Below, piece after piece: positions 1-64,000 of a DNA stretch of 64,000 bases. This DNA is from Clostridia bacterium. Lineage in GTDB: Bacteria > Bacillota > DTU025. The stretch lies in the NCBI GenBank assembly GCA_034926675.1, contig JAYFQW010000001.1:1-64000 (forward strand). The letters run 5' to 3'. Positions within the stretch are counted from its first letter, which is position 1, and every line of letters starts with the position of its first letter. The notes under the pieces were generated by a model. That model was not told the origin of the DNA. It searched no databases and saw only the letters and a program-made list of their open reading frames with translations. The position numbers were made by a program, and so were the translations under genes.

Positions 1-1563
1 CCCCTCTCCCTCGAATCGCTCGACAACTTCCGACGCGACCGATCGGATCTCCTCGATGAACTCCTCCGAACCCTTTACGTACACGAAACCTCGAGAGACT
101 ATCTCTGGTCCGCCGACTACCATGCCCCTGCCGCGATCCACGGCAACGACTGCCATGAGGATTCCGTCTTCTGCAAGGAGTCTCCTGTCACGGAGCACCA
201 CATTCCCCACAGCTCCCACTGACAGCCCATCCACGAGCACATGCCCCGCGGCAACGCGCCCGGCGAGCTCGGCCGAGCCATCGGTGAACTGCATCACGTC
301 GCCAATTTCCGGGATCATTATGCTGGATCTTGGGATCCCCAACTCCTGCGCGATCCGGGCGTGCTTCACAAGGTGGCGGTACTCGCCATGGATCGGGACA
401 AAGTACTTGGGCCTGACCAGGTTTATCATGAGCTTAAGCTCTTCCTGGCTCGCGTGCCCTGATACGTGGAACCCCGAGAATGCCTCGTATATCACCTCGG
501 CGCCCTGCTTGAACAGGCGGTTGATGGTGCTCCCGATCATCCGCTCGTTTCCAGGCACAGTGCTCGCTGAGATGATCACCGTGTCCCCAGGAACGATAGA
601 TATCTTCCTGTGATCCGACATGGCCATGCGAGTGAGAGCGGACATGGGCTCGCCCTGGCTCCCGGTAGTTATGACCACCGTCTTTGACGCAGGTACAGAG
701 TCGAGGGCTTCCACCTCGACCAGCGTTCCGGGCTCCACGTGCAAATAGCCCAGCTCGCGAGCGATCCTCACGTTGTTCTCCATGCTGCGGCCCACGATGG
801 CGACGCGGCGGCCAACCTCTGTGGCGGCATCGAGGACCTGCTGGATCCGCTCGATGTGGGATGCGAAGGTCGTAACGAATATCCTGGCCTTTGCGTCGCG
901 GAAGGCGTCTCCGAAAAGCCGACCCACTACCCGTTCGGATAGAGTGTACCCAGGCCTGTCGGCGTTGGTGGAATCGGCGAGCATCGCAAGCACTCCGCGC
1001 TCTCCAAGCTCTGCAAAGCGTCGAAGGTTCATCACCCGACCGTCCACAGGTGTCTGGTCGATCTTGAAGTCACCAGTGTGAATGACGACCCCTGCTGGCG
1101 TCTCGAGGGCAAGGGCCACGCAGTCAGCGATGGAGTGGCTCACGTGGATGAACTCCACTCCGATGGATCCAACCTGCACCCGGTCGCCTGCCTCAACCAC
1201 GTGCGCTCTGGAGTTGAGCTTCAGCCCGTGCTCCTTGAGCTTCAGGTCAACTAGGGCAAGAGTCAGCCTGGTGCCATACACTGGCACCTCGTTAAGGCGC
1301 TTCAGTACGTATGGAAGCGCGCCTATATGATCTTCGTGTCCGTGTGTCAATAGAATCGCCCGTACGCGGTCCTTGTTCTCCTCCAGATAGGTGACATCGG
1401 GTATGACAAGGTCGACTCCAAACATGTCCTCATCTGGGAACATCAATCCGCAGTCGATCACGACTATGTCCTGGCCATACTCAAGAACCATCATGTTCTT
1501 GCCGATCTCGCCAATTCCACCCAGAGGGATCAGCCGAACGGGTGTTGCTCCGGCGTTTGCCAC
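1..1563 (-). CDS. rnj: Ribonuclease J, 3' end off the window
   Basis: Metallo-beta-lactamase/beta-CASP ribonuclease that acts in mRNA decay and rRNA maturation in the cytoplasm. The visible 521 residues begin with a conserved VRLIPLGGIGEIGKN block and carry the zinc-binding motif THGHEDH at residues 73-79 and an HTGDFK motif further on. The family is about 550 aa, so only the extreme C-terminus is missing beyond position 1. I chose the GTG at 1563 because a GCGAGGTG ribosome site lies about 9 bases upstream; an in-frame GTG at 1578 is possible. It follows dapA on the same strand, as rnjB does in Bacillus subtilis, but has its own promoter. Identity is certain; J1 versus J2 type is not decided. 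Confidence 0.95.
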   Translation of the reverse strand, partial: MANAGATPVRLIPLGGIGEIGKNMMVLEYGQDIVVIDCGLMFPDEDMFGVDLVIPDVTYLEENKDRVRAILLTHGHEDHIGALPYVLKRLNEVPVYGTRLTLALVDLKLKEHGLKLNSRAHVVEAGDRVQVGSIGVEFIHVSHSIADCVALALETPAGVVIHTGDFKIDQTPVDGRVMNLRRFAELGERGVLAMLADSTNADRPGYTLSERVVGRLFGDAFRDAKARIFVTTFASHIERIQQVLDAATEVGRRVAIVGRSMENNVRIARELGYLHVEPGTLVEVEALDSVPASKTVVITTGSQGEPMSALTRMAMSDHRKISIVPGDTVIISASTVPGNERMIGSTINRLFKQGAEVIYEAFSGFHVSGHASQEELKLMINLVRPKYFVPIHGEYRHLVKHARIAQELGIPRSSIMIPEIGDVMQFTDGSAELAGRVAAGHVLVDGLSVGAVGNVVLRDRRLLAEDGILMAVVAVDRGRGMVVGGPEIVSRGFVYVKGSEEFIEEIRSVASEVVERFEGEG

Positions 1564-1685
1564 TGTGTCGATTCGCACCTCGCAATTACTCGTTTCATAC
1601 TCCGCTTACGCGGTTTCAATACCCGCTCCCCAGAGGGACGCGGCTATTGTTCAATGCAGTTTCGTTTAGCTCGCCAACGTTTCAG

Positions 1686-1715
1686 ATTATACACGTACAG
1701 GCCTGTACCTTACAA
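1686..1715 (-). promoter_or_regulatory. SigA-type promoter of rnj with a palindrome in its spacer
   Basis: On the minus strand, TTGTAA (1715-1710), an 18-base spacer and a perfect TATAAT (1691-1686) lie about 120 bases before the RNase J start. The spacer contains the perfect 14-bp palindrome GTACAGGCCTGTAC (1695-1708), an ideal place for a repressor. The protein that would bind it is unknown. Confidence 0.65.
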
Positions 1716-1802
1716 GGACCAAAGCCCTTGCGATGCAGACCGAGCATCCGATAACCCGGCTGTCTCCCCCGTCGACCCACTGCGGAGCCTTCCGCCGCTG
1801 GG

Positions 1803-2702
1803 CTACGCCCCCAATAGTGACAGCGATTCCAGAACCGACCTGACCTGAGCACGTTCCCCATCGGCAGCCTCCACCAGAGGAGACCTGAGCCCGCCAACAT
1901 CGCAGCCAATCAGCTTGAGCGCCGCTTTTATCGGGATCGGGTTGCTCGTGACGAAGATGACCCGGAAGAGCGGCAGCAGCCTCCTGTGAAGCTCTGCAGC
2001 ACGCATCACATTGCCTGCGATGAACGAGGCAATCATATCCTGGATCTCCATCCCAGCCACATGCGACGCGACGCTCACGACGCCCTCTCCGCCGATGGAC
2101 ATGATTGGAATGGTCATGTTGTCGTCGCCGCTGTACACTGCGAACCCCTTGGGGGTCTTCTCCCGTATCTCAGCCACCTGTTCAAGATTCCCGGAGGCCT
2201 CTTTGAGAGCCACGATGTTCGCGAAATCACGTGCGAGCGCGATCATGGTGTCGGCAGAGATGTTGGACGCAGTCCTGCCTGGCACATTGTACACCATCAG
2301 CGGGAGCTTCGTGGCCTTTGCCACCTGAGAGAAATGCCTGTACAGCCCGGCCTGTGGAGGCTTGTTGTAGTATGGCGCCACAATCATCGCACCATCCACG
2401 CCTATGGCCTCCGCCTCTGCAGTAAGCTCAATCGTGACCCTCGTGTCATTTGTGCCAGTTCCCGCAATCACCAAGGCCTTTCCGCCAACCTCATCAACCA
2501 CCGCTCGGAATAGGTCCAGTTTCTCCTGGTGAGTGAGGGTTGCTGCCTCGCCGGTTGAACCCGCCACGACGATCCCATCGGATCCGGTTTCCACAAGCCG
2601 CTTCGCGAGGGCGCGGGCCACATCTAGGTCAACCGACATGTCAGGCGCGAATGGTGTCACCATCGCGGTGAAAACCCGCGCAAATCTGCCGTTCTTCCTC
2701 AA
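1803..2702 (-). CDS. dapA: 4-hydroxy-tetrahydrodipicolinate synthase
   Basis: Condenses pyruvate with aspartate semialdehyde in the first committed step of the lysine/diaminopimelate/dipicolinate branch. The 299-aa length matches the family (about 290). YNVPGR at residues 138-143 supplies the catalytic Tyr, and the Schiff-base Lys is K167 in ALKEASGN. The start is TTG at 2702, with GGGAGGT seven bases upstream; a longer reading from ATG at 2756 would add 18 residues and overlap dapG. It is last in a dapB-dpaB-asd-dapG-dapA run in which every product feeds the same pathway. Confidence 0.95.
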   Translation of the reverse strand: MRKNGRFARVFTAMVTPFAPDMSVDLDVARALAKRLVETGSDGIVVAGSTGEAATLTHQEKLDLFRAVVDEVGGKALVIAGTGTNDTRVTIELTAEAEAIGVDGAMIVAPYYNKPPQAGLYRHFSQVAKATKLPLMVYNVPGRTASNISADTMIALARDFANIVALKEASGNLEQVAEIREKTPKGFAVYSGDDNMTIPIMSIGGEGVVSVASHVAGMEIQDMIASFIAGNVMRAAELHRRLLPLFRVIFVTSNPIPIKAALKLIGCDVGGLRSPLVEAADGERAQVRSVLESLSLLGA

Positions 2703-2752
2703 GGCAATACCTCCCGATGTACAGGAATCCGCAGGAATTCCCAAATTGGCGC

Positions 2753-3982
2753 TCATCTCGAGAGCTCGAACTCTGCGTGCAAGGCCCTTGCCGCCCGCTC
2801 CATATCGGCCTCAGGCACGAGGCATGAGATGGAGTGGTGCGAGTCGGAAGTCTGCAGGATCCGGACACCTGTGTTGTGAAGAGCACGTACTACCTTCGAC
2901 ATGACGCCGGGAACCCCTCGCATGCCCGCTCCCACCACCGACACCTTAGCGCACCCAAGGTTCGCTTGCGCGGCAAGGCCTATGCCTCTGAGCGCCCCAA
3001 TGGCATGATCGGCCTGTTTGGCTGCTACGATGAAAGCAATCCTCTCAGGGAAGACGCTGATCATGTCGACAGAGATGCATTCATCAGCAAGTGTAGTGAA
3101 CACGTCGAGAACCCTGCCGGTGGAGTTGAAGTCGGCTTCAGCCAGGGTAACCTGAGCCATGCCTCCGAGGCATGTCACGCCTGAGATGAATCTATCCGGA
3201 ACAGACACCGGAAGGCCCGGTTTGCTCGCCCCGTCGGTCACGAGGGTCCCACGGGCATCTGAGAAAGTGCTCCTTATGAGCAAGGGGATTCGGGACTGCA
3301 TCGCGATCTCCACGGCACGCTGATGGACTACCTTTGCGCCAAGGTTAGCCATCTCCAGTAGATCAGCATATGCCATCGTCTCCTGGTACCTCGCCTCAGG
3401 CACGATCCTGGGATCAGCGGTCATTATCCCCTCTACATCGGTGAATATCTCTATCACATCTGCCTCGAGCACCGCGCCTAGCGCTGCGGCCGTAGTGTCG
3501 CTCCCTCCACGGCCTAGAGTGGTAATGTCCCCGGATTCGGTGGCGCCCTGGAAACCCGCTACCACGGCCACCTTGCCCTGGGCCAACGCCTCAAGGATGC
3601 GCTTCGGGTCGATCTTCCGGATTCGGGCGTCGCCAAAGGCATCGTCTGTGATGATTCCCGCCTGCCCGCCGGTGAGTGAGACGGCCGGACACCCGGCCGC
3701 CGCTAGCGCCGACACGAGCACGACTGAGGAGATGATCTCGCCGCAGGCTATGATCGCATCCTGCTCCCGGGGAGACATGTTGGCCCCTCCCCGCTCGGCC
3801 AGTTCGATCAGGGAATCCGTGGAATAGGGCGCAGGCTTGCGCCCCATCGCCGACACGACGGCAACAACATCATGGCCTCCAGACCGGGCCTCCAGTATCC
3901 TCGATACGACCCTGGCGCACGCATCCGGATTAGCCACAGATGTGCCGCCGAACTTCTGAACGATGATGCTCAAGGCCGTCAC
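2753..3982 (-). CDS. dapG: Aspartate kinase, monofunctional
   Basis: Phosphorylates L-aspartate, the entry step to diaminopimelate, lysine and dipicolinate. The 409-aa protein opens with the kinase motif VQKFGGTS and has the usual kinase domain to about residue 245, followed by two ACT-type regulatory domains, so feedback control by an amino acid is expected. GTG at 3982 overlaps the asd stop; a TTG four codons in has the better-spaced AGAGGTGA site, so the first three residues are uncertain. The symbol follows the Bacillus order asd-dapG-dapA; the sequence alone cannot separate DapG from LysC type. Confidence 0.92.
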   Translation of the reverse strand: MTALSIIVQKFGGTSVANPDACARVVSRILEARSGGHDVVAVVSAMGRKPAPYSTDSLIELAERGGANMSPREQDAIIACGEIISSVVLVSALAAAGCPAVSLTGGQAGIITDDAFGDARIRKIDPKRILEALAQGKVAVVAGFQGATESGDITTLGRGGSDTTAAALGAVLEADVIEIFTDVEGIMTADPRIVPEARYQETMAYADLLEMANLGAKVVHQRAVEIAMQSRIPLLIRSTFSDARGTLVTDGASKPGLPVSVPDRFISGVTCLGGMAQVTLAEADFNSTGRVLDVFTTLADECISVDMISVFPERIAFIVAAKQADHAIGALRGIGLAAQANLGCAKVSVVGAGMRGVPGVMSKVVRALHNTGVRILQTSDSHHSISCLVPEADMERAARALHAEFELSR

Positions 3983-5004
3983 CTCTGCTTCCCATACAGG
4001 GCAAGGGCGATCTGGACGGCATTCGATGCTGCGCCCTTCCTGAGCTGATCCCCTACTATCCAGAGCCAGATCGCGTTCGGGGCAGACGGGTCTTCCCGAA
4101 GCCTGCCCACTTCGACTGGGTCGGCGCCAGAGGCATGGATCGGCATGGGGTAGCTGAAGTTGGCAGGGTCATCCACCAGCACTACACCTGGGGCTGACTG
4201 AAGAACCTGCCTGACCTGGTCAATCGGGGCGTGTTCCTTTGTCTGTACGTTCGCCGACACAGAATGCGACCGGAACACCGGAACCCTCACCGTGGTGGCG
4301 CTTATCTTCAAAGACTCGTCGCCCAGGATTTTCCTTGTCTCATCAACCGTCTTGTGCTCCTCCTTGGTGTACCCGTCCTCGAGGAATACATCCACTTGGG
4401 GCACGACATTGAAGGCAATCTGGTGATGCACAGGCGCTGTTCGGTAAGGCATGACCGACGGCTTTGGGTCCTCTCCCGCCAGGACCGATTCTGTCTCCTG
4501 CCGAAGCGCCTCCATGCCCCAGTGGCCCGCCCCGGATACTGCCTGGTATGTGGAGACTATCATCCTGCCGATTCCCCAGCGCCGGTGTATCGGGCCGACT
4601 GCCGTGACGGTGATGATGGTTGTGCAGTTCGGGTTGGCGATGATTCCAATGTGGGACTTGGCGGCATCCATGTTGACCTCTGGGATTATGAGTGGGACAG
4701 TGGGATCCATCCGAAACGCACTGGAATTGTCGATTACCAGGGCTCCGCGCCTAACGGCCTCAGGCGCGAGTTCTCGGCTCACCGATGCTCCCGCCGAGAA
4801 GAAGGCCACATCGACGCCGCGAAACAGCTCGGGCGCGGCCTCTGCCACGGTAAGGTCGCCCAAGGGCGTGGACACGACAGTTCCTGAAGAACGCGCCGAC
4901 GACATCAGAGTCATGGTCGAGACTGGCAGGCCTAGCTCGAATATGGCCGAGATCATCTCTCGTCCCACTGCACCTGTTGCCCCGACGACTGCAACATTGA
5001 GCAT
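3979..5004 (-). CDS. asd: Aspartate-semialdehyde dehydrogenase
   Basis: NADPH-dependent reduction of aspartyl phosphate to aspartate semialdehyde, linking DapG to DapA. The 341-aa protein has an N-terminal nucleotide-binding VVGATGAVG and the catalytic Cys (C127) in NPNCTT. ATG at 5004 is preceded by GGGAG at nine bases; an in-frame TTG at 5013 is less likely. It overlaps dapG by four bases, which points to translational coupling. It lies downstream of dpaB with a 41-base gap. Confidence 0.95.
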   Translation of the reverse strand: MLNVAVVGATGAVGREMISAIFELGLPVSTMTLMSSARSSGTVVSTPLGDLTVAEAAPELFRGVDVAFFSAGASVSRELAPEAVRRGALVIDNSSAFRMDPTVPLIIPEVNMDAAKSHIGIIANPNCTTIITVTAVGPIHRRWGIGRMIVSTYQAVSGAGHWGMEALRQETESVLAGEDPKPSVMPYRTAPVHHQIAFNVVPQVDVFLEDGYTKEEHKTVDETRKILGDESLKISATTVRVPVFRSHSVSANVQTKEHAPIDQVRQVLQSAPGVVLVDDPANFSYPMPIHASGADPVEVGRLREDPSAPNAIWLWIVGDQLRKGAASNAVQIALALYGKQR

Positions 5005-5045
5005 ATATATCAACTCCCGCGGTGTGTATAAACAAGTTTACTTTG

Positions 5046-5672
5046 CTATCGGTCACAGGATTCCTGCTGCCCGACACGGGCATCACGCCATTTTTCGATC
5101 AGCATCGGCTGAGCCTGCCTGCCGGAGAGCGCCTCCTCGATGGTCTTCTCCATCTCGTTCATCCGCGCCACAAGAGATGTGGGTTTCCCAACGGGATCAT
5201 CCTGCCCGTATGGTATGAAGAACACGTTTCTCCGAGCAAGCAGCGTTCCTATGTGGCGTGCGCACCCCGAGAGCCCGTCATTGGTGGATACTCCAATCAC
5301 CAGGGGCCTTCCGTTACGCAGGTGCGCCTTCGCCGCCATCAGGACCGGAGAGTCCGTGATGGCCAGAGCCAGTTTAGCCAGGGTGTTGCCAGTGCATGGA
5401 GCAATCACGAGGCAGTCGAGAAGTCGCTTGGGCCCGATCGGCTCAGCCTGGGCTATAGTCTCTATTGTGCGGTTTCCGGTGAGTTTCTCGATCCTGTCCC
5501 GAATATCCTGCGCACGTCCGAACCGGGTGTCGGTGCGCGCAACCGACTCCGACATGATCGGGACTACCGACGCGCCCTCAGCCACCAGGCTCTCAATCTC
5601 CGGAAGGACCTCAGGGATGGTGCAGTGCGAGCCTGTGAGTGCGATCCCGATGCATTTGCCTTCGAGGGTCAT
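5046..5672 (-). CDS. dpaB: Dipicolinate synthase subunit B (SpoVFB)
   Basis: Flavoprotein subunit of the enzyme that oxidises dihydrodipicolinate to dipicolinic acid in the mother cell of sporulating Bacillota. The 208-aa protein is a full-length HFCD-type flavoprotein: N-terminal GIALTGSHC, a central VIAPCTGNTLAKLA, and a C-terminal block containing PVLMAAKAHLRNGRPLVIGV and the GQDDPVGKPTS stretch typical of SpoVFB. ATG at 5672 has GGAGGTG seven bases upstream. In Bacillus the gene directly before it is dpaA; here dapB takes that place and no dpaA remnant is visible in the 160-base gap. DpaB strongly suggests that the organism makes spores. Confidence 0.93.
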   Translation of the reverse strand: MTLEGKCIGIALTGSHCTIPEVLPEIESLVAEGASVVPIMSESVARTDTRFGRAQDIRDRIEKLTGNRTIETIAQAEPIGPKRLLDCLVIAPCTGNTLAKLALAITDSPVLMAAKAHLRNGRPLVIGVSTNDGLSGCARHIGTLLARRNVFFIPYGQDDPVGKPTSLVARMNEMEKTIEEALSGRQAQPMLIEKWRDARVGQQESCDR

Positions 5673-5832
5673 CCGGCGACACCTCCAGTGGTCACCCACT
5701 ACAGCGTGCGGCAGGCACTGATCCGCTGCCGCCGTTCGCAGTATATGGCTGGAGACACGCCGGTGTGTATGTCCGCCGACGGCCAGCGCCTGCTGATGAG
5801 GCGCGAGCGCGTCGACCTCTTCTTTATAGGGC

Positions 5833-6624
5833 CTAATCCATCAGCGAGTCAAGCCCAAGCACGACCATATCCGAGAGCATCACTCGCCTGATGGCTAGCA
5901 GGACCCCGGGCATGAACGAATCACGCCCCATGGAGTCGTGCCTGATGGTAAGGACCTGCCCGGGTCCGCCGAATATCACTTCCTGATGAGCTACAAGCCC
6001 GGGCAACCGCACTGAATGGATTGGCACTCCCTCAACTTCCACCCCACGCACGGCACTATCTCGCGCCCGGGCGCCAACTGCGTCGCCTCGACCGGAAGCC
6101 ACCTCATGCGCGGTGGCCACAGAGGTGCCAGAGGGGAAATCCACCTTCCCGTCATGGTGCAGTTCGATTATCTCGCATGCAGGCATGTACTTGGCGGCTG
6201 CCCTCGCGAAGCGCATCATCAGGACCGCCCCGAGGGCGAAGTTCGGCACGATTGCACCCGCGACACGTTCCTTCGTTGCCTCATTCATCAGATCGCTGAT
6301 CGCCTCTGGCCCCAGACCCGAGGTGCCTACCACGAACCTCACGTGATTCGCGATGGCAGTCATAGTGTTCTCCTGTGCTGCCCGCGCAATGGTGAAATCG
6401 ACCATTACGTCAGGACGGCAGTCCCGAAGTGCGCCGTCGAGATCATCCCGAATCTCGACCCCGAGTGGGCCGACTCCAGCGACGACCCCTGCATCCTGCT
6501 TCACGAGGGAACGGTCTACCGCGCCTGCCAGTTCCATGCCTTCTGCTCTGACCACTGCGCGAACTACCTCTCGTCCCATTCGCCCAGCGGCGCCAGTTAC
6601 CAGTACTCTTGGGTTGGACCCCAT
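5833..6624 (-). CDS. dapB: 4-hydroxy-tetrahydrodipicolinate reductase
   Basis: NAD(P)H-dependent reductase acting on the DapA product. The 263-aa protein has the nucleotide-binding GAAGRMGREV near residue 11 and the catalytic ELHHDGKVDFPSGTS block, in which H156, H157 and K160 are the expected active-site residues (canonical DAPSGT reads DFPSGT here). ATG at 6624 follows GGAAGGGGG; a longer upstream reading has no ribosome site. It is the first gene of the lysine/dipicolinate run. An 18-bp inverted repeat sits just ahead of it. Confidence 0.95.
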   Translation of the reverse strand: MGSNPRVLVTGAAGRMGREVVRAVVRAEGMELAGAVDRSLVKQDAGVVAGVGPLGVEIRDDLDGALRDCRPDVMVDFTIARAAQENTMTAIANHVRFVVGTSGLGPEAISDLMNEATKERVAGAIVPNFALGAVLMMRFARAAAKYMPACEIIELHHDGKVDFPSGTSVATAHEVASGRGDAVGARARDSAVRGVEVEGVPIHSVRLPGLVAHQEVIFGGPGQVLTIRHDSMGRDSFMPGVLLAIRRVMLSDMVVLGLDSLMD

Positions 6625-6643
6625 GGGCCAGACGCCCCCTTCC

Positions 6644-6661
6644 GTTATCCTATATGATAAC
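6644..6661. promoter_or_regulatory. Inverted repeat ahead of dapB
   Basis: GTTATC-CTATAT-GATAAC is a perfect inverted repeat with 6-base arms and a 6-base spacer, starting 20 bases before the dapB start. Read on the minus strand it contains TATCAT, a possible -10 box, so a protein bound here would block transcription of dapB. No good -35 is visible. Confidence 0.35.
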
Positions 6662-6671
6662 ACGGGCAGAA

Positions 6672-6717
6672 GGGCCGGTCGACGGCATGTGCTTAACACA
6701 CACGTCGCGACCGGCCC
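6672..6717 (-). terminator. GC-rich hairpin between the stress-protein gene and dapB
   Basis: GGGCCGGTCG (6672-6681) pairs with CGACCGGCCC (6708-6717), and three further pairs follow beyond a bulge. The U-tract is poor, so it may be an inefficient terminator or only a boundary hairpin after the gene ending at 6752. Confidence 0.4.
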
Positions 6718-6751
6718 GGACGCGCTTCCTGGCTACTGTGTTAGCCCTTGC

Positions 6752-7255
6752 CTAGTGAGTCTCCACATCGGACGCGCCGAAATCCCGCATTGTCTTCGCA
6801 GCAAGATCCACCTTATCGCCTGATGTGTCGACCACCGCAAGTATCTGCCCTTCACGCACCTTGCCCTCGTAGTACTTCCCTCGCTCGGCCGGGATCCCCA
6901 TGTCAACCAGCCCACCGACGAGCCCTCCGCCTACCGCTCCAGTGAGGGTCGCAGCGAGCGGCCCTGCCGCCACTATTGGCCCGAGCCCCGGAATAGCCAG
7001 CGCGCCAAGACCAGCCAGAAGGCCTGTCACTCCTCCGAGGACCCCGCCGGTGGCTGTTCCGCCCATTGCAGCACCTGCATTGGACATCGTAGCGCCGCCA
7101 CCCTGCTGGCCCTCTTTTCCGCCTCCGCCTCCGCCTCCGCTTTCACCTTTGGCAACCACGGATATCCTGTCCTGCGCGAGCCCGGAATCGCGCAACCGCC
7201 TGATGCAGGATTCAGCGTTATTGCGAGATGAGAAAGTGCCGATTACCCTGGACAT
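6752..7255 (-). CDS. General stress protein 17M-like / glycine-zipper protein
   Basis: A 167-aa protein of unknown biochemical role. Residues 1-38 form the N-terminal fold seen in YflT/GSP17M-type proteins (SRVIGTF, then ISVVAKG). A Gly-rich linker (residues 39-55) is followed by a long Gly/Ala segment, about residues 60-115, that resembles a glycine zipper and could insert into or lie on a membrane. The C-terminal part, EGQILAVVDTSGDKVDLAAK, is soluble-looking and may duplicate the N-terminal fold. ATG at 7255 has AAGGAGGT six bases upstream. The family link is by pattern only. Confidence 0.6.
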   Translation of the reverse strand: MSRVIGTFSSRNNAESCIRRLRDSGLAQDRISVVAKGESGGGGGGGKEGQQGGGATMSNAGAAMGGTATGGVLGGVTGLLAGLGALAIPGLGPIVAAGPLAATLTGAVGGGLVGGLVDMGIPAERGKYYEGKVREGQILAVVDTSGDKVDLAAKTMRDFGASDVETH

Positions 7256-7319
7256 CACTCAACCTCCTTGAAACGGAAACACTTGAACCCTGTGACTAGT
7301 GTCTCCAGGAGGTGTGAGT

Positions 7320-7514
7320 TCATTCCCGAGTTGGGATTCTCTCCTTCACCCTGAGGAACTGGACAATGAGCTTGTCAAGCTGGCCAGAGACAGCGTACGC
7401 TCTGCCAGACGCACATGCCGTCCCCTCCTTGATCACAATGTCGTGGAGTTCAGCGCGAAGAGCCTCGATATCCTGTCGGAGCAAGTCAAGTCGCTCCTCG
7501 ATTGCCTCATCCAT
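7320..7514 (-). CDS. Spo0E-like small phosphatase family protein
   Basis: A 64-aa protein. It carries the family signature SGQLDKLI (S-x2-L-D-x-L-I) in its C-terminal half, preceded by a predicted helix of the IEALRAELHDIV kind; members remove phosphate from response regulators such as Spo0A-P. ATG at 7514 is chosen because it gives the usual size; an in-frame GTG lies five codons upstream. It starts 28 bases after the dut stop on the same strand, so the two are probably co-transcribed. Whether it acts on Spo0A is inferred from the family only. Confidence 0.65.
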   Translation of the reverse strand: MDEAIEERLDLLRQDIEALRAELHDIVIKEGTACASGRAYAVSGQLDKLIVQFLRVKERIPTRE

Positions 7515-7542
7515 GGTGGGTTTTCGCACCTTCCTTCGGCGA

Positions 7543-8025
7543 TCAGCCGGTGTGCCCGAATCCGCCATCTCCGCGTGCAGTCTCATCAAGCGACTCCGCC
7601 TCGGAGAGTTCCGCTCTTGTCACAGGCGCTATCACCAACTGAGCGATGCGGTCGCCGTGTCGGACAAAGAACTCCTCCTCGCCCAGATTTATGAGAACCA
7701 CCGCGATCTCCCCGCGGTAGTCGGAATCTATGGTCCCCGGCGAATTGAGAACTGTCACGCCGCGCTTCGCCGCGAGTCCGCTCCTCGGGCGGACCTGTCC
7801 TTCATACCCTGGAGGCAGCGCTATGCGCCAGCCAGTGGGAACAAGACCACGGGCGCCTGGGGCGATGCTGACTTCCCCATCAAGGCAGGCCCGAAGATCG
7901 AGCCCAGAAGCCGACTCCGTCATGTAGCAGGGCAGCTCGGCACGGGGCTTCCCTGCACAGCGCATAACCTTCACAGCCAGGCGGCCTGCGGATCCGCCGC
8001 TCTGGGCAGGCTCTTCCGTATGCAT
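7543..8025 (-). CDS. dut: Deoxyuridine 5'-triphosphate nucleotidohydrolase
   Basis: Hydrolyses dUTP to dUMP and pyrophosphate, keeping uracil out of DNA and supplying thymidylate synthesis. The 160-aa protein has the trimeric dUTPase motifs in order: [30 protein letters not shown], and the C-terminal Gly-rich arm [14 protein letters not shown] at 8025 follows GGAGGAGATCTC. Longer readings upstream, and a long open frame on the opposite strand here, are spurious. Confidence 0.95.
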
Positions 8026-8253
8026 GAGATCTCCTCCTTTGCTCCGGCGCCGGAAGGACGCCTCGGCTGTGATTCGTCTTGTTTGCCGCAACTCCTGCGA
8101 GAACTGCGAAATACATCGTACTATGGAAACCGAATCCATACTGCCCCCTATTTGCTTGAAGGATTTGCGAGTGAGGACTCGAAATCTGCATCTAGCTGCG
8201 CTGCGGCATATGAACCAGGAAACCACGGACGTCCATGGAGGGGAGGGAACCAA

Positions 8254-9597
8254 GTGCAGCCTAACGCAACCGCAACAGCTCTCGTCGTGCTCCTGTATCT
8301 AGCAAGTTCTCTAGCAGGCACTCACACTAGTAAGACGGGCTCCCAGGTCCCCACGCCGCCTGGCGTCCACACAACACAATCCACCCCCCAAGCACGAAAC
8401 GACGCAGTCGAGGACATGGCAGGCCGCAGCGCAGCCGTCTCCGGCACGGCCAACGTCCGTTCAGGCCCTGGAACCAACTACCCGAAGATCGCGTCGCTGC
8501 CGAAAAACAGCCCACTGCACCTTCTGAGCGAGGTCAATGGATGGTGTCAGGTGAGCCTTCCATCTGGAGGGTATGGGTGGATCGCGCGGCGCCTGCTTAC
8601 CCTCGGTCCTGACCCGAGCGGCAGCGAATCCGCCTCACGCGGCAGAGACGTCGTCGGTTACTACACTGTGGACTATCCTGGCGACAGGTCTTCATACAAT
8701 GTAGTGCGCACCTACTCAGGCGCTCTCACAGCCATCGCGCCATTCTCCTTTTCGGTGGACCATGTTGGCAACATCGATGGGCAACACAGTGCAGAGGCAC
8801 AGGAACTTGCAGCCTCCAGAGGCCTTACGAACCTTGCTTTGGTTCACAATCTCCGCGGGGATTCATTCAACCGCTCGGAGATCTCAGCGATGCTAAACTC
8901 CAAAGCAGCCAGGAAACGAGCGGCGGAGGGCATCCTCACCGTTTTGAAGACTCACCACTACGACGGTGTGAACATCGACTTCGAAAACGTTCCTCCGTCA
9001 GATCGGGCAGTGCTTACCCAGTTCATGCAGGAGCTTCACGCGAGTCTGTCCCCGCTTGGGTACAAGGTCACCATGTCTGCGCCTGCGAAGCATAGCGATT
9101 CCCCCAAGTCTTCATGGATCGGGGCTTTCGACTATTACCAGCTGGGCAGGGCAGTCGACCAGTTCATGATCATGACGTACGATGAACACACGTCTGGAAC
9201 ACCGGCAGGTCCAGTTGCATCGCTTCCGTGGGTCGAACGCGTGGTCAAATACGCAACCACCCAGATTCCGAAGGGGAAGATCCTCCTCGGGGTGGCCGCT
9301 TACGGATATGACTGGAACACCGCGACCAACCGGGCCAGGGCGCTGACCTACTCGAAGGCCATCTCGACTGCGGCGAAACACGGCAAGAAAGTGCTGTGGG
9401 ATAACAAAGCGAAAACCCCCTACTTCCGCTACACGTCGGCTGGCGTCTCGCGGGAAGTGTGGTTCGAAAGCGCGGATAGCCTCAGCGCCAAGCTGGATAT
9501 CGTGAAGAAGTACGACCTCGGAGGAATCGCCATCTGGAGACTGGGCCAAGAGGACACAGAATACTGGAAACTTATCAAGACCGAGCTGATCAGATAG
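8254..9597 (+). CDS. SH3-domain GH18 glycoside hydrolase, spore-germination type
   Basis: A 447-aa exported protein. Residues 1-22 are a signal peptide, a short Thr/Pro linker follows, residues 62-118 are a bacterial SH3 domain ([17 protein letters not shown]), and residues 132-447 are a GH18 barrel. The catalytic motif DGVNIDFE ends with the general acid E244. GH18 proteins of the YaaH/YdhD/SleL group attack muramic-delta-lactam cortex peptidoglycan or chitin-like chains. GTG at 8254 has GGAGGGGAGG upstream. Its neighbours on the other strand are two PdaB-like deacetylases, which supports a role in spore cortex or wall turnover. The exact substrate is unknown. Confidence 0.85.
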
Positions 9598-9626
9598 ACC
9601 ACATAGCGAAAAACCCGCTCCCGCGG

Positions 9627-10622
9627 TCACCTGCTATCCATCGGCTTGCCCATTGGCAGCAACTCTGAGACCGTAACCGCCCGGTATCCCTTGTCCGATA
9701 GTGTAGCGAGGACGGCAGGGAGGGCCCGGGCGGTGGGCTCGGTAGGATGAACGAGTATGATGTTCCCGCCAGCCAGCCTTCGCTGCGACCTCTCCAGGAT
9801 CAGTGTGGGCTCGGGCCGCTGCCAGTCGATGGTGTCGACTGTCCACATCACCGTGGTATAGCCAAGCCTCGCCGCAGCTGCCACGATCTTCTGGTTCACC
9901 TCTCCGTAGGGCGGGGCGAAGAGAACGGTTCTTACTCCAGTCAGCTCCCTGATGAGATCCTCGTTCTTCGTGATCAGCGCCGCAAGCTCCGAATCCGACA
10001 GCAGCTCGGGATGTGGATGCTCGTATCCGTGGTTCGCCAGTTCGTGCCCTTCTGCTGCTATCCTCTGCGTGAGCTCTGGGAACTTCCTCACCCACGTGCC
10101 AGTCAGGAAGAACGTAGACTTGGCGCCTGCGGAGGCCAGGGAGTCCAGTATTCCCGGAAGGCACTCCTCACCCCACGCCACATTGAACGCAAGGGCCACG
10201 GCTGGTTCATTCGTCTGCACCCCGTACACCGCTTTGAGCATCTGCGCGGTCACTGAAGGCTGAACGAGGCGCGTGAGCAGGCTCACCTCTTCGCCTCGCT
10301 TCGCCTCCATGACAATCTGCACTGTCCTATCCACGTCCACTGAGATCCCCGGTTCTTCAGGAATGATGTCTCCGGTCTCACTGTGATACATGGCCTCCAC
10401 GGGCTGCCTTTCCACCCGCGCGGCCGTGGCCAGGACCACATCCCGCACTTCGCTTCCGAAGAGCCCTCCCACCTGCACCCCTTGGACAGTCACTCCGGAC
10501 CTGGCCCCGTGAGCGAACCTCCTGAAGCGAGGCATCCAAAGAGCAAGGCACACCCCGAGGATGGCAAGGACGATCCCAGTAGAGATGAGAACCACGGTCC
10601 GGCGCCTGATTGTTATGAACAC
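9627..10622 (-). CDS. Membrane-anchored polysaccharide deacetylase, PdaB-like
   Basis: A protein of about 331 aa: one N-terminal membrane helix (residues 9-30), an extracellular region with VQGVQVGGL that resembles a peptidoglycan-binding or VanW-type N-domain, then a NodB deacetylase domain from about residue 140. The metal motif NHGYEHPH and the APPYGE motif are present. The first motif reads FNVAWG where PdaB has FDISWG, so the usual catalytic Asp is replaced by Asn. It could be inactive or could use another base. It overlaps the end of the next deacetylase gene upstream. The start is GTG at 10622 or TTG at 10625. Confidence 0.8.
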   Translation of the reverse strand: MFITIRRRTVVLISTGIVLAILGVCLALWMPRFRRFAHGARSGVTVQGVQVGGLFGSEVRDVVLATAARVERQPVEAMYHSETGDIIPEEPGISVDVDRTVQIVMEAKRGEEVSLLTRLVQPSVTAQMLKAVYGVQTNEPAVALAFNVAWGEECLPGILDSLASAGAKSTFFLTGTWVRKFPELTQRIAAEGHELANHGYEHPHPELLSDSELAALITKNEDLIRELTGVRTVLFAPPYGEVNQKIVAAAARLGYTTVMWTVDTIDWQRPEPTLILERSQRRLAGGNIILVHPTEPTARALPAVLATLSDKGYRAVTVSELLPMGKPMDSR

Positions 10623-11554
10623 CAACTCCCCATCCCTCCCTCCGTCGCTCTCGGCAGCCCCGACCGGCGGGGCGGCAACGTCCCCGGCTTGCTCGGCGCA
10701 GGGGCAGGAACAGGAGTAGAATCGCGCTCTGGTGCGCCTGGCACAGGCGGCGCCCCACTCCTCACCGGCCTCTGCTCACCTGTGTTGCGGTCAACGTAGG
10801 TCTCACCAGCAAGCAGGAGTTCGGATACTGGAATCACGGTGTATCCACCGGCCTTGAGGTCTCCGAGGATTAGCTCCAACGCCTCCACGGTATGCTTGCC
10901 GGCATTGTGGAAGAGCACCACTGCGCCTGGGTGGACTTTCGACATTACTCTGTGGCGTATCTGGGCAGCCCCTATGTCCTTCCAGTCAAGTGAGTCCACA
11001 CTCCACTGAATGGTCCTGCATCCGCACTCCTCCGCCAGAGCGATCACCGGGTTGCTGTAGTCGCCGAACGGCGGCCGGAACAGTTTGGGACGCACCCCAG
11101 TCAGCAGAGCGATGGCCTTTTGAGTCCTCTCCACCTCCTCTCTGATCTTCTCCGGGGGCAACGCGCTCATATGGGGGTGAGTCCAGGAATGGTTTCCGAC
11201 CTCGTGCCCGCGCTCAGCAATCGCCTTCACCTTGTCGGGAAATGATTGGATCCAGTTTCCAGCTACAAAGAAGGTCACGTGCACTCTGTGGCGGTCGAAC
11301 AGGTCGAGCAGAGCCAGGGTCTTGTCATCTCCCCACGTGGCGTCCACAGTGATGGCAACCGCCTTATCCTCTCGCGCCACCTTGTATACGGGAACGAGCC
11401 TGCCGCTGGTCCCACTTGTAACTGCGGCGATCACGCACCGGCCAACGCTCGCCGCTGTTTCACTCACAATCGCCAGGATCGCCGCCAGCGCCAGAATCAC
11501 GATCCCAACGGCGATAAGGATCTTTCGCTTACTGACAACGTATATGAATACCAC
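10613..11554 (-). CDS. Membrane-anchored polysaccharide deacetylase, PdaB-like
   Basis: A 313-aa protein with an N-terminal membrane helix (residues 10-30) and a NodB domain (about residues 65-260): VDATWGDD supplies the catalytic and metal Asp, NHSWTHPH the two metal His, and RPPFGDY the third motif. The family removes acetyl groups from peptidoglycan amino sugars, and PdaB is needed for spore cortex. About 50 C-terminal residues are Pro-rich and look disordered. GTG at 11554, six bases after GGGGAGG, is preferred over ATG at 11560, which is too close to the site. The two deacetylase genes overlap by about ten bases and probably arose by duplication. Confidence 0.85.
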   Translation of the reverse strand: MVFIYVVSKRKILIAVGIVILALAAILAIVSETAASVGRCVIAAVTSGTSGRLVPVYKVAREDKAVAITVDATWGDDKTLALLDLFDRHRVHVTFFVAGNWIQSFPDKVKAIAERGHEVGNHSWTHPHMSALPPEKIREEVERTQKAIALLTGVRPKLFRPPFGDYSNPVIALAEECGCRTIQWSVDSLDWKDIGAAQIRHRVMSKVHPGAVVLFHNAGKHTVEALELILGDLKAGGYTVIPVSELLLAGETYVDRNTGEQRPVRSGAPPVPGAPERDSTPVPAPAPSKPGTLPPRRSGLPRATEGGMGSWCS

Positions 11555-11686
11555 GGACATCCTCCCCTCGTGGCTCGATTGCCCGTAGTACATATGGCGG
11601 AAACCGATGGTATAGACTATGAGAGGGCAGCGGGCAATGCTCTCAGATGGAAGCGGCTGTGGGCGACGGCTCACTGGCGCGACGGC

Positions 11687-14278
11687 TCACTGGCGCGACG
11701 GAGGAATCCATCCCGCCAGGCGCGTGCATACCAGGTCTGTTGACCCGACCACCATTTCGCACTTGGGAAGTGCGGAGATGAAGTGACGCCCGTAGAATCG
11801 CTGAGAAGTCCGGGAATCGAGCACTATCACCGCCCCTCGATCAGTCGAGTTTCTGATGAGGCGGCCGAAACCCTGTTTGAACCTTAAGACTGCGGAAGGC
11901 AGCGTGAACTCCCTGAATGCATCGCCGCCGTTTGCCCGAATGCGCTCGATTCTGGCCTCGATCACAGGATGAGTTGGCACCGCGAACGGAAGCCTCGGAA
12001 TTACGACACATGAGAGTGCCTCACCGGGCACATCTACACCCTCCCAGAAGGAGTCGGTTCCGAACAGCACTGACCGGGTATCATCGCGGAACTCGGTGAG
12101 AAGGGCGTGCCTCTGCTTTTCACCCTGCCGCAACAGGCGTATTCCACGGTCCCGGAAGAACTGCTCCATCCCACGGGATATGCGATCAAGCAGCCTGTAC
12201 GAAGTGAACAGGACGAAAGCCCGGCCATCCGATGCATCGAGCACATGGGACACCGCTTTCGCCAGCGGTTCCTCCCAGTTGGCGCTGTCAGGAGCTGGCA
12301 GGTCATTCGCTACGCCCAGCAGCACCTGTTTCTCGAAATCGAACGGCGACGGTACGACCATCTCCCGGACGCGGCCAGACTCGGCGCAGTCCAGGCCCAG
12401 ATCATGCCTGATGTACTCGAAGCTCTGCCCAACCGCCAGGGTGGCAGATGTGAACACCACCGATTCCTGCCCGGCGAGGAGGTGGTTTGCGATCTCCCGT
12501 CCACCCTCTATCGGCGCCGCCACGACCCGGACATTCGACCGGAGCCCAGTGCCAGAGCAATCGATCCAGTAGACATATTCAGGGGATGCAGAAGACATGG
12601 CAAATTCCAGGGAAGCGGCGTACTCTCGAATGCGGCCGGCATATGCCGACAGCTCCAGCCTCTCCGAGTACTCGTCATCTCCCTGGTCGGCTTCGGCGCC
12701 TTCGTCAGCGTCATCGGCGCCGAGCTCCTTCACCAGCCTGGCCAGGATCTCGGCCAGCTCCTTGAGGGAGGAGACCAATCGCTCGTGCGCAGGCCAGAGC
12801 GTTCGATCCCATTCATCGGACTCCCTGACCGCATCAGTGACGCGAAGGATCCTATCGGCGCCCTCGCCGGGGACACGGGACAGCATCTGCCTGGCGATTT
12901 CGAAAAACATCTCGCTGGCCTCACGAGTGCGGATCGCCGCCGGCATCGCCTCTGAGTCCAGTATGTCGGCACAGACCCTCGCCATGGCCTGGTTGGCTTG
13001 ATCCGCCCACGGACCCCACGACCCAAGCAGATGTCCGCGGAGGCCCACCAATGCACCGAAGTCGAGGGACGTGGAGGAGCGGGATCGCTCCTTGCGGTAC
13101 ACGGCGTTTAGAAGCCGGACTAGGCTCAGTCGGGACGCCATGCGTCCGAAATACTCCGATGCCACAGCCGCAGCATTGTGGGCTTCATCGACAACCACTG
13201 CGCGGTACGGAGGCAGCAGGCCACGCTGTGCATCACCGCCACTATCTCCCCTGATGGAGCAGTCAGCGAAGAGGATGTGGTGGTTAACCACCAGGATCTC
13301 TGCTTTCTCCATCCCGCTTCGGGCCTTGTAGAGGAAGCACTCAGAAAAGAACTGGCATCGGCTGTGAGGGCACATGTCCGCCTCGCAGCTCACGAGTTCC
13401 CACACCTCCGCCTCTGGAGCGAAATCCATGTCGGAGCGGTCGCCGGTCTCCGTGTTCCGCGCCCAGGAAGCAATCCGAGCGAACTCGTCTCGCTGCTCCG
13501 GTTCGAGCATAGGCTCGGATTCGGCATTCAGACGAACAAACTTGCGCATGCAGAGGTAGTTGCCCCTACCCTTCACCAGCATGGCATGGATCGGTTCTCC
13601 TAGGGCCAGAGATAGGCCTGGGATATCCTTGTAGATCAGCTGCTCCTGCAGGTTGATGGTGTTGGTGGAGATCACCACGCGGATCTCATTCCGCTTGGCC
13701 CAGAGGAAGGCGGGAACCAGATAGGCGAGGGATTTTCCAGTGCCGGTGCCCGCTTCCACCACCAGATACGCGGCGTCGGAGAAGGCCTGGGACACTGACA
13801 GGGACATCTCCGCCTGTCCGGCTCTCGCTTCATAGCCATCGAACTTGGCAGCCAAAGGCCCGCTTGATGAGAAGATGTGCCGGATATCCGCGGGATCGAT
13901 AATGATCGATCCCGACTCATTTGCGAGCGGATCGGTGACTGGACGAATTCGGTCGACAGCATTGTCCACTATCCAGAATCCGATCCCTCTGGCGCCTAGG
14001 GCGGCAGCCACGGAAATGTCGGCGTCTGATGGCATAAGCTTGCCAGATGGGTGATTGTGCATGACCACCTGCCCTCGGATCAGGGTAGGATCTACCACCG
14101 GAGCTGCATTCATGTTCCCCACGGCGAGGATCGAGATCTCCACCACGACGAAATCCCGATCACATCGCCCAACGGCGAACACCTCAGCGCCGCCCGCCTC
14201 CTCAATGGCGCGGCGCAGCTTTTCCACAGCATCGGAGGTAATGTAGTTGGCCACGGCCCCAACAGGCTCGGCTTTCAA
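11687..14278 (-). CDS. JAB-domain / DinG-type ATP-dependent DNA helicase fusion
   Basis: An 863-aa two-part protein. Residues 1-130 are a RadC-like JAB (JAMM) domain with the metal motif HNHPSG at 74-79 followed by PSDAD at 83-87. Residues 135-863 are an XPD/DinG superfamily 2 helicase: EAGTGTGKS (Walker A, 175-183), DEAH in VVVDEAHNAA, a group of Cys between the two that fits the 4Fe-4S domain of the family, and C-terminal motifs FGTDSFWEGVD and GFGRLIR. DinG-type helicases unwind R-loops and damaged DNA. The start is TTG at 14278, overlapping the nfo stop, with GAGGAGGAG upstream. The helicase call is firm; what the JAB domain does here is unknown. Confidence 0.88.
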   Translation of the reverse strand: MKAEPVGAVANYITSDAVEKLRRAIEEAGGAEVFAVGRCDRDFVVVEISILAVGNMNAAPVVDPTLIRGQVVMHNHPSGKLMPSDADISVAAALGARGIGFWIVDNAVDRIRPVTDPLANESGSIIIDPADIRHIFSSSGPLAAKFDGYEARAGQAEMSLSVSQAFSDAAYLVVEAGTGTGKSLAYLVPAFLWAKRNEIRVVISTNTINLQEQLIYKDIPGLSLALGEPIHAMLVKGRGNYLCMRKFVRLNAESEPMLEPEQRDEFARIASWARNTETGDRSDMDFAPEAEVWELVSCEADMCPHSRCQFFSECFLYKARSGMEKAEILVVNHHILFADCSIRGDSGGDAQRGLLPPYRAVVVDEAHNAAAVASEYFGRMASRLSLVRLLNAVYRKERSRSSTSLDFGALVGLRGHLLGSWGPWADQANQAMARVCADILDSEAMPAAIRTREASEMFFEIARQMLSRVPGEGADRILRVTDAVRESDEWDRTLWPAHERLVSSLKELAEILARLVKELGADDADEGAEADQGDDEYSERLELSAYAGRIREYAASLEFAMSSASPEYVYWIDCSGTGLRSNVRVVAAPIEGGREIANHLLAGQESVVFTSATLAVGQSFEYIRHDLGLDCAESGRVREMVVPSPFDFEKQVLLGVANDLPAPDSANWEEPLAKAVSHVLDASDGRAFVLFTSYRLLDRISRGMEQFFRDRGIRLLRQGEKQRHALLTEFRDDTRSVLFGTDSFWEGVDVPGEALSCVVIPRLPFAVPTHPVIEARIERIRANGGDAFREFTLPSAVLRFKQGFGRLIRNSTDRGAVIVLDSRTSQRFYGRHFISALPKCEMVVGSTDLVCTRLAGWIPPSRQ

Positions 14279-15144
14279 TCTTGCTCCTCCTCATCTGTGT
14301 GAGGTTCGGCACATGACCTGATCGCAGCGAGGTCACGCTCTTGATCTGCTGGTGAATCCACTGGAGTTTCGAGAATAAACGGCAGATCGTGAAGTGACGG
14401 ATGCACTATGAGGTTGCGAAATCCGGCAAAGCCGATGAAGCCTTCCCCGATGTGTTCGTGGCGGTCTCTGTGCGAACCCAGAGCTCCCTTGGAATCGTTG
14501 GCATGTATCACGACCAGTCGCTCAATGCCCACTGCTCTATCGAGCTCATCAAGCAAGGCGTCGATTCCTGCGGTCGATGTGACGTCGTAGCCTGCCCCAA
14601 ATGCGTGGCAGGTGTCGAAGCACATGTCGATGGAACCACGTGCATCCGCCAGTTCGACTATGTGTGCAAGCTCTGTGAAAGATGAGCCAACCTCTGTGCC
14701 GCTGCCCGACATATTCTCAAGACACAGCCGCACAGATGCGCTGGTCTCCAGGTAGGCCCGGTCGATCGCGCGAGCCACTCGCTCTCCCGACGCTGCCGGC
14801 CCTGCTCCCATGTGGTGCCCGGGGTGCATCACTACGTACTGTGCGCCAAGGATGTCGGCGCGGGAAAGCTCCTGGGCAAGAGCCGCCACTGAGCGCTCGT
14901 AGGTCTCGTCCTCGGGTGAAGCAACGTTGATGAGGTAGTTCGTGTGGATGACGATGGGGGCGAGTCGTGCCGCTCCAACCGCATCGCGGAAGGCAAGGCC
15001 GTCCTCCTCCAGGATGGGCTTGCTTCTCAGTGTGCGAGGGCTTCTGCTGAACATCTGAACAGCGTCACACCCGAGTTCCACTGCCCTCCGAGCTGTGCTT
15101 TCGAAGCCGTCAGATATGGAAAGATGAATACCGAAGCGCGGCAT
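14275..15144 (-). CDS. nfo: Endonuclease IV (AP endonuclease)
   Basis: Cuts DNA 5' of abasic sites in base excision repair. The 289-aa TIM-barrel protein shows the zinc-ligand motifs of the family in order: GIHLSISDG, VIHTNYLIN, VMHPGHHMGAG, LCLENMSGSG, CFDTCHAFGAGYD, VIHANDSKG and HEHIGEGFIG. ATG at 15144 is preferred over the ATG three codons earlier because GGAAGGG then has normal spacing. Its stop overlaps the start of the JAB-DinG gene by four bases, so two repair functions are translationally coupled. Confidence 0.95.
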   Translation of the reverse strand: MPRFGIHLSISDGFESTARRAVELGCDAVQMFSRSPRTLRSKPILEEDGLAFRDAVGAARLAPIVIHTNYLINVASPEDETYERSVAALAQELSRADILGAQYVVMHPGHHMGAGPAASGERVARAIDRAYLETSASVRLCLENMSGSGTEVGSSFTELAHIVELADARGSIDMCFDTCHAFGAGYDVTSTAGIDALLDELDRAVGIERLVVIHANDSKGALGSHRDRHEHIGEGFIGFAGFRNLIVHPSLHDLPFILETPVDSPADQERDLAAIRSCAEPHTDEEEQD

Positions 15145-15188
15145 GTGCTGCATCCCTTCCTTCCCTGGGGTGTGGATGGTCTTCTCCT

Positions 15189-15218
15189 ATTCTACATGTG
15201 AACACGGTACGTAAACAA
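15189..15218 (-). promoter_or_regulatory. Likely promoter of nfo
   Basis: On the minus strand, TTGTTT (15218-15213), an 18-base spacer and TAGAAT (15194-15189) lie about 45 bases before the endonuclease IV start. The -10 box is good; the -35 is moderate. Confidence 0.45.
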
Positions 15219-15261
15219 GCAGGGGCGACCGGCCGAACCCAAGGCGTGGCCCGCCCCCGCT
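15217..15261 (-). terminator. GC-rich hairpin after the GH57 gene
   Basis: AGCAGGGGCG near 15218-15227 faces CGCCCCCGCT (15252-15261), with nine of ten pairs possible, just after the stop of the GH57 gene on the minus strand. It has no clear U-tract, so the terminator role is tentative. Confidence 0.35.
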
Positions 15262-15278
15262 GTCTCATGCCGCGCCGG

Positions 15279-18200
15279 TTATGGCCGAGTAGTCCAGGGA
15301 TACACCATCTGGACTTCAGCTTGCCTACGCGCGCCAGCGTCGTAGTTGCTGAGAGTCTGCTCCTGGCTGTGACCGACTGGGACGAGCATGTCGATGACAT
15401 TGGGGTCGAATACGCCGTTGTCGCCTCCACCGAACCGCCACTCCGCCGCCTGCTCCATGACCTCGCGGACCCTCAGGTTTCCCTGGGACGGGTAGCCCTC
15501 CTGTCCGAGGACGAACACCTGAAATCCCCACCCTGGCTCGGGCGTACCGACTATCGACTTGGGAACTGTGATCGACACCACGTTGTTGATAGGATCGACG
15601 CTGGCAGTGATCCCACCGACCTCAGAGCCGTCTGCCGAGAACACCCTCTGATGCCATCCCTCTATCCAGATTGCGTAATCCCAGGCGCTCTCGGCCGCAA
15701 AACTCACCCTTCTTCCGCCCAGCGCCTCAGTGAGTCCGGATCCTATCGTATGATCGGTGTCGATGTATATGTCGATGGTCTGCACCGAGAGGCCAATGCC
15801 AGACTTCCACGGGTTTACGATCTTGCCTGCGAGACCCACGTTCAGGGTCAGCTCATCTCCGCCATCGATGCACTCAAAGGAGGTCAGGTCAAATGCGCCG
15901 GGCGTGAACACAGCATTCATCGGGTAGGCGTACGTCCCTGGCCCATGATCATCTCCCTCGGGATCGCTGATGCGGAACAGGCTGACGCCACTACCCACGA
16001 TCGGCGCCATGAAGTCAGCAGGGCCGGAAGCGGGGATCACGTCGACGTTCCTTCCCCCGCGCGTCGCCACCACTGCAAGCACCGCCGTGTCGGCGCTGCT
16101 GATGCCGAGCGCTGCGAAGGGAACCGATACCTCCAGTGCTTCTCCCACTCCGGCTGTTTGGAGCTCGCACACATCCTCCCAGGCTCCATCGCCTAGAGCA
16201 AGAGCGAGCCTAGCCGTGACCGGTCCGTTCTCGACCACCTGCTTGAAATCCACCATTATCTCAGCTCCCAAAGGGAATCCGAGCACCGTTCCGTCCGGTG
16301 CGTCTCCCGCTCCCGCGAACTTCGGGAGCGGATTAGCTTCCGACCGGCGCGGGATGCTCACATACAGAGCGATCTGCGCATCGCTTCCGTACAGACAAGC
16401 GATGTTCTCATCGGTCATGACCCGCACATACAGGTTCTCAGCGTCCACTCCAACCCGCAGGGATCTGAGGAGTTGCTCACCTCTGTCGCCACGAAGCAGT
16501 GCGGCAGTCTCTTTGGCATAGAGGGCGGACTTATCCCACTCTCCCCAGTCGATGCGCCCATCCATGGATGGATCTTCCATCAGGCCGGAGAGCCTCTCCT
16601 CTGCTGGCGCCGGCTTCTTCGGGATGATCGGTATGTATAGATATCCCGGGACTGGAAGACCCAAGCAGCTATAGACATTCCGCAGATGAACCCTAAAGAG
16701 CTCATCGAAGGCCTCGTCGTTCCCTGATGATTGATCAGCCCCGTACCACCAGAACCAGTCAGACCCTTCCGCAGCGAGAAGCTCGTCGAAGGCCCTGCCC
16801 ACCTGCCCCTCAGGGGGTTCGCACAGGGGAGCGATGGCCGTGTCCAGGGCCTCGCGCGCCTCATATAGGTAGTCCCATGCTCGGTTCTCCTCGGCCTCCC
16901 CTATCCACGTTTCCAGGTTGTCGGCTATCCATGAACCGGTGTGCAGTACGGGTATACGCAGAGTCGCAGGGTGCTCCGCAAGATACTCCTCAACAGTCAC
17001 CGCCTTGAGATCCGGGTCGGAGTTCAGCGCCGAGTACATGGCGTGCAGAAACTCCTTGCCATCGTTTGCGTAGTACTCCCAGCAGTTCTCGCCATCTAGA
17101 GCGATAGTCACTAGGTGAGGCCCTGGGCAGTCTGCCAGGCTCTGACGCACACTCCTCAGATAATCGAGGAGATCCCGGGCAGCGCTGCGGCCGGGCATCC
17201 CTGAATAGCTGAATCCGATCTTGTCCGAAAGGACAGCATCCCGGAACAGGATAGTGACCTGCTTCCCGTTTTGCTCCACCACATATGGTCGATATAACAG
17301 TTCCGGGCGGACGACGTTCCCGGCGCCATCGCGGAGGGCTACACCGAGGGATCTGGCAAGCACTCCTTCGCTTGATGCCATCCAGCTGAAGCCGGCATCG
17401 TGGACGAGGTCAATGAGTTCCTGCCCTACTGCCTGTTCCGAAGGCCACAGACCCCGTGGCTCAGTGCCGAAGTGTTCCCTGTATGATGCAACAGCCTTGG
17501 CGAGATGGGCCTCCACATCCTCAGGATGCCGAAACGAGCTCTGCGGAAGATCAAGCTTTGGGCTTGAGATCCTGGCAAGGCAGTTGTCGAGAAGCAGGGG
17601 CATGATCGGATGGTAAAACGGCGCGGCAGTGACCTCGATCTGCCCGGTACGCTGCATCTCTCGATATAGCGGGACGGTATCCTTCACGATCTCGATGTGC
17701 TTTGCCAGCACCATTAGCTTGTCGGCCTCGGTGAAACCCCTGGCCTTGTCCACCAGATATCCCATCCGCAGGTCGGAATCGACGAAGTCAGGGTCGAGCC
17801 AGGCAAGGTTGAACCATGTTTGCAGGTCCAGAAAGTCCTGCTCGGTGTAGGCTTCGATCGCCTGCGCAATCGACTCATCGCTTACCGATGCACCACGCTT
17901 TTGGAGGAGTTCCCAGTATCGAGGATGCCTCTTGATGATGTTGTCCCAATTCGCGTCGAAGAAACGCCTGAGTATGAAGTTCTTGTCATCAGTGGTGAGC
18001 TCAGAAGCCGGCTTCTCCGTGAGCATCTGCTGGATATCCTTCGCCCCGGCAGCGTACTCGTCCAGCTGCTGGAGGAGCGATGGAACCAGGTTGAACGCGA
18101 CATGCACGTTAGGGTAATCCTTCAGCATCGCAGCCATGTCGTAGTAGTCCTTGGCTGCGTGCAGACGGACCCAGGGCATCATGTATGTTCCAGTGGCGGT

Positions 18201-18353
18201 ATTCTTGTAGAAAGGCTGGTGATTGTGCCAAACAAGGGCCACGTACAACGGTTCTCTCGCTGCGGCGCACGCCTGCGCGGGACCGATAGCCCAGATCACG
18301 ATGAGAGCTGCCGCGATGATACGCACGACAAGCATATTCCTGCCATGGCTCAT
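15279..18353 (-). CDS. Secreted GH57 glycoside hydrolase, amylopullulanase-like, with C-terminal beta domain
   Basis: A 1024-aa exported protein. Residues 1-30 are a signal peptide ending near AQACAAA. The GH57 catalytic region (about residues 35-470) has the family motifs WHNHQPF (42-48), GLWPSEQAVG with the nucleophile-type Glu, and ALDGENCWEYY with the acid/base-type Asp. The C-terminal third (about 640-1020) is beta-rich, with the YIDTDHTIGSG and ISDPEGDDHGPG patterns of glucodextranase C-terminal/DOMON-like domains that hold the protein at the surface or bind glucan. ATG at 18353 has GGGGAGG seven bases upstream. GH57 enzymes act on alpha-glucans; the exact linkage (amylase or amylopullulanase) cannot be read from the sequence. 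Confidence 0.85.
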   Translation of the reverse strand: MSHGRNMLVVRIIAAALIVIWAIGPAQACAAAREPLYVALVWHNHQPFYKNTATGTYMMPWVRLHAAKDYYDMAAMLKDYPNVHVAFNLVPSLLQQLDEYAAGAKDIQQMLTEKPASELTTDDKNFILRRFFDANWDNIIKRHPRYWELLQKRGASVSDESIAQAIEAYTEQDFLDLQTWFNLAWLDPDFVDSDLRMGYLVDKARGFTEADKLMVLAKHIEIVKDTVPLYREMQRTGQIEVTAAPFYHPIMPLLLDNCLARISSPKLDLPQSSFRHPEDVEAHLAKAVASYREHFGTEPRGLWPSEQAVGQELIDLVHDAGFSWMASSEGVLARSLGVALRDGAGNVVRPELLYRPYVVEQNGKQVTILFRDAVLSDKIGFSYSGMPGRSAARDLLDYLRSVRQSLADCPGPHLVTIALDGENCWEYYANDGKEFLHAMYSALNSDPDLKAVTVEEYLAEHPATLRIPVLHTGSWIADNLETWIGEAEENRAWDYLYEAREALDTAIAPLCEPPEGQVGRAFDELLAAEGSDWFWWYGADQSSGNDEAFDELFRVHLRNVYSCLGLPVPGYLYIPIIPKKPAPAEERLSGLMEDPSMDGRIDWGEWDKSALYAKETAALLRGDRGEQLLRSLRVGVDAENLYVRVMTDENIACLYGSDAQIALYVSIPRRSEANPLPKFAGAGDAPDGTVLGFPLGAEIMVDFKQVVENGPVTARLALALGDGAWEDVCELQTAGVGEALEVSVPFAALGISSADTAVLAVVATRGGRNVDVIPASGPADFMAPIVGSGVSLFRISDPEGDDHGPGTYAYPMNAVFTPGAFDLTSFECIDGGDELTLNVGLAGKIVNPWKSGIGLSVQTIDIYIDTDHTIGSGLTEALGGRRVSFAAESAWDYAIWIEGWHQRVFSADGSEVGGITASVDPINNVVSITVPKSIVGTPEPGWGFQVFVLGQEGYPSQGNLRVREVMEQAAEWRFGGGDNGVFDPNVIDMLVPVGHSQEQTLSNYDAGARRQAEVQMVYPWTTRP

Positions 18354-18532
18354 GGCCACGCCTCCCCGCCCCAACAAGATGGGGTAATAGGTGAGTACCC
18401 TCCATGTGCATTCGCCCCTCAGGGTGGTTGGTCCTCCATAAGCGGACAGGAAAACGGCGGCGGAACGCACACGGCGCGGGCATGGTGCAACCCGCCGCAA
18501 TCGCGATGCAGCCTGATTGGTCAGCCGCGCCT

Positions 18533-18621
18533 CGGCCCACCCCAACGTCTGTGGAAGAGTACGAGGCTGACGGCGAGAGGGCCATCATCACCGACGGCCC
18601 ACCCCAACGTCTGTGGAAGAG
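18533..18621. repeat. 27-bp exact direct repeat, two copies
   Basis: The same 27 bases, beginning CGGCCCACCCCAACGTCTGT, occur at 18533-18559 and 18595-18621, 62 bases apart start to start. The first copy is also flanked by an imperfect inverted repeat (GTCAGCC before it, GGCTGAC after it). It lies in the 300-base gap between the GH57 and DUF3795 genes. The function is unknown; the rest of this gap shows nothing else clear. Confidence 0.7.
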
Positions 18622-18652
18622 CATACATGCAGACGGCACGCCCTGCAGAAGC

Positions 18653-18997
18653 CTACCTCTTGGCTCTCAGCCCATCAAGGGTTTCCTTGGCGCCTGGAGC
18701 CACCTTGAAGAAGCCTTGAAGCTGTTCGCACCCGTACTCAGAGCAAGACCCGCAGTTCGCCAGCTCTCTCTTCGTGGTGCATGCCCTGATCCCACAGTCG
18801 GAGCAGTAGGCGTACACCCTTCCACTCGTAGCCGTGCAGCCATCGCAGTTGATGTCATCCTTTGTGATGTTTCCGCCAAACTGCTTCACCCACTGCTGAG
18901 CGACCCTCTCCCGCATTGCGTCATCATCTGCCTGAGTCGCGATGTAAGCAGGGCAATCAGTGCACACGAGACCACAGCAACCTACTATCCTGTCCAT
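18653..18997 (-). CDS. DUF3795 family Cys-rich protein
   Basis: A 114-aa protein with eleven or more Cys in paired patterns: CCGLVCTDCPAY near the N-terminus, NCDGCTA, YCSDCGIRACT, and NCGSCSEYGCEQL near the C-terminus. This is the layout of DUF3795, a small probable zinc- or Fe-S-binding family common in anaerobes, with no assigned reaction. ATG at 18997 is favoured because GGGAGG then lies about ten bases upstream; an ATG three codons earlier is almost on top of that site. It stands alone between non-coding stretches. Confidence 0.75.
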   Translation of the reverse strand: MDRIVGCCGLVCTDCPAYIATQADDDAMRERVAQQWVKQFGGNITKDDINCDGCTATSGRVYAYCSDCGIRACTTKRELANCGSCSEYGCEQLQGFFKVAPGAKETLDGLRAKR

Positions 18998-19146
18998 GTT
19001 CGACATTCCTCCCTTCCGATCCGTGCCTGGAACATATGTTCTATGCGCCGCCAGCAATTCCTTCTCCTGGCGCAAGGTATTTCCTCGTTGAAACGTTGGC
19101 GGGCGCCGCCGGCGACCACTCACCCGAGCAAGTGCATCGGTGGTCC

Positions 19147-19236
19147 CCGCCGCCCGTGACTGCACGCCCGAACAAGCGCCGAAGCATACGAGGTAGGCGG
19201 AGCCGCCGCGCCGCCTTTCCCTTATGTCCAGCTACG
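19147..19236. repeat. 90-bp direct repeat, copy 1
   Basis: Matches 19441-19530 at 74 of 90 positions with no gap (my hand count). Conserved blocks include CCCGAACAAGC, AGGTAGGCGG and CGCGCCGCC. The AGGCGG and CCGCC parts can pair, so each copy can form a GC-rich hairpin. A shorter relative of its first 33 bases occurs at 19105-19137. Confidence 0.7.
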
Positions 19237-19343
19237 TGCGTTGTGCCCGCCGCGGGCATCGTCGCACCGAGAACCTGCCGCCGATCCACTGGCCGCATTC
19301 AGTCACGCCTCGGCGGCATGCCTCATAGGTCCGGGCGGACTTT

Positions 19344-19418
19344 CTCATTTTTGAGCGCGAGACGCCGCAAAACACTCACGGGTGAGAATATACACCCGCC
19401 GTTTCACTCAAAATTGAG
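19344..19418. repeat. Array of three CTCA-N4-TGAG palindromes
   Basis: Three 12-bp inverted repeats, CTCATTTTTGAG (19344), CTCACGGGTGAG (19375) and CTCAAAATTGAG (19407), start 31 and 32 bases apart, close to three helical turns. The outer two flanked arms also match each other as inverted repeats (19342-19355 and 19407-19420, 13 of 14). This looks like a protein-binding array or a structured RNA. Confidence 0.6.
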
Positions 19419-19440
19419 AATCGCGGCCCCGATCCCGGCC

Positions 19441-19530
19441 CCGCCGCCCGCGACTGCTCACCCGAACAAGCACAAGAGCACATAAGGTAGGCGGCGCACC
19501 CGCGCCGCCATTCCTTTATGTCCAACTACG
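19441..19530. repeat. 90-bp direct repeat, copy 2
   Basis: Second copy of the repeat at 19147-19236. Here the hairpin is stronger: GGCGGCGC (19490-19497) pairs with GCGCCGCC (19502-19509), and CATAAGG/CCTTTATG can extend the stem outward across small internal loops. Confidence 0.7.
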
Positions 19531-19574
19531 CGGTTATGCCAGGTCCGGGAGTGGCCAGTGCGTGATCACTGGGG

Positions 19575-19739
19575 CTAGGCGACTCAAGGCTGCCGGGAGC
19601 GTTTCCGGGGCGTTTCGGGCTCCAAAACTCCCCGTGGGAATGCGATGTGGGGGCCAGTCTGGGTAAAAGGCGTCCATCTTCAGCGGGAAGCTGAGCGCCC
19701 TGCGCCCAGCCTGGGCTCGCATACCCCGGCCGGTATGCG
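19575..19739. repeat. 165-bp dispersed element, copy 1
   Basis: Aligns without gaps to 46648-46812 over 165 bases at about 70 percent identity (116 of 165 by hand). It starts with CTAGGCGA and TGCCGGGAGCG and ends with a hairpin, CGCATACC (19718-19725) facing GGTATGCG (19732-19739). Changes do not favour any codon position, and in the frame that is open in the other copy this one has a stop, so it does not behave as coding DNA. It lies 180 bases before the LacI gene. Confidence 0.7.
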
Positions 19740-19862
19740 AAAGCCAGACCCGAAATGCAAGCTGAAGGTGATCACCGTGTGCAACTCGAGCCTAAGAATC
19801 GAAAAAAGTCGCCCGGTTAAGCAGGAATACTCACATCACTGGCGAAATGTGAAACCGCTATC

Positions 19863-19882
19863 ATATGCAAACGCTTACATAT
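19863..19882. promoter_or_regulatory. LacI/CcpA-type operator ahead of the LacI gene
   Basis: ATGCAAACGCTTACAT (19865-19880) fits the near-palindromic cre/LacI operator pattern with a central CG, and the symmetry extends two bases on each side. TATCAT at 19859-19864, a possible -10 box, overlaps its left edge, so binding would block transcription. The likely binder is the adjacent LacI-family protein (autoregulation), or CcpA. Confidence 0.65.
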
Positions 19883-19922
19883 CGCAGGCCCGCTGATATC
19901 GGACGCGAGGAGGTGAGCTGGA

Positions 19923-20930
19923 ATGTCCACTATCTATGAGATTGCCAGGATGGTCGGAGTCTCCACGGCCACTGTCTCGAGGGCGCTGTCCAGCAGAGGC
20001 TACGTTCGAAAGGATCTCAAGGAGAGGATCCTGCAAGTTGCTCGCGAAATGGATTATATGCCAAACTCGTTCGCTCGCGGACTTGTGACCAAACAGAGCC
20101 ACATTCTTGGTCTCATCATGCCCGACATATGCAACCCGTTCTTTCCTGCCGTCGCCCGAGGTGTTGAAGATGTTGCGAGTGAGAACGGGTACAATGTGGT
20201 GCTGTGCAACACGGACGGAAGCCGAGCAAAGGAAAATGACTACATAAGCGTGTTGCGCAGCCAGCAGACCGACGGGGTTATCTTTACCACGTCTCAGGTC
20301 AGCTCACGCCATGTGAAGGCGCTAATCGAGGCGGGCATTCCCGTGGTACTAGCCGACAGGCGCCTGGATATCGAGTGCGACATTGTTGTGGTCGACAACG
20401 TTGAAGGGGCCTATCAGATGACTCGCCATCTGCTCGAGATGGGCCACACCAGGATCGGCATCATCACCGGACCCATGGGAGTAGCCACTAGCGCCGAAAG
20501 GATAGAAGGCCACAGGAGAGCTCTCGTGGAGGCGGGCGTCGAGATCTGCGACGATCTAGTGATGGAAGGCGACTATCGACAGCCCAGTGGGCATGAACGG
20601 GCCCTGGAGTTTCTGCGTATGCCCAGCCCGCCCACAGCGGTGTTTGCATGCAACGATCTCATGGCGGTCGGGGCGCTGTCTGCGATCGAGGAAGCAGGCC
20701 TTATGGTTCCAAATGATGTCGCAGTCGTCGGGTTTGACGATATCGCCATCGCTTCAGCTGTGAAACCTCGCCTGAGCACGATGGCTCAGCCCATGTACGA
20801 GATCGGCGCCATAGCAAGCAGGATGCTGATTGGCCGCATCAAGAGTCCGACCAAACCCTATCAGACTGTAGTACTCCAACCCCAGTTGGTTATCAGGGAA
20901 TCAAGCATCATGAGGGCACGTACATCCTAG
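19923..20930 (+). CDS. LacI-family transcriptional regulator
   Basis: A 335-aa repressor. Residues 3-50 are the LacI helix-turn-helix (IYEIARMVGVSTATVSRAL, then the hinge helix MPNSFARGL), and residues 60-330 are a periplasmic-binding-like effector domain that senses a sugar or nucleoside-type ligand. ATG at 19923 follows GAGGAGGTGAGC. It leads an operon of kinase, ABC importer, ADP-ribosylglycohydrolase-fold protein, hutH and hutU, and a matching operator sits about 45 bases upstream. The effector is unknown; ribose or a ribosylated compound would fit the neighbours. Confidence 0.92.
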   Translation: MSTIYEIARMVGVSTATVSRALSSRGYVRKDLKERILQVAREMDYMPNSFARGLVTKQSHILGLIMPDICNPFFPAVARGVEDVASENGYNVVLCNTDGSRAKENDYISVLRSQQTDGVIFTTSQVSSRHVKALIEAGIPVVLADRRLDIECDIVVVDNVEGAYQMTRHLLEMGHTRIGIITGPMGVATSAERIEGHRRALVEAGVEICDDLVMEGDYRQPSGHERALEFLRMPSPPTAVFACNDLMAVGALSAIEEAGLMVPNDVAVVGFDDIAIASAVKPRLSTMAQPMYEIGAIASRMLIGRIKSPTKPYQTVVLQPQLVIRESSIMRARTS

Positions 20931-21003
20931 CAGAAGCGGCTGGATCTCCGATCGGCGCGGCGTTTCGGCACACAGAACGGCGTAGTTGCAGGGAGTTGTG
21001 AAC

Positions 21004-21927
21004 ATGCAGCCAGCGATAGTAGTTGTGGGTAGTTTGAATATGGACATGCGTTTCGGCGTGGTGCGACTGCCGGCGCCGGGCGAAACGACCAGTGCTCGTT
21101 GCGCCGAGCGTTCTCCAGGCGGAAAAGGCGCTAACCAGGCCATCGCAGCGTCCCGCTTGGGTGCTCTGGTAGCCATGGTGGGCCGGGTGGGTGTGGATTC
21201 CCAAGGCGACGAACTGCTGGAGAGCCTGAGCGAGGCCGGTGTGTGCGTGGACCATATCGTGCGCGACGCGCATGCTGCCAGCGGAATGGCTTTCATTACC
21301 GTTGATGAAGACGGTCGAAATGTGATAGTAGTCTGGTCGGGCGCCAATGGCAGGCTTTCCGAGGATGACCTGAAGGCCGCGGAGAACGTCATTTCTCGCG
21401 CTGGGGCGCTGGTTGTTCAGTTCGAGACCCCCATGCCGACTGTGAAGGCGGCCTTGAATGCTGCAAAGCGCCACGGCGTGCTCACGATATGCAACCCGGC
21501 GCCTGCGCAGGATGTTGGCGCCGATCTTCTATCGCAGGTAGATATCCTCATGCCCAATGAAATTGAGGCGTCACTGATGGCCAATGTGCATGTGGCGGAT
21601 GCACCAGGGGCGATTCGAGCGGCCGAAGTCCTTCGGACACGTGCAGCGTCGAGAGTCGTGGTCACGATGGGGGCAGAGGGGGCAGTGTACGTGGGGCCAG
21701 AAGGCAAGTGGCACTGTCCAGCGTTTCGCGTTAAGAGCGTTGACACAACCGGAGCGGGGGACGCGTTTGTCGCGGGCTTCGCGGCGTCATGGCTTGCGAA
21801 ACCGGATCCATGGGAGAGCTTGCGGTACGCGTGTGCAGTCGGAGCCCTGGCCACTACTACTCCGGGGGCGCAATCGCCGGCCATATCTCGCGGTTGTGTA
21901 GAGAGACTGCTCCAGGCTTCATGTTAG
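21004..21927 (+). CDS. Ribokinase-family (PfkB) carbohydrate kinase
   Basis: A 307-aa sugar kinase that transfers phosphate from ATP to a pentose or related sugar. The N-terminal substrate region (VVGSLNMDM, PGETT, GGKGANQAIAASRLG) and the C-terminal DTTGAGDAFVAGF, whose second Asp is the catalytic base, match ribokinase closely. Length fits RbsK (about 300). ATG at 21004 has GGGAG eight bases upstream. As second gene of the LacI operon it probably phosphorylates a sugar released inside the cell. Ribose is the best guess, but the family also contains other specificities. Confidence 0.88.
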   Translation: MQPAIVVVGSLNMDMRFGVVRLPAPGETTSARCAERSPGGKGANQAIAASRLGALVAMVGRVGVDSQGDELLESLSEAGVCVDHIVRDAHAASGMAFITVDEDGRNVIVVWSGANGRLSEDDLKAAENVISRAGALVVQFETPMPTVKAALNAAKRHGVLTICNPAPAQDVGADLLSQVDILMPNEIEASLMANVHVADAPGAIRAAEVLRTRAASRVVVTMGAEGAVYVGPEGKWHCPAFRVKSVDTTGAGDAFVAGFAASWLAKPDPWESLRYACAVGALATTTPGAQSPAISRGCVERLLQASC

Positions 21928-22070
21928 GCGCGAAGCGCGGGGCCTAGGAGGTGAGATATCGAAGGCCATCGGCTACAAGCAACGCAGCTATTCACTCACA
22001 CTGTTGCAGTCATCGATGCAGTGAAACACGAAGCGTCTGATATCAAGACATGGGAGGACTGAGTGCAGAA

Positions 22071-23414
22071 ATGACGACGAAAAGCTCGTGGCTCAAGTCA
22101 ATACTATGCACGCTCGTAGTTGCGATCATGGCACTAGCGCCGATGGCGACCGGTGCGGCTAGCGCCCCGGTGACGATTCGTTTCTGGATCGAACAGACCC
22201 AAGACGAGGCAATGAAGCAGATGGGGGAATGGTTCGAGCAGTTCAACAAGAGCCAGAAAGAGGTAAGAGTTGAACTCAGGAACGTAGGCTCTGGGGATGA
22301 GTATCTTCAGGCAGTGCGCGCGGCTCTTGCATCCGGTTCCGATATCGATCTCTTCAGGCTGTTCGGGCCGAGCACGATGCCTCCGTTCGCGGATGCGGGG
22401 CTTCTGCTAGACCTCACCCCATATTCCACCAAGTACAACTGGAAAGACAAGCTGTTTGCCTACGCTTTGGAGAGCCACACCTACAAGGGAAAGCTGTTCG
22501 CATTCCCAGGCAACCCTGAGACCCTTCTCCTGTACTACAACAAGACGCAATTCGACAAGCGAGGCTGGAAGGTCCCAACGAACTGGGACGAGCTATGCAA
22601 GACCTGTGAGAACATCCAGAAGGCAAATTACATCCCGATCGCCTTCGGGACCCGTGGGTTCACTCCGGCGAACGAGTGGTGGCTATCTGTCGTGTTCAAC
22701 TCCGCCGCAGGACCCGAGAACGTGTACAAAGCGCTAACGGGGCAGATACCCTGGACATCAGCTCCATTCGTTGACTCCATCAACAAGCTGAAGTTCATGT
22801 GGGACAAGGGCTGGATCATGAACAAGCAGATGTATGATGTGTCGAACGATGACGCCATAGCCATCTGGGGCGCCCAGAAGGCCTTGATGATGATGGATGG
22901 AAGCTGGGGCGTTAAGTACGCTCCCACATACGCCAGAGACTTCGAGTGGGCGCTTGTTCCGTTCCCGTCAATGGGCGCCCCGAAGGCCACCTTGCCGCTA
23001 GCGCTTGGCTTTACGGTCGGAGTCAGCTCTAGGACTAAGCACCCCGACGCTGTCGCCCAGTTCCTGAACTGGCTCACTGAGAATCCAAAGAGCGCTGTGG
23101 AGTACGGCATCAAGTCCAACCTGGAGTTCTGGCTGCCTCTGAAGAAAGGCACTCCGGATCTGCTTCCTGCCACAACCGCCCCGAAGACTGGGGACATGTA
23201 CAGGGCAATCTACGAGGCCGAGTCCACCGGACGGTTTGGCTATGCAACCTGGACTTTCTGGTCACCCGAAACCCAGCTGTATATGTACGAGAATCTTCCT
23301 CGTGTGCTGCTCGACATGATGTCGACTGAAGACTACCTGAAGGAAGCCCAGTCCATATTCGCAAAGGAGCTTGCAAAGGGCAAGGTTCCTCCTGTGCCCA
23401 AGCCTGCCAAGTAG
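22071..23414 (+). CDS. ABC-type sugar-binding lipoprotein or secreted binding protein (CUT1 type)
   Basis: A 447-aa extracellular solute-binding protein, family 1. Residues 1-30 are a signal peptide (membrane stretch about 9-25, cleavage near GAASA); I see no clear lipobox Cys. The mature part has the class features VTIRFWIEQTQDE, then NPETLLLYYNKTQFDKRGW and TNWDELCKTCENIQ. ATG at 22071 is used; an in-frame ATG at 22050 would add seven residues. It delivers its ligand to the two permeases encoded next. CUT1 systems usually carry oligosaccharides or glycosides, so the ligand could be a glycosylated compound. Confidence 0.9.
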   Translation: MTTKSSWLKSILCTLVVAIMALAPMATGAASAPVTIRFWIEQTQDEAMKQMGEWFEQFNKSQKEVRVELRNVGSGDEYLQAVRAALASGSDIDLFRLFGPSTMPPFADAGLLLDLTPYSTKYNWKDKLFAYALESHTYKGKLFAFPGNPETLLLYYNKTQFDKRGWKVPTNWDELCKTCENIQKANYIPIAFGTRGFTPANEWWLSVVFNSAAGPENVYKALTGQIPWTSAPFVDSINKLKFMWDKGWIMNKQMYDVSNDDAIAIWGAQKALMMMDGSWGVKYAPTYARDFEWALVPFPSMGAPKATLPLALGFTVGVSSRTKHPDAVAQFLNWLTENPKSAVEYGIKSNLEFWLPLKKGTPDLLPATTAPKTGDMYRAIYEAESTGRFGYATWTFWSPETQLYMYENLPRVLLDMMSTEDYLKEAQSIFAKELAKGKVPPVPKPAK

Positions 23415-23444
23415 AAGAACGGCGCGTGTGGATGTAGTTGAGGA

Positions 23445-23490
23445 GGCGCGGCAGCAGAGAACCGAAACCACTGTAGGGCGCTGCCGCGCC
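23445..23490 (+). other. Hairpin between binding-protein and permease genes
   Basis: GGCGCGGCAGC (23445-23455) pairs perfectly with GCTGCCGCGCC (23480-23490), leaving a 24-base loop and no U-tract. Such hairpins after binding-protein genes often protect the upstream mRNA and lower permease expression. That role is inferred. Confidence 0.6.
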
Positions 23491-23514
23491 CTCAAACGAA
23501 GGAGCTGTCTTCTG

Positions 23515-24384
23515 ATGAACAAGCGCAGACTCAGCAAGAAGGTACAGGCCGCGCTGTTTTGCGCGCCGGCCGTCGTTCTGCTGATAGTGGTCATAGGAAT
23601 ACCTTCAGCGGCGAGCCTGGCGATGTCGGTTTTCGACTGGGATGGCCTGAGCAAGCCCACATTCGTTGGTCTTCATAACTTCTGGGAGATCATCGCCGAG
23701 GATAAAGTGTTCAAGATCGGCCTTGTGAACAACATTAAGTGGACGATGATCTTCATGGTGATTCCCATCCTTCTTGGATTGGGCATTGCCTTCGCGTTGG
23801 CCTCGGTAAGGAGACTGCGTCTCCTTTACATGACCATCCTATTCATACCGGTTGTGCTTTCCCGCGTTGTCGTGGCTAGATTGTGGGGATGGATCTTCAA
23901 TCCGTTCTTCGGAATCAACCTGCTGTTTGAGAGGCTCGGATGGGCGTCTTTGAGCCAGTCGTGGCTGGGAAACCCGAAAATCGCGCTGTATTCCTTAGCT
24001 TTTGTGGACAATTGGACATGGTGGGGGTTCGTGATGGTCATCTTCCTCGCCGCCATACAGCAGATAGACCCTGCATACTATGAGGCTGCTGTCATCGATG
24101 GGGCGAGTCCATTTCAGAAGTTCAAGTTCATCACGATACCGCTGGTTCGGTCGACGCTCAACTTCATACTGCTGTTGACAGCCGTGTGGTCGCTTTCTGC
24201 GTTTGACTTCAGCTACATCATGACCCAAGGTGGTCCGGGACACGCTACCGAGATGATGTCGACATGGATATACAAACAGGGAATCCTGAACTTCAGAGCC
24301 GGCTACGCGAGTGCCATGTCAGTGCTTCTTCTGGCTTTCTCGGTAATCGTCATAGTCGTGTTCTCTGCGGTTAGGAGGGACTAG
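23515..24384 (+). CDS. ABC sugar permease, MalF-like
   Basis: A 289-aa inner-membrane protein with about six membrane helices, the first at residues 12-33. It carries the EAA loop that contacts the ATPase (YYEAAVIDGASPFQKFKFI) and the conserved TQGGPG after it. ATG at 23515 has AAGGAG ten bases upstream. It pairs with the next permease three bases downstream. No ATPase gene is present in the operon, so a shared MsmK/MsmX-type ATPase encoded elsewhere must drive it. Confidence 0.92.
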   Translation: MNKRRLSKKVQAALFCAPAVVLLIVVIGIPSAASLAMSVFDWDGLSKPTFVGLHNFWEIIAEDKVFKIGLVNNIKWTMIFMVIPILLGLGIAFALASVRRLRLLYMTILFIPVVLSRVVVARLWGWIFNPFFGINLLFERLGWASLSQSWLGNPKIALYSLAFVDNWTWWGFVMVIFLAAIQQIDPAYYEAAVIDGASPFQKFKFITIPLVRSTLNFILLLTAVWSLSAFDFSYIMTQGGPGHATEMMSTWIYKQGILNFRAGYASAMSVLLLAFSVIVIVVFSAVRRD

Positions 24385-24386
24385 AA

Positions 24387-25232
24387 ATGGAGAGGATTTC
24401 GAAACGACGAAGTGACTTCCGACATCAGCTTTTCCTTCACCTGGTGTTGGTGGTTGCCTGCCTGTACGTCCTGACTCCCCTGTTCTATCTGGTCGTGAAC
24501 TCGTTCAAGGACAACTACGAGGTAATCATATCGCCGTTTGCGTTGCCTTCCGCTCCTACGTTGGAAAACTACAAGAAGGCCTGGACCACGGGCGGGCTGG
24601 CGGCTTCCATGCTAAACACAGTCCTCGTTGTCGCGGTGTCGACTGCTGCTCTCGCTGTAGTATCGTGCATGATGTCCTACGGCATGGCATTCATGGGACT
24701 CCGGACTGCGCCCCTGTGGTCCGCTATCCTGATGCTGGTCATGCAGGTCCCTTTGCACATGTACATCGTGCCGCTTTTCGTGATGTGGAAGCGCTTGGGG
24801 CTGGTCAACAACCCGCTGGGAATAATCCTGATCTATAGCGCGGTGTATGTTCCATTCTCCGTGCTCTTCCTGAACTCGCAGTTTGCCTCCATCCCAAAGG
24901 AGATAATCGAAGCGGCTGAGATTGATGGCTGCTCATATGTGGGCACGTTGACGCGAGTGGTCGTGCCGATAATGCGACCGGCGCTGGTGACATTGACCCT
25001 TATCAACGCGAAGTGGGTATGGAACGAATTCACATTCTCGATGACGTTTCTCCAAGAACCCGCATTCCAAACAGTTACCGCGCGGTACCTGCAGTTCAGC
25101 GCGAGGTTCGTTGCTGACTATGCTGTTACTGGGGCGGGGGCGGTAATCAGCGTTCTTCCGATTGTACTGGTTTATCTGCTGTTGCAGAGAAGGTTCATCG
25201 AAGGGATGACTTCAGGAAGCGTGAAAGGCTAG
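24387..25232 (+). CDS. ABC sugar permease, MalG-like
   Basis: A 281-aa membrane protein with about six helices (first at residues 15-38) and the EAA loop IIEAAEIDGCSYVGTLTRVV. It completes the CUT1 importer with the preceding MalF-like protein. ATG at 24387 follows TAGGAGGGACTAGAA, two bases after the upstream stop. Co-expression with an ADP-ribosylglycohydrolase-fold protein and histidine-degradation genes directly downstream is the unusual point. Confidence 0.92.
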   Translation: MERISKRRSDFRHQLFLHLVLVVACLYVLTPLFYLVVNSFKDNYEVIISPFALPSAPTLENYKKAWTTGGLAASMLNTVLVVAVSTAALAVVSCMMSYGMAFMGLRTAPLWSAILMLVMQVPLHMYIVPLFVMWKRLGLVNNPLGIILIYSAVYVPFSVLFLNSQFASIPKEIIEAAEIDGCSYVGTLTRVVVPIMRPALVTLTLINAKWVWNEFTFSMTFLQEPAFQTVTARYLQFSARFVADYAVTGAGAVISVLPIVLVYLLLQRRFIEGMTSGSVKG

Positions 25233-25256
25233 CAATTGGCAAAGGAAGTGGCGCGA

Positions 25257-26573
25257 ATGAACCATGCAGAGTCGCAGGCGGCTGAGATGTGGCAGGACAT
25301 AATGACCTACAGCCGCACTGTTGAAAACCGAGTTATCGAAGGTATCGATGCCCTAGAGAAACAGGGATACGACGTGTCAGAGGCGCGGGCGCTGGTTCCT
25401 GAGGGCTGGGCGGCGTTCAACGGCAAGGACTACTGGCATCTTCAGAAGGTAATCGCAATGATCTGGGAGGCTCTGCGCAGGGCGCCCAAGATGGTGAACG
25501 ATGATCACAAGCCGGACACCTGGGAAGAACTCAAGCGCAGCTGGACGGCTGCTGTGCCCACCTTGGGGTACGATGTGAGCGAGGGAAATGCGGAGTACCG
25601 CAACAAGGTGTATGGGGCCTGGTATGGCAAGTGCATCGGCTGCGCATTGGGAGACCCGAACGCAGGATGGTCCAGCGAGAAGGTTCGCAAGAACCGCGGC
25701 AAGGTCACTGATTATCTCCAGAAGCCTGATACGCGCAACGATGATATCAACTACCAGATTATCGTCTTGCACTGCATCGATGAGCACGGCGTCGAGTTCA
25801 CCAGCAGGGATCTGGGCTACGAATGGGTCGGCCACCTGGATCTCGATATGACGTACACTGCAGAACGGCAGGCGCTGGAGAACCTCCACAGGGGGCTTAT
25901 CCCGCCATATTCGGCCCGGGAGAACAACCCATTCAGCGATTGGATCGGGGCTCAGATGCGCGGTGAAGTGCATGGATTGATCGCGCCTGGACGGCCTGAC
26001 GTCGCAGCTGAGCTTGCGTACAGAGACGCCATCATCTCCCATGTCAAAGAGGGAGTGTACGGCGAGGTCTTCAACTCCGTCATGGTGAGCCTGGCATTTG
26101 TCACCTCTGACATCAACGAGATCATACAGCGCGCACTGGGATACGTGCCTCGCAACAGCGAATTCGCATCAGTCATCAGATCCACGGTTGCGAAGTGCAA
26201 GGAGCATGCTCATTGGGAGGATGTGCTCCAGTGGATCAACGAGACCTATGGAGATCTGCACTGGATCCACACTCTTCCGAACGCTGCCATCGTGGTGATG
26301 AGTCTGCTCTGCGGAGGCGGAGACTTCAGTGAGAGCGTGCTGATCTCAGCTAGCTGCGGATGGGACTGCGATTGCAGCACTGGACAGGTGGGCGCCACTA
26401 TGGGAACCATTATCGGTGAGAAGAACATCCCAGCAAGGTGGAAGGAGCCTATTGCGGATCGGCTGGATACTGATGTAGTCGGGTTCAGCACCATTCAGCT
26501 GCCCAAGCTTACTGACTGGACGTGCGGTGTTGGCAGAAGGATAGCTAGGGAATACAAGGAGAAGGGACTCTAA
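25257..26573 (+). CDS. ADP-ribosylglycohydrolase-fold protein
   Basis: A 438-aa protein. An N-terminal helical extension (about residues 1-105) precedes the ARH fold, which starts at VYGAWYGKCIGCALGDP. The metal-binding Asp motifs are NDDINYQ (about residue 162) and GWDCDCSTGQVGATMG (about residue 378). Family members use two Mg ions to cut N- or O-glycosidic bonds to ribose, classically in ADP-ribosylated proteins. The DDIN/DCDC variants seen here belong to a large, little-studied branch often found beside sugar transporters. ATG at 25257 has AAGGAAG upstream. Context suggests hydrolysis of a small imported riboside; this is inference. Confidence 0.8.
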   Translation: MNHAESQAAEMWQDIMTYSRTVENRVIEGIDALEKQGYDVSEARALVPEGWAAFNGKDYWHLQKVIAMIWEALRRAPKMVNDDHKPDTWEELKRSWTAAVPTLGYDVSEGNAEYRNKVYGAWYGKCIGCALGDPNAGWSSEKVRKNRGKVTDYLQKPDTRNDDINYQIIVLHCIDEHGVEFTSRDLGYEWVGHLDLDMTYTAERQALENLHRGLIPPYSARENNPFSDWIGAQMRGEVHGLIAPGRPDVAAELAYRDAIISHVKEGVYGEVFNSVMVSLAFVTSDINEIIQRALGYVPRNSEFASVIRSTVAKCKEHAHWEDVLQWINETYGDLHWIHTLPNAAIVVMSLLCGGGDFSESVLISASCGWDCDCSTGQVGATMGTIIGEKNIPARWKEPIADRLDTDVVGFSTIQLPKLTDWTCGVGRRIAREYKEKGL

Positions 26574-28099
26574 TGCACGTTTGCCTCGATGGAAGAAACC
26601 TATGTATAGGGGACGCGGTTGCGGTGGCCAGAGAGGGAGCCCAAGTGTCCCTTGCCCCTGATGCCCGGCTCAGGATATGTGAGTCGTCCGCGCATGTGGA
26701 TGAACTCCTGGGCGGGAAAAGACCTGTGTATGGAGTGACGACCGGCTTCGGCAAGTTCGCAGATGTCGTGATATCCCCTGAAGACTCAGCGGTCTTGCAG
26801 CGCAATCTGCTGCTCTCCCACGCCTGTGGGGTTGGGGACCTGTTGCCGGACGAGGTGGTGCGGGCAGTGCTTCTGCTCCGCGCGAATGCGCTTGCGTACG
26901 GATGCTCCGGCGCCAGGGCGGAGGTCGTGGAAACTCTCATCGCCATGCTCAATGCGGGTGTGCACCCGGCGGCGCCATCTCAGGGGTCTGTGGGGGCCAG
27001 CGGCGACCTGGCGCCACTGGCCCACACTATGCTTGTGCTGATTGGCGAGGGCGTCGCGCGTTACAGGGGCGAGACGCTTCCGGGCGCAGAGGCGATGGCG
27101 CGGGCGGGCATTCCAACGATCATGCTGCGCGCCAAGGAGGGTTTGGCCCTCATAAACGGCACTCAGGTCATGACGGCTATTGGGGCCCTGGCAGTGCACG
27201 ATGTCACGATGTTGGCCAGGGTGGCGGACATCGCCGCTGCGATGGCCACGGAGGCTCTTCGAGGAACGACGGCTGCATTGGATCCCAGAGTGCATGCGGT
27301 GCGGCCACACCCAGGTCAGGCAGCGTCTGCTCGCAATATGTTGCGGCTGATCGAGGGGAGCGAAATCCGCGAATCACACAGGAACTGCCCGAAGGTGCAG
27401 GACGCGTACTCGCTCCGGTGCGCACCACAGGTGCACGGGGCTGCCCGGGACGCCATCGGATACGCGAGGCGGGCCGTGGAGACGGAGATGAACTCCGCCA
27501 CCGACAACCCACTCATTTTCATGGACAACGGCGATGTGATCTCCGGTGGCAATTTCCATGGGGAACCCATTGCAATGGCTATGGACTTCCTGGGCATTGC
27601 TGCTTCAGAGCTGGGGAGCATAGCGGAGCGACGCACGGAGAGGATGGTCAACCCGCAGCTTTCGGGGTTGCCGCCCTTCCTCACCGAACATGGTGGGCTG
27701 AACTCTGGGATGATGATAGCGCAGTACACTGCAGCCGCCCTGGCATCGGAGGACAAGATACTGGCGTCGCCCGCAGTGGTCGATTCGATACCCACCTCTG
27801 GCAACCAGGAAGACCATGTGAGCATGGGAACAATCGCCGCACGCAAGGCCAGGCGGATTGCAGAGAATGTCACAAGCATACTAGCAATTGAGATAATGTG
27901 CTCTGCACAGGGCATGGACTTCGTTGCTCCTCTGAGGCCGGGGGCCGGCACTGGGGCGGCCTACAGAGCTGTGCGGGACGCCGTGGAGCATCTTGAGCAT
28001 GACCGAGTGCTGGCGGACGACATCGCGAGCCTGCGCGAGCTAGTGAGGTCGGGCGCGCTGCTGCGTGCCGTGGAGCGCGCAGTGGGGCCTCTCGAGTGA
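26573..28099 (+). CDS. hutH: Histidine ammonia-lyase
   Basis: Removes ammonia from L-histidine to give urocanate. The 508-aa protein has the full family pattern: [12 protein letters not shown] near residue 47, the MIO-forming Ala-Ser-Gly in [14 protein letters not shown] (about residues 140-153), [14 protein letters not shown], and the SGGNFHGEP loop. The His-specific features support HutH rather than a Tyr/Phe lyase. Its ATG overlaps the stop of the ARH-fold gene by one base, indicating coupled translation. It is followed by urocanase. No hutI, hutG or ftcD is in the operon. Confidence 0.93.
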
Positions 28100-28160
28100 C
28101 CGCAGGTTCGGCGTTCGGCGGCGGCAGGCTGCACAGATACACAACTGGAGGGATCACCGC

Positions 28161-29810
28161 ATGCCAAGAGTCATAACAGCCCCGCGCGGGACTGAGATCT
28201 CGTGCAAAGGGTGGCAGCAAGAAGCAGCGCTGCGGATGCTGATGAACAATCTGGACCCAGAGGTCGCGGAGCGACCCGAGGATCTGGTGGTGTATGGCGG
28301 CAGGGGCAAGGCTGCCCGGAACTGGGCGGCGTTTGACGCCATCGTTGAGTCCCTCAGAAACCTGGAGTCTGACGAAACCCTTCTGGTCCAGTCAGGCAAG
28401 CCAGTGGCGGTATTTCGCACCCATCCAGATGGCCCGCGCGTGCTGATCTCCAACTCTATGCTCGTTCCGCACTGGGCCACCTGGGAGAAGTTCTGGGAAC
28501 TCGAGGCCATGGGTCTCACGATGTACGGCCAGATGACTGCGGGCAGCTGGATATACATTGGCGCCCAGGGCATTCTGCAGGGCGCCTTTGAAACGCTCGC
28601 TGCAGCGGCGCGCCGGCATTTCGGCGGAAGCCTCAAGGGCAGGCTTGTGCTCACAGCTGGGCTCGGGGGCATGGGCGGAGCCCAGCCGCTTGCCGCTATA
28701 TTCAACGATGGCGTAGTCATCGCGGTCGAGGTGGATAGGTCCAGGATTGATAGGCGGATCGCGACCGGCTATTGCGAGATGGTCACCGACAGCATCGACG
28801 AAGCCATCGAGCTTGCCCGGGAGGCACAGGAGAAGGGCATTCCCAGATCCATTGCGCTGCTAGGCAATGCGGCGGAAACGCACGCGGAGTTCGTCAGGCG
28901 CGGTGTCATACCAGACCTGGTTACCGACCAGACTTCAGCCCACGACCCGCTCAACGGCTATGTGCCAGCGGGCCTCACCTTGGAGCAGGCGACTGAGCTG
29001 CGCAAGACAGACCCGAAGGATTACATTCGCAGATCCCGAGAGTCGATGGCTGCACAGGTCCGGGCAATGCTGGAGATGATGGATCGCGGCGCCGTCGTGT
29101 TCGACTATGGCAACAATCTGCGTCAGGCAGCGTTTGACGAGGGCGTGGGTCGCGCTTTCGACTACCCTGGTTTCGTGTCGGCCTACGTGCGGCCGCTGTT
29201 CTGCGAAGGGAAGGGACCGTTCAGGTGGGTTGCCCTGTCGGGCGATCCGGAGGACATCTGGGTGACAGACGAGGTCATCATGAAGGAGTTTGCCTACGAT
29301 GAGCACCTGGTGCACTGGATTCAGATGGCTCACGATCGGGTGACGTTTCAGGGACTGCCGTCGCGCATATGCTGGCTCGGCTACGGAGAACGCGCCCGGT
29401 TTGGCCTGATAATCAACGACCTTGTGGCGAAGGGGAAGATCAAGGCGCCGATTGTTATCGGTCGCGACCACCTGGACTGCGGTTCGGTGGCCTCGCCCAA
29501 CCGCGAGACTGAGGGCATGAGAGACGGCTCCGACGCCATCGCCGACTGGCCGGTGCTTAATGCGCTGCTCAATGCGGTAAACGGCGCCACGTGGGTGTCC
29601 TTCCATCACGGCGGCGGAGTGGGGATCGGGTATTCGCTCCATGCAGGCATGGTCGTGCTGGCCGACGGGACGGAGGCCGCAGCAAACAGGCTGCAACGGG
29701 TGCTCACTTGTGATCCAGGCATTGGAGTAGTGCGTCACGCGGATGCAGGCTACGAGGAGGCGCAGGCCTTCGCTCGCAGTCACGGGATCAAGATTCCACA
29801 CGTGCGATAG
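28161..29810 (+). CDS. hutU: Urocanate hydratase (urocanase)
   Basis: Hydrates urocanate to imidazolone propionate using tightly bound NAD+. The 549-aa length is typical. Visible signatures are [21 protein letters not shown], the NAD-binding [20 protein letters not shown], the active-site region [10 protein letters not shown] and the [14 protein letters not shown] block. ATG at 28161 has GGAGGG about nine bases upstream, 61 bases after hutH. It is the last gene of the LacI operon; the next gene is on the opposite strand. The imidazolonepropionase needed next must be elsewhere. Confidence 0.95.
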
Positions 29811-29844
29811 CGCCCTTCCAGTCACCACTCACTGAACGCCTCGT

Positions 29845-30498
29845 TCACGCCGGCCCTCGCCTACGCCCGAGCTCCGCGCGGAGGCTGGCAAGAGGTATCC
29901 CGAGTGCGGCTAGGGCAACCAGGGAATGGTACACAAGGTCGGCGAGTTCGGAGACCACCTCGATCGGGTCACTGTTCTTGGATGCGATCATGAACTCGCC
30001 GGACTCCTCTCCCACTTTTCGGAGAACCCGATCGATGCCCGCCTGGAGCAAGCGAGAGGTGTAAGAGGCATCGGAAGGGTTGGCCTTTCTGTCGAGTATC
30101 ACCGCGTAGAGTTCGTCGAACACATCTCCGCTTCCCGAGGCGGGCTCTTCGCTTACGGTGGCTGCTGGGAGCGTCCTATGGAAGCAAGTGTACGTTCCCT
30201 CGTGACAGGCCGGTCCCGCCGGGCACACCCTGAGCAGGATCGTGTCATAGTCGCAGTCCACAAGAATGCCCGCAACCTGCTGCGTGTTGCCTGATGTGGC
30301 TCCCTTTTCCCACAGGCAATTGCGGGATCTGCTCCAGAACCAGGCGCGCCCTGTTTCGCAGGTGAGGCGAAGCGCTTCACGGTTCATGTAGGCCAACATC
30401 AGCACCGCTTCGGTGCTTGCATCCTGAACAACCGCGGGGATGAGCCCATCCTCCGAGAATCGAAGACGGTCTTGTGATATTTCTTCTGTGTTGTACAT
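29845..30498 (-). CDS. hisIE: Bifunctional phosphoribosyl-AMP cyclohydrolase / phosphoribosyl-ATP pyrophosphatase
   Basis: Steps 2 and 3 of histidine synthesis. In the 217-aa protein, residues 1-110 are HisI with AYMNREAL, TSGNTQ and the metal motif CDYDTILLRVCPAGPACHEG. Residues 118-217 are HisE with ILDRKANPSDASYTSRLL, KVGEESGEF and ELADLVYH. ATG at 30498 has GGAGGG seven bases upstream. It is the last gene of the his operon, separated from hisF by 79 bases, and ends 34 bases from the convergent hutU stop. Confidence 0.95.
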   Translation of the reverse strand: MYNTEEISQDRLRFSEDGLIPAVVQDASTEAVLMLAYMNREALRLTCETGRAWFWSRSRNCLWEKGATSGNTQQVAGILVDCDYDTILLRVCPAGPACHEGTYTCFHRTLPAATVSEEPASGSGDVFDELYAVILDRKANPSDASYTSRLLQAGIDRVLRKVGEESGEFMIASKNSDPIEVVSELADLVYHSLVALAALGIPLASLRAELGRRRGPA

Positions 30499-30577
30499 GG
30501 TTTCGCCCTCCAAGTGCCGAAGCGGACGGCGCACAGCGCACCGCGAGACGCGCGCCGCGTTTTCGGTGGTCATGCTG

Positions 30578-31351
30578 TCACTGCCGTGTTGGCACACCGT
30601 TCTCGCGGAGATGCTCCTTGATCTGGTGGATGGTGAGTATCCCCAGATGGAGGACTGACGCCGCCAGGGCGGCCGAGGCGCCTCCATCCGTGAGAACGCG
30701 CACGAAATCCTCAAGTGATCCCGCTCCTCCAGATGCCACCACGGGCACTCCGGCTGCGTCTGCCACGGCGCGGGTGAGAGCGATGTCATAGCCTGATCTG
30801 GCGCCATCTGCCATGATCGAGGTCAGAAGTATCTCTCCAGCTCCCAAAAGCGCGCCTCTTGCCGCCCATTCCACCGCGTCGATGCCTGTGCGGGTGCGGC
30901 CGCCGTTGATGCATACCTCCCAGCCACGGCCGTTGAGGCTCTCAGTTGCATCGATGGCCAGAACAACCTTGTCACCGCCGAAGGCCTCTACAGTGCGTGC
31001 GATCAGATCCGGGTCTGAGACAGCCGCCGTATTCATCGATACCTTTGAGGCGCCTGCACCAAGGACGTCGGCCGCATCCTCCACCGATGCTATTCCTCCG
31101 CCCACCGTGAGCGGGACTGTGGCCCGCAGAGCTACCTTACGCACCTCATCAATGGCGGTCTTGCGCCTTTCGCCGGACGCGGATATGTCGAGGAACGCGA
31201 GCTCGTCCGCGCCTGACTCCGAGTAGCGGGCCGCCAGTTCAGCAGGGTTCCCGATGTCGCGAATCCCCTCGAAGTGCACTCCTTTCACCACACGCCCGCG
31301 ATTGAAATCGAGGCAGGCCACGATTCGTCTGGCGCTGTCGGTCATGCCCAT
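30578..31351 (-). CDS. hisF: Imidazole glycerol phosphate synthase, cyclase subunit
   Basis: Uses ammonia, normally supplied by HisH, and PRFAR to make imidazole glycerol phosphate and AICAR. The 257-aa TIM barrel has the catalytic Asp in ACLDFNRGRVVKG and the conserved LTVGGGIAS, VVLAIDA and VVASGGAGS blocks. ATG at 31351 lies two bases after the hisA stop with GAGGAGG seven bases upstream. The partner hisH, which usually lies between hisB and hisA, is absent here. Confidence 0.95.
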   Translation of the reverse strand: MGMTDSARRIVACLDFNRGRVVKGVHFEGIRDIGNPAELAARYSESGADELAFLDISASGERRKTAIDEVRKVALRATVPLTVGGGIASVEDAADVLGAGASKVSMNTAAVSDPDLIARTVEAFGGDKVVLAIDATESLNGRGWEVCINGGRTRTGIDAVEWAARGALLGAGEILLTSIMADGARSGYDIALTRAVADAAGVPVVASGGAGSLEDFVRVLTDGGASAALAASVLHLGILTIHQIKEHLRENGVPTRQ

Positions 31352-31353
31352 GC

Positions 31354-32178
31354 TCACGCCTCCTCAGTCCTCATTCCTGTCATTGTATCCGAACACTGCA
31401 CCCATGAGTTGTCTACTACGCTCTGGACCTCGCGCAGCGCATCTCGGAGAGACAGCAAGCCCGTGTACAGCGCCTGCCCGATGATCATCCCTGTGATTCG
31501 ACCCATAGTGGGCGAAAGCTCCGAATCCTGCGCTGCAATGGCTATCCGGGCCACGTCCTCAAGGGATGATACTCCTCCCGAGATCGTGACCTCCAGACCG
31601 CACGCGGCGACTTCCATCCCGAGGGCGACGTTTGGGCCACACAGCATGCCATCGTACCGTGCATCAGTCACAACGGCGCGGCTAACGCCTGCTGCGCGCG
31701 CCGTCGTCGCGAATTCGGCCGGCGCAAGGCCACACCCATCCACCCAGCCACGGGTGAGAACACGCCCATCGCGCACATCAACTGCGACGGCGATAGCGTC
31801 CGGCCCATACTCCGACACCAAGGCGGTTGCCATCTCAGGTTGACTGACGGCCCACGTGCCCAGGAGGACGCGGCTCACTCCGCTCGCAAAGGCCGCGCGG
31901 ACATCATCCATGGTGCGTAAACCCCCTCCTAGCTGGACGTGAGCCCCCGTCCGTTGAACAATCCTCCTGACTGAGCTGAGGTTAACGGGATGCCCTTCCT
32001 TCGCCCCGTCCAGATCAACCACATGGAGCAGGCCGGCGCCTTCCGCTACCCAGCGCTGTGCAGCTTCTGCGGGGTCATCGAAGAAGATTGTCTCACGTGC
32101 GAAATCCCCTCGCATCAGCCGGACGCACTTCCCAGCCCGGACGTCGATGGCGGGAATTACCTCAGCCCGAGCTGCCAT
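31354..32178 (-). CDS. hisA: ProFAR isomerase
   Basis: Isomerises the aminoaldose ProFAR to PRFAR. The 274-aa TIM barrel is homologous to HisF. It has the catalytic Asp in VIPAIDVRAGKCVRL, a second in the DARYDG region, and phosphate-binding VQLGGGLRTMDD and VTISGGVSS. It carries a C-terminal tail about 25 residues longer than usual (from about residue 245). ATG at 32178 directly follows the hisB stop, with AAAGGAG eight bases upstream, so there is no room for hisH. Confidence 0.93.
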   Translation of the reverse strand: MAARAEVIPAIDVRAGKCVRLMRGDFARETIFFDDPAEAAQRWVAEGAGLLHVVDLDGAKEGHPVNLSSVRRIVQRTGAHVQLGGGLRTMDDVRAAFASGVSRVLLGTWAVSQPEMATALVSEYGPDAIAVAVDVRDGRVLTRGWVDGCGLAPAEFATTARAAGVSRAVVTDARYDGMLCGPNVALGMEVAACGLEVTISGGVSSLEDVARIAIAAQDSELSPTMGRITGMIIGQALYTGLLSLRDALREVQSVVDNSWVQCSDTMTGMRTEEA

Positions 32179-32784
32179 TCATAGCACTCCTTTCGTGGAT
32201 GGAACCGCGCCCTGCCTCGGGTTGATCTCAACCGCTTCCGAAAGCGCCCTTCCGTACGCCTTGAAGATGGCCTCAAGCATGTGATGGGTGTTCTGGCCAT
32301 AGGCCAGGTCCACATGGAGGGTGGACCGTGAGGCCCTTGCGAATCCAGCGAAGAACTCTGGAACTGCCTCGGTGTCCATCTCTCCAACGCGTTCCCCGAG
32401 CCCCGTGACCCTCCATACCAGCTGGCCCCTTCCTGAGAGATCTACTGTGCATGTGGCCAGGGCCTCATCCATCGGAACCACTGCGTGACCGTACCGGCGG
32501 ATTCCGCAGCGATCCCCAAGGGCTCGATCGAGAGCCTCTCCGAGGCATATGCCGATGTCCTCAGAGAGATGATGGCAGTCGACCTGTAGATCTCCGCTGG
32601 CTGCCACTGTGAGATCGAAAAGCCCGTGAGCGCCGAAAAGCGACAGCATGTGGTCGAGGAATCCGCATCCCGTCTCTACGTTGCAGCTGCCAGAGCCATC
32701 GAGGAGAATCCGCACCTTGATGTCGGTCTCTTTTGTGGTCCTAGAGATCTCGCACACCCTGTCGGGAGCCGAATCCATGCTCAT
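32179..32784 (-). CDS. hisB: Imidazoleglycerol-phosphate dehydratase
   Basis: Dehydrates imidazole glycerol phosphate to imidazole acetol phosphate. The 201-aa monofunctional enzyme has the manganese-binding patterns GCGFLDHML, CHHLSEDIGI and THHMLEAIFKAYGRAL, plus the family N-terminus EISRTTKETDI. It overlaps the HisD-HisC gene by four bases. There is no fused histidinol phosphatase domain, and no hisN/hisK-type phosphatase is in this operon. Confidence 0.95.
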   Translation of the reverse strand: MSMDSAPDRVCEISRTTKETDIKVRILLDGSGSCNVETGCGFLDHMLSLFGAHGLFDLTVAASGDLQVDCHHLSEDIGICLGEALDRALGDRCGIRRYGHAVVPMDEALATCTVDLSGRGQLVWRVTGLGERVGEMDTEAVPEFFAGFARASRSTLHVDLAYGQNTHHMLEAIFKAYGRALSEAVEINPRQGAVPSTKGVL

Positions 32785-35171
32785 CGAACCTCCACCTCCT
32801 CAAGCACTGCACCGAGGGCGTTCAGAAACGTGCTGTTCTCCCACGGAGCGCCTATGGTGACCCTGAAGAAGTCGGGGGCGTCCTCAATGCACCTGACCAG
32901 GACCTCGCGTTCCATGAGCCTTCGCCTGATTTCATCGCCGGGAACGGGGCATCGAACAAACAGGAAATTGGCGTTCAGTGCACCGTGGGACAGTCCGAGC
33001 TCTGAGAGGCCCGCGGCGACGTGGGCTCGCTCCTTCAGGATCAGATTCACAGCGGACCGCTTAAGGTCAGGCCTCGCGAGCGCCTGCCGTGCTGCTACAA
33101 GAGAGAGTGTGCTGCAGTTGTATGGCAGCCTCACACTCTGCAGAAGCTGAGTCATCAAGGGGCCCGCCACGGCGAATCCTGCCCGCAGCCCGGCTAAGCC
33201 GAACGCCTTCGACAAGGTCCTGGTGATCATGAGCCTGCCGGAACGCCCTGGCACTTCTGTGATGAGCGTGTCGCCGCAGAACTCGTGGTAGGCCTCATCC
33301 ACGACCACATACGCCCGCGCGCAGGCGACGATCTCCCGGATTCCCCGGGTGAACAGGTCGCCTGTGGGGTTGTTCGGATTGCATATGAACACCAGGGCGT
33401 CGTCACACCGAAGCTCGCGCTCCAGAGCGTCCATGTCGATGCCGAACCCCCCAGAGGGACCTTCCGACAGGGGAATTTCGTGCACCGGCAGGCCGACGGC
33501 CTCGGCGATCCTGCGATACACGGTGAAGGTGGGCGGCATGATCGTTACATGATCGATGCGCGGCCTCAGGGCCAGCATCGTCATTTGTATGATCTCGTCG
33601 GAGCCGGCGCCGAGTGTCACCCGGTCCGCATCGACATCAGCCTCTGACGCGAAAGCGTTAGCCACATCCTGCTCCAAGTCAGCACATGGATATCGGTTGA
33701 ATGGCATCTTCGTGATCTCTCGGACGATGTCGGCCTTGAGCGCCTCCGGGATATCCAGGGGGCTCTCATTGGCATCGAGCTTGACCACGATCGGGGAGAT
33801 CACCTGTTGCACCGATTGCACCCGGTGTGCTGGTTGCGCCTGTTGCATCAGGCTTACGGCCTTCGCCGATCTGAGCACCGAGCCGAATCTGCCCGCGTTC
33901 TGCACTGCCGAGGCGCGCATCTCCATTGATGCTGCGTGCCCGTCGAGCCCCTCGGCTCGCGCCAGCATGATGGCGTCTGCACTTGCGACGAGCAGTGACT
34001 CCGCCGTGCATTCCACCGTATTGATCGGCCTCAGGAAATCGCCAGCGCTCAGCGAACCCCGATGCCTAGCAGAGCCCATTGTTGGGAGGACGTGATTCGG
34101 GCCGGCCATATAGTCGCCAATCGGTGTAGGAGTGTATTCGCCTACGAATACGGTCCCGGCGGATCTAATGGACGACGCTGCCTGCCGCGGGTTATCCACC
34201 ATTATCTGAACATGCTCAGCTGATGCCTGATTGGCGAGGGAGATCGCATCTTCCACTGAATCCACCTCTACGATGGCGCCCCATCGGGATAGCGACTCGC
34301 GGATCACCGCGCGTCGCGACCTGAGGGGAAGCTGAGACGAGATCTCCGCTTCGACACGGTCCGCCAGAGACCGCGAGACAGAGACGAGGACAGCGGAGGC
34401 GAGCGGATCATGTTCCGCCTGGGCTATCAGATCCGCCGCCACCAGGGCGGGATTCGCAGATGAATCGGCGATGATTAGCACCTCGCTGGGCCCCGCGAGC
34501 ATGTCGATGCCCACATCACCCCATACAAGGCGTTTGGCGGCGGTGACAAACGCGTTGCCAGGTCCAACGATCTTGTCGACCCTCGGAACGCAGCCAGCGC
34601 CGTAGGCCATGGCCGCGATTGCACCTGCGCCGCCGGCCCTGAAGACTCGGCTGACGCCGCACAGCACGGCGGCTGCCAGGATCAGCTGGTTCACTGCGCC
34701 GCTTCGCCCAGGGGGTGTGCACATGATGACCTCTCTCACACCCGCCACTTTGGCGGGAACTGCAGTCATGACGACGGTAGAAGGGTAGGGAGCGGTTCCT
34801 CCGGGTACGTATATTCCCACCCTCTCGATTGGCTCGAGCCTGTAACCGAGCCTCGCTCCATCCGAGGAGGTGCATTCCCAGCTTTGGCCGACTTGCTTCG
34901 AGTGGTAATCCCGCACATTGTCGGCTGCATGCTCTATCGAGCGTAGAAGGTTCCTGTCGGCGCAGGTGAACGCCTGCTCCATTTCTGACCGAGCAACCTC
35001 AACACCGATGGCGGTAAGATCAGCACCATCGTACTTCGCGGCGAGACGCACGAGGGCGGCGTCTCCATCGCGCCTGACCTCCGACACGATCTCGGTCACA
35101 TCAGGCAGCTGCAGGCTGAGCGCCGCTGCCCGACGCTGCATGTACTCAGCAGGCGTCATGCGCGGGATCAT
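32781..35171 (-). CDS. hisDC: Fused histidinol dehydrogenase / histidinol-phosphate aminotransferase
   Basis: One 796-aa open frame encodes two enzymes. Residues 1-430 are HisD: the NAD region with YVPGGTAPYPST, KIVGPGNAFVTAAKR, the QAEHDPLASA catalytic block and zinc ligands in the ANQASAEHV and GDYMAGPNHVLPT segments. Residues about 450-796 are HisC, a PLP aminotransferase: KLDANESPLD, NPNNPTGD, DEAYHEF, the PLP Lys in TRTLSKAFGLAGLRAGF and the final RVTIG. The linker is about 25 residues, and a HisC-like N-terminal PYxPG arm is missing. HisC converts imidazole acetol phosphate to histidinol phosphate; HisD oxidises histidinol to histidine. An internal start at the ATG of MQQAQP cannot be excluded. 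Confidence 0.9.
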   Translation of the reverse strand: MIPRMTPAEYMQRRAAALSLQLPDVTEIVSEVRRDGDAALVRLAAKYDGADLTAIGVEVARSEMEQAFTCADRNLLRSIEHAADNVRDYHSKQVGQSWECTSSDGARLGYRLEPIERVGIYVPGGTAPYPSTVVMTAVPAKVAGVREVIMCTPPGRSGAVNQLILAAAVLCGVSRVFRAGGAGAIAAMAYGAGCVPRVDKIVGPGNAFVTAAKRLVWGDVGIDMLAGPSEVLIIADSSANPALVAADLIAQAEHDPLASAVLVSVSRSLADRVEAEISSQLPLRSRRAVIRESLSRWGAIVEVDSVEDAISLANQASAEHVQIMVDNPRQAASSIRSAGTVFVGEYTPTPIGDYMAGPNHVLPTMGSARHRGSLSAGDFLRPINTVECTAESLLVASADAIMLARAEGLDGHAASMEMRASAVQNAGRFGSVLRSAKAVSLMQQAQPAHRVQSVQQVISPIVVKLDANESPLDIPEALKADIVREITKMPFNRYPCADLEQDVANAFASEADVDADRVTLGAGSDEIIQMTMLALRPRIDHVTIMPPTFTVYRRIAEAVGLPVHEIPLSEGPSGGFGIDMDALERELRCDDALVFICNPNNPTGDLFTRGIREIVACARAYVVVDEAYHEFCGDTLITEVPGRSGRLMITRTLSKAFGLAGLRAGFAVAGPLMTQLLQSVRLPYNCSTLSLVAARQALARPDLKRSAVNLILKERAHVAAGLSELGLSHGALNANFLFVRCPVPGDEIRRRLMEREVLVRCIEDAPDFFRVTIGAPWENSTFLNALGAVLEEVEVR

Positions 35172-35848
35172 TCCCCAACACTCCCATCCTGATTGGTCTC
35201 AAACGCCGACACTACTGCTCGCGCACCCTCTGGCCACAGGCCCATGCTGGCGCGGTTTGCTATCAGCCTGGCTGTTGTGGCGCTGATGGACTCGATTTCG
35301 GAGAGTCCGTTCTCCCGGAGGGTGCGTCCCGTTGAGACGATATCGATTATGGCATCTGCGAGCCCGGCCTGGGGAGCGAGTTCGAGTGCTCCCCGCAATG
35401 TGATTATCTCGGCTGGGATTCCAATCCCGCGGAAATAGGTGTATGCCACGCGAGGGAACTTGGTGGCCACCCGGAGCGGACGTGAAGGCGGGCTGCACAG
35501 GCCGGCCCGTTTCTCGCTCACGCGGCGATATAGCTCCGCAGCAACGGGCTCAGGAGCTGCCAGTGCGAACCGAGCTGCCCCGAAACCCAGGTCGAGCAGC
35601 TCATACACGTCTGGGCAGTCCTCGTCGAGTACATCTTTTCCCACGATTCCGAAATCCGCCGCACCGTGACTGACGTACACCGGCACATCTCCAGGCCTGG
35701 CCAGTATGTATCTGGCCGGACCTGATTCGAACATGAGTTTTCGTGTTCCCTCGGCGATATCGCATTCAAACCCCGCCCTGGCAAGCGCATGGAGGCAGTC
35801 ATCCAGCATACGCCCTGATGGAAGCGCAAAGGTGACCTGGGCGCTCAT
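35168..35848 (-). CDS. hisG: ATP phosphoribosyltransferase, short form catalytic subunit
   Basis: First step of histidine synthesis, joining ATP and PRPP. The 226-aa protein is the short HisG, lacking the C-terminal regulatory domain and therefore needing HisZ. It has the FALPSGRM start, the YVSHGAADFGIVGKDVL block and the PRPP-binding segment IIDIVSTGRTLRENGL. ATG at 35848 follows GGAGGG by eight bases and overlaps the hisZ stop by four bases, as expected for subunits made in equal amounts. Confidence 0.95.
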   Translation of the reverse strand: MSAQVTFALPSGRMLDDCLHALARAGFECDIAEGTRKLMFESGPARYILARPGDVPVYVSHGAADFGIVGKDVLDEDCPDVYELLDLGFGAARFALAAPEPVAAELYRRVSEKRAGLCSPPSRPLRVATKFPRVAYTYFRGIGIPAEIITLRGALELAPQAGLADAIIDIVSTGRTLRENGLSEIESISATTARLIANRASMGLWPEGARAVVSAFETNQDGSVGE

Positions 35849-36897
35849 CTGGACATCCCTCCGTTCCGCGACTGCGCCGTGGCTTTGGTGCATATACCCA
35901 CGATTCGGTCCAGTTCGACTGCAAACCCAACGGCCGGCTCGCTTGACCCCATCAGCCTCAACAGTCCATCATACCTCCCGCCTCCAGCTATCGGAGCGGG
36001 GCAGCCTGGAGTGAACGCTTCGAACACCGTTCCGGTGTAGTAGGCCAATCTGCGGACGAGGCCAAGATCGACTACGGCGTGGTCGCGCATGTCGCAGCAG
36101 GCCAGTCCGGCCAGCACTGCGTGGATGTCGCGGATGGCCTCGTGCAATCGACCTGATTGATCGAGGCGCGCCAGCGCATGGGCGTCGGCGAGAGCCGAAT
36201 CGCCAGAAGGAAAGAACAGCATGTTACGGATGAGCTCGCAGTCAGATCCATGCACAGAAGAGGCGGCGATCATCCGCGACACTGCGACCATGTCGTGCCT
36301 GAGCAGGGCAGAGCCTAGCTGCACTTTGCCGGGGACGTTCAGTTCCAGCACATCCGTGACCGCCTCGAGTGCCCCCATGTGCCCGATCCGGATCTGGAAA
36401 TCGCTGATGCCCGTGATCGACAGGCACCTCGCTAGGGCGACTGCAGCGGCGACGTCAGTGGAACGTCCCTGGCCGCCGAAGATCTCGGCCCCAAGCTGTT
36501 GAGTTTCAATGGCGCCGCGCTCCCATGGAGAAGTGGCGATGCTCCACTCAGCGGGATGCGGAGGCCGAAAAACCGTTCCAGAGTAGAAGAGCTTGAGAGG
36601 GCGGGGAGATGAAGCCAGTTCGCCCTGGGCGATCGCGGCCGCAGCCTCGGTTAGGTCGTGGCGCAACACGACAACCTCCGCTCCTGGGCCGACCAGCTTG
36701 TACCCTGCATCCATCATCTCTCTGATTGGCGCCGGAGCTTCAGGGTCATAGGACTGCATTGTTGGGATGGCCACCTCTGTGTGACCCAGTGCTGCCAGGA
36801 GAGAAGCGACTCCTGACTCGACGCGTCTCCGAATAGCAGGCTCAGAGGGGATCAGCGCGGTGTTCTCGTCTGTGGCGTAGTACGGCATACAGCTCAT
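35845..36897 (-). CDS. hisZ: ATP phosphoribosyltransferase regulatory subunit
   Basis: A histidyl-tRNA-synthetase-like protein without aminoacylation activity that pairs with short HisG and confers feedback inhibition by histidine. The 350-aa protein has class II motifs in weakened form (KLFYSGTVFRPP, the ETQQLGAEIFGG block and AGGGRYDGLLRLMG). ATG at 36897 has AGGTGAGG close upstream. It is the first gene of the his operon, whose promoter lies about 70 bases upstream with a probable operator between. Confidence 0.92.
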   Translation of the reverse strand: MSCMPYYATDENTALIPSEPAIRRRVESGVASLLAALGHTEVAIPTMQSYDPEAPAPIREMMDAGYKLVGPGAEVVVLRHDLTEAAAAIAQGELASSPRPLKLFYSGTVFRPPHPAEWSIATSPWERGAIETQQLGAEIFGGQGRSTDVAAAVALARCLSITGISDFQIRIGHMGALEAVTDVLELNVPGKVQLGSALLRHDMVAVSRMIAASSVHGSDCELIRNMLFFPSGDSALADAHALARLDQSGRLHEAIRDIHAVLAGLACCDMRDHAVVDLGLVRRLAYYTGTVFEAFTPGCPAPIAGGGRYDGLLRLMGSSEPAVGFAVELDRIVGICTKATAQSRNGGMSR

Positions 36898-36920
36898 ATT
36901 GACCTCACCTTGACTTCATC

Positions 36921-36945
36921 ACGGTAATACTTTAACGCGGTAAAG
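36921..36945. promoter_or_regulatory. Probable operator of the his operon
   Basis: CTTTAACGCGGTAAAG (36930-36945) is a near-perfect palindrome, 14 of 16, and its half-site CGGTAA is repeated 17 bases away at 36922-36927. It sits between the his promoter and hisZ, downstream of the expected transcription start, and beside the gene for a TrpR-like regulator. Binding by that regulator is inferred. Confidence 0.55.
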
Positions 36946-36966
36946 CAAGAAAGACGACATTGCCCA

Positions 36967-36995
36967 ATTCTAGCCTGCGAAAGCGGGATTGTCAA
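36967..36995 (-). promoter_or_regulatory. SigA promoter of the his operon
   Basis: On the minus strand, a perfect TTGACA (36995-36990), a 17-base spacer and TAGAAT (36972-36967) lie 70 bases before hisZ. The -35 box overlaps the last codons of yerC, so the his operon can be controlled separately from its regulator gene. Confidence 0.75.
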
Positions 36996-37342
36996 GACGT
37001 CGTGTGCGAGTTTGGCGCGGGCCTCGACGAGTCCGGACACAGGAGACCTCGGTCCTTCATCCTGTCGAGCACCAACCGGTACCCGTCGGCGCCGTAATGG
37101 AGGAAGCGCTTCACGCGGCTGATAGTAGCCGAACTTGCGCCCGTCTTCTGGGAGATGTCGGTGTAGGTAAGGCCGGAGTCGATCATCCTGGCCAGCTCAA
37201 AGCGGGATGACAACGATTCTATCTCCGAGACGGTGCACAGATCCTCGAAGAACCTGTGACACTCGTCAACACTGCCGAGTGTAAGGATCGCCTGGAATAG
37301 AACGGCACTTCGCTCGTCTACGATTCTGCTGTTCGGACTCAT
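36992..37342 (-). CDS. yerC: YerC/YecD family TrpR-related regulator
   Basis: A 116-aa helical DNA-binding protein related to the tryptophan repressor. Residues 18-90 carry the family core: LFQAILTLGSVDECHRFFEDLCT, then a helix-turn-helix YTDISQKTGASSATISRVKRF. ATG at 37342 has AGGAGGT eight bases upstream. It lies immediately before hisZ on the same strand, and a palindrome lies between them, so it probably represses the his operon in response to histidine. This role has been proposed for the family in Bacillota and is inferred here from position. Confidence 0.85.
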   Translation of the reverse strand: MSPNSRIVDERSAVLFQAILTLGSVDECHRFFEDLCTVSEIESLSSRFELARMIDSGLTYTDISQKTGASSATISRVKRFLHYGADGYRLVLDRMKDRGLLCPDSSRPAPNSHTTS

Positions 37343-37542
37343 CGCCGTGACCTCCTGTGATCTGACGTTCAAGCGACCGCTCTGTATATCAATTCTGCAT
37401 GAGTGTCTGTTGACCTCCTTCGTCCTGAAGCCTAGGGTGCGATCATCTGCAGGTGTACTGGGGGCAGTAGACGAATGAACAACTGTTGAGAGGCTGGTCT
37501 CGTCATGTGCGGGATTGGATATCGATCGGAGTGAGGAGAGTC

Positions 37543-40500
37543 ATGGGTTGCTCGCCATATCTCAGTCGGGTAGCGGAGGCAGTCGAGAGCGGACGGCATC
37601 GGGAGGTCGCGCTGGTAATGCCCTCGGCCCTGCTAGCCGCGCGAGCCCGTGCTGAGCTGCTGCATATGCTTCCGTCGCAGACCGGCTTCGGAATCCCGAT
37701 CTACGAGTTCGATCAGTTCGTGCTGAGGCTCGTCGCCCGCGCGGGCAGTCGACTGGCCGTTCGGAGGAGGGGCCTCGGCGATTTCCAACAGGAGATAGTC
37801 GTAGGAAGGCTTCTTGTGAGGGCCGCCGAAGCGGGAAGACTGAAGCGGTTTGGCAATGCGGCGATGAGACCCGGCCTTGCCAGGGCCATCTGTTCGCTGA
37901 TTGATGAGATGAAGATGGCCCTGGCTACTCCGGATAGCTTGCAGCGGGCCCTGCCTGGCCAGTCGCCTCGTGCTCCCATGCAGATAGACTTCGTAGAGGT
38001 GTGGCGGGATTATGAATCGTTCCTGGCCAGGGCAGGATGCGGCCGTTCTGAGGATGGTTGCCTCGATCTGGTGCATGCTCTTGAGCAGGATCCCTGCTGG
38101 GTGTTGGGCGACCTGAAATCTGTCTGGTTTGAGCACCTGGCAAATCCCACGCCCGCTTCCGCCCTGGTAGTGAAGTCGATTGCGCATGCAGTGGATGAGT
38201 GTGAGGTGAACCTGCCTTACGAATGCAGCAGGCAGGAGGTATCATCGGCGGTGAGCAGGGCCCGTGTTCTCCTTGGAGATGTACAGGTAGTCGCGAAACC
38301 GGCAGGCGCCTACCTCAAGGAGCGCAGTTCCCTTCGGATCATCACGGCCCCGGGGCCCTCCCAGGAGGCGCGGGAGGCCGCGAGAGAGATCAAGGCGCTG
38401 ATATGCCGGGAAGGGTTCCGCCCGGCTGACATATGTGTCGTGACCGCTGATAGTCGAGAATTCCGCCCCGAATTCCTGGCCGCGCTTAGCGAGTTTGAGG
38501 TTCCCTGTTCAACGCGGGACGCGAGGCCCCTTGCTTCGTCTCCGCTGGTGGCCGATTGTCTAGCACTGGCCGAGGCCATGACAGCCCAGAGGTCTGGATT
38601 CGATCTCGTGGCGTTGTTCTCCAGTCCATATGTGGGGCTCGGCCCTTCCGCAGGGGCTGACCTCCTCCGTTCTCTGGGGGTGAGGGGGCTTTCGCTTCCC
38701 CTGGCGCGCTGGAAGGCTCGCCTGTCTTCCTCGCCTGGCTGTGATCAGGCTGCCGAATACTGGTCCTGCCTCAGTCGGGCGTGGAGCGGAAGAGGAGAGG
38801 GCGACTCATTGCGCAGGCATGTGCAGGATTTCCGGTCAATCCTCTCGGAGCTTGGCATGCCCCGAGCGTTGTTCTCCCGCGACAATCTGGCCTTCGCGGT
38901 TCAGGCTTGGGCCGCTTGGTCCGGATTTGATACTGCGCTAAGCCGCATCGAGGAGGCATCGGAGGTTCTTGGCGAGGCTGAGGGAGGCGCCACCTGGGCG
39001 GATTTCGTGACCATCCTCAGTTCTGAAATCGGTCGCGACGCCTTCATGCTTGAGCGAGGCGACTCTGCGGGTGTTGCCGTAACCGATTGGAGCAGTATGG
39101 CGGGACTCAGCTTCCCCGTGGTGTTCCTGTGTGGGATGCTCGAGGGCGTGTTCCCGAGAAGGATGAGGCGGCCGTGGATCTTCACTGAGGCCGACATGGC
39201 GCATCTGGCGGATCGTGGCATCGATGCTCCGGCGCCAGGCAGGTTCGCGGAGAACGAGAGGTTCCTATTCCGCATGGGGGTGGGAGCGGCCGAGAAGCGG
39301 CTGTACATTACGTATCCATCCTCAAGCTCCGACGGTGCAGCCGTGAGGCGCTCGTTCTTTGTGGATGAACTACTGGAAGAGGCCGGGGTGGCGCATGACA
39401 TGGAAGGCGCCGTCTCGCGGAGGCTCTCTCCCGCGGATCTGTTTCCTGAGGAGTGGGAACTCACGGCGAGCCAGCGAGAGCTTGAACTGTGTGCTCTGTG
39501 GAGGCTCGCCCGTGGGATGTCTGATCCTGGGGTGGAGGCATGGGCCGCCACGCGCCCGGAAGATCTGAAGCTCGCCATGGTCTGGTTTTCCAGGCGAAAA
39601 CGGGCAGATGCGCTGGAGTTCACCGAGTACGATGGACGTCTGTGCGAGCAGGCGCTTCTCTCTTGGCACTCCTCTGAATGGGGCCTCGATAGGGTCTGGC
39701 CCGTTAGCGGATTCGATGACTACGGCAGGTGTCCATTCCTTTTCTTCTGCCGGCGTATCCTTGCTTTGAAGGCGCCGGATGGAGCGGAACCCGAGCTTCC
39801 GGCGATGGAAGGAGGAACGGCTCGTCACGAGATACTGCGCAGGTTCTTCCAGGGGCTGAAGGGGACGGTCGACTCTGAGCGAGGTGAGGAGTACGCCGAC
39901 ACGATCAGGGGGATCACCGCGGATGTATTCGCTGGGATCAACAGAGAGAATACTGCGGCGCCGCCTGGGGCGTGGAAGGCCTACGAAGACGCAATTGCTG
40001 ATCAGATGGCCAGAGTAGCCCGGGCTGAGGCCAAGTTCGCCGAGGACACCGGCGGCATGTGGTCACCTGCCTATCTGGAATGGGGCTTCGGGCCGGGCTC
40101 TTTCGATCGGCCTGCCGACTCTTCGGTGGAGGCGCCGCTCATGCTCACCGCAGCGGGCCCCCTGGTATCGGGAAGGATCGACAGAATCGACCGCGGACCA
40201 GATGGCGCGCTTGCTCTCTATGACTACAAGACCGATCATTGCCCCGAAGGTCGAGACGTGGCGAGCATGGTCAATATGCAGATGGCGATCTACATGCTTG
40301 CCGCTTCGGAGTTCCTCGCGTCGAAAGAAGGCAAGGTGGCAGGAGGGTCCTACTACAGCATCGCGTCGGCAGACGTCAAGTCGGGGCTGTGGATCCGGGA
40401 TTTCGCCGACTTTCTTCGGGCTGGCCGCAAGGGGCATGGGAGACTCGATGAACAGTCGTTGCACGAATTCCTCTGCAGCGCACGGGAACGGGCCTTCGAG

Positions 40501-40701
40501 ATCGCGCGGGCCGTGGCCTCGGGCCAGTTCCTCGTGTATCCTTCGTCCTGCGGACTTGATAGGTGCCCATACATACGTATCTGCAGATACGATCGGGATG
40601 TAGCTTTTGCCAAGGTGGGAAGAGCTCCCGACGCGGATGAGTGCGGCCGCGGCGCCCACGATTCGGAGCAGGAAACTCCTTTCGGAGGTGATGCGCAGTG
40701 A
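37543..40701 (+). CDS. addB: ATP-dependent nuclease subunit B (AddB-like)
   Basis: A 1052-aa partner of AddA in the helicase-nuclease that resects double-strand breaks for RecA. The N-terminal two-thirds is a degenerate UvrD-like fold without an intact Walker A. The C-terminal PD-(D/E)XK nuclease has GGTARHEILRRFF, GRIDRIDRGPDG and the catalytic LYDYKTDH. Cys for a 4Fe-4S cluster flank it (YGRCPFLFF before it, then SSCGLDRCPYIRIC near the C-terminus). ATG at 37543 follows GTGAGGAGAG. It overlaps addA by four bases. The preceding 200 bases, between the divergent yerC and addB starts, show no other gene. Confidence 0.88.
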   Translation: MGCSPYLSRVAEAVESGRHREVALVMPSALLAARARAELLHMLPSQTGFGIPIYEFDQFVLRLVARAGSRLAVRRRGLGDFQQEIVVGRLLVRAAEAGRLKRFGNAAMRPGLARAICSLIDEMKMALATPDSLQRALPGQSPRAPMQIDFVEVWRDYESFLARAGCGRSEDGCLDLVHALEQDPCWVLGDLKSVWFEHLANPTPASALVVKSIAHAVDECEVNLPYECSRQEVSSAVSRARVLLGDVQVVAKPAGAYLKERSSLRIITAPGPSQEAREAAREIKALICREGFRPADICVVTADSREFRPEFLAALSEFEVPCSTRDARPLASSPLVADCLALAEAMTAQRSGFDLVALFSSPYVGLGPSAGADLLRSLGVRGLSLPLARWKARLSSSPGCDQAAEYWSCLSRAWSGRGEGDSLRRHVQDFRSILSELGMPRALFSRDNLAFAVQAWAAWSGFDTALSRIEEASEVLGEAEGGATWADFVTILSSEIGRDAFMLERGDSAGVAVTDWSSMAGLSFPVVFLCGMLEGVFPRRMRRPWIFTEADMAHLADRGIDAPAPGRFAENERFLFRMGVGAAEKRLYITYPSSSSDGAAVRRSFFVDELLEEAGVAHDMEGAVSRRLSPADLFPEEWELTASQRELELCALWRLARGMSDPGVEAWAATRPEDLKLAMVWFSRRKRADALEFTEYDGRLCEQALLSWHSSEWGLDRVWPVSGFDDYGRCPFLFFCRRILALKAPDGAEPELPAMEGGTARHEILRRFFQGLKGTVDSERGEEYADTIRGITADVFAGINRENTAAPPGAWKAYEDAIADQMARVARAEAKFAEDTGGMWSPAYLEWGFGPGSFDRPADSSVEAPLMLTAAGPLVSGRIDRIDRGPDGALALYDYKTDHCPEGRDVASMVNMQMAIYMLAASEFLASKEGKVAGGSYYSIASADVKSGLWIRDFADFLRAGRKGHGRLDEQSLHEFLCSARERAFEIARAVASGQFLVYPSSCGLDRCPYIRICRYDRDVAFAKVGRAPDADECGRGAHDSEQETPFGGDAQ

Positions 40702-43700
40702 GGGAGTATTCCGATGAGCAGAAGAGGGCCGTCTACGGCCTGGATGAGAGCCAGATTGTAACTGCAGGCGCAGGATCAGGGAAGACGCGAGTCCTTGTGG
40801 GAAGGTATGTGGAGATACTCGCTTCCGGTCGAGCCGACCTCGATGAGATCGTGGCGATAACCTTCACTGAGAAGGCCGCGAACGAGATGAAGGCCAGGGT
40901 GTGGGAGGAAGTCTCCCATATGGAGAGATCCGCCTCATCAGAAGGCGAGGCCTCAAGATGGAGGGAGATCGGCCGCAGAATCCCGACAGCACGCATAAGC
41001 ACCATCGACTCGTTCTGTGCTCAGCTGCTGCGGGAATATCCCATCGAGGCGGGAGTGGATCCGGATTTCGCGATTATAGATGAACTCCAGGCCGCCAGGG
41101 TCATGAGATCGGCAGCGCAGGAAGTGGTGGAGAATGCCATTCTCAGGCGCGACCTTCCCATCAAGACGCTGGTGGGAGAGCGCGGGTTTGGCCAGGCGGC
41201 GGATGCTTTCTCGGGCCTTTACGAGCAGATCCGAATAACCGGTCGTCCGCTCTCGGAGATCCGCGATACAGCTATAGTTGCGCTTCGAAGGTCAGAGAAT
41301 GAGGCCAGAGAGGCACTGGAAGATTTCCGCGCTGCCCTTGCAGCAGCCGGAGCGAACGCAGCAAGCATCGCTGCGCTGGACCATACATCGTCAGCCTTTC
41401 ACATTGATGCTGCTGCTCTGGTGAAATCCCTTCCCGGAAAGAGGAACGCGGCGGCGAAGAAGGCTGCGAGCGACGTCCTCAAGGAACTCCTGCCGCTCCT
41501 CGCCGATGTGTGGAATGTGGATTTGGTGGAATCGGCATTCGCGGTATGTGAGGCGCTGGATGGGGCATATGCACTTGCGCGAGGCAGCGGGCTTCTCATG
41601 GACTTCACGGGCGTGGAGCTGGCTGCGAGAGACCTTCTCCGGGATAGCGCTGCCGGAAGAGCATGTAGGGAGAGGTTCAAGTTCCTCCTCATGGACGAGT
41701 GCCAGGACACGAACGGGCTGCAAAGTGAGATACTGTCGCTCCTCGTGGGCGAGCCCGCGGTCAACAGGAAGTTCATCGTGGGCGATCCGAAGCAGTCGAT
41801 CTATCGGTTCAGAGGAGCGCGTGTGGAGCTGTTCCAGCGGGAGATCGCCGAAGTGAACAGCACTGGCATGGCGCGGGTGGAGCTTGGGACCAACTACAGA
41901 TCACACCCGGATCTTGTGAACGTAACCAACGCCATGTTCTCCAGGATAATGTCAGATTCCGAGGCGTGCTTTGCGCCTGCTGTGGCAGGGAGAAGCGGCG
42001 TGAATATCTGCGAGCCCAGGGCGGAGTTGATGCTCGTCGTGCGCGCTTCGTCCGGCGATGATGAGGAAGGGCAGAAGCCAACAGCTGCCCACGCGGCGGC
42101 GACGGAGGCGACCGTGGTGGCCAGGCGCATAAGGGAGATGGTGGAGGGTTCCGTCAAGCCACTGTGCGAAACCACGCCAGATGGTCACATGCCGGCGGCG
42201 GCAAAATGCGGCGACATCGCCATTCTCCTAAGGGCGATGACTTACGTGAAAGCGTACGAGCACGCCCTCGAGAAGGAGGGAGTGCCATACTACGTCGTGG
42301 CCGGGAAGGGATTCTACGGAACTCCGGAGGTGCAGTGGACCATGGATCTGCTGCGGGCGGTGGATGATGAATCGGACGAGCTGTCTCTGGCGGGTTTCCT
42401 TAGGTGTCCGCCTGTGGGGCTCTCGGATGAGACTCTACTGTGGATGCGTCTGGCGTTTGGAAGCCTCAGTTCTGCTGTGGCAGATTGTGCGCCGGAGGCC
42501 GCAGCATGCCCAGAGCAGACCGGGACGTACGTTCCCCCTGCAGAGGAGAGGCTCAAGTACGAACGTGCTCGAGATCTGGTGCAGTCGCTGAGGCAGGCAG
42601 TTCGAAGGGTCTCCGTCGGCGAACTGGTGAAGGCCGCCATAAGCGGGGCCCGGTTTGAGGAGTACTTCGCGATGGGTGTCTCTGGGACTCAGGCTATAGG
42701 CAACATCCGCAAGCTGGTCTCCATGGCTTCGGACTACTCACGCACGAAAGCCAGCCTTGGGGGATTCGTGGAGGATGTGGAGCTGGCAGAGGGATTTCGC
42801 GCACGGGAGGCCGAGGCTGCGGTCCACGAGGAGTCTGGCGATACTGTTAAGATCATGACGGTCCACAAGGCCAAGGGGCTGGAGTTTCCAGTTGTCTTCG
42901 TCCCTGACATGGGCCGCAAGCCAATGTCCAGGCAGGGCATGTTCCTCCTAGACCCCGAGATCGGATTGGTGTTGAAGCCGCGGCAGGGAGAGCCGAAGAG
43001 CCGCACCTTCGCTCGAATCGACGATGCGGCCAGGGCAGGAGACGAGAGTGAACTGAAAAGGGGCCTTTACGTCGCGGCCACCAGGGCATCTGATTATCTC
43101 GTCATGAGCGCGACTCTGAACGAAGACAAGTCGGGGAAAGGCGCCTGCAGCGCGGAGTTGGGGTCGTGGATCGCCCCGGTGCTTGACGCCGTGCTTGGGA
43201 CAAGTGAGAACCTGGACCTTTCCAGCCTGGGCCAGGAGGGGGTGGTCGCGGACTTGGATGGGGCGGGAGCACTGATCCGAGTGTCTGCGCCATCTCCGAA
43301 TTCCGTGCCCGGTGTGGCTGTTAAGGCAGACCAGGATGTCGCCGCCGCGGTGGAAGTGGAGTGTGAGCGTTGGCGTGGTCGGCAGGCGCCTGGGATTCGC
43401 GGGGTCGCGCCATTGGCACTGCCCGTGGATCGAGTGGTTGGCGATGGTGAGGGCAGGCGGCTATCAGTATCCGGCCTGATGTGCTATGCCCACTGCCCAC
43501 GCTGGTATGTGTACGAGTATGTGTGTAGTCTTCCTCCTGTGCCTGCCGACCTTACGGGTGCGGCCGGGGCCGGGCTGAGGCTAAACGCTGCTCTGAAGGG
43601 CGAGATAGTTCATGCACTGTGCGAGACAGTGCGTTCCTCAGAACAGGTTTGTAGAGCCCTCGAAGACGAGTTAGTTAGGCGCGGGGTTTCCGGCGAGTTG

Positions 43701-44279
43701 TTGGCGCAGACTGTCGATGAGCTTGCGCCCATAGTCTACACATTTCTGCGCCATTACGGAGGACGCGCTGAGAGCCATGCCGTGCATGAATCGGCATTCT
43801 CCCTGAACCTTTCCGGATTCGTCATATCCGGTGTGGTGGACTACATCAGTGAGAGTGCCGATGGGTCGATCATAGTGGTGGACTTCAAGACCAACAGGAT
43901 AGGGAAAGAGCAGGTGGCGGCCACCGCCGAGGGATACAGGCCACAGCTCGACGCGTACGCGCTGGCTGCTTCGCGAGGGCGTGGAGTGCCGAACGTTATC
44001 TCAAGGCTCCACTTCCTCTATCCAGACGAGCTGTGGGAAGCCAGCTACGGCCGTGCCGAGCTGGCCGATTCCGAGAGCAAGCTGATCTTTCTTGCTGAGG
44101 CTGCAAGTGGCGCCACACTCTCGAACACACTTCCATCAAGGATAGGGGAGTGCGGATGGTGCCACTACACCGCTCTGTGCTGGGGCTGGCCCTGTGGGGA
44201 CGGTTCAGTAGGCGCCGCGCGCGCAGTGCCGGACGGGCTCCAGGCTATCGGAAAAGCCCGGCGAGAGGAGGTGTCTTGA
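40698..44279 (+). CDS. addA: ATP-dependent helicase/nuclease subunit A (AddA)
   Basis: A 1193-aa superfamily 1A helicase with a nuclease. Walker A is TAGAGSGKT near residue 22, the DExx motif is LLMDECQDTNG, motif III is VGDPKQSIYRFRGA and motif VI is the ELKRGLYVAATRA block. The C-terminal nuclease carries ISGVVDYI followed by the catalytic VVDFKTNR. Motors of this type move 3' to 5' and work with AddB at DNA ends. It starts inside the addB stop. Its stop overlaps the convergent DUF362 gene by 35 bases. Confidence 0.95.
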   Translation: MREYSDEQKRAVYGLDESQIVTAGAGSGKTRVLVGRYVEILASGRADLDEIVAITFTEKAANEMKARVWEEVSHMERSASSEGEASRWREIGRRIPTARISTIDSFCAQLLREYPIEAGVDPDFAIIDELQAARVMRSAAQEVVENAILRRDLPIKTLVGERGFGQAADAFSGLYEQIRITGRPLSEIRDTAIVALRRSENEAREALEDFRAALAAAGANAASIAALDHTSSAFHIDAAALVKSLPGKRNAAAKKAASDVLKELLPLLADVWNVDLVESAFAVCEALDGAYALARGSGLLMDFTGVELAARDLLRDSAAGRACRERFKFLLMDECQDTNGLQSEILSLLVGEPAVNRKFIVGDPKQSIYRFRGARVELFQREIAEVNSTGMARVELGTNYRSHPDLVNVTNAMFSRIMSDSEACFAPAVAGRSGVNICEPRAELMLVVRASSGDDEEGQKPTAAHAAATEATVVARRIREMVEGSVKPLCETTPDGHMPAAAKCGDIAILLRAMTYVKAYEHALEKEGVPYYVVAGKGFYGTPEVQWTMDLLRAVDDESDELSLAGFLRCPPVGLSDETLLWMRLAFGSLSSAVADCAPEAAACPEQTGTYVPPAEERLKYERARDLVQSLRQAVRRVSVGELVKAAISGARFEEYFAMGVSGTQAIGNIRKLVSMASDYSRTKASLGGFVEDVELAEGFRAREAEAAVHEESGDTVKIMTVHKAKGLEFPVVFVPDMGRKPMSRQGMFLLDPEIGLVLKPRQGEPKSRTFARIDDAARAGDESELKRGLYVAATRASDYLVMSATLNEDKSGKGACSAELGSWIAPVLDAVLGTSENLDLSSLGQEGVVADLDGAGALIRVSAPSPNSVPGVAVKADQDVAAAVEVECERWRGRQAPGIRGVAPLALPVDRVVGDGEGRRLSVSGLMCYAHCPRWYVYEYVCSLPPVPADLTGAAGAGLRLNAALKGEIVHALCETVRSSEQVCRALEDELVRRGVSGELLAQTVDELAPIVYTFLRHYGGRAESHAVHESAFSLNLSGFVISGVVDYISESADGSIIVVDFKTNRIGKEQVAATAEGYRPQLDAYALAASRGRGVPNVISRLHFLYPDELWEASYGRAELADSESKLIFLAEAASGATLSNTLPSRIGECGWCHYTALCWGWPCGDGSVGAARAVPDGLQAIGKARREEVS

Positions 44280-45405
44280 GCACAATCGCTCCACGCTCGC
44301 ACAGCTCCTGGCAGCAGTAGCACCTGATGCACTTCGAGTAGTCGAAGTGAGCTGCTCCGTTCGCCATGGTAATGGCCTGAGCTGGGCAAGCGCGCGCGCA
44401 TACTCCGCAGCCGCGGCACTCCCTGGGGAGCAATGCAGGCCTGGTGGTGAGCATGTTCCGAAGGGTGATTCCTGCCCAGCCAGTGGTGAGGGTCTTCCTC
44501 AGCGATGGACGGGAGGCGCGCGGCGTCTTGAAGCCTACCACCTTAAGCTCATCGATGGGCGGTCCGGATACAGCTACGTCTGCCAGGGATCGTGGCCCAA
44601 GCCCAAGATCGGCAGCGGCCGAGAGTGGAGGGCTGTCCATCGGGTTCAGCCCTATGATAGAGCATGCGGCGATGTCCGCAGCGAGGCCGTTGGTGGAGGC
44701 CAGGAGAAGACCGAGCGAGACTGGATCCCCGTTGCGGGGACCGTTTCCCTCCATGGCCACTATTCCATCGAGAATGGACAGGGTAGGAGTTGCCACAGCA
44801 TAGATCTGGGCGAGGAGCGCTGAGAAGGTGTCCCGATCCTGAAATCGAAGGTGATACTTGGCCTTCGAGACGCCGGAGATCACGCCGAACATGTTCTTTA
44901 TGCACCCGGTGTACGCCACTAGCCCATGCGCCTTCAGCTTCGGCAGACTGATGATGACGTCAGCATCAAGTATGGGTTCGGCGATGGGAAGGGAAGGCGC
45001 GATGTGCCCGCTTCCCAGGTGTACTTCGCGGGTGTTCGAGAAGGACGCCTCTTCCACAGAGAGCTCCTCCATGACTTCCAGCAGGCCGGATTTCCGCGCC
45101 GCTGTCCGAAAGCTTTCGGCGCCGGGGCTTTCGCCTACCGTCGCCTCTCCGCCTGCAGAGCGCACCTCTTCGATCACAGCGCGCAGGATCTCAGGGTGTG
45201 TCGTCGCACCTCGTTCGGGAGGCGTGCCTGCGATCAGATTGGGCTTGATCAGCACGCGGCTGCCAGGCGAGACAAATGCCTCAATCCCTCCTAATGGAGC
45301 GATGGCGGCATGAAGGGCCTGTTTGACCCTGGCACGGTCGTAATCAGCGCATCGGACTATCGATACCAGTGGCTGCTCTGGTTGTTTCGACTGCATCGTT
45401 TCCAC
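44245..45405 (-). CDS. DUF362 protein with C-terminal 2x[4Fe-4S] ferredoxin domain
   Basis: A 386-aa protein. Residues 10-290 are DUF362 (LIKPNLIAGTPPERGATTHP, ISLPKLKAHGLVAYTGCIKNMFG), a family common in anaerobes with no settled reaction. Residues about 320-375 bind two 4Fe-4S clusters: CRGCGVCARACP and CIRCYCCQELC. A redox or electron-transfer role is likely. GTG at 45405 has GGGG seven bases upstream; ATG at 45396 is the alternative. It has its own promoter upstream and no partner gene beside it. Confidence 0.82.
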   Translation of the reverse strand: METMQSKQPEQPLVSIVRCADYDRARVKQALHAAIAPLGGIEAFVSPGSRVLIKPNLIAGTPPERGATTHPEILRAVIEEVRSAGGEATVGESPGAESFRTAARKSGLLEVMEELSVEEASFSNTREVHLGSGHIAPSLPIAEPILDADVIISLPKLKAHGLVAYTGCIKNMFGVISGVSKAKYHLRFQDRDTFSALLAQIYAVATPTLSILDGIVAMEGNGPRNGDPVSLGLLLASTNGLAADIAACSIIGLNPMDSPPLSAAADLGLGPRSLADVAVSGPPIDELKVVGFKTPRASRPSLRKTLTTGWAGITLRNMLTTRPALLPRECRGCGVCARACPAQAITMANGAAHFDYSKCIRCYCCQELCERGAIVLKTPPLAGLFR

Positions 45406-45443
45406 GCGGAATCCCCTTCCAGAGTGTGCTTTGTCCACGCTCG

Positions 45444-45472
45444 AATATACTACACCTCCATCAATCGGGCAA
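45444..45472 (-). promoter_or_regulatory. Promoter of the DUF362 gene
   Basis: On the minus strand, TTGCCC (45472-45467), a 17-base spacer and TATATT (45449-45444) lie about 40 bases before the GTG start. The tandem repeats at 45473-45539 lie directly upstream of the -35, where an activator would bind. Confidence 0.55.
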
Positions 45473-45539
45473 CCCAGACACGCGCCTAAACACGCGCCGT
45501 GCGCCCAGACACGCGCCGTGCGCCCAGACACGCGCCGCC
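45473..45539. repeat. Tandem repeat, 19-bp unit
   Basis: The unit CCCAGACACGCGCCGTGCG is complete at 45504-45522, nearly complete at 45523-45539, and partial at 45473-45488 and 45489-45503. The core ACACGCGCC occurs four times (45478, 45490, 45509, 45528). It lies just upstream of the DUF362 promoter. The rest of the gap to the tRNA promoter, 45540-45751, shows nothing I can name. Confidence 0.75.
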
Positions 45540-45751
45540 GTCGTCCTGATTGCCGTCCCGGTTGCCGCCATCGGGCTCAGAACCTCCTGCACTCTCTTAG
45601 CGCCCCATTGCATCTTCGATCTCCTATGGCGCACCCGCACCACATTGGGCTCCGGCGCCATGTCTTTTGGCGGTCTGACCGGTCAAGCGCCGATCTTTTG
45701 GGCATTCTTGACGCGTCCGGACCTTTTTTGCGTTCCACGACCGGCAGGGCC

Positions 45752-45780
45752 TTGACTGCGCGGCGGCAGGCTGGTATTAT
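45752..45780 (+). promoter_or_regulatory. SigA promoter of tRNA-Asn
   Basis: TTGACT (45752-45757), a 17-base spacer and TATTAT (45775-45780) end 15 bases before the tRNA. This is a strong, well-placed promoter. Confidence 0.75.
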
Positions 45781-45795
45781 GCTGTTTGATGATGT

Positions 45796-45870
45796 TCCTC
45801 GATAGCTCAGCGGTAGAGCAACCGGCTGTTAACCGGTGGGTCGCAGGTTCGAATCCTGCTCGGGGAGCCA
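45796..45870 (+). tRNA. tRNA-Asn (anticodon GTT)
   Basis: A 75-base cloverleaf with encoded CCA. The acceptor arms TCCTCGA and TCGGGGA pair with one G-T wobble. The D arm is GCTC...GAGC, the anticodon stem is CCGGC/ACCGG around CTGTTAA with anticodon GTT, and the T arm is GCAGGTTCGAATCCTGC. It is a single tRNA gene with its own promoter, at the edge of the second non-coding island. Confidence 0.97.
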
Positions 45871-45879
45871 GAGATCTAT

Positions 45880-45895
45880 CCGCCGATTTCGGCGG
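45880..45895 (+). terminator. Hairpin after tRNA-Asn
   Basis: CCGCCG-ATTT-CGGCGG followed by TTCCTATT, ten bases after the tRNA end. Probable tRNA terminator, with a weak U-tract. Confidence 0.5.
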
Positions 45896-45904
45896 TTCCT
45901 ATTC

Positions 45905-45948
45905 AATGGCAAGACCCCGTGGGTTGATCCCCTCGGGGTCTTGCCATT
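45905..45948. repeat. Perfect 15-bp inverted repeat
   Basis: AATGGCAAGACCCCG (45905-45919) is exactly complementary to CGGGGTCTTGCCATT (45934-45948) around a 14-base loop. It has no U-tract, but its stem is much stronger than that of an ordinary terminator. It may back up the preceding hairpin or be the end of a lost mobile element. Confidence 0.75.
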
Positions 45949-46160
45949 TCCACCGCATCCACGCCCACCGTAAGCGCATCGCCCGGCGCATCCAGGCCCT
46001 GGCTGAGGGCGACCTTTCGGAGAGAGTACGGCGCAGGGCCGAGGAACTGGCCAATGATGCCGACTTGAGAACGCGGGCGCCGCGTGATCCGGCTACATTA
46101 GGTTCTGCCGAGGTCAAAGCGAGAATGACGATCCGGCTCCCGCTGTCGAGGTGCACGTGA
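45949..46160 (+). pseudogene. Possible C-terminal gene fragment
   Basis: A frame without ribosome site or start reads through HAHRKRIARRIQALAEGDLS and continues as an Arg/Glu-rich helix to a stop at 46160, with third codon positions mostly G or C as in the real genes here. It resembles the tail of a longer protein (possibly a transposase), but I cannot name the family. No matching N-terminal part lies upstream, because the tRNA and hairpins occupy that place. Confidence 0.3.
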
Positions 46161-46294
46161 ACTGCATCGCGCGCCCGACCCATCACTGAAAACGTGTCTA
46201 CCTGCGAGTCAGCCACGCCACATCATGCCATGCGGTTGGCCGCGGAAGCTCCCTGTCGCGGATTCTGCCGGAGCTGACGTTTGGAGGGCCTCAA

Positions 46295-46377
46295 TGCTGG
46301 ATTCATCGACATTGCGGGCGTTTCAACGTCGATTCCATCGACATTGAGCTCGTCTCACTGCTGGATTCGTCGACATC
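46295..46377. repeat. Three spaced copies of GATTC-(N)-TCGACAT
   Basis: TGCTGGATTCATCGACATTG (46295-46314), GATTCCATCGACATTG (46331-46346) and TGCTGGATTCGTCGACATC (46359-46377). The copies sit about 30 bases apart in non-coding DNA. No function is evident. Confidence 0.6.
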
Positions 46378-46647
46378 ATCGCCCCAGGACTCGGTCGCGC
46401 CGTTCGCGCCTCGTCAGGGAGCGCGGGCGCGCAGCCAGGGAGCCCTATATTCGGTTCCCAGCTGCAGCCCGAGCCCGTTTCAGTGATGTTTCCCGCTAAG
46501 GTGTACGGATCTGACCCAGGCTATCTCGCAAGGTGGCCGAAATCGGATCAGCTGGGCTCATTTCCATGCGGAATCGTGCGGAATGGGGGGTATATGTCGG
46601 CTCGAGTTGGCTCAAATTGGCCAGAATAGGCGTCTACATGACAGAAA

Positions 46648-46812
46648 CTAGGCGAGGAGAGGTTGCCGGGAGCGCTTCTGGGGCGTTGCAGGGTGCTAAA
46701 TCCCCCGTGGTCATGCGCTGTGGCGGTCAACCTGGGTCATAAGCGCCCACCTCCCGCAGAAACCTGGTCACTCCGCGTCCAGCTTGCACCTAGATACCGT
46801 GTTGGGTATGCG
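46648..46812. repeat. 165-bp dispersed element, copy 2
   Basis: Ungapped partner of 19575-19739, about 70 percent identical over 165 bases. The end hairpin is kept in reduced form (ATACC facing GGTAT). A frame that stays open from 46663 to 47082 covers it, but the differences between the copies are spread evenly over codon positions, so selection on a protein is not visible. Confidence 0.7.
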
Positions 46813-47096
46813 TGGCGTGCGAATCCGAGAGGAAACTGGGACTCTGTATTGGAATGGAATCTCTTTGAGGCAGATTCCGTGATGGCCCCTGCATTCCTGC
46901 TGTGCGGTCGTCTCGGCAACCAGATCCTAGAATGGCGTCTTTCGGGTAGATGGGATGCTCAAGTGGAGACAGTAGGCGACGGGCCTGAAACCTGCCGACA
47001 AACGAGGCGCATAGGGAAACAGAACTTAACGCGGCTTTCGGTCAACAGGGAAGTGGCTGCTCTTTGGCAACTCGTGATATGATAGGAACCTAGGGG

Positions 47097-47125
47097 TTGA
47101 CGATCGGATGGAGAATGGTTATGAA
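47097..47125 (+). promoter_or_regulatory. SigA-type promoter upstream of rsmI
   Basis: TTGACG (47097-47102), a 17-base spacer and TATGAA (47120-47125). Transcription would start near 47132 and meet the terminator at 47193-47220 before reaching rsmI. Confidence 0.55.
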
Positions 47126-47130
47126 GAGGG

Positions 47131-47220
47131 TTGCACTTGGGGAGCCATTTTCATTTCCGCACTGAACAGTCGAATACCAATGCTCTTCGCAACCCTGTCC
47201 GGTTTCCGGCGGGGTTTTTT
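47131..47220 (+). ncRNA. Candidate small RNA or attenuated leader of rsmI
   Basis: A transcript from the promoter above would be about 90 bases long and end at a clear intrinsic terminator: the stem from CCCTGTCCGG (47193-47202) and CCGGCGGGG (47206-47214), with one bulged T, then TTTTTT (47215-47220). No small open frame with a ribosome site is visible inside. It could be a free small RNA or a regulated leader controlling read-through into rsmI. I recognise no known riboswitch. Confidence 0.45.
47193..47220 (+). terminator. Intrinsic terminator before rsmI
   Basis: Nine paired bases with a TTT loop, followed by six T. It lies 163 bases upstream of the rsmI start, so rsmI expression depends on read-through or on a further promoter. 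Confidence 0.75.
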
Positions 47221-47222
47221 GC

Positions 47223-47296
47223 CACCTGCGCAGGGTCGTTAGGATATCGTCTGTTGCGTTCGCGGCTTGGCGCCATTCTCCCACCTGCGCAGGGTC
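47223..47296. repeat. 16-bp repeat pair CCACCTGCGCAGGGTC
   Basis: Exact copies at about 47222-47237 and 47281-47296, 59 bases apart, each containing the perfect palindrome CCTGCGCAGG. They lie between the leader terminator and rsmI, which makes an operator pair plausible. Confidence 0.6.
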
Positions 47297-47383
47297 TACA
47301 GAGGCGCATCACTACAGGTGCTGGCGTCTATCTTCGATACTGGCATGTATGATATAGCATCAGATGAAGAAGGGACTAAGGAG

Positions 47384-48148
47384 ATGGCGACTGGAACAGG
47401 AAGGCTCGTGATCATCGCAACACCCATCGGCAATCTGGAGGATCTGACGTACCGAGCGGCCAGGCTGCTCGGCGAGGTCGATGCACTGGCGTGTGAAGAC
47501 ACTCGGCACACCCGGATTATCCTTGATAGGTATCAGATCCGGAAACCAGAGATCATGTTTTCCTACCACGAGTATAACGAGGATCGTGCCGCGAACCGCA
47601 TTCTCGGCCTCTTGGAGGAGGGGCTCTTGGTGGGAGTCTGCTCGAATGCGGGGTGCCCCGGGGTCAGCGATCCGGGCTACCTGGCTGTGAGCCGCGCTGT
47701 TGAGCGGGGGTTCGCTGTTGAGGCGCTTCCGGGCGCATCTGCAGTTCTCACTGCTCTGCTGGCTTCAGGGCTACCAACGTCGTCCTTCACGTTCAAGGGC
47801 TTTCCCCCGAAGAAGCCTGGCCGGAGGCGGGCCTTTCTCGAAATGGAACGGGACCTTCCACACACCCTGATTCTGTATGAGACGCCCCACCGAGTCCTGC
47901 CTCTGCTGCAGACGGCCCTGGAGGTTCTGGGCGACAGGATGACGGCGGTCTGCATCGAGCTCACGAAGATGTTCGAGGATGTGCGTCATGGGCATCTGTC
48001 TGAGATCATCGGGGCACTGACCGGCGTGAAGATCAAGGGCGAGGTAGTTGTGGTCATAGCCGGCAACAATCCGAAGTTCACAGCCGAAGCAATTGAGGAC
48101 AGGGCCGAGCCCGATACCGACGCTTGCGTCGATGGAGATGAGGGGTGA
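47384..48148 (+). CDS. rsmI: 16S rRNA 2'-O-methyltransferase, C1402 specific
   Basis: SAM-dependent enzyme that methylates the 2'-O of C1402 in the decoding centre of the small ribosomal subunit. The 254-aa protein has the family pattern: LVIIATPIGNLEDLTYRA at the N-terminus, CEDTRHTRIILDRY, the SAM-site SNAGCPGVSDPGYL and ALPGASAVLTALLASGLP, then the FKGFPPKK block and ELTKMFEDV. ATG at 47384 is used; its AAGGAG is too near, so GAAGGG further upstream may serve, and a longer start at 47345 is possible. It heads a three-gene unit with two RNA-modifying genes. Confidence 0.93.
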   Translation: MATGTGRLVIIATPIGNLEDLTYRAARLLGEVDALACEDTRHTRIILDRYQIRKPEIMFSYHEYNEDRAANRILGLLEEGLLVGVCSNAGCPGVSDPGYLAVSRAVERGFAVEALPGASAVLTALLASGLPTSSFTFKGFPPKKPGRRRAFLEMERDLPHTLILYETPHRVLPLLQTALEVLGDRMTAVCIELTKMFEDVRHGHLSEIIGALTGVKIKGEVVVVIAGNNPKFTAEAIEDRAEPDTDACVDGDEG

Positions 48149-48153
48149 AATCG

Positions 48154-49278
48154 ATGAGCACTGCCCCACACACGAGGCATGGAGGGATGCCCGTTCCCAC
48201 CTTCATCCCTGACGCGACTAGGGCCGTGGTTCGTTCCATCGACTCACGGGATCTGGAAAGCGTCTCCATCAGAGCCCTGATGGTCAACACCCTTCACCTG
48301 TCAACGCACCCCGGGGTATCCACTGTAGCGTCAGCGGGCGGAGTGCACAAGTTCATGGGCTGGGACCGGCCAGTTGCATCCGATTCCGGGGGGTTCCAGG
48401 TTTTCTCTTTGATCTCCGAGGATCCTAGCCTTGGCAGTGTAACCGACCGCGGTTTCACATACCGCACTGCGAGGGGCGGAGAGAAGCAGACCCTCACACC
48501 GGACAAATGCATTGAACGGCAGTTCAAAATCGGGTCGGACATCATGTTCTGCCTGGACTACTGTACTCATCCAGATGCGCCGAAGCAGATGCAGGAGGAG
48601 AGCGTTCGCCTTACGGTGGCGTGGGCCCGGCGGTGCAAGGAGACATTCACGCGACAGGTCGAGCAGCGCAGGCTCAATCCCTCAGATCGCCCGCTGCTTT
48701 TCGCTGTTGTGCAGGGAGGGGAGGCCCCGGCTCTTCGTCGCGCCTGCGCAGAGCAGCTGTTGGAAATCGGCTTCGACGGGTATGGCTACGGCGGATGGCC
48801 GATCAGCCCCTCCGGTGGGCTCGTAGATGCGGTGGGTCTGGTTGCCGAGCTGGTCCCTGACGGCCTGCCGAGGCATGCTCTGGGCATTGGGAAGCCCGAG
48901 AACGTGGTGTGTGGCGCGGGTATGGGCTATACGACGTTCGATGCGGTTATTCCCACGCGTGATGCCCGCCACAAGCGGCTGTATGTTGCGGTCGACAACT
49001 TCGCGTCGTTGAACCTTCGCGGAGGAGAGTTCTACGAGAACCTGTATATCCAGGATGACAAGTTCGTGAGGGATGATCGTCCAGTTGAGGAATGGTGCGA
49101 TTGCCCCTGCTGCACACGGTATTCCCGCGCGTATCTGCACCACCTGTTCAGCATAGGCGACACTCTGGCCTTGCGGTTGGCGACTATGCACAATCTGCGC
49201 TTCTATACGCGACTTTCGGAGCGGCTGGCCGAGATCCTGGCCAGAGGTGAGCGTCTCAATGATGCAGGATCTTGCTAG
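48154..49278 (+). CDS. Divergent tRNA-guanine transglycosylase paralogue
   Basis: A 374-aa TIM-barrel base-exchange enzyme. It keeps the Tgt core: GVHKFMGWDRPVASDSGGFQ, LDYC (the substrate Asp), VQGG, the nucleophile Asp in FDAVIPTRDARHKR, and the zinc site CDCPCCTRYSRAYLHHLF. The segment that in Tgt reads GGLxVGEP, whose Glu reads the aminomethyl group of preQ1, is GGWPISPSGG here, so the base or RNA recognised is probably different. The N-terminus is also shortened. ATG at 48154 has AGGGGTGA six bases upstream and almost touches the rsmI stop. The 3' end overlaps the rRNA methyltransferase gene. It may not act on queuosine tRNAs. Confidence 0.8.
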   Translation: MSTAPHTRHGGMPVPTFIPDATRAVVRSIDSRDLESVSIRALMVNTLHLSTHPGVSTVASAGGVHKFMGWDRPVASDSGGFQVFSLISEDPSLGSVTDRGFTYRTARGGEKQTLTPDKCIERQFKIGSDIMFCLDYCTHPDAPKQMQEESVRLTVAWARRCKETFTRQVEQRRLNPSDRPLLFAVVQGGEAPALRRACAEQLLEIGFDGYGYGGWPISPSGGLVDAVGLVAELVPDGLPRHALGIGKPENVVCGAGMGYTTFDAVIPTRDARHKRLYVAVDNFASLNLRGGEFYENLYIQDDKFVRDDRPVEEWCDCPCCTRYSRAYLHHLFSIGDTLALRLATMHNLRFYTRLSERLAEILARGERLNDAGSC

Positions 49279-50062
49279 CCAGGTCGTGGCGTCCTTGACC
49301 TCCTCGAAGAAGTATGGCGACCTGTGCCCGGACACATTAGGACGAGTCGCGAACTGGGCCGTCGCGCGGCATCCCGATCGGGATGAGGCAACAAAGGCAG
49401 CAAAGCGGAAACTGCACCAAGTGCATGCGTCGTTCATGACTTTGGCGCAGATCTCTCGGCTGGAACTGCTAGAGGGGGAATTGCCTGACCATCCCTGTGA
49501 CGAGGAGGTGCGCGCCGTGTTCCACAGCGCGATGTGTTTGCATACCTCGACGAGGGAGCGCATGGAGATCATGGAGGAGCTGTATCCTGTGCTTTGGGAG
49601 CAGATCGGCGCCCCGCACAGGGTTCTGGACCTAGCCTGCGGGCTGCATCCCCTCGCTATTCCGTGGATGGGACTTCCGCATGATGTTGCGTATCGCGGGG
49701 TTGACATCGACCAGAGGCTCGCTCGGGCGATCAACGCACTCCTGGAACGGGCGCGCTGCGCCGGGCAGGTTGATTGCCGCGATCTGCTGACTGGCATGCC
49801 CGAGGGCGATTGGGACGTGGCACTGCTTCTGAAGGCCCTGCCCAGCCTGGAGCAGCAGGAGAAAGGCGCCGGCCTGCGGATGCTGAGTGCGCTCCGAACC
49901 AGATGCGTGGTGGTGTCGATGCCCGCGAGAACCCTGTGTGGGCGTGAAAAGGGCATGTACGAGCATTACGACGCCATGATTTCGAGCCTAACGGCGGGGC
50001 TTGGGTGGCGCTCACGGCAGCTTCGCTACCCGCAGGAGACGTTCTACCTCCTAGAGCACTGA
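49259..50062 (+). CDS. ArmA/Rmt-type 16S rRNA m7G1405 methyltransferase homologue
   Basis: A 267-aa SAM-dependent methyltransferase of the FmrO/ArmA/RmtB family, which methylates N7 of G1405 in helix 44 and thereby blocks 4,6-disubstituted aminoglycosides such as gentamicin and kanamycin. Family features in order: SSKKYGDLCPDT near the N-terminus, KRKLHQVHASFMT, LHTSTRERM, the SAM motif RVLDLACGLHPLAI (about residues 122-135), LLLKALPSLEQQEKG, VVVSMPARTLCGREKGM. Length matches (about 250-280). ATG at 49259 has AGAGGTGA eight bases upstream and overlaps the Tgt-like gene by 20 bases. There is no mobile-element context, so it looks native. Activity and phenotype are untested inference. Confidence 0.85.
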   Translation: MMQDLASQVVASLTSSKKYGDLCPDTLGRVANWAVARHPDRDEATKAAKRKLHQVHASFMTLAQISRLELLEGELPDHPCDEEVRAVFHSAMCLHTSTRERMEIMEELYPVLWEQIGAPHRVLDLACGLHPLAIPWMGLPHDVAYRGVDIDQRLARAINALLERARCAGQVDCRDLLTGMPEGDWDVALLLKALPSLEQQEKGAGLRMLSALRTRCVVVSMPARTLCGREKGMYEHYDAMISSLTAGLGWRSRQLRYPQETFYLLEH

Positions 50063-50139
50063 GCTGCCAGCTCACGATGGAGGCAAGCGGCCGTCTGGCG
50101 GCGAGTGCATGCCGCGGCGACTGATAGGGAACAGGGGAA

Positions 50140-50171
50140 AGGCCCTCGTCTGACATGCCAGACGAGGGCCT
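50140..50171. terminator. Bidirectional terminator
   Basis: AGGCCCTCGTCTG (50140-50152) pairs perfectly with CAGACGAGGGCCT (50159-50171) around a six-base loop. Downstream T-runs are short on both strands (GCTTT on plus, TTTCCCC on minus). It separates the methyltransferase gene from the convergent groEL. Confidence 0.85.
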
Positions 50172-50238
50172 GCTTTCGCGAAAGTGTTGGGGTATGCTAT
50201 CACATCCTAGCTCAGATCATATCGCGGTCAGTCCCGAA

Positions 50239-51888
<1,650 letters not shown>

Positions 51889-51931
51889 TCATTATGCCTT
51901 GAATGCCGTGACGGACCTTATATGTGCGACC

Positions 51932-52216
51932 CTACTTGACTGCAAGGATGTCGGACTCGCGGAGTATCAGGTACTCGTCGCCGTCCACCTTCACCTCAGT
52001 GCCGCCGTACTTGGCGTACACGACCTTGTCGCCCACCTTCACATCGACGGGGACGCGCCTCTTGCCTTCCTCATCCCACTTGCCAGGGCCGACTGCTATG
52101 ACCTCGCCCCACTGCGGACGCTCCTTTGCGGTGTCGGGAAGGACGATTCCTCCTGCGGTCCTGTCCTCCTCAGTGCTGGGCTTGACTAGCACTCTATCGG
52201 CACACGGTTTCAGCAT
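51932..52216 (-). CDS. groES: 10-kDa co-chaperonin GroES
   Basis: Lid of the GroEL chamber. The 94-aa protein shows [10 protein letters not shown], the mobile loop [17 protein letters not shown], and the [20 protein letters not shown] block. ATG at 52216 follows AAGGGGGTTA by eight bases; an earlier in-frame reading would run into the operator region. It is the first gene of the groESL operon behind a CIRCE element. Confidence 0.98.
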
Positions 52217-52244
52217 CGTAGATAACCCCCTTCGCACGTTGCTT

Positions 52245-52271
52245 TTAGCAGTCACCTCTGGTGAGTGCTAA
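52245..52271. promoter_or_regulatory. CIRCE element (HrcA operator) of groESL
   Basis: TTAGCAGTC (52245-52253), nine bases, GAGTGCTAA (52263-52271): the CIRCE inverted repeat TTAGCACTC-N9-GAGTGCTAA with one mismatch in the left arm. It lies between promoter and groES, so HrcA would block transcription until heat stress. Confidence 0.92.
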
Positions 52272-52278
52272 CAACGCT

Positions 52279-52308
52279 ATGATACAGTGACTGTTTCGGG
52301 ATTGTCAA
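52279..52308 (-). promoter_or_regulatory. SigA promoter of groESL
   Basis: On the minus strand, a perfect TTGACA (52308-52303), an 18-base spacer and TATCAT (52284-52279), placed directly before the CIRCE element. Confidence 0.8.
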
Positions 52309-52427
52309 GGCTTGTGATAGAATAATTGACAGGTTAGGCAATGCTCCTCTGAAGCAGGCAGCCGCGTCGCCGGATATACTGGTACGTATCAGTTGGTCGG
52401 GTGAAGGAAAGGAACGGGTTTTGCCAC

Positions 52428-53195
52428 ATGGGCCAGGATTGGCTGTCGCTGCTAATGCTGTTCGGTGTGTCGGTGGTCCCAGGCGCGCTTTGGCTTGTCT
52501 ACTTCTACCGTAAGGACAAATACGAGGCTGAACCACCTGCCCTGGTTGCGAAGGTGTTTTTCGTGGGCGCTCTCATGATAATCCCAGCCGGGATCATTGA
52601 GACACCTCTCCGTGATATCCTTACGAACCCACCATCCTTCTCAGCGCTTCTGCTTGCGTGCATTCTCGGAATCGGGCTCATCGAGGAATACCTGAAGTAC
52701 TGGGCTGTAAGGCGTACGGTGTTTCACCGGCCAGAGTTCAACGAGCCTGTTGACGGAGTGATCTACGGAATCTCGGCAGGGCTCGGATTCGCTGCGTTCG
52801 AGAATGCCATGTATGCGACCTCATATGGTCTCCAAGTTGGGGCGATGAGGGCGGTCCTCACATCGATCGTCCACGCTTCCTTCTCGGGGATCGTGGGATT
52901 TGCAGTCGGATTGGCGAAGTTTTTGCCCAAGCCTGTGCAGATGCCGGTGATCGGCAGGGCCATTCTGGTGGCAGCAGTGCTCCATGGGCTATACGATTTC
53001 CTACTTATCACCGATCTGATGAACTTCTACCTTACAGTGCTCGTGGTCGTCTTCCTTTACGGCGCGCTCATCGCAAGGATTAGGGCCGCGCTTGCCCTAT
53101 CTCCATTCGGAGGCGGGCGTGCGCGCATCACTGATGTGGACGATGATGACTCCGGGAGCGATTCCCAGGGGCCAGATAACGATGGAGTCTCATGA
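52428..53195 (+). CDS. prsW: PrsW-family intramembrane metalloprotease
   Basis: A 255-aa polytopic protein with about seven membrane helices and the family's conserved polar sites inside them: EEYLKYW (residues about 90-96), FAAFENAMY, VHASFSGIVG and LHGLYDF. In Bacillus, PrsW makes the first cut in the anti-sigma factor RsiW. The C-terminal 30 residues are Asp/Ser-rich and cytoplasmic-looking. ATG at 52428 is used; GTG at 52401 would add nine residues. No anti-sigma/sigma pair lies nearby, so the substrate here is unknown. Confidence 0.85.
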   Translation: MGQDWLSLLMLFGVSVVPGALWLVYFYRKDKYEAEPPALVAKVFFVGALMIIPAGIIETPLRDILTNPPSFSALLLACILGIGLIEEYLKYWAVRRTVFHRPEFNEPVDGVIYGISAGLGFAAFENAMYATSYGLQVGAMRAVLTSIVHASFSGIVGFAVGLAKFLPKPVQMPVIGRAILVAAVLHGLYDFLLITDLMNFYLTVLVVVFLYGALIARIRAALALSPFGGGRARITDVDDDDSGSDSQGPDNDGVS

Positions 53196-53320
53196 ATAGA
53201 GCCTGCTCTGTGATGACCTGTGCTGTGCAGGCGGGCCGAATGCCTTCCCAACCTGCTGTGGCTGTGGTAAAATGTAGCCGATAAAGGCGGCCGGGTCTCC
53301 GAAGGAAGGGGGTAGGCAGG

Positions 53321-54085
53321 ATGTCCGGTCATTCCAAGTGGGCTAACATAAAGCACAAAAAGGCCAAGGCCGACGCTCAGCGTGGCGCGGCATTCACCAA
53401 AGCGGCGCGCGAGTTGATCGTCGCTGTCAAACAGGGTGGCCCTGACCCCGAAGCCAACTTCAGGCTGAGAATGGCTATTCAGGATGCGAAATCCGTGAAC
53501 ATGCCCAACGAGACGATGCAGCGCGCCATCAAGAAAGCGGCAGGCGATTCCGACGGCGTGAGCTACGAGGAGATCGTCTACGAAGGATACGGCCCTGCGG
53601 GTGTGGCTCTGATAGTGGAAGCTACCACCGACAACCGCAACCGAACCGCGTCCGACGTCCGCTACATCTTCTCGCGGCACGGGGGGAACCTGGGCGAGAC
53701 TGGCTGCGTGGGCTGGATGTTCGACCGCAAGGGGTCGATAACCATCGATAAAGAGAGCTTCGCCGGCGGCGAAGACGCCATGATGATGATCGCGATGGAC
53801 TCGGGAGCTGAGGATCTCAAGGAGTACGAAGAGCACTACGAGATTCTCACGTCCCCGGAAGATCTCGACACAGTGAGAAAAGCTGTGGAGCGTGCAGGCG
53901 TGGAGTATTCGGGTGTCAGGATCATCAGTGTTCCGAAGGCCCTCATGACCCTGAATCTCAAAGAGGCCATATCAGCGATGAAGATCGTGGATGCCCTTGA
54001 TGAGCACGATGATATCCAACACGTGTATCACAACTTCGACATTCCCGATGAAGTTCTTGAGCAGCTTGAGAGGGATGACGACTAG
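53321..54085 (+). CDS. yebC: YebC/PmpR family protein
   Basis: A 254-aa conserved protein; one branch acts as a DNA-binding regulator and others assist translation of difficult sequences (TACO1 type). Signature MSGHSKWANIKHKKAKAD opens the protein, followed by RAIKKAAGDSDGVSYEEIVY and the RHGGNLGETGCVGWMFDRKG block. ATG at 53321 has GGAAGGGGG upstream. It stands directly before ruvCAB, as in many bacteria, with a 104-base gap. Confidence 0.95.
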   Translation: MSGHSKWANIKHKKAKADAQRGAAFTKAARELIVAVKQGGPDPEANFRLRMAIQDAKSVNMPNETMQRAIKKAAGDSDGVSYEEIVYEGYGPAGVALIVEATTDNRNRTASDVRYIFSRHGGNLGETGCVGWMFDRKGSITIDKESFAGGEDAMMMIAMDSGAEDLKEYEEHYEILTSPEDLDTVRKAVERAGVEYSGVRIISVPKALMTLNLKEAISAMKIVDALDEHDDIQHVYHNFDIPDEVLEQLERDDD

Positions 54086-54189
54086 GGCGTGCCCAACACG
54101 CTGGGATGGCGACCACGCGCGTGGCGTGGCCGCTTTTCTATGTAGGCGGGCAGGCGCAGGGATCTGCTGGGGTGTGAGCGGACGCGGGG

Positions 54190-54708
54190 GTGAGGCAGGT
54201 GCTGGTTCTGGGCATTGACCCTGGGACTGCCACAACAGGCTACGGGCTGGTGCGGGAGAGGTGCGGCAAGCTTGAATGCATTGGAATGGGCTGTGTTCTC
54301 ACCAAGGCGGGAACTCCCCTTCCCGAGCGGTTGGAGTCCATATTCGACCAGCTCTCGGCTATCATCGCGGACGAGAAACCGGATTGCGCTGCAGTGGAGA
54401 AGCTCTTCTTCAACACGAACGCTACGAGCGCGCTTGCTGTGGGGCACGCTAGAGGCGTGGCGCTTCTGGCGTGCCAAAGGGCAGGATTGCCAGTGGCGGA
54501 GTATACTCCTCTTCAGGTGAAACTGGCTGTCGCCGGTTTCGGTAGGGCCGACAAGAAGCAGATACAGAGCATGGTGAAGCTTCTGATGTCACTCCCTGAG
54601 GAACCTAAGCCTGACGATGCAGCAGACGCTCTGGCGATCGCCATCTGCCACATCAACACAGCGCCGTATTTTGCGAGAGCATGCTTGGATGGTGATCTGA
54701 GGTCATGA
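54190..54708 (+). CDS. ruvC: Crossover junction endodeoxyribonuclease RuvC
   Basis: Dimeric nuclease that cuts Holliday junctions. The 172-aa protein has the four acidic catalytic residues in GIDPGTATTGYG, AVEKLFF and the C-terminal DDAADALAIAICH. The start may be GTG at 54190 or GTG at 54199; the latter has better spacing from GGGGGTGA. Its stop overlaps the ruvA start by four bases. Confidence 0.93.
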   Translation: MRQVLVLGIDPGTATTGYGLVRERCGKLECIGMGCVLTKAGTPLPERLESIFDQLSAIIADEKPDCAAVEKLFFNTNATSALAVGHARGVALLACQRAGLPVAEYTPLQVKLAVAGFGRADKKQIQSMVKLLMSLPEEPKPDDAADALAIAICHINTAPYFARACLDGDLRS

Positions 54709-55310
54709 TATCGCAGTTGCGTGGAAGAGTAGCCGCGCTGGAGCGTGATGCAGTGGTGCTCGATGTGGGCGGGATCGGGTTTCGCGTTTCCGTGCCTGCC
54801 GGAACCCGTGCGTCCTTGGGGCGGGTGGGCGAAGAGGTTCGACTGCTCACCACAATGGTGATCAGGGAGGGCTTCGTGGGCCTGTACGGATTTGAGACAT
54901 CCGAAGAGCGCGGGCTATTCGAAATGCTCCGAGATGTGAGCGGGATCGGACCCAAGACCGCCCTATCCATACTGTCGACTCTCCCCCCAGATCGTCTCAT
55001 TCTGGCGATATCTTCAGGCGACATCCGCACGCTTTCTACAGCTCCCGGCGTGGGCAAAAGGACTGCAGAGAGGCTTGCCGTCGAGTTGCGCGGCAAGGTG
55101 GGCGAGCTTGCTCCAGCCGACGCTGCGCCCGATTCAGGAGCTGACTACGGCAGCGGGCAGGTTGGAGATGCCATAAGCGCTCTCGTGTCCTTAGGCTACT
55201 CACCAGTGGAGGCAGAGCGGGCGGTGGCGACCGCCGTTGCCGCGGGCTGCTCAGGCGAGGCATCGGTTATCATTCGCGCTGCCCTTTCCCGCCTAGCCCG
55301 AACAGAATGA
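54705..55310 (+). CDS. ruvA: Holliday junction branch migration protein RuvA
   Basis: Tetramer that binds four-way junctions and recruits RuvB. The 201-aa protein has an N-terminal OB fold (LDVGGIGFRVSVP), two helix-hairpin-helix motifs (VSGIGPKTALSIL and APGVGKRTAERLAVEL) and the C-terminal RuvB-binding domain (ALVSLGYSPVEAERAV). It is coupled to ruvC through an ATGA overlap, with ruvB 18 bases downstream. Confidence 0.96.
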   Translation: MISQLRGRVAALERDAVVLDVGGIGFRVSVPAGTRASLGRVGEEVRLLTTMVIREGFVGLYGFETSEERGLFEMLRDVSGIGPKTALSILSTLPPDRLILAISSGDIRTLSTAPGVGKRTAERLAVELRGKVGELAPADAAPDSGADYGSGQVGDAISALVSLGYSPVEAERAVATAVAAGCSGEASVIIRAALSRLARTE

Positions 55311-55328
55311 TCAGGGGGTTGCCGAGCC

Positions 55329-56366
55329 ATGGATGATCAAGATGACAGGATGGTAGCGGGAGCGCAGACCGGTGAGGATGGCGCCTCAGAGCTGAGCTTG
55401 CGCCCGAAGAAGCTCGCAGAGTTCATAGGGCAAGACAGAGTAAAGGAAAGCCTGTCCATATTCATAAGAGCCGCTCTTGCCCGTAATGAGACCCTCGACC
55501 ACGTGCTGTTCTACGGGCCTCCTGGGCTCGGGAAGACGACTCTAGCTGCGATAGTCTCGAATGAGATGGGTGTGAGGTTCAGAGTGACTTCGGGGCCTGC
55601 AATAGAGCGTGCAGGGGATCTGGCAGCCATACTCACGAATCTAGGCCCCGGAGATGTTCTATTCATCGATGAGATACACAGGCTGAACAAGGCTGTTGAG
55701 GAAGTCCTGTACCCTGCCATGGAGGACTACGCCCTCGACATCATCATAGGGAAGGGCCCCTCCGCCAGGTCGATCCGGATCGATCTCCCCCGGTTCACGC
55801 TTGTGGGGGCGACCACGCGAGCCGGACTGATATCCCATCCCCTGCGCGACCGGTTCGGGGTCATCCACAGGCTGGAGTTCTACACAGTGGACGAGCTGGC
55901 CACTATCGTATCGAAGTCAGCTGATATCATGGGAATACGAATCGACAGGAACGGCGCCTATGAGATCGCCAGGCGTTCAAGGGGCACGCCGCGAGTGGCC
56001 AACAGGATGCTGAGGCGCGTTCGAGATTATGCGCAGGTAGTTGCGGACGGCGCAATAACCCTAGCAGTGGCGGGCGACGCGCTCTCCATGTTCGAAGTCG
56101 ATGGCCTAGGCCTCGACCGGCTCGATAGGAAGATCCTCTCCACCATAATCGACAAGTTCGGCGGAGGCCCTGTAGGAATCGAGACCATAGCTGCATCAAT
56201 CAACGAAGAGCGGGACACCATCGAAGATGTGTACGAGCCCTACCTACTGCAGCTCGGATTCCTGGATAGAACCCCGCGTGGGCGCGTCGCCACGGTGAGA
56301 GCATACGGCCACATGGGTCGGCAGTTGCCTGAAGGCAATCAAGATGGGCAGGCGACTCTGCTTTGA
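55329..56366 (+). CDS. ruvB: Holliday junction branch migration ATPase RuvB
   Basis: Hexameric AAA+ motor that drives branch migration with RuvA. The 345-aa protein shows [17 protein letters not shown], Walker [12 protein letters not shown], Walker [12 protein letters not shown], sensor [18 protein letters not shown] and the C-terminal winged helix ending near [11 protein letters not shown] at 55329. Its stop overlaps the TTG start of queH. Confidence 0.97.
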
Positions 56367-56911
56367 AGATCTTGCTCCATTCATGCTGCGCTCCGTGCAC
56401 CACCTACTCACTGGAGGCGCTCAGGGCCTCAGGCCATGATGTCCTGGGTTACTTCAGGAACCCCAATATTCACCCATACACTGAGCACCGCCGCCGCGTT
56501 GATACGTTCAAGGCGTACTGCGCCGCGGTGGGCCACGAGGCGATTATCGACGAGGCGTATGGATTGCGGGAGTATCTCGCTGCAGTTGGATCAGATATCG
56601 ACAACCGCTGCGAGGTGTGCTACCGAATGCGGCTTGGTCCCGCAGCCGCCATTGCCGCCGAGAGAGGCTGCGATGCTTTCACTACAACGCTCCTGATAAG
56701 CCCATACCAGAACCACGAGCTTCTCAGGAAGGTGGGAGAAGCCGAAGGCGCCCTTGCGGGGGTGGCTTTTGCGTATTTCGACTTCCGACCGGGATACAGG
56801 AGGAGCGTCGAGATGTCGAAGGAAATGGGCCTCTACCGCCAACCATACTGTGGCTGCATTTTCAGTGAGGAAGAGCGGTACTCGAAAGCCTTCCGGCGGC
56901 GGCCTGAGTGA
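56363..56911 (+). CDS. queH: Epoxyqueuosine reductase QueH
   Basis: Final step of queuosine formation in tRNA, reducing epoxyqueuosine; QueH is the non-B12 alternative to QueG. The 182-aa protein (DUF208) has paired Cys expected to hold an Fe-S cluster and a second metal: SCCAPC at residues 8-13, CEVCY in the middle and YCGC near the C-terminus. The start is TTG at 56363, overlapping the ruvB stop. In many Bacillota queA and tgt follow ruvB; here queH occupies that place. Confidence 0.92.
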
Positions 56912-56991
56912 GGCCTGCTGCATACGGCGGAACCTGCATGGGAACGGTAGTGTACGTGATCCCTGCAGTCCGCATGTGAGGTTGATGCGGA

Positions 56992-57759
56992 TTGGCCCTT
57001 GTAAGATGTGAGGGTGTTATCCTCAGGGTTCGTGATTACGGCGAGGCGGACAGGATCATTACTGTGCTTTCCGGCCCTGAAGGCAAGTTCGATGCGGTTG
57101 CCCGCGGTGCGCGGAGGCCGAGGAGCCGGATGGTCGGCGTCACTCAGCAGTTCTCACAGGCGGCTCTTCTGCTATTCCGGGGGAAGAACCTGGATACTTT
57201 GAGCACAGCGGAGCTCGTGTCTGCACATCTGAACCTATCATCGGATGTGCTGCGCATGGCATACGCCTCATACGTTGCTGAACTCATCGACAAGATGACT
57301 GGCGAACGCGAGAGGAATGATCACCTGTACCACCTGGTCGTTGCCACATTTGACGCGCTTGACTCGCTCAGCTGTGACCCGGCTCATGTGGCGCTTGCTT
57401 TCGAGGTCAAGTTCATGAGCCTGATAGGTTTCAGGCCTGAGCTGTGGAAATGCGTGGGGTGTGGAGCTTCGGCGGAGGCCTCTGGCTGGTTCGGGCCTGA
57501 AGCAGGGGGCCTTCTGTGCGACCGCTGCAGGCAGCGGGATCGCGGCAACGTGCCGTTTGGAACAGAATCCCGGCAGGCTGCCATCGCGATGCTCACATTG
57601 GGATATGGCCAGATATGCCTGGAGATGGCTGAACCGGGCGGCACGACCCAACTGCAGATGGCGCTACGGTCCTACGTGGACCATCGGGTGGAGCGCAGGC
57701 TGCGTTCGCTTGACTTCATCGAAGATCTCAGAACGATGGAGCGGGGGGAAAACCGGTGA
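56992..57759 (+). CDS. recO: DNA repair protein RecO
   Basis: Loads RecA on gapped DNA with RecR. The 255-aa protein has an N-terminal OB fold (RCEGVILRVRDYGEADRIIT), helical middle part and a zinc-finger segment with Cys pairs in CVGCGAS and LLCDRC. The TTG start at 56992 follows GAGGT by nine bases. Its stop overlaps the GTG of the next gene by four bases. Confidence 0.92.
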   Translation: MALVRCEGVILRVRDYGEADRIITVLSGPEGKFDAVARGARRPRSRMVGVTQQFSQAALLLFRGKNLDTLSTAELVSAHLNLSSDVLRMAYASYVAELIDKMTGERERNDHLYHLVVATFDALDSLSCDPAHVALAFEVKFMSLIGFRPELWKCVGCGASAEASGWFGPEAGGLLCDRCRQRDRGNVPFGTESRQAAIAMLTLGYGQICLEMAEPGGTTQLQMALRSYVDHRVERRLRSLDFIEDLRTMERGENR

Positions 57760-58202
57760 AAGTGGACCTCAACAAGATAGATCAGCTTCGGGAGAGGATC
57801 GATCTGAGCTACGAGGAGGCGGTGGCCTACCTCGAGGCAGCAGGCGGAGACCTTGTACGTGCTCTTGTCACGGCTGAGCGTGACTTCGTTGCCAGTTCAG
57901 CTGCTGACGGGGAAAAGCCTGAGGCTGTTTTCGAGGACGCGGGCGAGCCTGCTGGGGACGGGTTCGGGGCAAAGTGGATCGACAGAGTGTCGAGCCTGAT
58001 GCGCAAGGGGTCCTCGATGAGGCTTGTTGTGGAGCGCGATGGAACCCAGTTCGCCAGTGTTCCCGTGGCGGCAGGAGTAATCGGGATCATGTGGGCGCCG
58101 GAGCTGGCAGCTGTGGGCGCATTTGCTGCGCTTGCCTCGCGGTGCTCTGTCCGGATCGAGGATCCAAATCCAGGCACTGCGCCTAGGACCGGCGGTGATT
58201 GA
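57756..58202 (+). CDS. DUF4342 protein with UBA-like N-terminal domain
   Basis: A 148-aa protein. Residues 3-45 resemble a UBA/TS-N helical bundle (LRERIDLSYEEAVAYLEAAG), and residues 72-135 are DUF4342 (WIDRVSSLMRKGSSMRLVVERDG, ending in a hydrophobic stretch that may touch the membrane). The reaction is unknown. GTG at 57756 overlaps the recO stop. The family is often found beside recO or glycyl-tRNA synthetase genes in Clostridia-type genomes. Confidence 0.75.
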   Translation: MKVDLNKIDQLRERIDLSYEEAVAYLEAAGGDLVRALVTAERDFVASSAADGEKPEAVFEDAGEPAGDGFGAKWIDRVSSLMRKGSSMRLVVERDGTQFASVPVAAGVIGIMWAPELAAVGAFAALASRCSVRIEDPNPGTAPRTGGD

Positions 58203-58227
58203 CAGGCTCAGGAGTGTTTGCTATAGT
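58199..58227 (+). promoter_or_regulatory. Strong SigA promoter before spoIIM
   Basis: TTGACA (58199-58204), a 17-base spacer and TATAGT (58222-58227). It overlaps the end of the DUF4342 gene and fires toward spoIIM, but a terminator lies in between. Confidence 0.8.
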
Positions 58228-58233
58228 GAGGGC

Positions 58234-58307
58234 ACATAAACACCCCCGGTGTTTCGGGAGTATGGCCTCTCGTCCCCATGGAACCTCAGGGGCGGAGGCT
58301 TTTTTCA
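58234..58307 (+). ncRNA. Candidate small RNA or attenuated leader of spoIIM/glyQS
   Basis: A transcript of about 75 bases from the promoter above would contain a perfect hairpin AAACACC-CCC-GGTGTTT (58238-58254) and end at an intrinsic terminator near 58264-58307. It contains no open frame with a ribosome site. It could be a free small RNA or a leader controlling read-through. I match it to no known riboswitch or T-box; it is far too short for a T-box. Confidence 0.5.
58264..58307 (+). terminator. Intrinsic terminator before spoIIM
   Basis: GCCTC and GTCCCC on the left pair with GGGGC and GAGGC on the right, with a small internal loop, followed by TTTTTT (58302-58307). It lies 20 bases before the spoIIM start. 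Confidence 0.75.
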
Positions 58308-58326
58308 TGGAGGTGGGCGGTCAGAG

Positions 58327-58956
58327 TTGAAGAGTGTCTCCGTCCTCTACAGGCGGGCCCTTCCAATGGCTTTTCGCAGTCACCGGCGGTACCTGCTGTT
58401 TGCCGGTGTGCTGTTCAGCGCCTGCATCGTCATTGGCTACAGGGGATACTCCGGCTCCGGTGATTCGCTTCCGTGGGTTTTCGCAAGCCTTGTGAGGCTG
58501 AAGGACAGCATGGCCACTGCCTCTCCGGGGCGGAGGATCCTGATTCTGTTCTGGAACAACTTCAGGGTGACTCTGATCTCCGTGGGTTTGGGCTGGCTTT
58601 TGGGACTAGTCCCCCTCGTAAGCCTCGCATTGAACGGCGTCATCATCGGGGTGGGAGTCAGGTCGATGATGCTGAGATCAGGGGCATCTCTGCCTGCAGT
58701 GGCAGCATCCTTCGCGGCTCATGGGCTGTTCGAGCTGCCAGCCTTCGTGGCCGGGCAGGCAGTGGGCATTAGGATAGGGTTCCTGACGCCTCTCGCCTGG
58801 CGGGGGAAAGGCGGGGCTCCGGATCTCGGTCGCGCAGTTGCAGAGGGAGTGACGATACTGGTTCTGTTCGTCGTGCCTCTTCTGGCTCTCGCAGCTGTTC
58901 TGGAGCTTGAGGTGAGCCCCGCAGTGCTCAGGATGGCAGCCCCTGTCCTCAAGTAG
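58327..58956 (+). CDS. spoIIM: Stage II sporulation protein M family
   Basis: A 209-aa membrane protein of the SpoIIM/DUF95 family, with about five helices; SpoIIM, with SpoIID and SpoIIP, drives septal wall thinning and engulfment. The core includes [20 protein letters not shown], then LNGVIIGVG and [18 protein letters not shown], typical of the family. TTG at 58327 has GGAGGTG about eleven bases upstream. It sits between DUF4342 and glyQ. Some SpoIIM-like proteins act outside sporulation, so the role is likely, not certain. Confidence 0.85.
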
Positions 58957-58988
58957 TCGTCCCTGTAGGTGAATGGGAGGGAACGTGC

Positions 58989-59858
58989 TTGAACTTTCAG
59001 GACCTAATAGTAAGACTGGAGCATTACTGGGCCAGCCATGGCGTCACGATACAGCAACCTTACGTGATCGAGGTTGGGGCCGGCACCATGAGCCCGCATA
59101 CGTTCCTCCGGGTTCTCGGGACCCGTCCGTGGAATGTGGCATATGTGCAGCCTTCGCGGAGACCTGCAGATGGCAGATACGGCGAAAACCCGAACCGCCT
59201 GTTCCAGCATCACCAGTGCCAAGTGATCCTTAAACCAAGTCCAGACGATGTGCAGGACCTCTACCTGGGTAGCCTCGCTGAAATCGGCCTCAACCCTCTC
59301 GAACACGACATCAGGTTCGTGGAGGACAACTGGGAGGCTCCTACGCTGGGCGCATGGGGCGCCGGGTGGGAAGTGTGGCTCGATGGAATGGAGATAACCC
59401 AGTTTACGTACTTTCAGCAGGTGGGCGGCATGGACGTGAAGCCCGTGTCGGCAGAGATCACCTATGGGCTGGAGAGGCTCTCCATGTACCTGCAGGGCGT
59501 TGACAACGTGTACGATCTGGAATGGGCCAACGGGCTATCCTATGGGGAGGTCTATCGTCAGGCGGAATTCGAGTTCTCAAAGTACGCGTTCGAGCTGGCT
59601 GATGTGGATGCCCTGCGTGGATCGTTCGATAGTTGCGAGCACGAGGCCATTCGATGTGTTGAGGCAGGCCTCTTGCTCCCTGGATACGACTACGTGCTGA
59701 AATGCTCCCACGTGTTCAACCTGATGGATGCGAGGGGCGCCTTTGGCGTCGCTCAGCGAGCCGCGTACATGGCTCGAGTCCGCGCGCTTGCGCGAAAGGT
59801 CGCAGTGGCCTGGGTTAAGCGCGAGAGGGAGGAGGCCCCGACGAACGATGGTGAGTGA
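58989..59858 (+). CDS. glyQ: Glycyl-tRNA synthetase alpha subunit
   Basis: Catalytic subunit of the bacterial alpha2beta2 glycyl-tRNA synthetase, charging tRNA-Gly. The 289-aa protein starts with the family's [16 protein letters not shown] and has the class II motifs [29 protein letters not shown] and the [17 protein letters not shown] block. The TTG start at 58989 has GGGAGG nine bases upstream. It overlaps glyS by 11 bases. Confidence 0.96.
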
Positions 59859-61971
59859 ACGGAAAGACGCCGTTCTAGAGATCGGGATGGAAGAGATCCC
59901 CGCAAGGTTCATGCGCCAGGCCATAGAGGATGCGAGAGCTCGCGCGGTGGAACTCCTCGCCGCGGCGCGACTCGATGCCGACAAGGTGCTGGCCTTGGGC
60001 AGCCCAAGAAGGATAGCCGTGTACCTAGAGGGAGTGGCGCCGTCACAGCCTGACCTCATGAGGGAACTCCGCGGTCCCGCGGCAGCTGCCGCCTACGGCC
60101 CGGACGGCCTCCCAACCAAGGCGGCGGTGGGGTTTGCGAGATCAGCTGGTGTGAGCGTGGGGTCACTGGAGAGGCGCGCGACCGCCGGAGGGGAGTACAT
60201 GTTCGCCCATGCGGTGGAGCCTGGCCGCAGCGCGGAGGCTGTACTCACTGAGATATTCCCTCAGATCATCTCGGCCTTATCATTTCCGAAGTTGATGAGA
60301 TGGGGTTCGCACGACTACAGGTATGTTCGCCCGATAAGGTGGATACTGGCCCTTCACGGCGGGGACATTGCGAACTTCCAGTGGCACGACATTAGGAGCG
60401 GTCGGACCACGATGGGACACCGCACCCTCGCCCCAGGCCTGTGCGAGATCCGGTCGGCTTCCGAATACTGCGACCGTCTCCGCGAGATAGGTGTAATGCT
60501 CGATCCCGAGGCGCGCACCGACTCCATACGGGAGCAGGCGAATGTGTTAGCACTAGCCCACGGAGGTAAGGCGATAATCGATCCCGAGCTTCTTGAGGAG
60601 GTCACGTTCCTTGTGGAGTGGCCCACCGCCTTCGTGGGAGCGTTCTCCAGGGAGTATCTCGACCTGCCTGAGGCGTGTGTGATTACTCCGATGAAGGATC
60701 ACCAGCGCTACTTTCCAGTGCGCGATGGCAACGGCGTGCTCTTGCCGCTGTTTATCGCCATCCGCAATGGAGGAGACTACTGCCTCGACACCGTGAGGGC
60801 GGGGAACGAGAAGGTCCTAGCGGCGCGGCTCGCCGACGCCAAGTTCTTCTACGATGAGGACATGCGCACCCCTCTCCAGGACAGAATCGAAGCACTTCGT
60901 GAGCTGGCCTTTCAGGAGAAACTGGGGACAATGTATGAGAAGGCCGAGAGAGACCGCGAACTCGTTACGGTGCTTCTCTCGGGTGACGCTGCTCTTGCTG
61001 CTGCCCAGAGAGCTGCCGAGCTTGCAAAGGCCGACCTAGTCACCTCAGTGGTGCGCGAGTTCACCGAACTTCAGGGGGTCATGGGCAGGGAATACGGGAT
61101 CAGGCAGGGCGAAGCGCCGGACGTCGCGCAGGCCGTGTTCGAGCACTACCTGCCGAGATTTGCAGGGGACGCCCTTCCGGCGACCCGCGCAGGCGCAGCT
61201 CTGTCGGTTGCAGACAAGATAGACACCATAGTAGGCTACTTCGGGCTGGGCCTGATCCCCACCGGATCGGCGGACCCGTATGCTCTGCGCCGGCAGGCGG
61301 CAGGGCTTGTCGCAGTGCATTCACAGTGGAGGTTCGATCTGGGCCTTGATGCCCTTGCGGAGAAGGCCGCAGAGCTGTACGATACTGCGGGGACGCTGGG
61401 TGAAACCCGTGAGAAGACAGTGGCTGATGTCATGGAGTTCCTCCGGGCGAGGGTGAAGGCAGCGCTGGAAGAGGCCGGGATCAGATACGACATAGCCGAT
61501 GCGGCGCTTGCTTCCGGAGTGGCGCGCCCCGGATCAGTGTTCGAGCGGGCGAGAGCGCTAAGCGCAGTAGCGGATGAGGCTTGGTTCCTAGCCCTCGCTA
61601 CTGCGGCCTGCCGAGTGAGGAACATAGCTGGAAACACGGAGTCGGCCTGTTTCACCACAGAGCGCTTCGAGGATGCGGCCGAATCCGCCCTGTACGATGC
61701 AATGAGGCAGTTGGAAGCGGACATACGTCCGATCGTCGGAGGCGGAGGAACCTCGCACGGGGCATTCGTGGATTCCGCAGCCTATCAGTCGAGCCTTGAG
61801 CGGATGAGCAGAGTGACTCAGGCGGTGAACGATTACTTCCAGGCAGTGATGGTCATGGCGCCGGACCCACAGGTGAGGGAGAACCGACTTACGATGCTAA
61901 GGTGGGTCCAGAGTATTCTCTTCTCAGTCGGGGATTTCTCGCGGGTAGTGTTCAGCGCGAAAGAGAGCTAA
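59848..61971 (+). CDS. glyS: Glycyl-tRNA synthetase beta subunit
   Basis: The 707-aa tRNA-binding partner of GlyQ. It has the conserved [11 protein letters not shown] near the N-terminus, FPKLMRWG, the HD-like middle region and the family block [20 protein letters not shown] followed by DPYALRRQA; the C-terminus is a helical anticodon-binding domain. ATG at 59848 overlaps the glyQ end. An upstream extension in the same frame lies inside glyQ and is not coding. Confidence 0.95.
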
Positions 61972-62053
61972 TCGCGGGAGAGGATATTCCGTACGGAAGT
62001 CGAATTCGATGCAACTTGATGGACAGCGTATTGCATGGAATAGGAGGATCAAC

Positions 62054-64000
62054 ATGGGAGAGTGCAAGAAGCCAAAGCATGTGTACTACTTCGGAGGCGG
62101 CAAGGCTGAGGGAACAGGTGAGATGAAGAACCTCCTTGGGGGCAAAGGGGCTGGTCTGGCTGAGATGGTCAACCTTGGCATCCCGGTGCCGCCAGGGTTC
62201 ACTATCACCACGGAGGTATGCACCGCTTATTACACGAACGACCGATCCTGGCCTGAGGGCCTCACGGAGCAGGTGGATGAGGACCTTTCCCGCCTTGAGA
62301 AGGACATGGGGGCCAGGTTTGCAGACCTGGACAATCCGCTGCTCGTCTCGGTCAGGTCAGGCGCTCGCGTGTCGATGCCGGGGATGATGGACACCATCCT
62401 CAACCTCGGGCTCAACGACTCGACTGTGCAGGGCCTGATCAAGAAGTCGGGAAACCCCAGGTTTGCCTATGACAGCTACCGCAGATTCATCCAGATGTAC
62501 TCCGATGTGGTGCTCGGCGTGGAGCACGGCCTCTTCGAGCATGCTCTGACCGAGGCGAAGAAGGCGAGAGGCGCTAAACTCGACACTGAGCTCAACACGG
62601 AAGACCTGGTTGGCCTGGTCGCGGAGTACAAGAAGATAGTCCGCGAGCACACGGGCGTGGACTTCCCGGATGACCCCAAGGAGCAGCTCCGCGGGGCGAT
62701 CGACGCCGTATTCGGGTCGTGGAACAACCAGCGCGCCATTACATATCGGAAACTCAACAACATCGCAGGCGACTGGGGAACAGCCGTCAACGTTCAGGCG
62801 ATGGTCTTCGGCAACATGGGAGAGACTTCAGGCACGGGAGTCGCATTCACTCGTGACCCAGCCACTGGCGAGGGCGTGTTCTACGGCGAGTATCTCATGA
62901 ATGCACAGGGAGAGGACGTAGTGGCAGGCATCCGCACTCCCCAGCCCATAAGCACCCTCAAAGACAGGATGCCGGAGATCTATGCCGAGCTTGTAAAGAT
63001 CTACAAGGTTCTCGAGAATCATTACAAGGACATGCAGGACATCGAGTTCACCATACAGGAAGGCCGCTTGTTCATGCTCCAGACCCGGACCGGGAAGAGG
63101 ACAGGACCGGCCGCTGTTCGAATTGCCGTTGAACTGGTGAAGGAGGGGCTCATCGACGAGAAGACCGCGGTGCTCCGCGTTCCTCCCGCACATCTCGATC
63201 AGCTTCTGCACCCAATGATCGACCCCAAGGCCAAGGTGCAGGTCATTGGCAAAGGCCTTCCGGCATCGCCTGGCGCCGCAGTCGGTCGCATCGTGTTCAC
63301 TGCTGAGGCTGCCGAGGAGTGGGCATCCCGCGGCGAGAAGGTAATCCTGGTGAGGACTGAGACTTCTCCCGAGGACATAGGCGGAATGGACGCCGCAGTT
63401 GGCATCCTCACCGCCAGAGGCGGCATGACCTCTCACGCTGCAGTGGTTGCACGTGGAATGGGGACCTGCTGTGTAGCAGGGTGCGGAGCTCTGATGGTGA
63501 ATGAGAAGCAGAAGAAGCTCACGTGCGGTGCGATGGCCCTCGAGGAGGGGGATTGGATCACACTCAACGGTTCAACGGGAGAGGTAATACTGGGCAAGGC
63601 CCCCCTGGCTCAGCCGGCGCTCACAGGCAACTTTGGCAAGCTGATGGAGTGGGCCGACAAGTACCGCGCTCTCAAGATACGCACTAACGCCGACACCCCG
63701 AAGGACGCGAAGCAGGCGCGGGCGTTCGGCGCCGAGGGAATCGGCCTGACCCGCACAGAGCATATGTTCTTCGCCGAGGATAGGATTCGCGCTATGCGCG
63801 AGATGATCCTGTCAGATACTGAGGAGCAGAGGCGCACATCACTTGCCAAGCTGCTCCCATTCCAGAAAGGCGACTTCATAGGCATCTTCAGAGAGATGGC
63901 CGGGCTGCCGGTAACCATCAGGCTCCTGGACCCTCCTCTACATGAGTTCCTTCCTACCCACGATCAGAAGAAGCAGATCGAGGAGATCGCGGCTGAGATG
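62054..64000 (+). CDS. ppdK: Pyruvate, phosphate dikinase, 3' end off the window
   Basis: Interconverts pyruvate, ATP and phosphate with PEP, AMP and pyrophosphate. The 649 residues visible (of about 880) cover the ATP-grasp domain ([32 protein letters not shown]), the phosphohistidine swivel domain with the catalytic His in [16 protein letters not shown], and the start of the PEP-binding barrel ([15 protein letters not shown]). ATG at 62054 has AGGAGG upstream. In related genomes a regulatory kinase/phosphatase gene (PDRP) often lies between glyS and ppdK; here the gap is only 82 bases. Confidence 0.97.

Follow-up and report, generated by a model that had tools for sequence, protein, structure and literature searches.

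Gene organization at the rmt locus

The window, that is, the whole 64-kb stretch of DNA analyzed, contains three genes packed head to tail that encode RsmI, a divergent protein of the TGT family (hereafter TGT2) and a methylase related to ArmA and the Rmt enzymes (Table 1). A groEL gene lies beyond an inverted repeat in convergent orientation. The rsmI gene is the only one coding for an RsmI in this genome, and its ATG is preceded by AAGGAG. A previous reading of the DNA, made from the sequence only, had described the methylase gene as overlapping a Tgt-like ORF behind rsmI, and an overlap of 20 bp was indeed seen between both ORFs; the methylase ATG at 49259 has a AGAGGTGA box about 8 bases 5' to it, within the 3' end of the TGT2 gene. 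The inverted repeat is a probable terminator in which the T run is not clear, and a terminator scan reported nothing 3' of rmt, this repeat included.

Table 1. Features of the locus, with positions in the window.
Feature	Position	Strand	Evidence or remark
rsmI, 16S rRNA C1402 2'-O-methyltransferase	47384..48148	+	TIGR00096 194 bits, cut-off 168
TGT2, predicted divergent base-exchange enzyme of the TGT family	48154..49278	+	PF01702 300 bits; alternative GTG start 48145
rmt-like gene, predicted 16S rRNA m7G1405 methyltransferase (PF07091)	49259..50062	+	family searches, conserved residues, tree
12-bp inverted repeat, AGGCCCTCGTCT...AGACGAGGGCCT	50140..50171	.	separates the methylase gene from the convergent groEL; read by eye

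No mobile element was seen among the ORFs of the 64-kb window, as the first reading had maintained, and the GC content at the rmt locus equals that of its surroundings. The window held no producer cluster, and no RsmH match adjoined the pair within the operon region. A recent import of the pair was rejected on the basis of GC content and synteny, and a MAG chimera was also discarded, as the locus order is the same in two related genomes (G005 and G001). No 16S rRNA gene was found in the draft assembly of the window genome or in those of eight relatives. Elsewhere in the window, the ORF at 32781-35171 (- strand) resembles, by eye, a fusion of HisD (histidinol dehydrogenase) and HisC (aminotransferase).

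A methylase of the ArmA/Rmt family

The ArmA/Rmt enzymes encoded by plasmids provide very broad resistance to aminoglycosides, and their usual suspected origin is the actinomycete producers. The ORF translation of the rmt-like gene (267 aa) contains SKKYGDLCPDT, then LHTSTRERM and then RVLDLACGLHPLA, the three family motifs in the order from which the sequence-only reading had assigned the protein. This assignment was confirmed by the Pfam FmrO model PF07091 (E 1.9e-51; 175 bits with a cut-off of 27; residues 16-260), and with an E-value of 1e-51 a chance similarity was ruled out. The general Rmt model of NCBIfam, NF000466, gave 224 bits, below its naming threshold of 250 bits, which is an annotation cut-off and not a biochemical feature. 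A search against the PDB returned Sgm as the best match (E 1e-44), along with RmtF, RmtC and RmtB (E 1e-29 to 1e-33). This is the only PF07091 gene in the 3.38-Mb draft genome. The window methylase shares about 27-36% identity with the plasmid enzymes and keeps the 13 invariant columns of a 39-row alignment that included four of them, as well as all the residues common to RmtB, RmtC and Sgm (S97, E100, R101, D124, C127, P131, D149, K192, M233, Y237 and E260). When the window was compared with L007, from a genome of the same family, the methylases were about 51% identical, with 72% for TGT2, 73% for RsmI and 89% for GroEL; judged by these values, the methylase is fast-evolving for an rRNA enzyme.

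In an unrooted methylase tree of 63 rows, in which ArmA and RmtC form long branches, the window protein belongs to a multi-phylum clade of 14 rows (support 100/98). Plasmid enzymes lie on one side of this clade together with G041, L054, L093 and L058 (97/88), and producer Sgm lies on the opposite side together with Chloroflexota (97/90). A phylogeny had been proposed as a check of the assignment, and it does not place the window outside the m7G1405 group, as proven G1405 enzymes are found on both sides of its clade; the idea of an old chromosomal branch is also upheld by this position. Family, conserved residues and tree position strongly suggest that the window methylase acts on the N7 of G1405, which we regard as very probable.

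A second, diverged methylase, RMT2, was detected in L059, L064, L079, L099 and 16 other loci (e.g. L064:6797-7612), usually directly 3' of the first one. It keeps the SAM motif, has KEAHRFEQ in place of KxLPCLEQ and has lost the KGM...Y motif, and ten RMT2 sequences form a clade of their own in the methylase tree (99/96). These changes would be compatible with a new target or a role as partner subunit, both of which are possible.

The first reading had regarded the family as otherwise restricted to producers and mobile elements, a claim contradicted by a scan of 84,980 species genomes that yielded 353 chromosomal loci with methylase relatives. The best 80 of these 353 loci are mostly from Chloroflexota, and the others include Armatimonadota, Hydrogenedentes, Gemmatimonadota, Acidobacteriota, Nitrospirota, Planctomycetota, Latescibacterota, Eisenbacteria, Pseudomonadota, Patescibacteria and Bacillota. 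The methylase was present in 29 of the 121 genomes of an Anaerolineae sample (the class around L064/G078), and only 6 out of 348 genomes sampled from the phylum of the window had it above the cut-off.

Pairing of TGT2 and the methylase

The neighbor that matters, overlooked at first reading, is the TGT paralogue tied to the methylase. Among the best 80 of the 353 loci, TGT2 is located at 2 kb or less from the methylase in 73 and directly upstream on the same strand in 65, often with an overlap of a few bases. The Anaerolineae sample (n = 121) comprised 23 genomes with both genes, 6 with the methylase only, none with TGT2 only and 92 with neither, and the corresponding numbers for the phylum of the window (n = 348) were 6, 0, 0 and 342. 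Combination of both samples (n = 469; 29, 6, 0 and 434) gave a Fisher P of 1e-40, a value that ignores kinship. In six genomes TGT2 and the methylase co-occur although their genes are on separate contigs or widely spaced (320 kb in G142), one of these cases, G193, being perhaps due to a contig break. As the co-occurrence persists in unlinked genomes, a functional tie beyond linkage is suggested. Pairwise tree distances of TGT2 and the methylase were correlated as well (r 0.82; 0/5000 permutations as high), also in a 25-locus subset mostly from outside Chloroflexota (r 0.81; 0/5000).

In the window and in G005 (L028), the tgt2-rmt pair is placed between rsmI and groEL. The matches to these two genes are 87 bp apart in G001, a genome of the same family as the window and of the same genus as the carrier G005. 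The pair is absent from this genome as a whole, which indicates that its two genes were acquired or deleted together at a conserved locus. Methylation does not depend on TGT2, since this enzyme is missing from 6 of the 29 Anaerolineae carriers, and plasmid-borne ArmA, RmtC, RmtF and RmtB1 are found in its absence. Three loci from Patescibacteria/Liptonbacteria with genomes of about 1 Mb (L047, L091 and L103) have the methylase, and no TGT of any kind was found there. An optional resistance trait would account for such a patchy distribution as well as ribosome tuning does.

Sequence, fold and base pocket of TGT2

The canonical Tgt of the window genome is encoded on contig C24, beside queA, and scored 557 bits in the same genome search in which TGT2 scored 299 bits. 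Among the relatives compared, each one carrying the methylase has TGT2 as well, and in the same-family genomes that lack the methylase (three checked) the canonical Tgt is the only one. Carriers have the canonical enzyme too, as it was present in 16 out of 16 genomes checked outside the phylum of the window with TGT2 beside the methylase, and in 6 out of 6 within the phylum. Against TIGR00430, TGT2 reached 297 bits, below the Tgt cut-off of 306.75, which only the neighbor of rmtB2 passes (317.7 bits). A long branch (SH-aLRT 100) separates 78 TGT2 from 9 canonical sequences in the TGT tree. The genomes of L036 and L038 encode, in addition to the canonical Tgt and TGT2, one further TGT that is more distant (165-167 bits; G066:C826:5273-6232 and G068:C7:50553-51512).

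The residues aligned with the Asp280 nucleophile, Asp102, Asp156 and Gly230 (Z. mobilis numbering) are invariant in the 78 TGT2 rows, as are the Cys/Cys/Cys/His zinc ligands of the Z. mobilis TGT; Gln203 is kept in 77 of the 78, and the PTRxxR motif is also kept. An AF2 model of TGT2 (pLDDT 94.7) resembles the Z. mobilis enzyme with TM values of 0.83-0.85. Because catalytic and zinc residues are kept, the chemistry should be intact, and TGT2 is most probably catalytically active.

The base pocket differs from that of the canonical enzyme. Leu231-Ala/Ser232-Val233-Gly234 is replaced in TGT2 by Trp (77/78), Pro (78/78), Leu/Ile/Val and mostly Asp, with W218-P219 in the window protein, and Asp takes the place of a canonical Val, which by our own count is Val45 of Z. 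mobilis, in the 76 rows out of 76 with a residue there. The Leu231-Ala232-Val233-Gly234 peptide of TGT flips between guanine and preQ1 (PMC3660597). As the Pro of TGT2 has no backbone NH, the water-mediated contact to guanine N7 of a normal TGT would not be formed, and from these replacements we infer a changed specificity for the base or the substrate.

Recurrent helix-44 neighbors and queuosine genes

The pair aside, the families most often encoded near the chromosomal methylase genes are RsmI (35 loci), RsmF-like proteins (27) and RsmE (15), and RsmH adjoins the pair in L036 and L038. RsmI and RsmH (C1402), RsmF (C1407) and RsmE (U1498) are precisely the four housekeeping enzymes listed as acting around G1405/A1408, and according to earlier work cited in the same article ArmA blocks RsmI, and Sgm and RmtC block RsmF (PMC12406665). 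The rsmI gene precedes TGT2 in the clade of the window, whereas in G009, G010, G011 and G041 it follows the methylase gene; the association has thus had more than one origin or rearrangement. The genes for RsmF, RsmE and a queuosine-precursor transporter are found beside the pair mainly in Chloroflexota, above all in Anaerolineaceae. The old chromosomal branch proposed in the sequence-only reading is supported by the link to RsmI, which in relatives extends to further enzymes of helix 44. Its description as "housekeeping" was too strong, because only 6/348 genomes of the phylum sample carry the gene and a genome of the same family lacks the pair at the same locus.

The transporter (TIGR00697) is encoded at 11 methylase loci (e.g. 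L050:9125-9850), few genes behind the pair and on the same strand; all are Anaerolineaceae-type loci, and its presence may merely be shared synteny of related genomes. The six carriers from the phylum of the window lack QueC (6/6) and have QueA and Tgt, so that de novo synthesis of preQ0 seems to be absent and these cells must salvage. QueA is also absent from the carrier G077 (Chloroflexus). A simple link of TGT2 to the queuosine pathway is weakened by the lack of QueC in six carriers and of QueA in G077.

Counterparts on resistance plasmids

Plasmid proteins retrieved with TGT2 were 46-52% identical to it, compared to 31-37% for canonical Tgts. Their genes adjoin rmtD1 and rmtG, are separated from rmtB2 by a metallophosphoesterase gene, and are truncated next to rmtE2. 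On the rmtG plasmids, rsmH-tgt2-rmtG is followed by the first 98 aa of rsmI, and in plasmid 6411TF a 31-aa tail of rsmH (L109:3900-3992), 81% identical to the RsmH of the rmtG plasmid, survives before tgt2-rmtD1, which implies a common type of parent operon for rmtD1 and rmtG. No traces of TGT2 were found within about 3 kb of the copies of armA, rmtC, rmtF1 and rmtB1 examined. In the TGT tree, the plasmid-encoded TGT2s cluster with G041, L054 and L093 (SH-aLRT 83), and in the methylase tree G041, from the phylum of the window, is sister to RmtE2 (97/78) and represents the closest chromosomal relative of rmtE2 in this analysis. The chromosomal pair is a plausible source of mobile rmt genes, which by these relationships would most plausibly have come from units of such a kind and not from the window's own branch.

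A tRNA ribosyltransferase gene is reportedly also mentioned in an early article on rmtD. A review places rmtG in an operon with rsmH, tgt and "rsmL" (PMC9311965), and the Kp13 genome paper mentions a tRNA ribosyltransferase (PMC3904158). For a chromosomal TGT-Rmt pair, a literature search that left most subscription journals outside its reach returned only these remarks on the rmtG operon, and an earlier description is possible.

A candidate modification unit for the decoding site

As a whole, the observations are best explained by a patchily inherited rsmI-tgt2-rmt unit for modification of the decoding site, a reading that we consider reasonably probable. According to it, positions 47384-50062 would constitute an operon whose products modify the ribosomal decoding site. 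The rmt product would methylate the N7 of G1405, in helix 44, in the assembled 30S subunit, and TGT2, as its residues suggest, would be an active base-exchange enzyme of TGT fold outside the queuosine pathway, working, from the co-occurrence data, only in cells that have the methylase. TGT2 would swap a guanine in helix 44 of 16S rRNA, so that m7G1405 ribosomes decode well, and the incoming base might be guanine itself. The pair, gained and lost whole, would protect from 4,6-linked aminoglycosides as its main or a side effect, and related units would have given rise to at least some of the plasmid rmt genes. Helix 44 as the RNA substrate of TGT2 is a tentative assignment, and more tentative still is the proposal that TGT2 is an rRNA-guanine transglycosylase acting on helix 44 with m7G1405, which would be a kind of rRNA modification new to science.

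The substrate of the characterized bacterial Tgts is G34 of tRNA, and TGT2 could likewise act on tRNA, modifying a wobble guanine that the canonical Tgt leaves or inserting another base, and so offset decoding errors due to m7G1405. The kept fold, nucleophile, zinc site and PTRxxR motif agree with such an activity, carriers live with the Q pathway, as they have the canonical Tgt and mostly QueA, and Rmts reduce fidelity in E. coli. However, the recurrent partners are 16S helix-44 enzymes and not tRNA enzymes, the preQ1-reading pocket is altered in every TGT2, and the 16 + 6 carriers checked all have a canonical Tgt as well, so we regard action on tRNA as unlikely, though it is the main alternative.

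A passenger role for TGT2, next to an ordinary aminoglycoside resistance gene, either intrinsic or recently acquired, would account for the patchiness (6/348 genomes) and for the clean absence in a same-family genome, and the Rmts known so far are resistance enzymes. This is nevertheless improbable, given that the pair is kept over many phyla with correlated trees and co-occurs when unlinked, in a region of normal GC with no mobile element nearby. Similarly improbable is that the methylase clade has another target, either another rRNA base or a tRNA, with G1405 specificity confined to producers and plasmids: the identity of ~27-36% to the plasmid enzymes, the score below the NCBI naming cut-off and the diverged tandem paralogue of Chloroflexota speak for it, but proven enzymes flank the clade in the tree, the residues conserved from ArmA to Sgm are all kept, and the partners work on helix 44. 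An eraser function, by which TGT2 would exchange the m7G base at 1405 for guanine or 7-deazaguanine and render the resistance mark reversible, is very improbable. In its favor, TGT2 was never found without the methylase in the samples, its Pro in place of Ala232 eliminates the amide through which a normal TGT contacts guanine N7 via water, and Trp and Asp are gained in the pocket region; against it, apparently full-length tgt2 genes sit beside rmtD1 and rmtG on clinical plasmids, with MIC > 256 for rmtD strains, and we know of no TGT that removes a methylated base.

The gene pair still recognizable beside rmtB2, rmtD1, rmtE2 and rmtG has a large reservoir in chromosomes. The TGT partner, not seen without the methylase, suggests a second modification, so far unrecognized and possibly located in rRNA, that would accompany m7G1405. 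Should TGT2 offset a cost of m7G1405, this would help to explain the stable carriage of rmt resistance genes.

Comparison with known systems

With ArmA, RmtA-H, FmrO and Sgm (PF07091), the window methylase shares homology over the full length, the SAM motif, substrate and catalytic residues, and a similar size; unlike them, it is encoded by a chromosomal gene in an rRNA-modification operon and belongs to its own multi-phylum clade. TGT2 resembles the bacterial Tgt of the queuosine pathway, as represented by Z. mobilis, in fold, catalytic Asp pair and zinc site, with ~32% identity, whereas its separate clade, its Trp-Pro-Leu/Ile-Asp pocket with Asp for Val45, and its tie to the methylase and not to queA set it apart. 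RsmI, RsmH, RsmF and RsmE are recurrent genomic partners that act close to G1405, as the methylase is predicted to do, but they are widespread housekeeping enzymes, while the methylase and TGT2 are patchy.

The closest known parallels are the rsmH-tgt-rmtG-rsmI arrangement of Klebsiella plasmids (PMC9311965, PMC3904158) and the tgt-rmtD1, tgt-rmtB2 and tgt-rmtE2 contexts, in which a gene of the TGT2 clade is also upstream of the methylase gene; the rmtG operon moreover has the company of RsmI and RsmH, and rsmI adjoins the pair in the window too. IS91/ISCR or IS26 elements border the plasmid copies, several of which have a truncated rsmI, rsmH or tgt, whereas the chromosomal unit of the window is intact, begins with rsmI and lacks rsmH.
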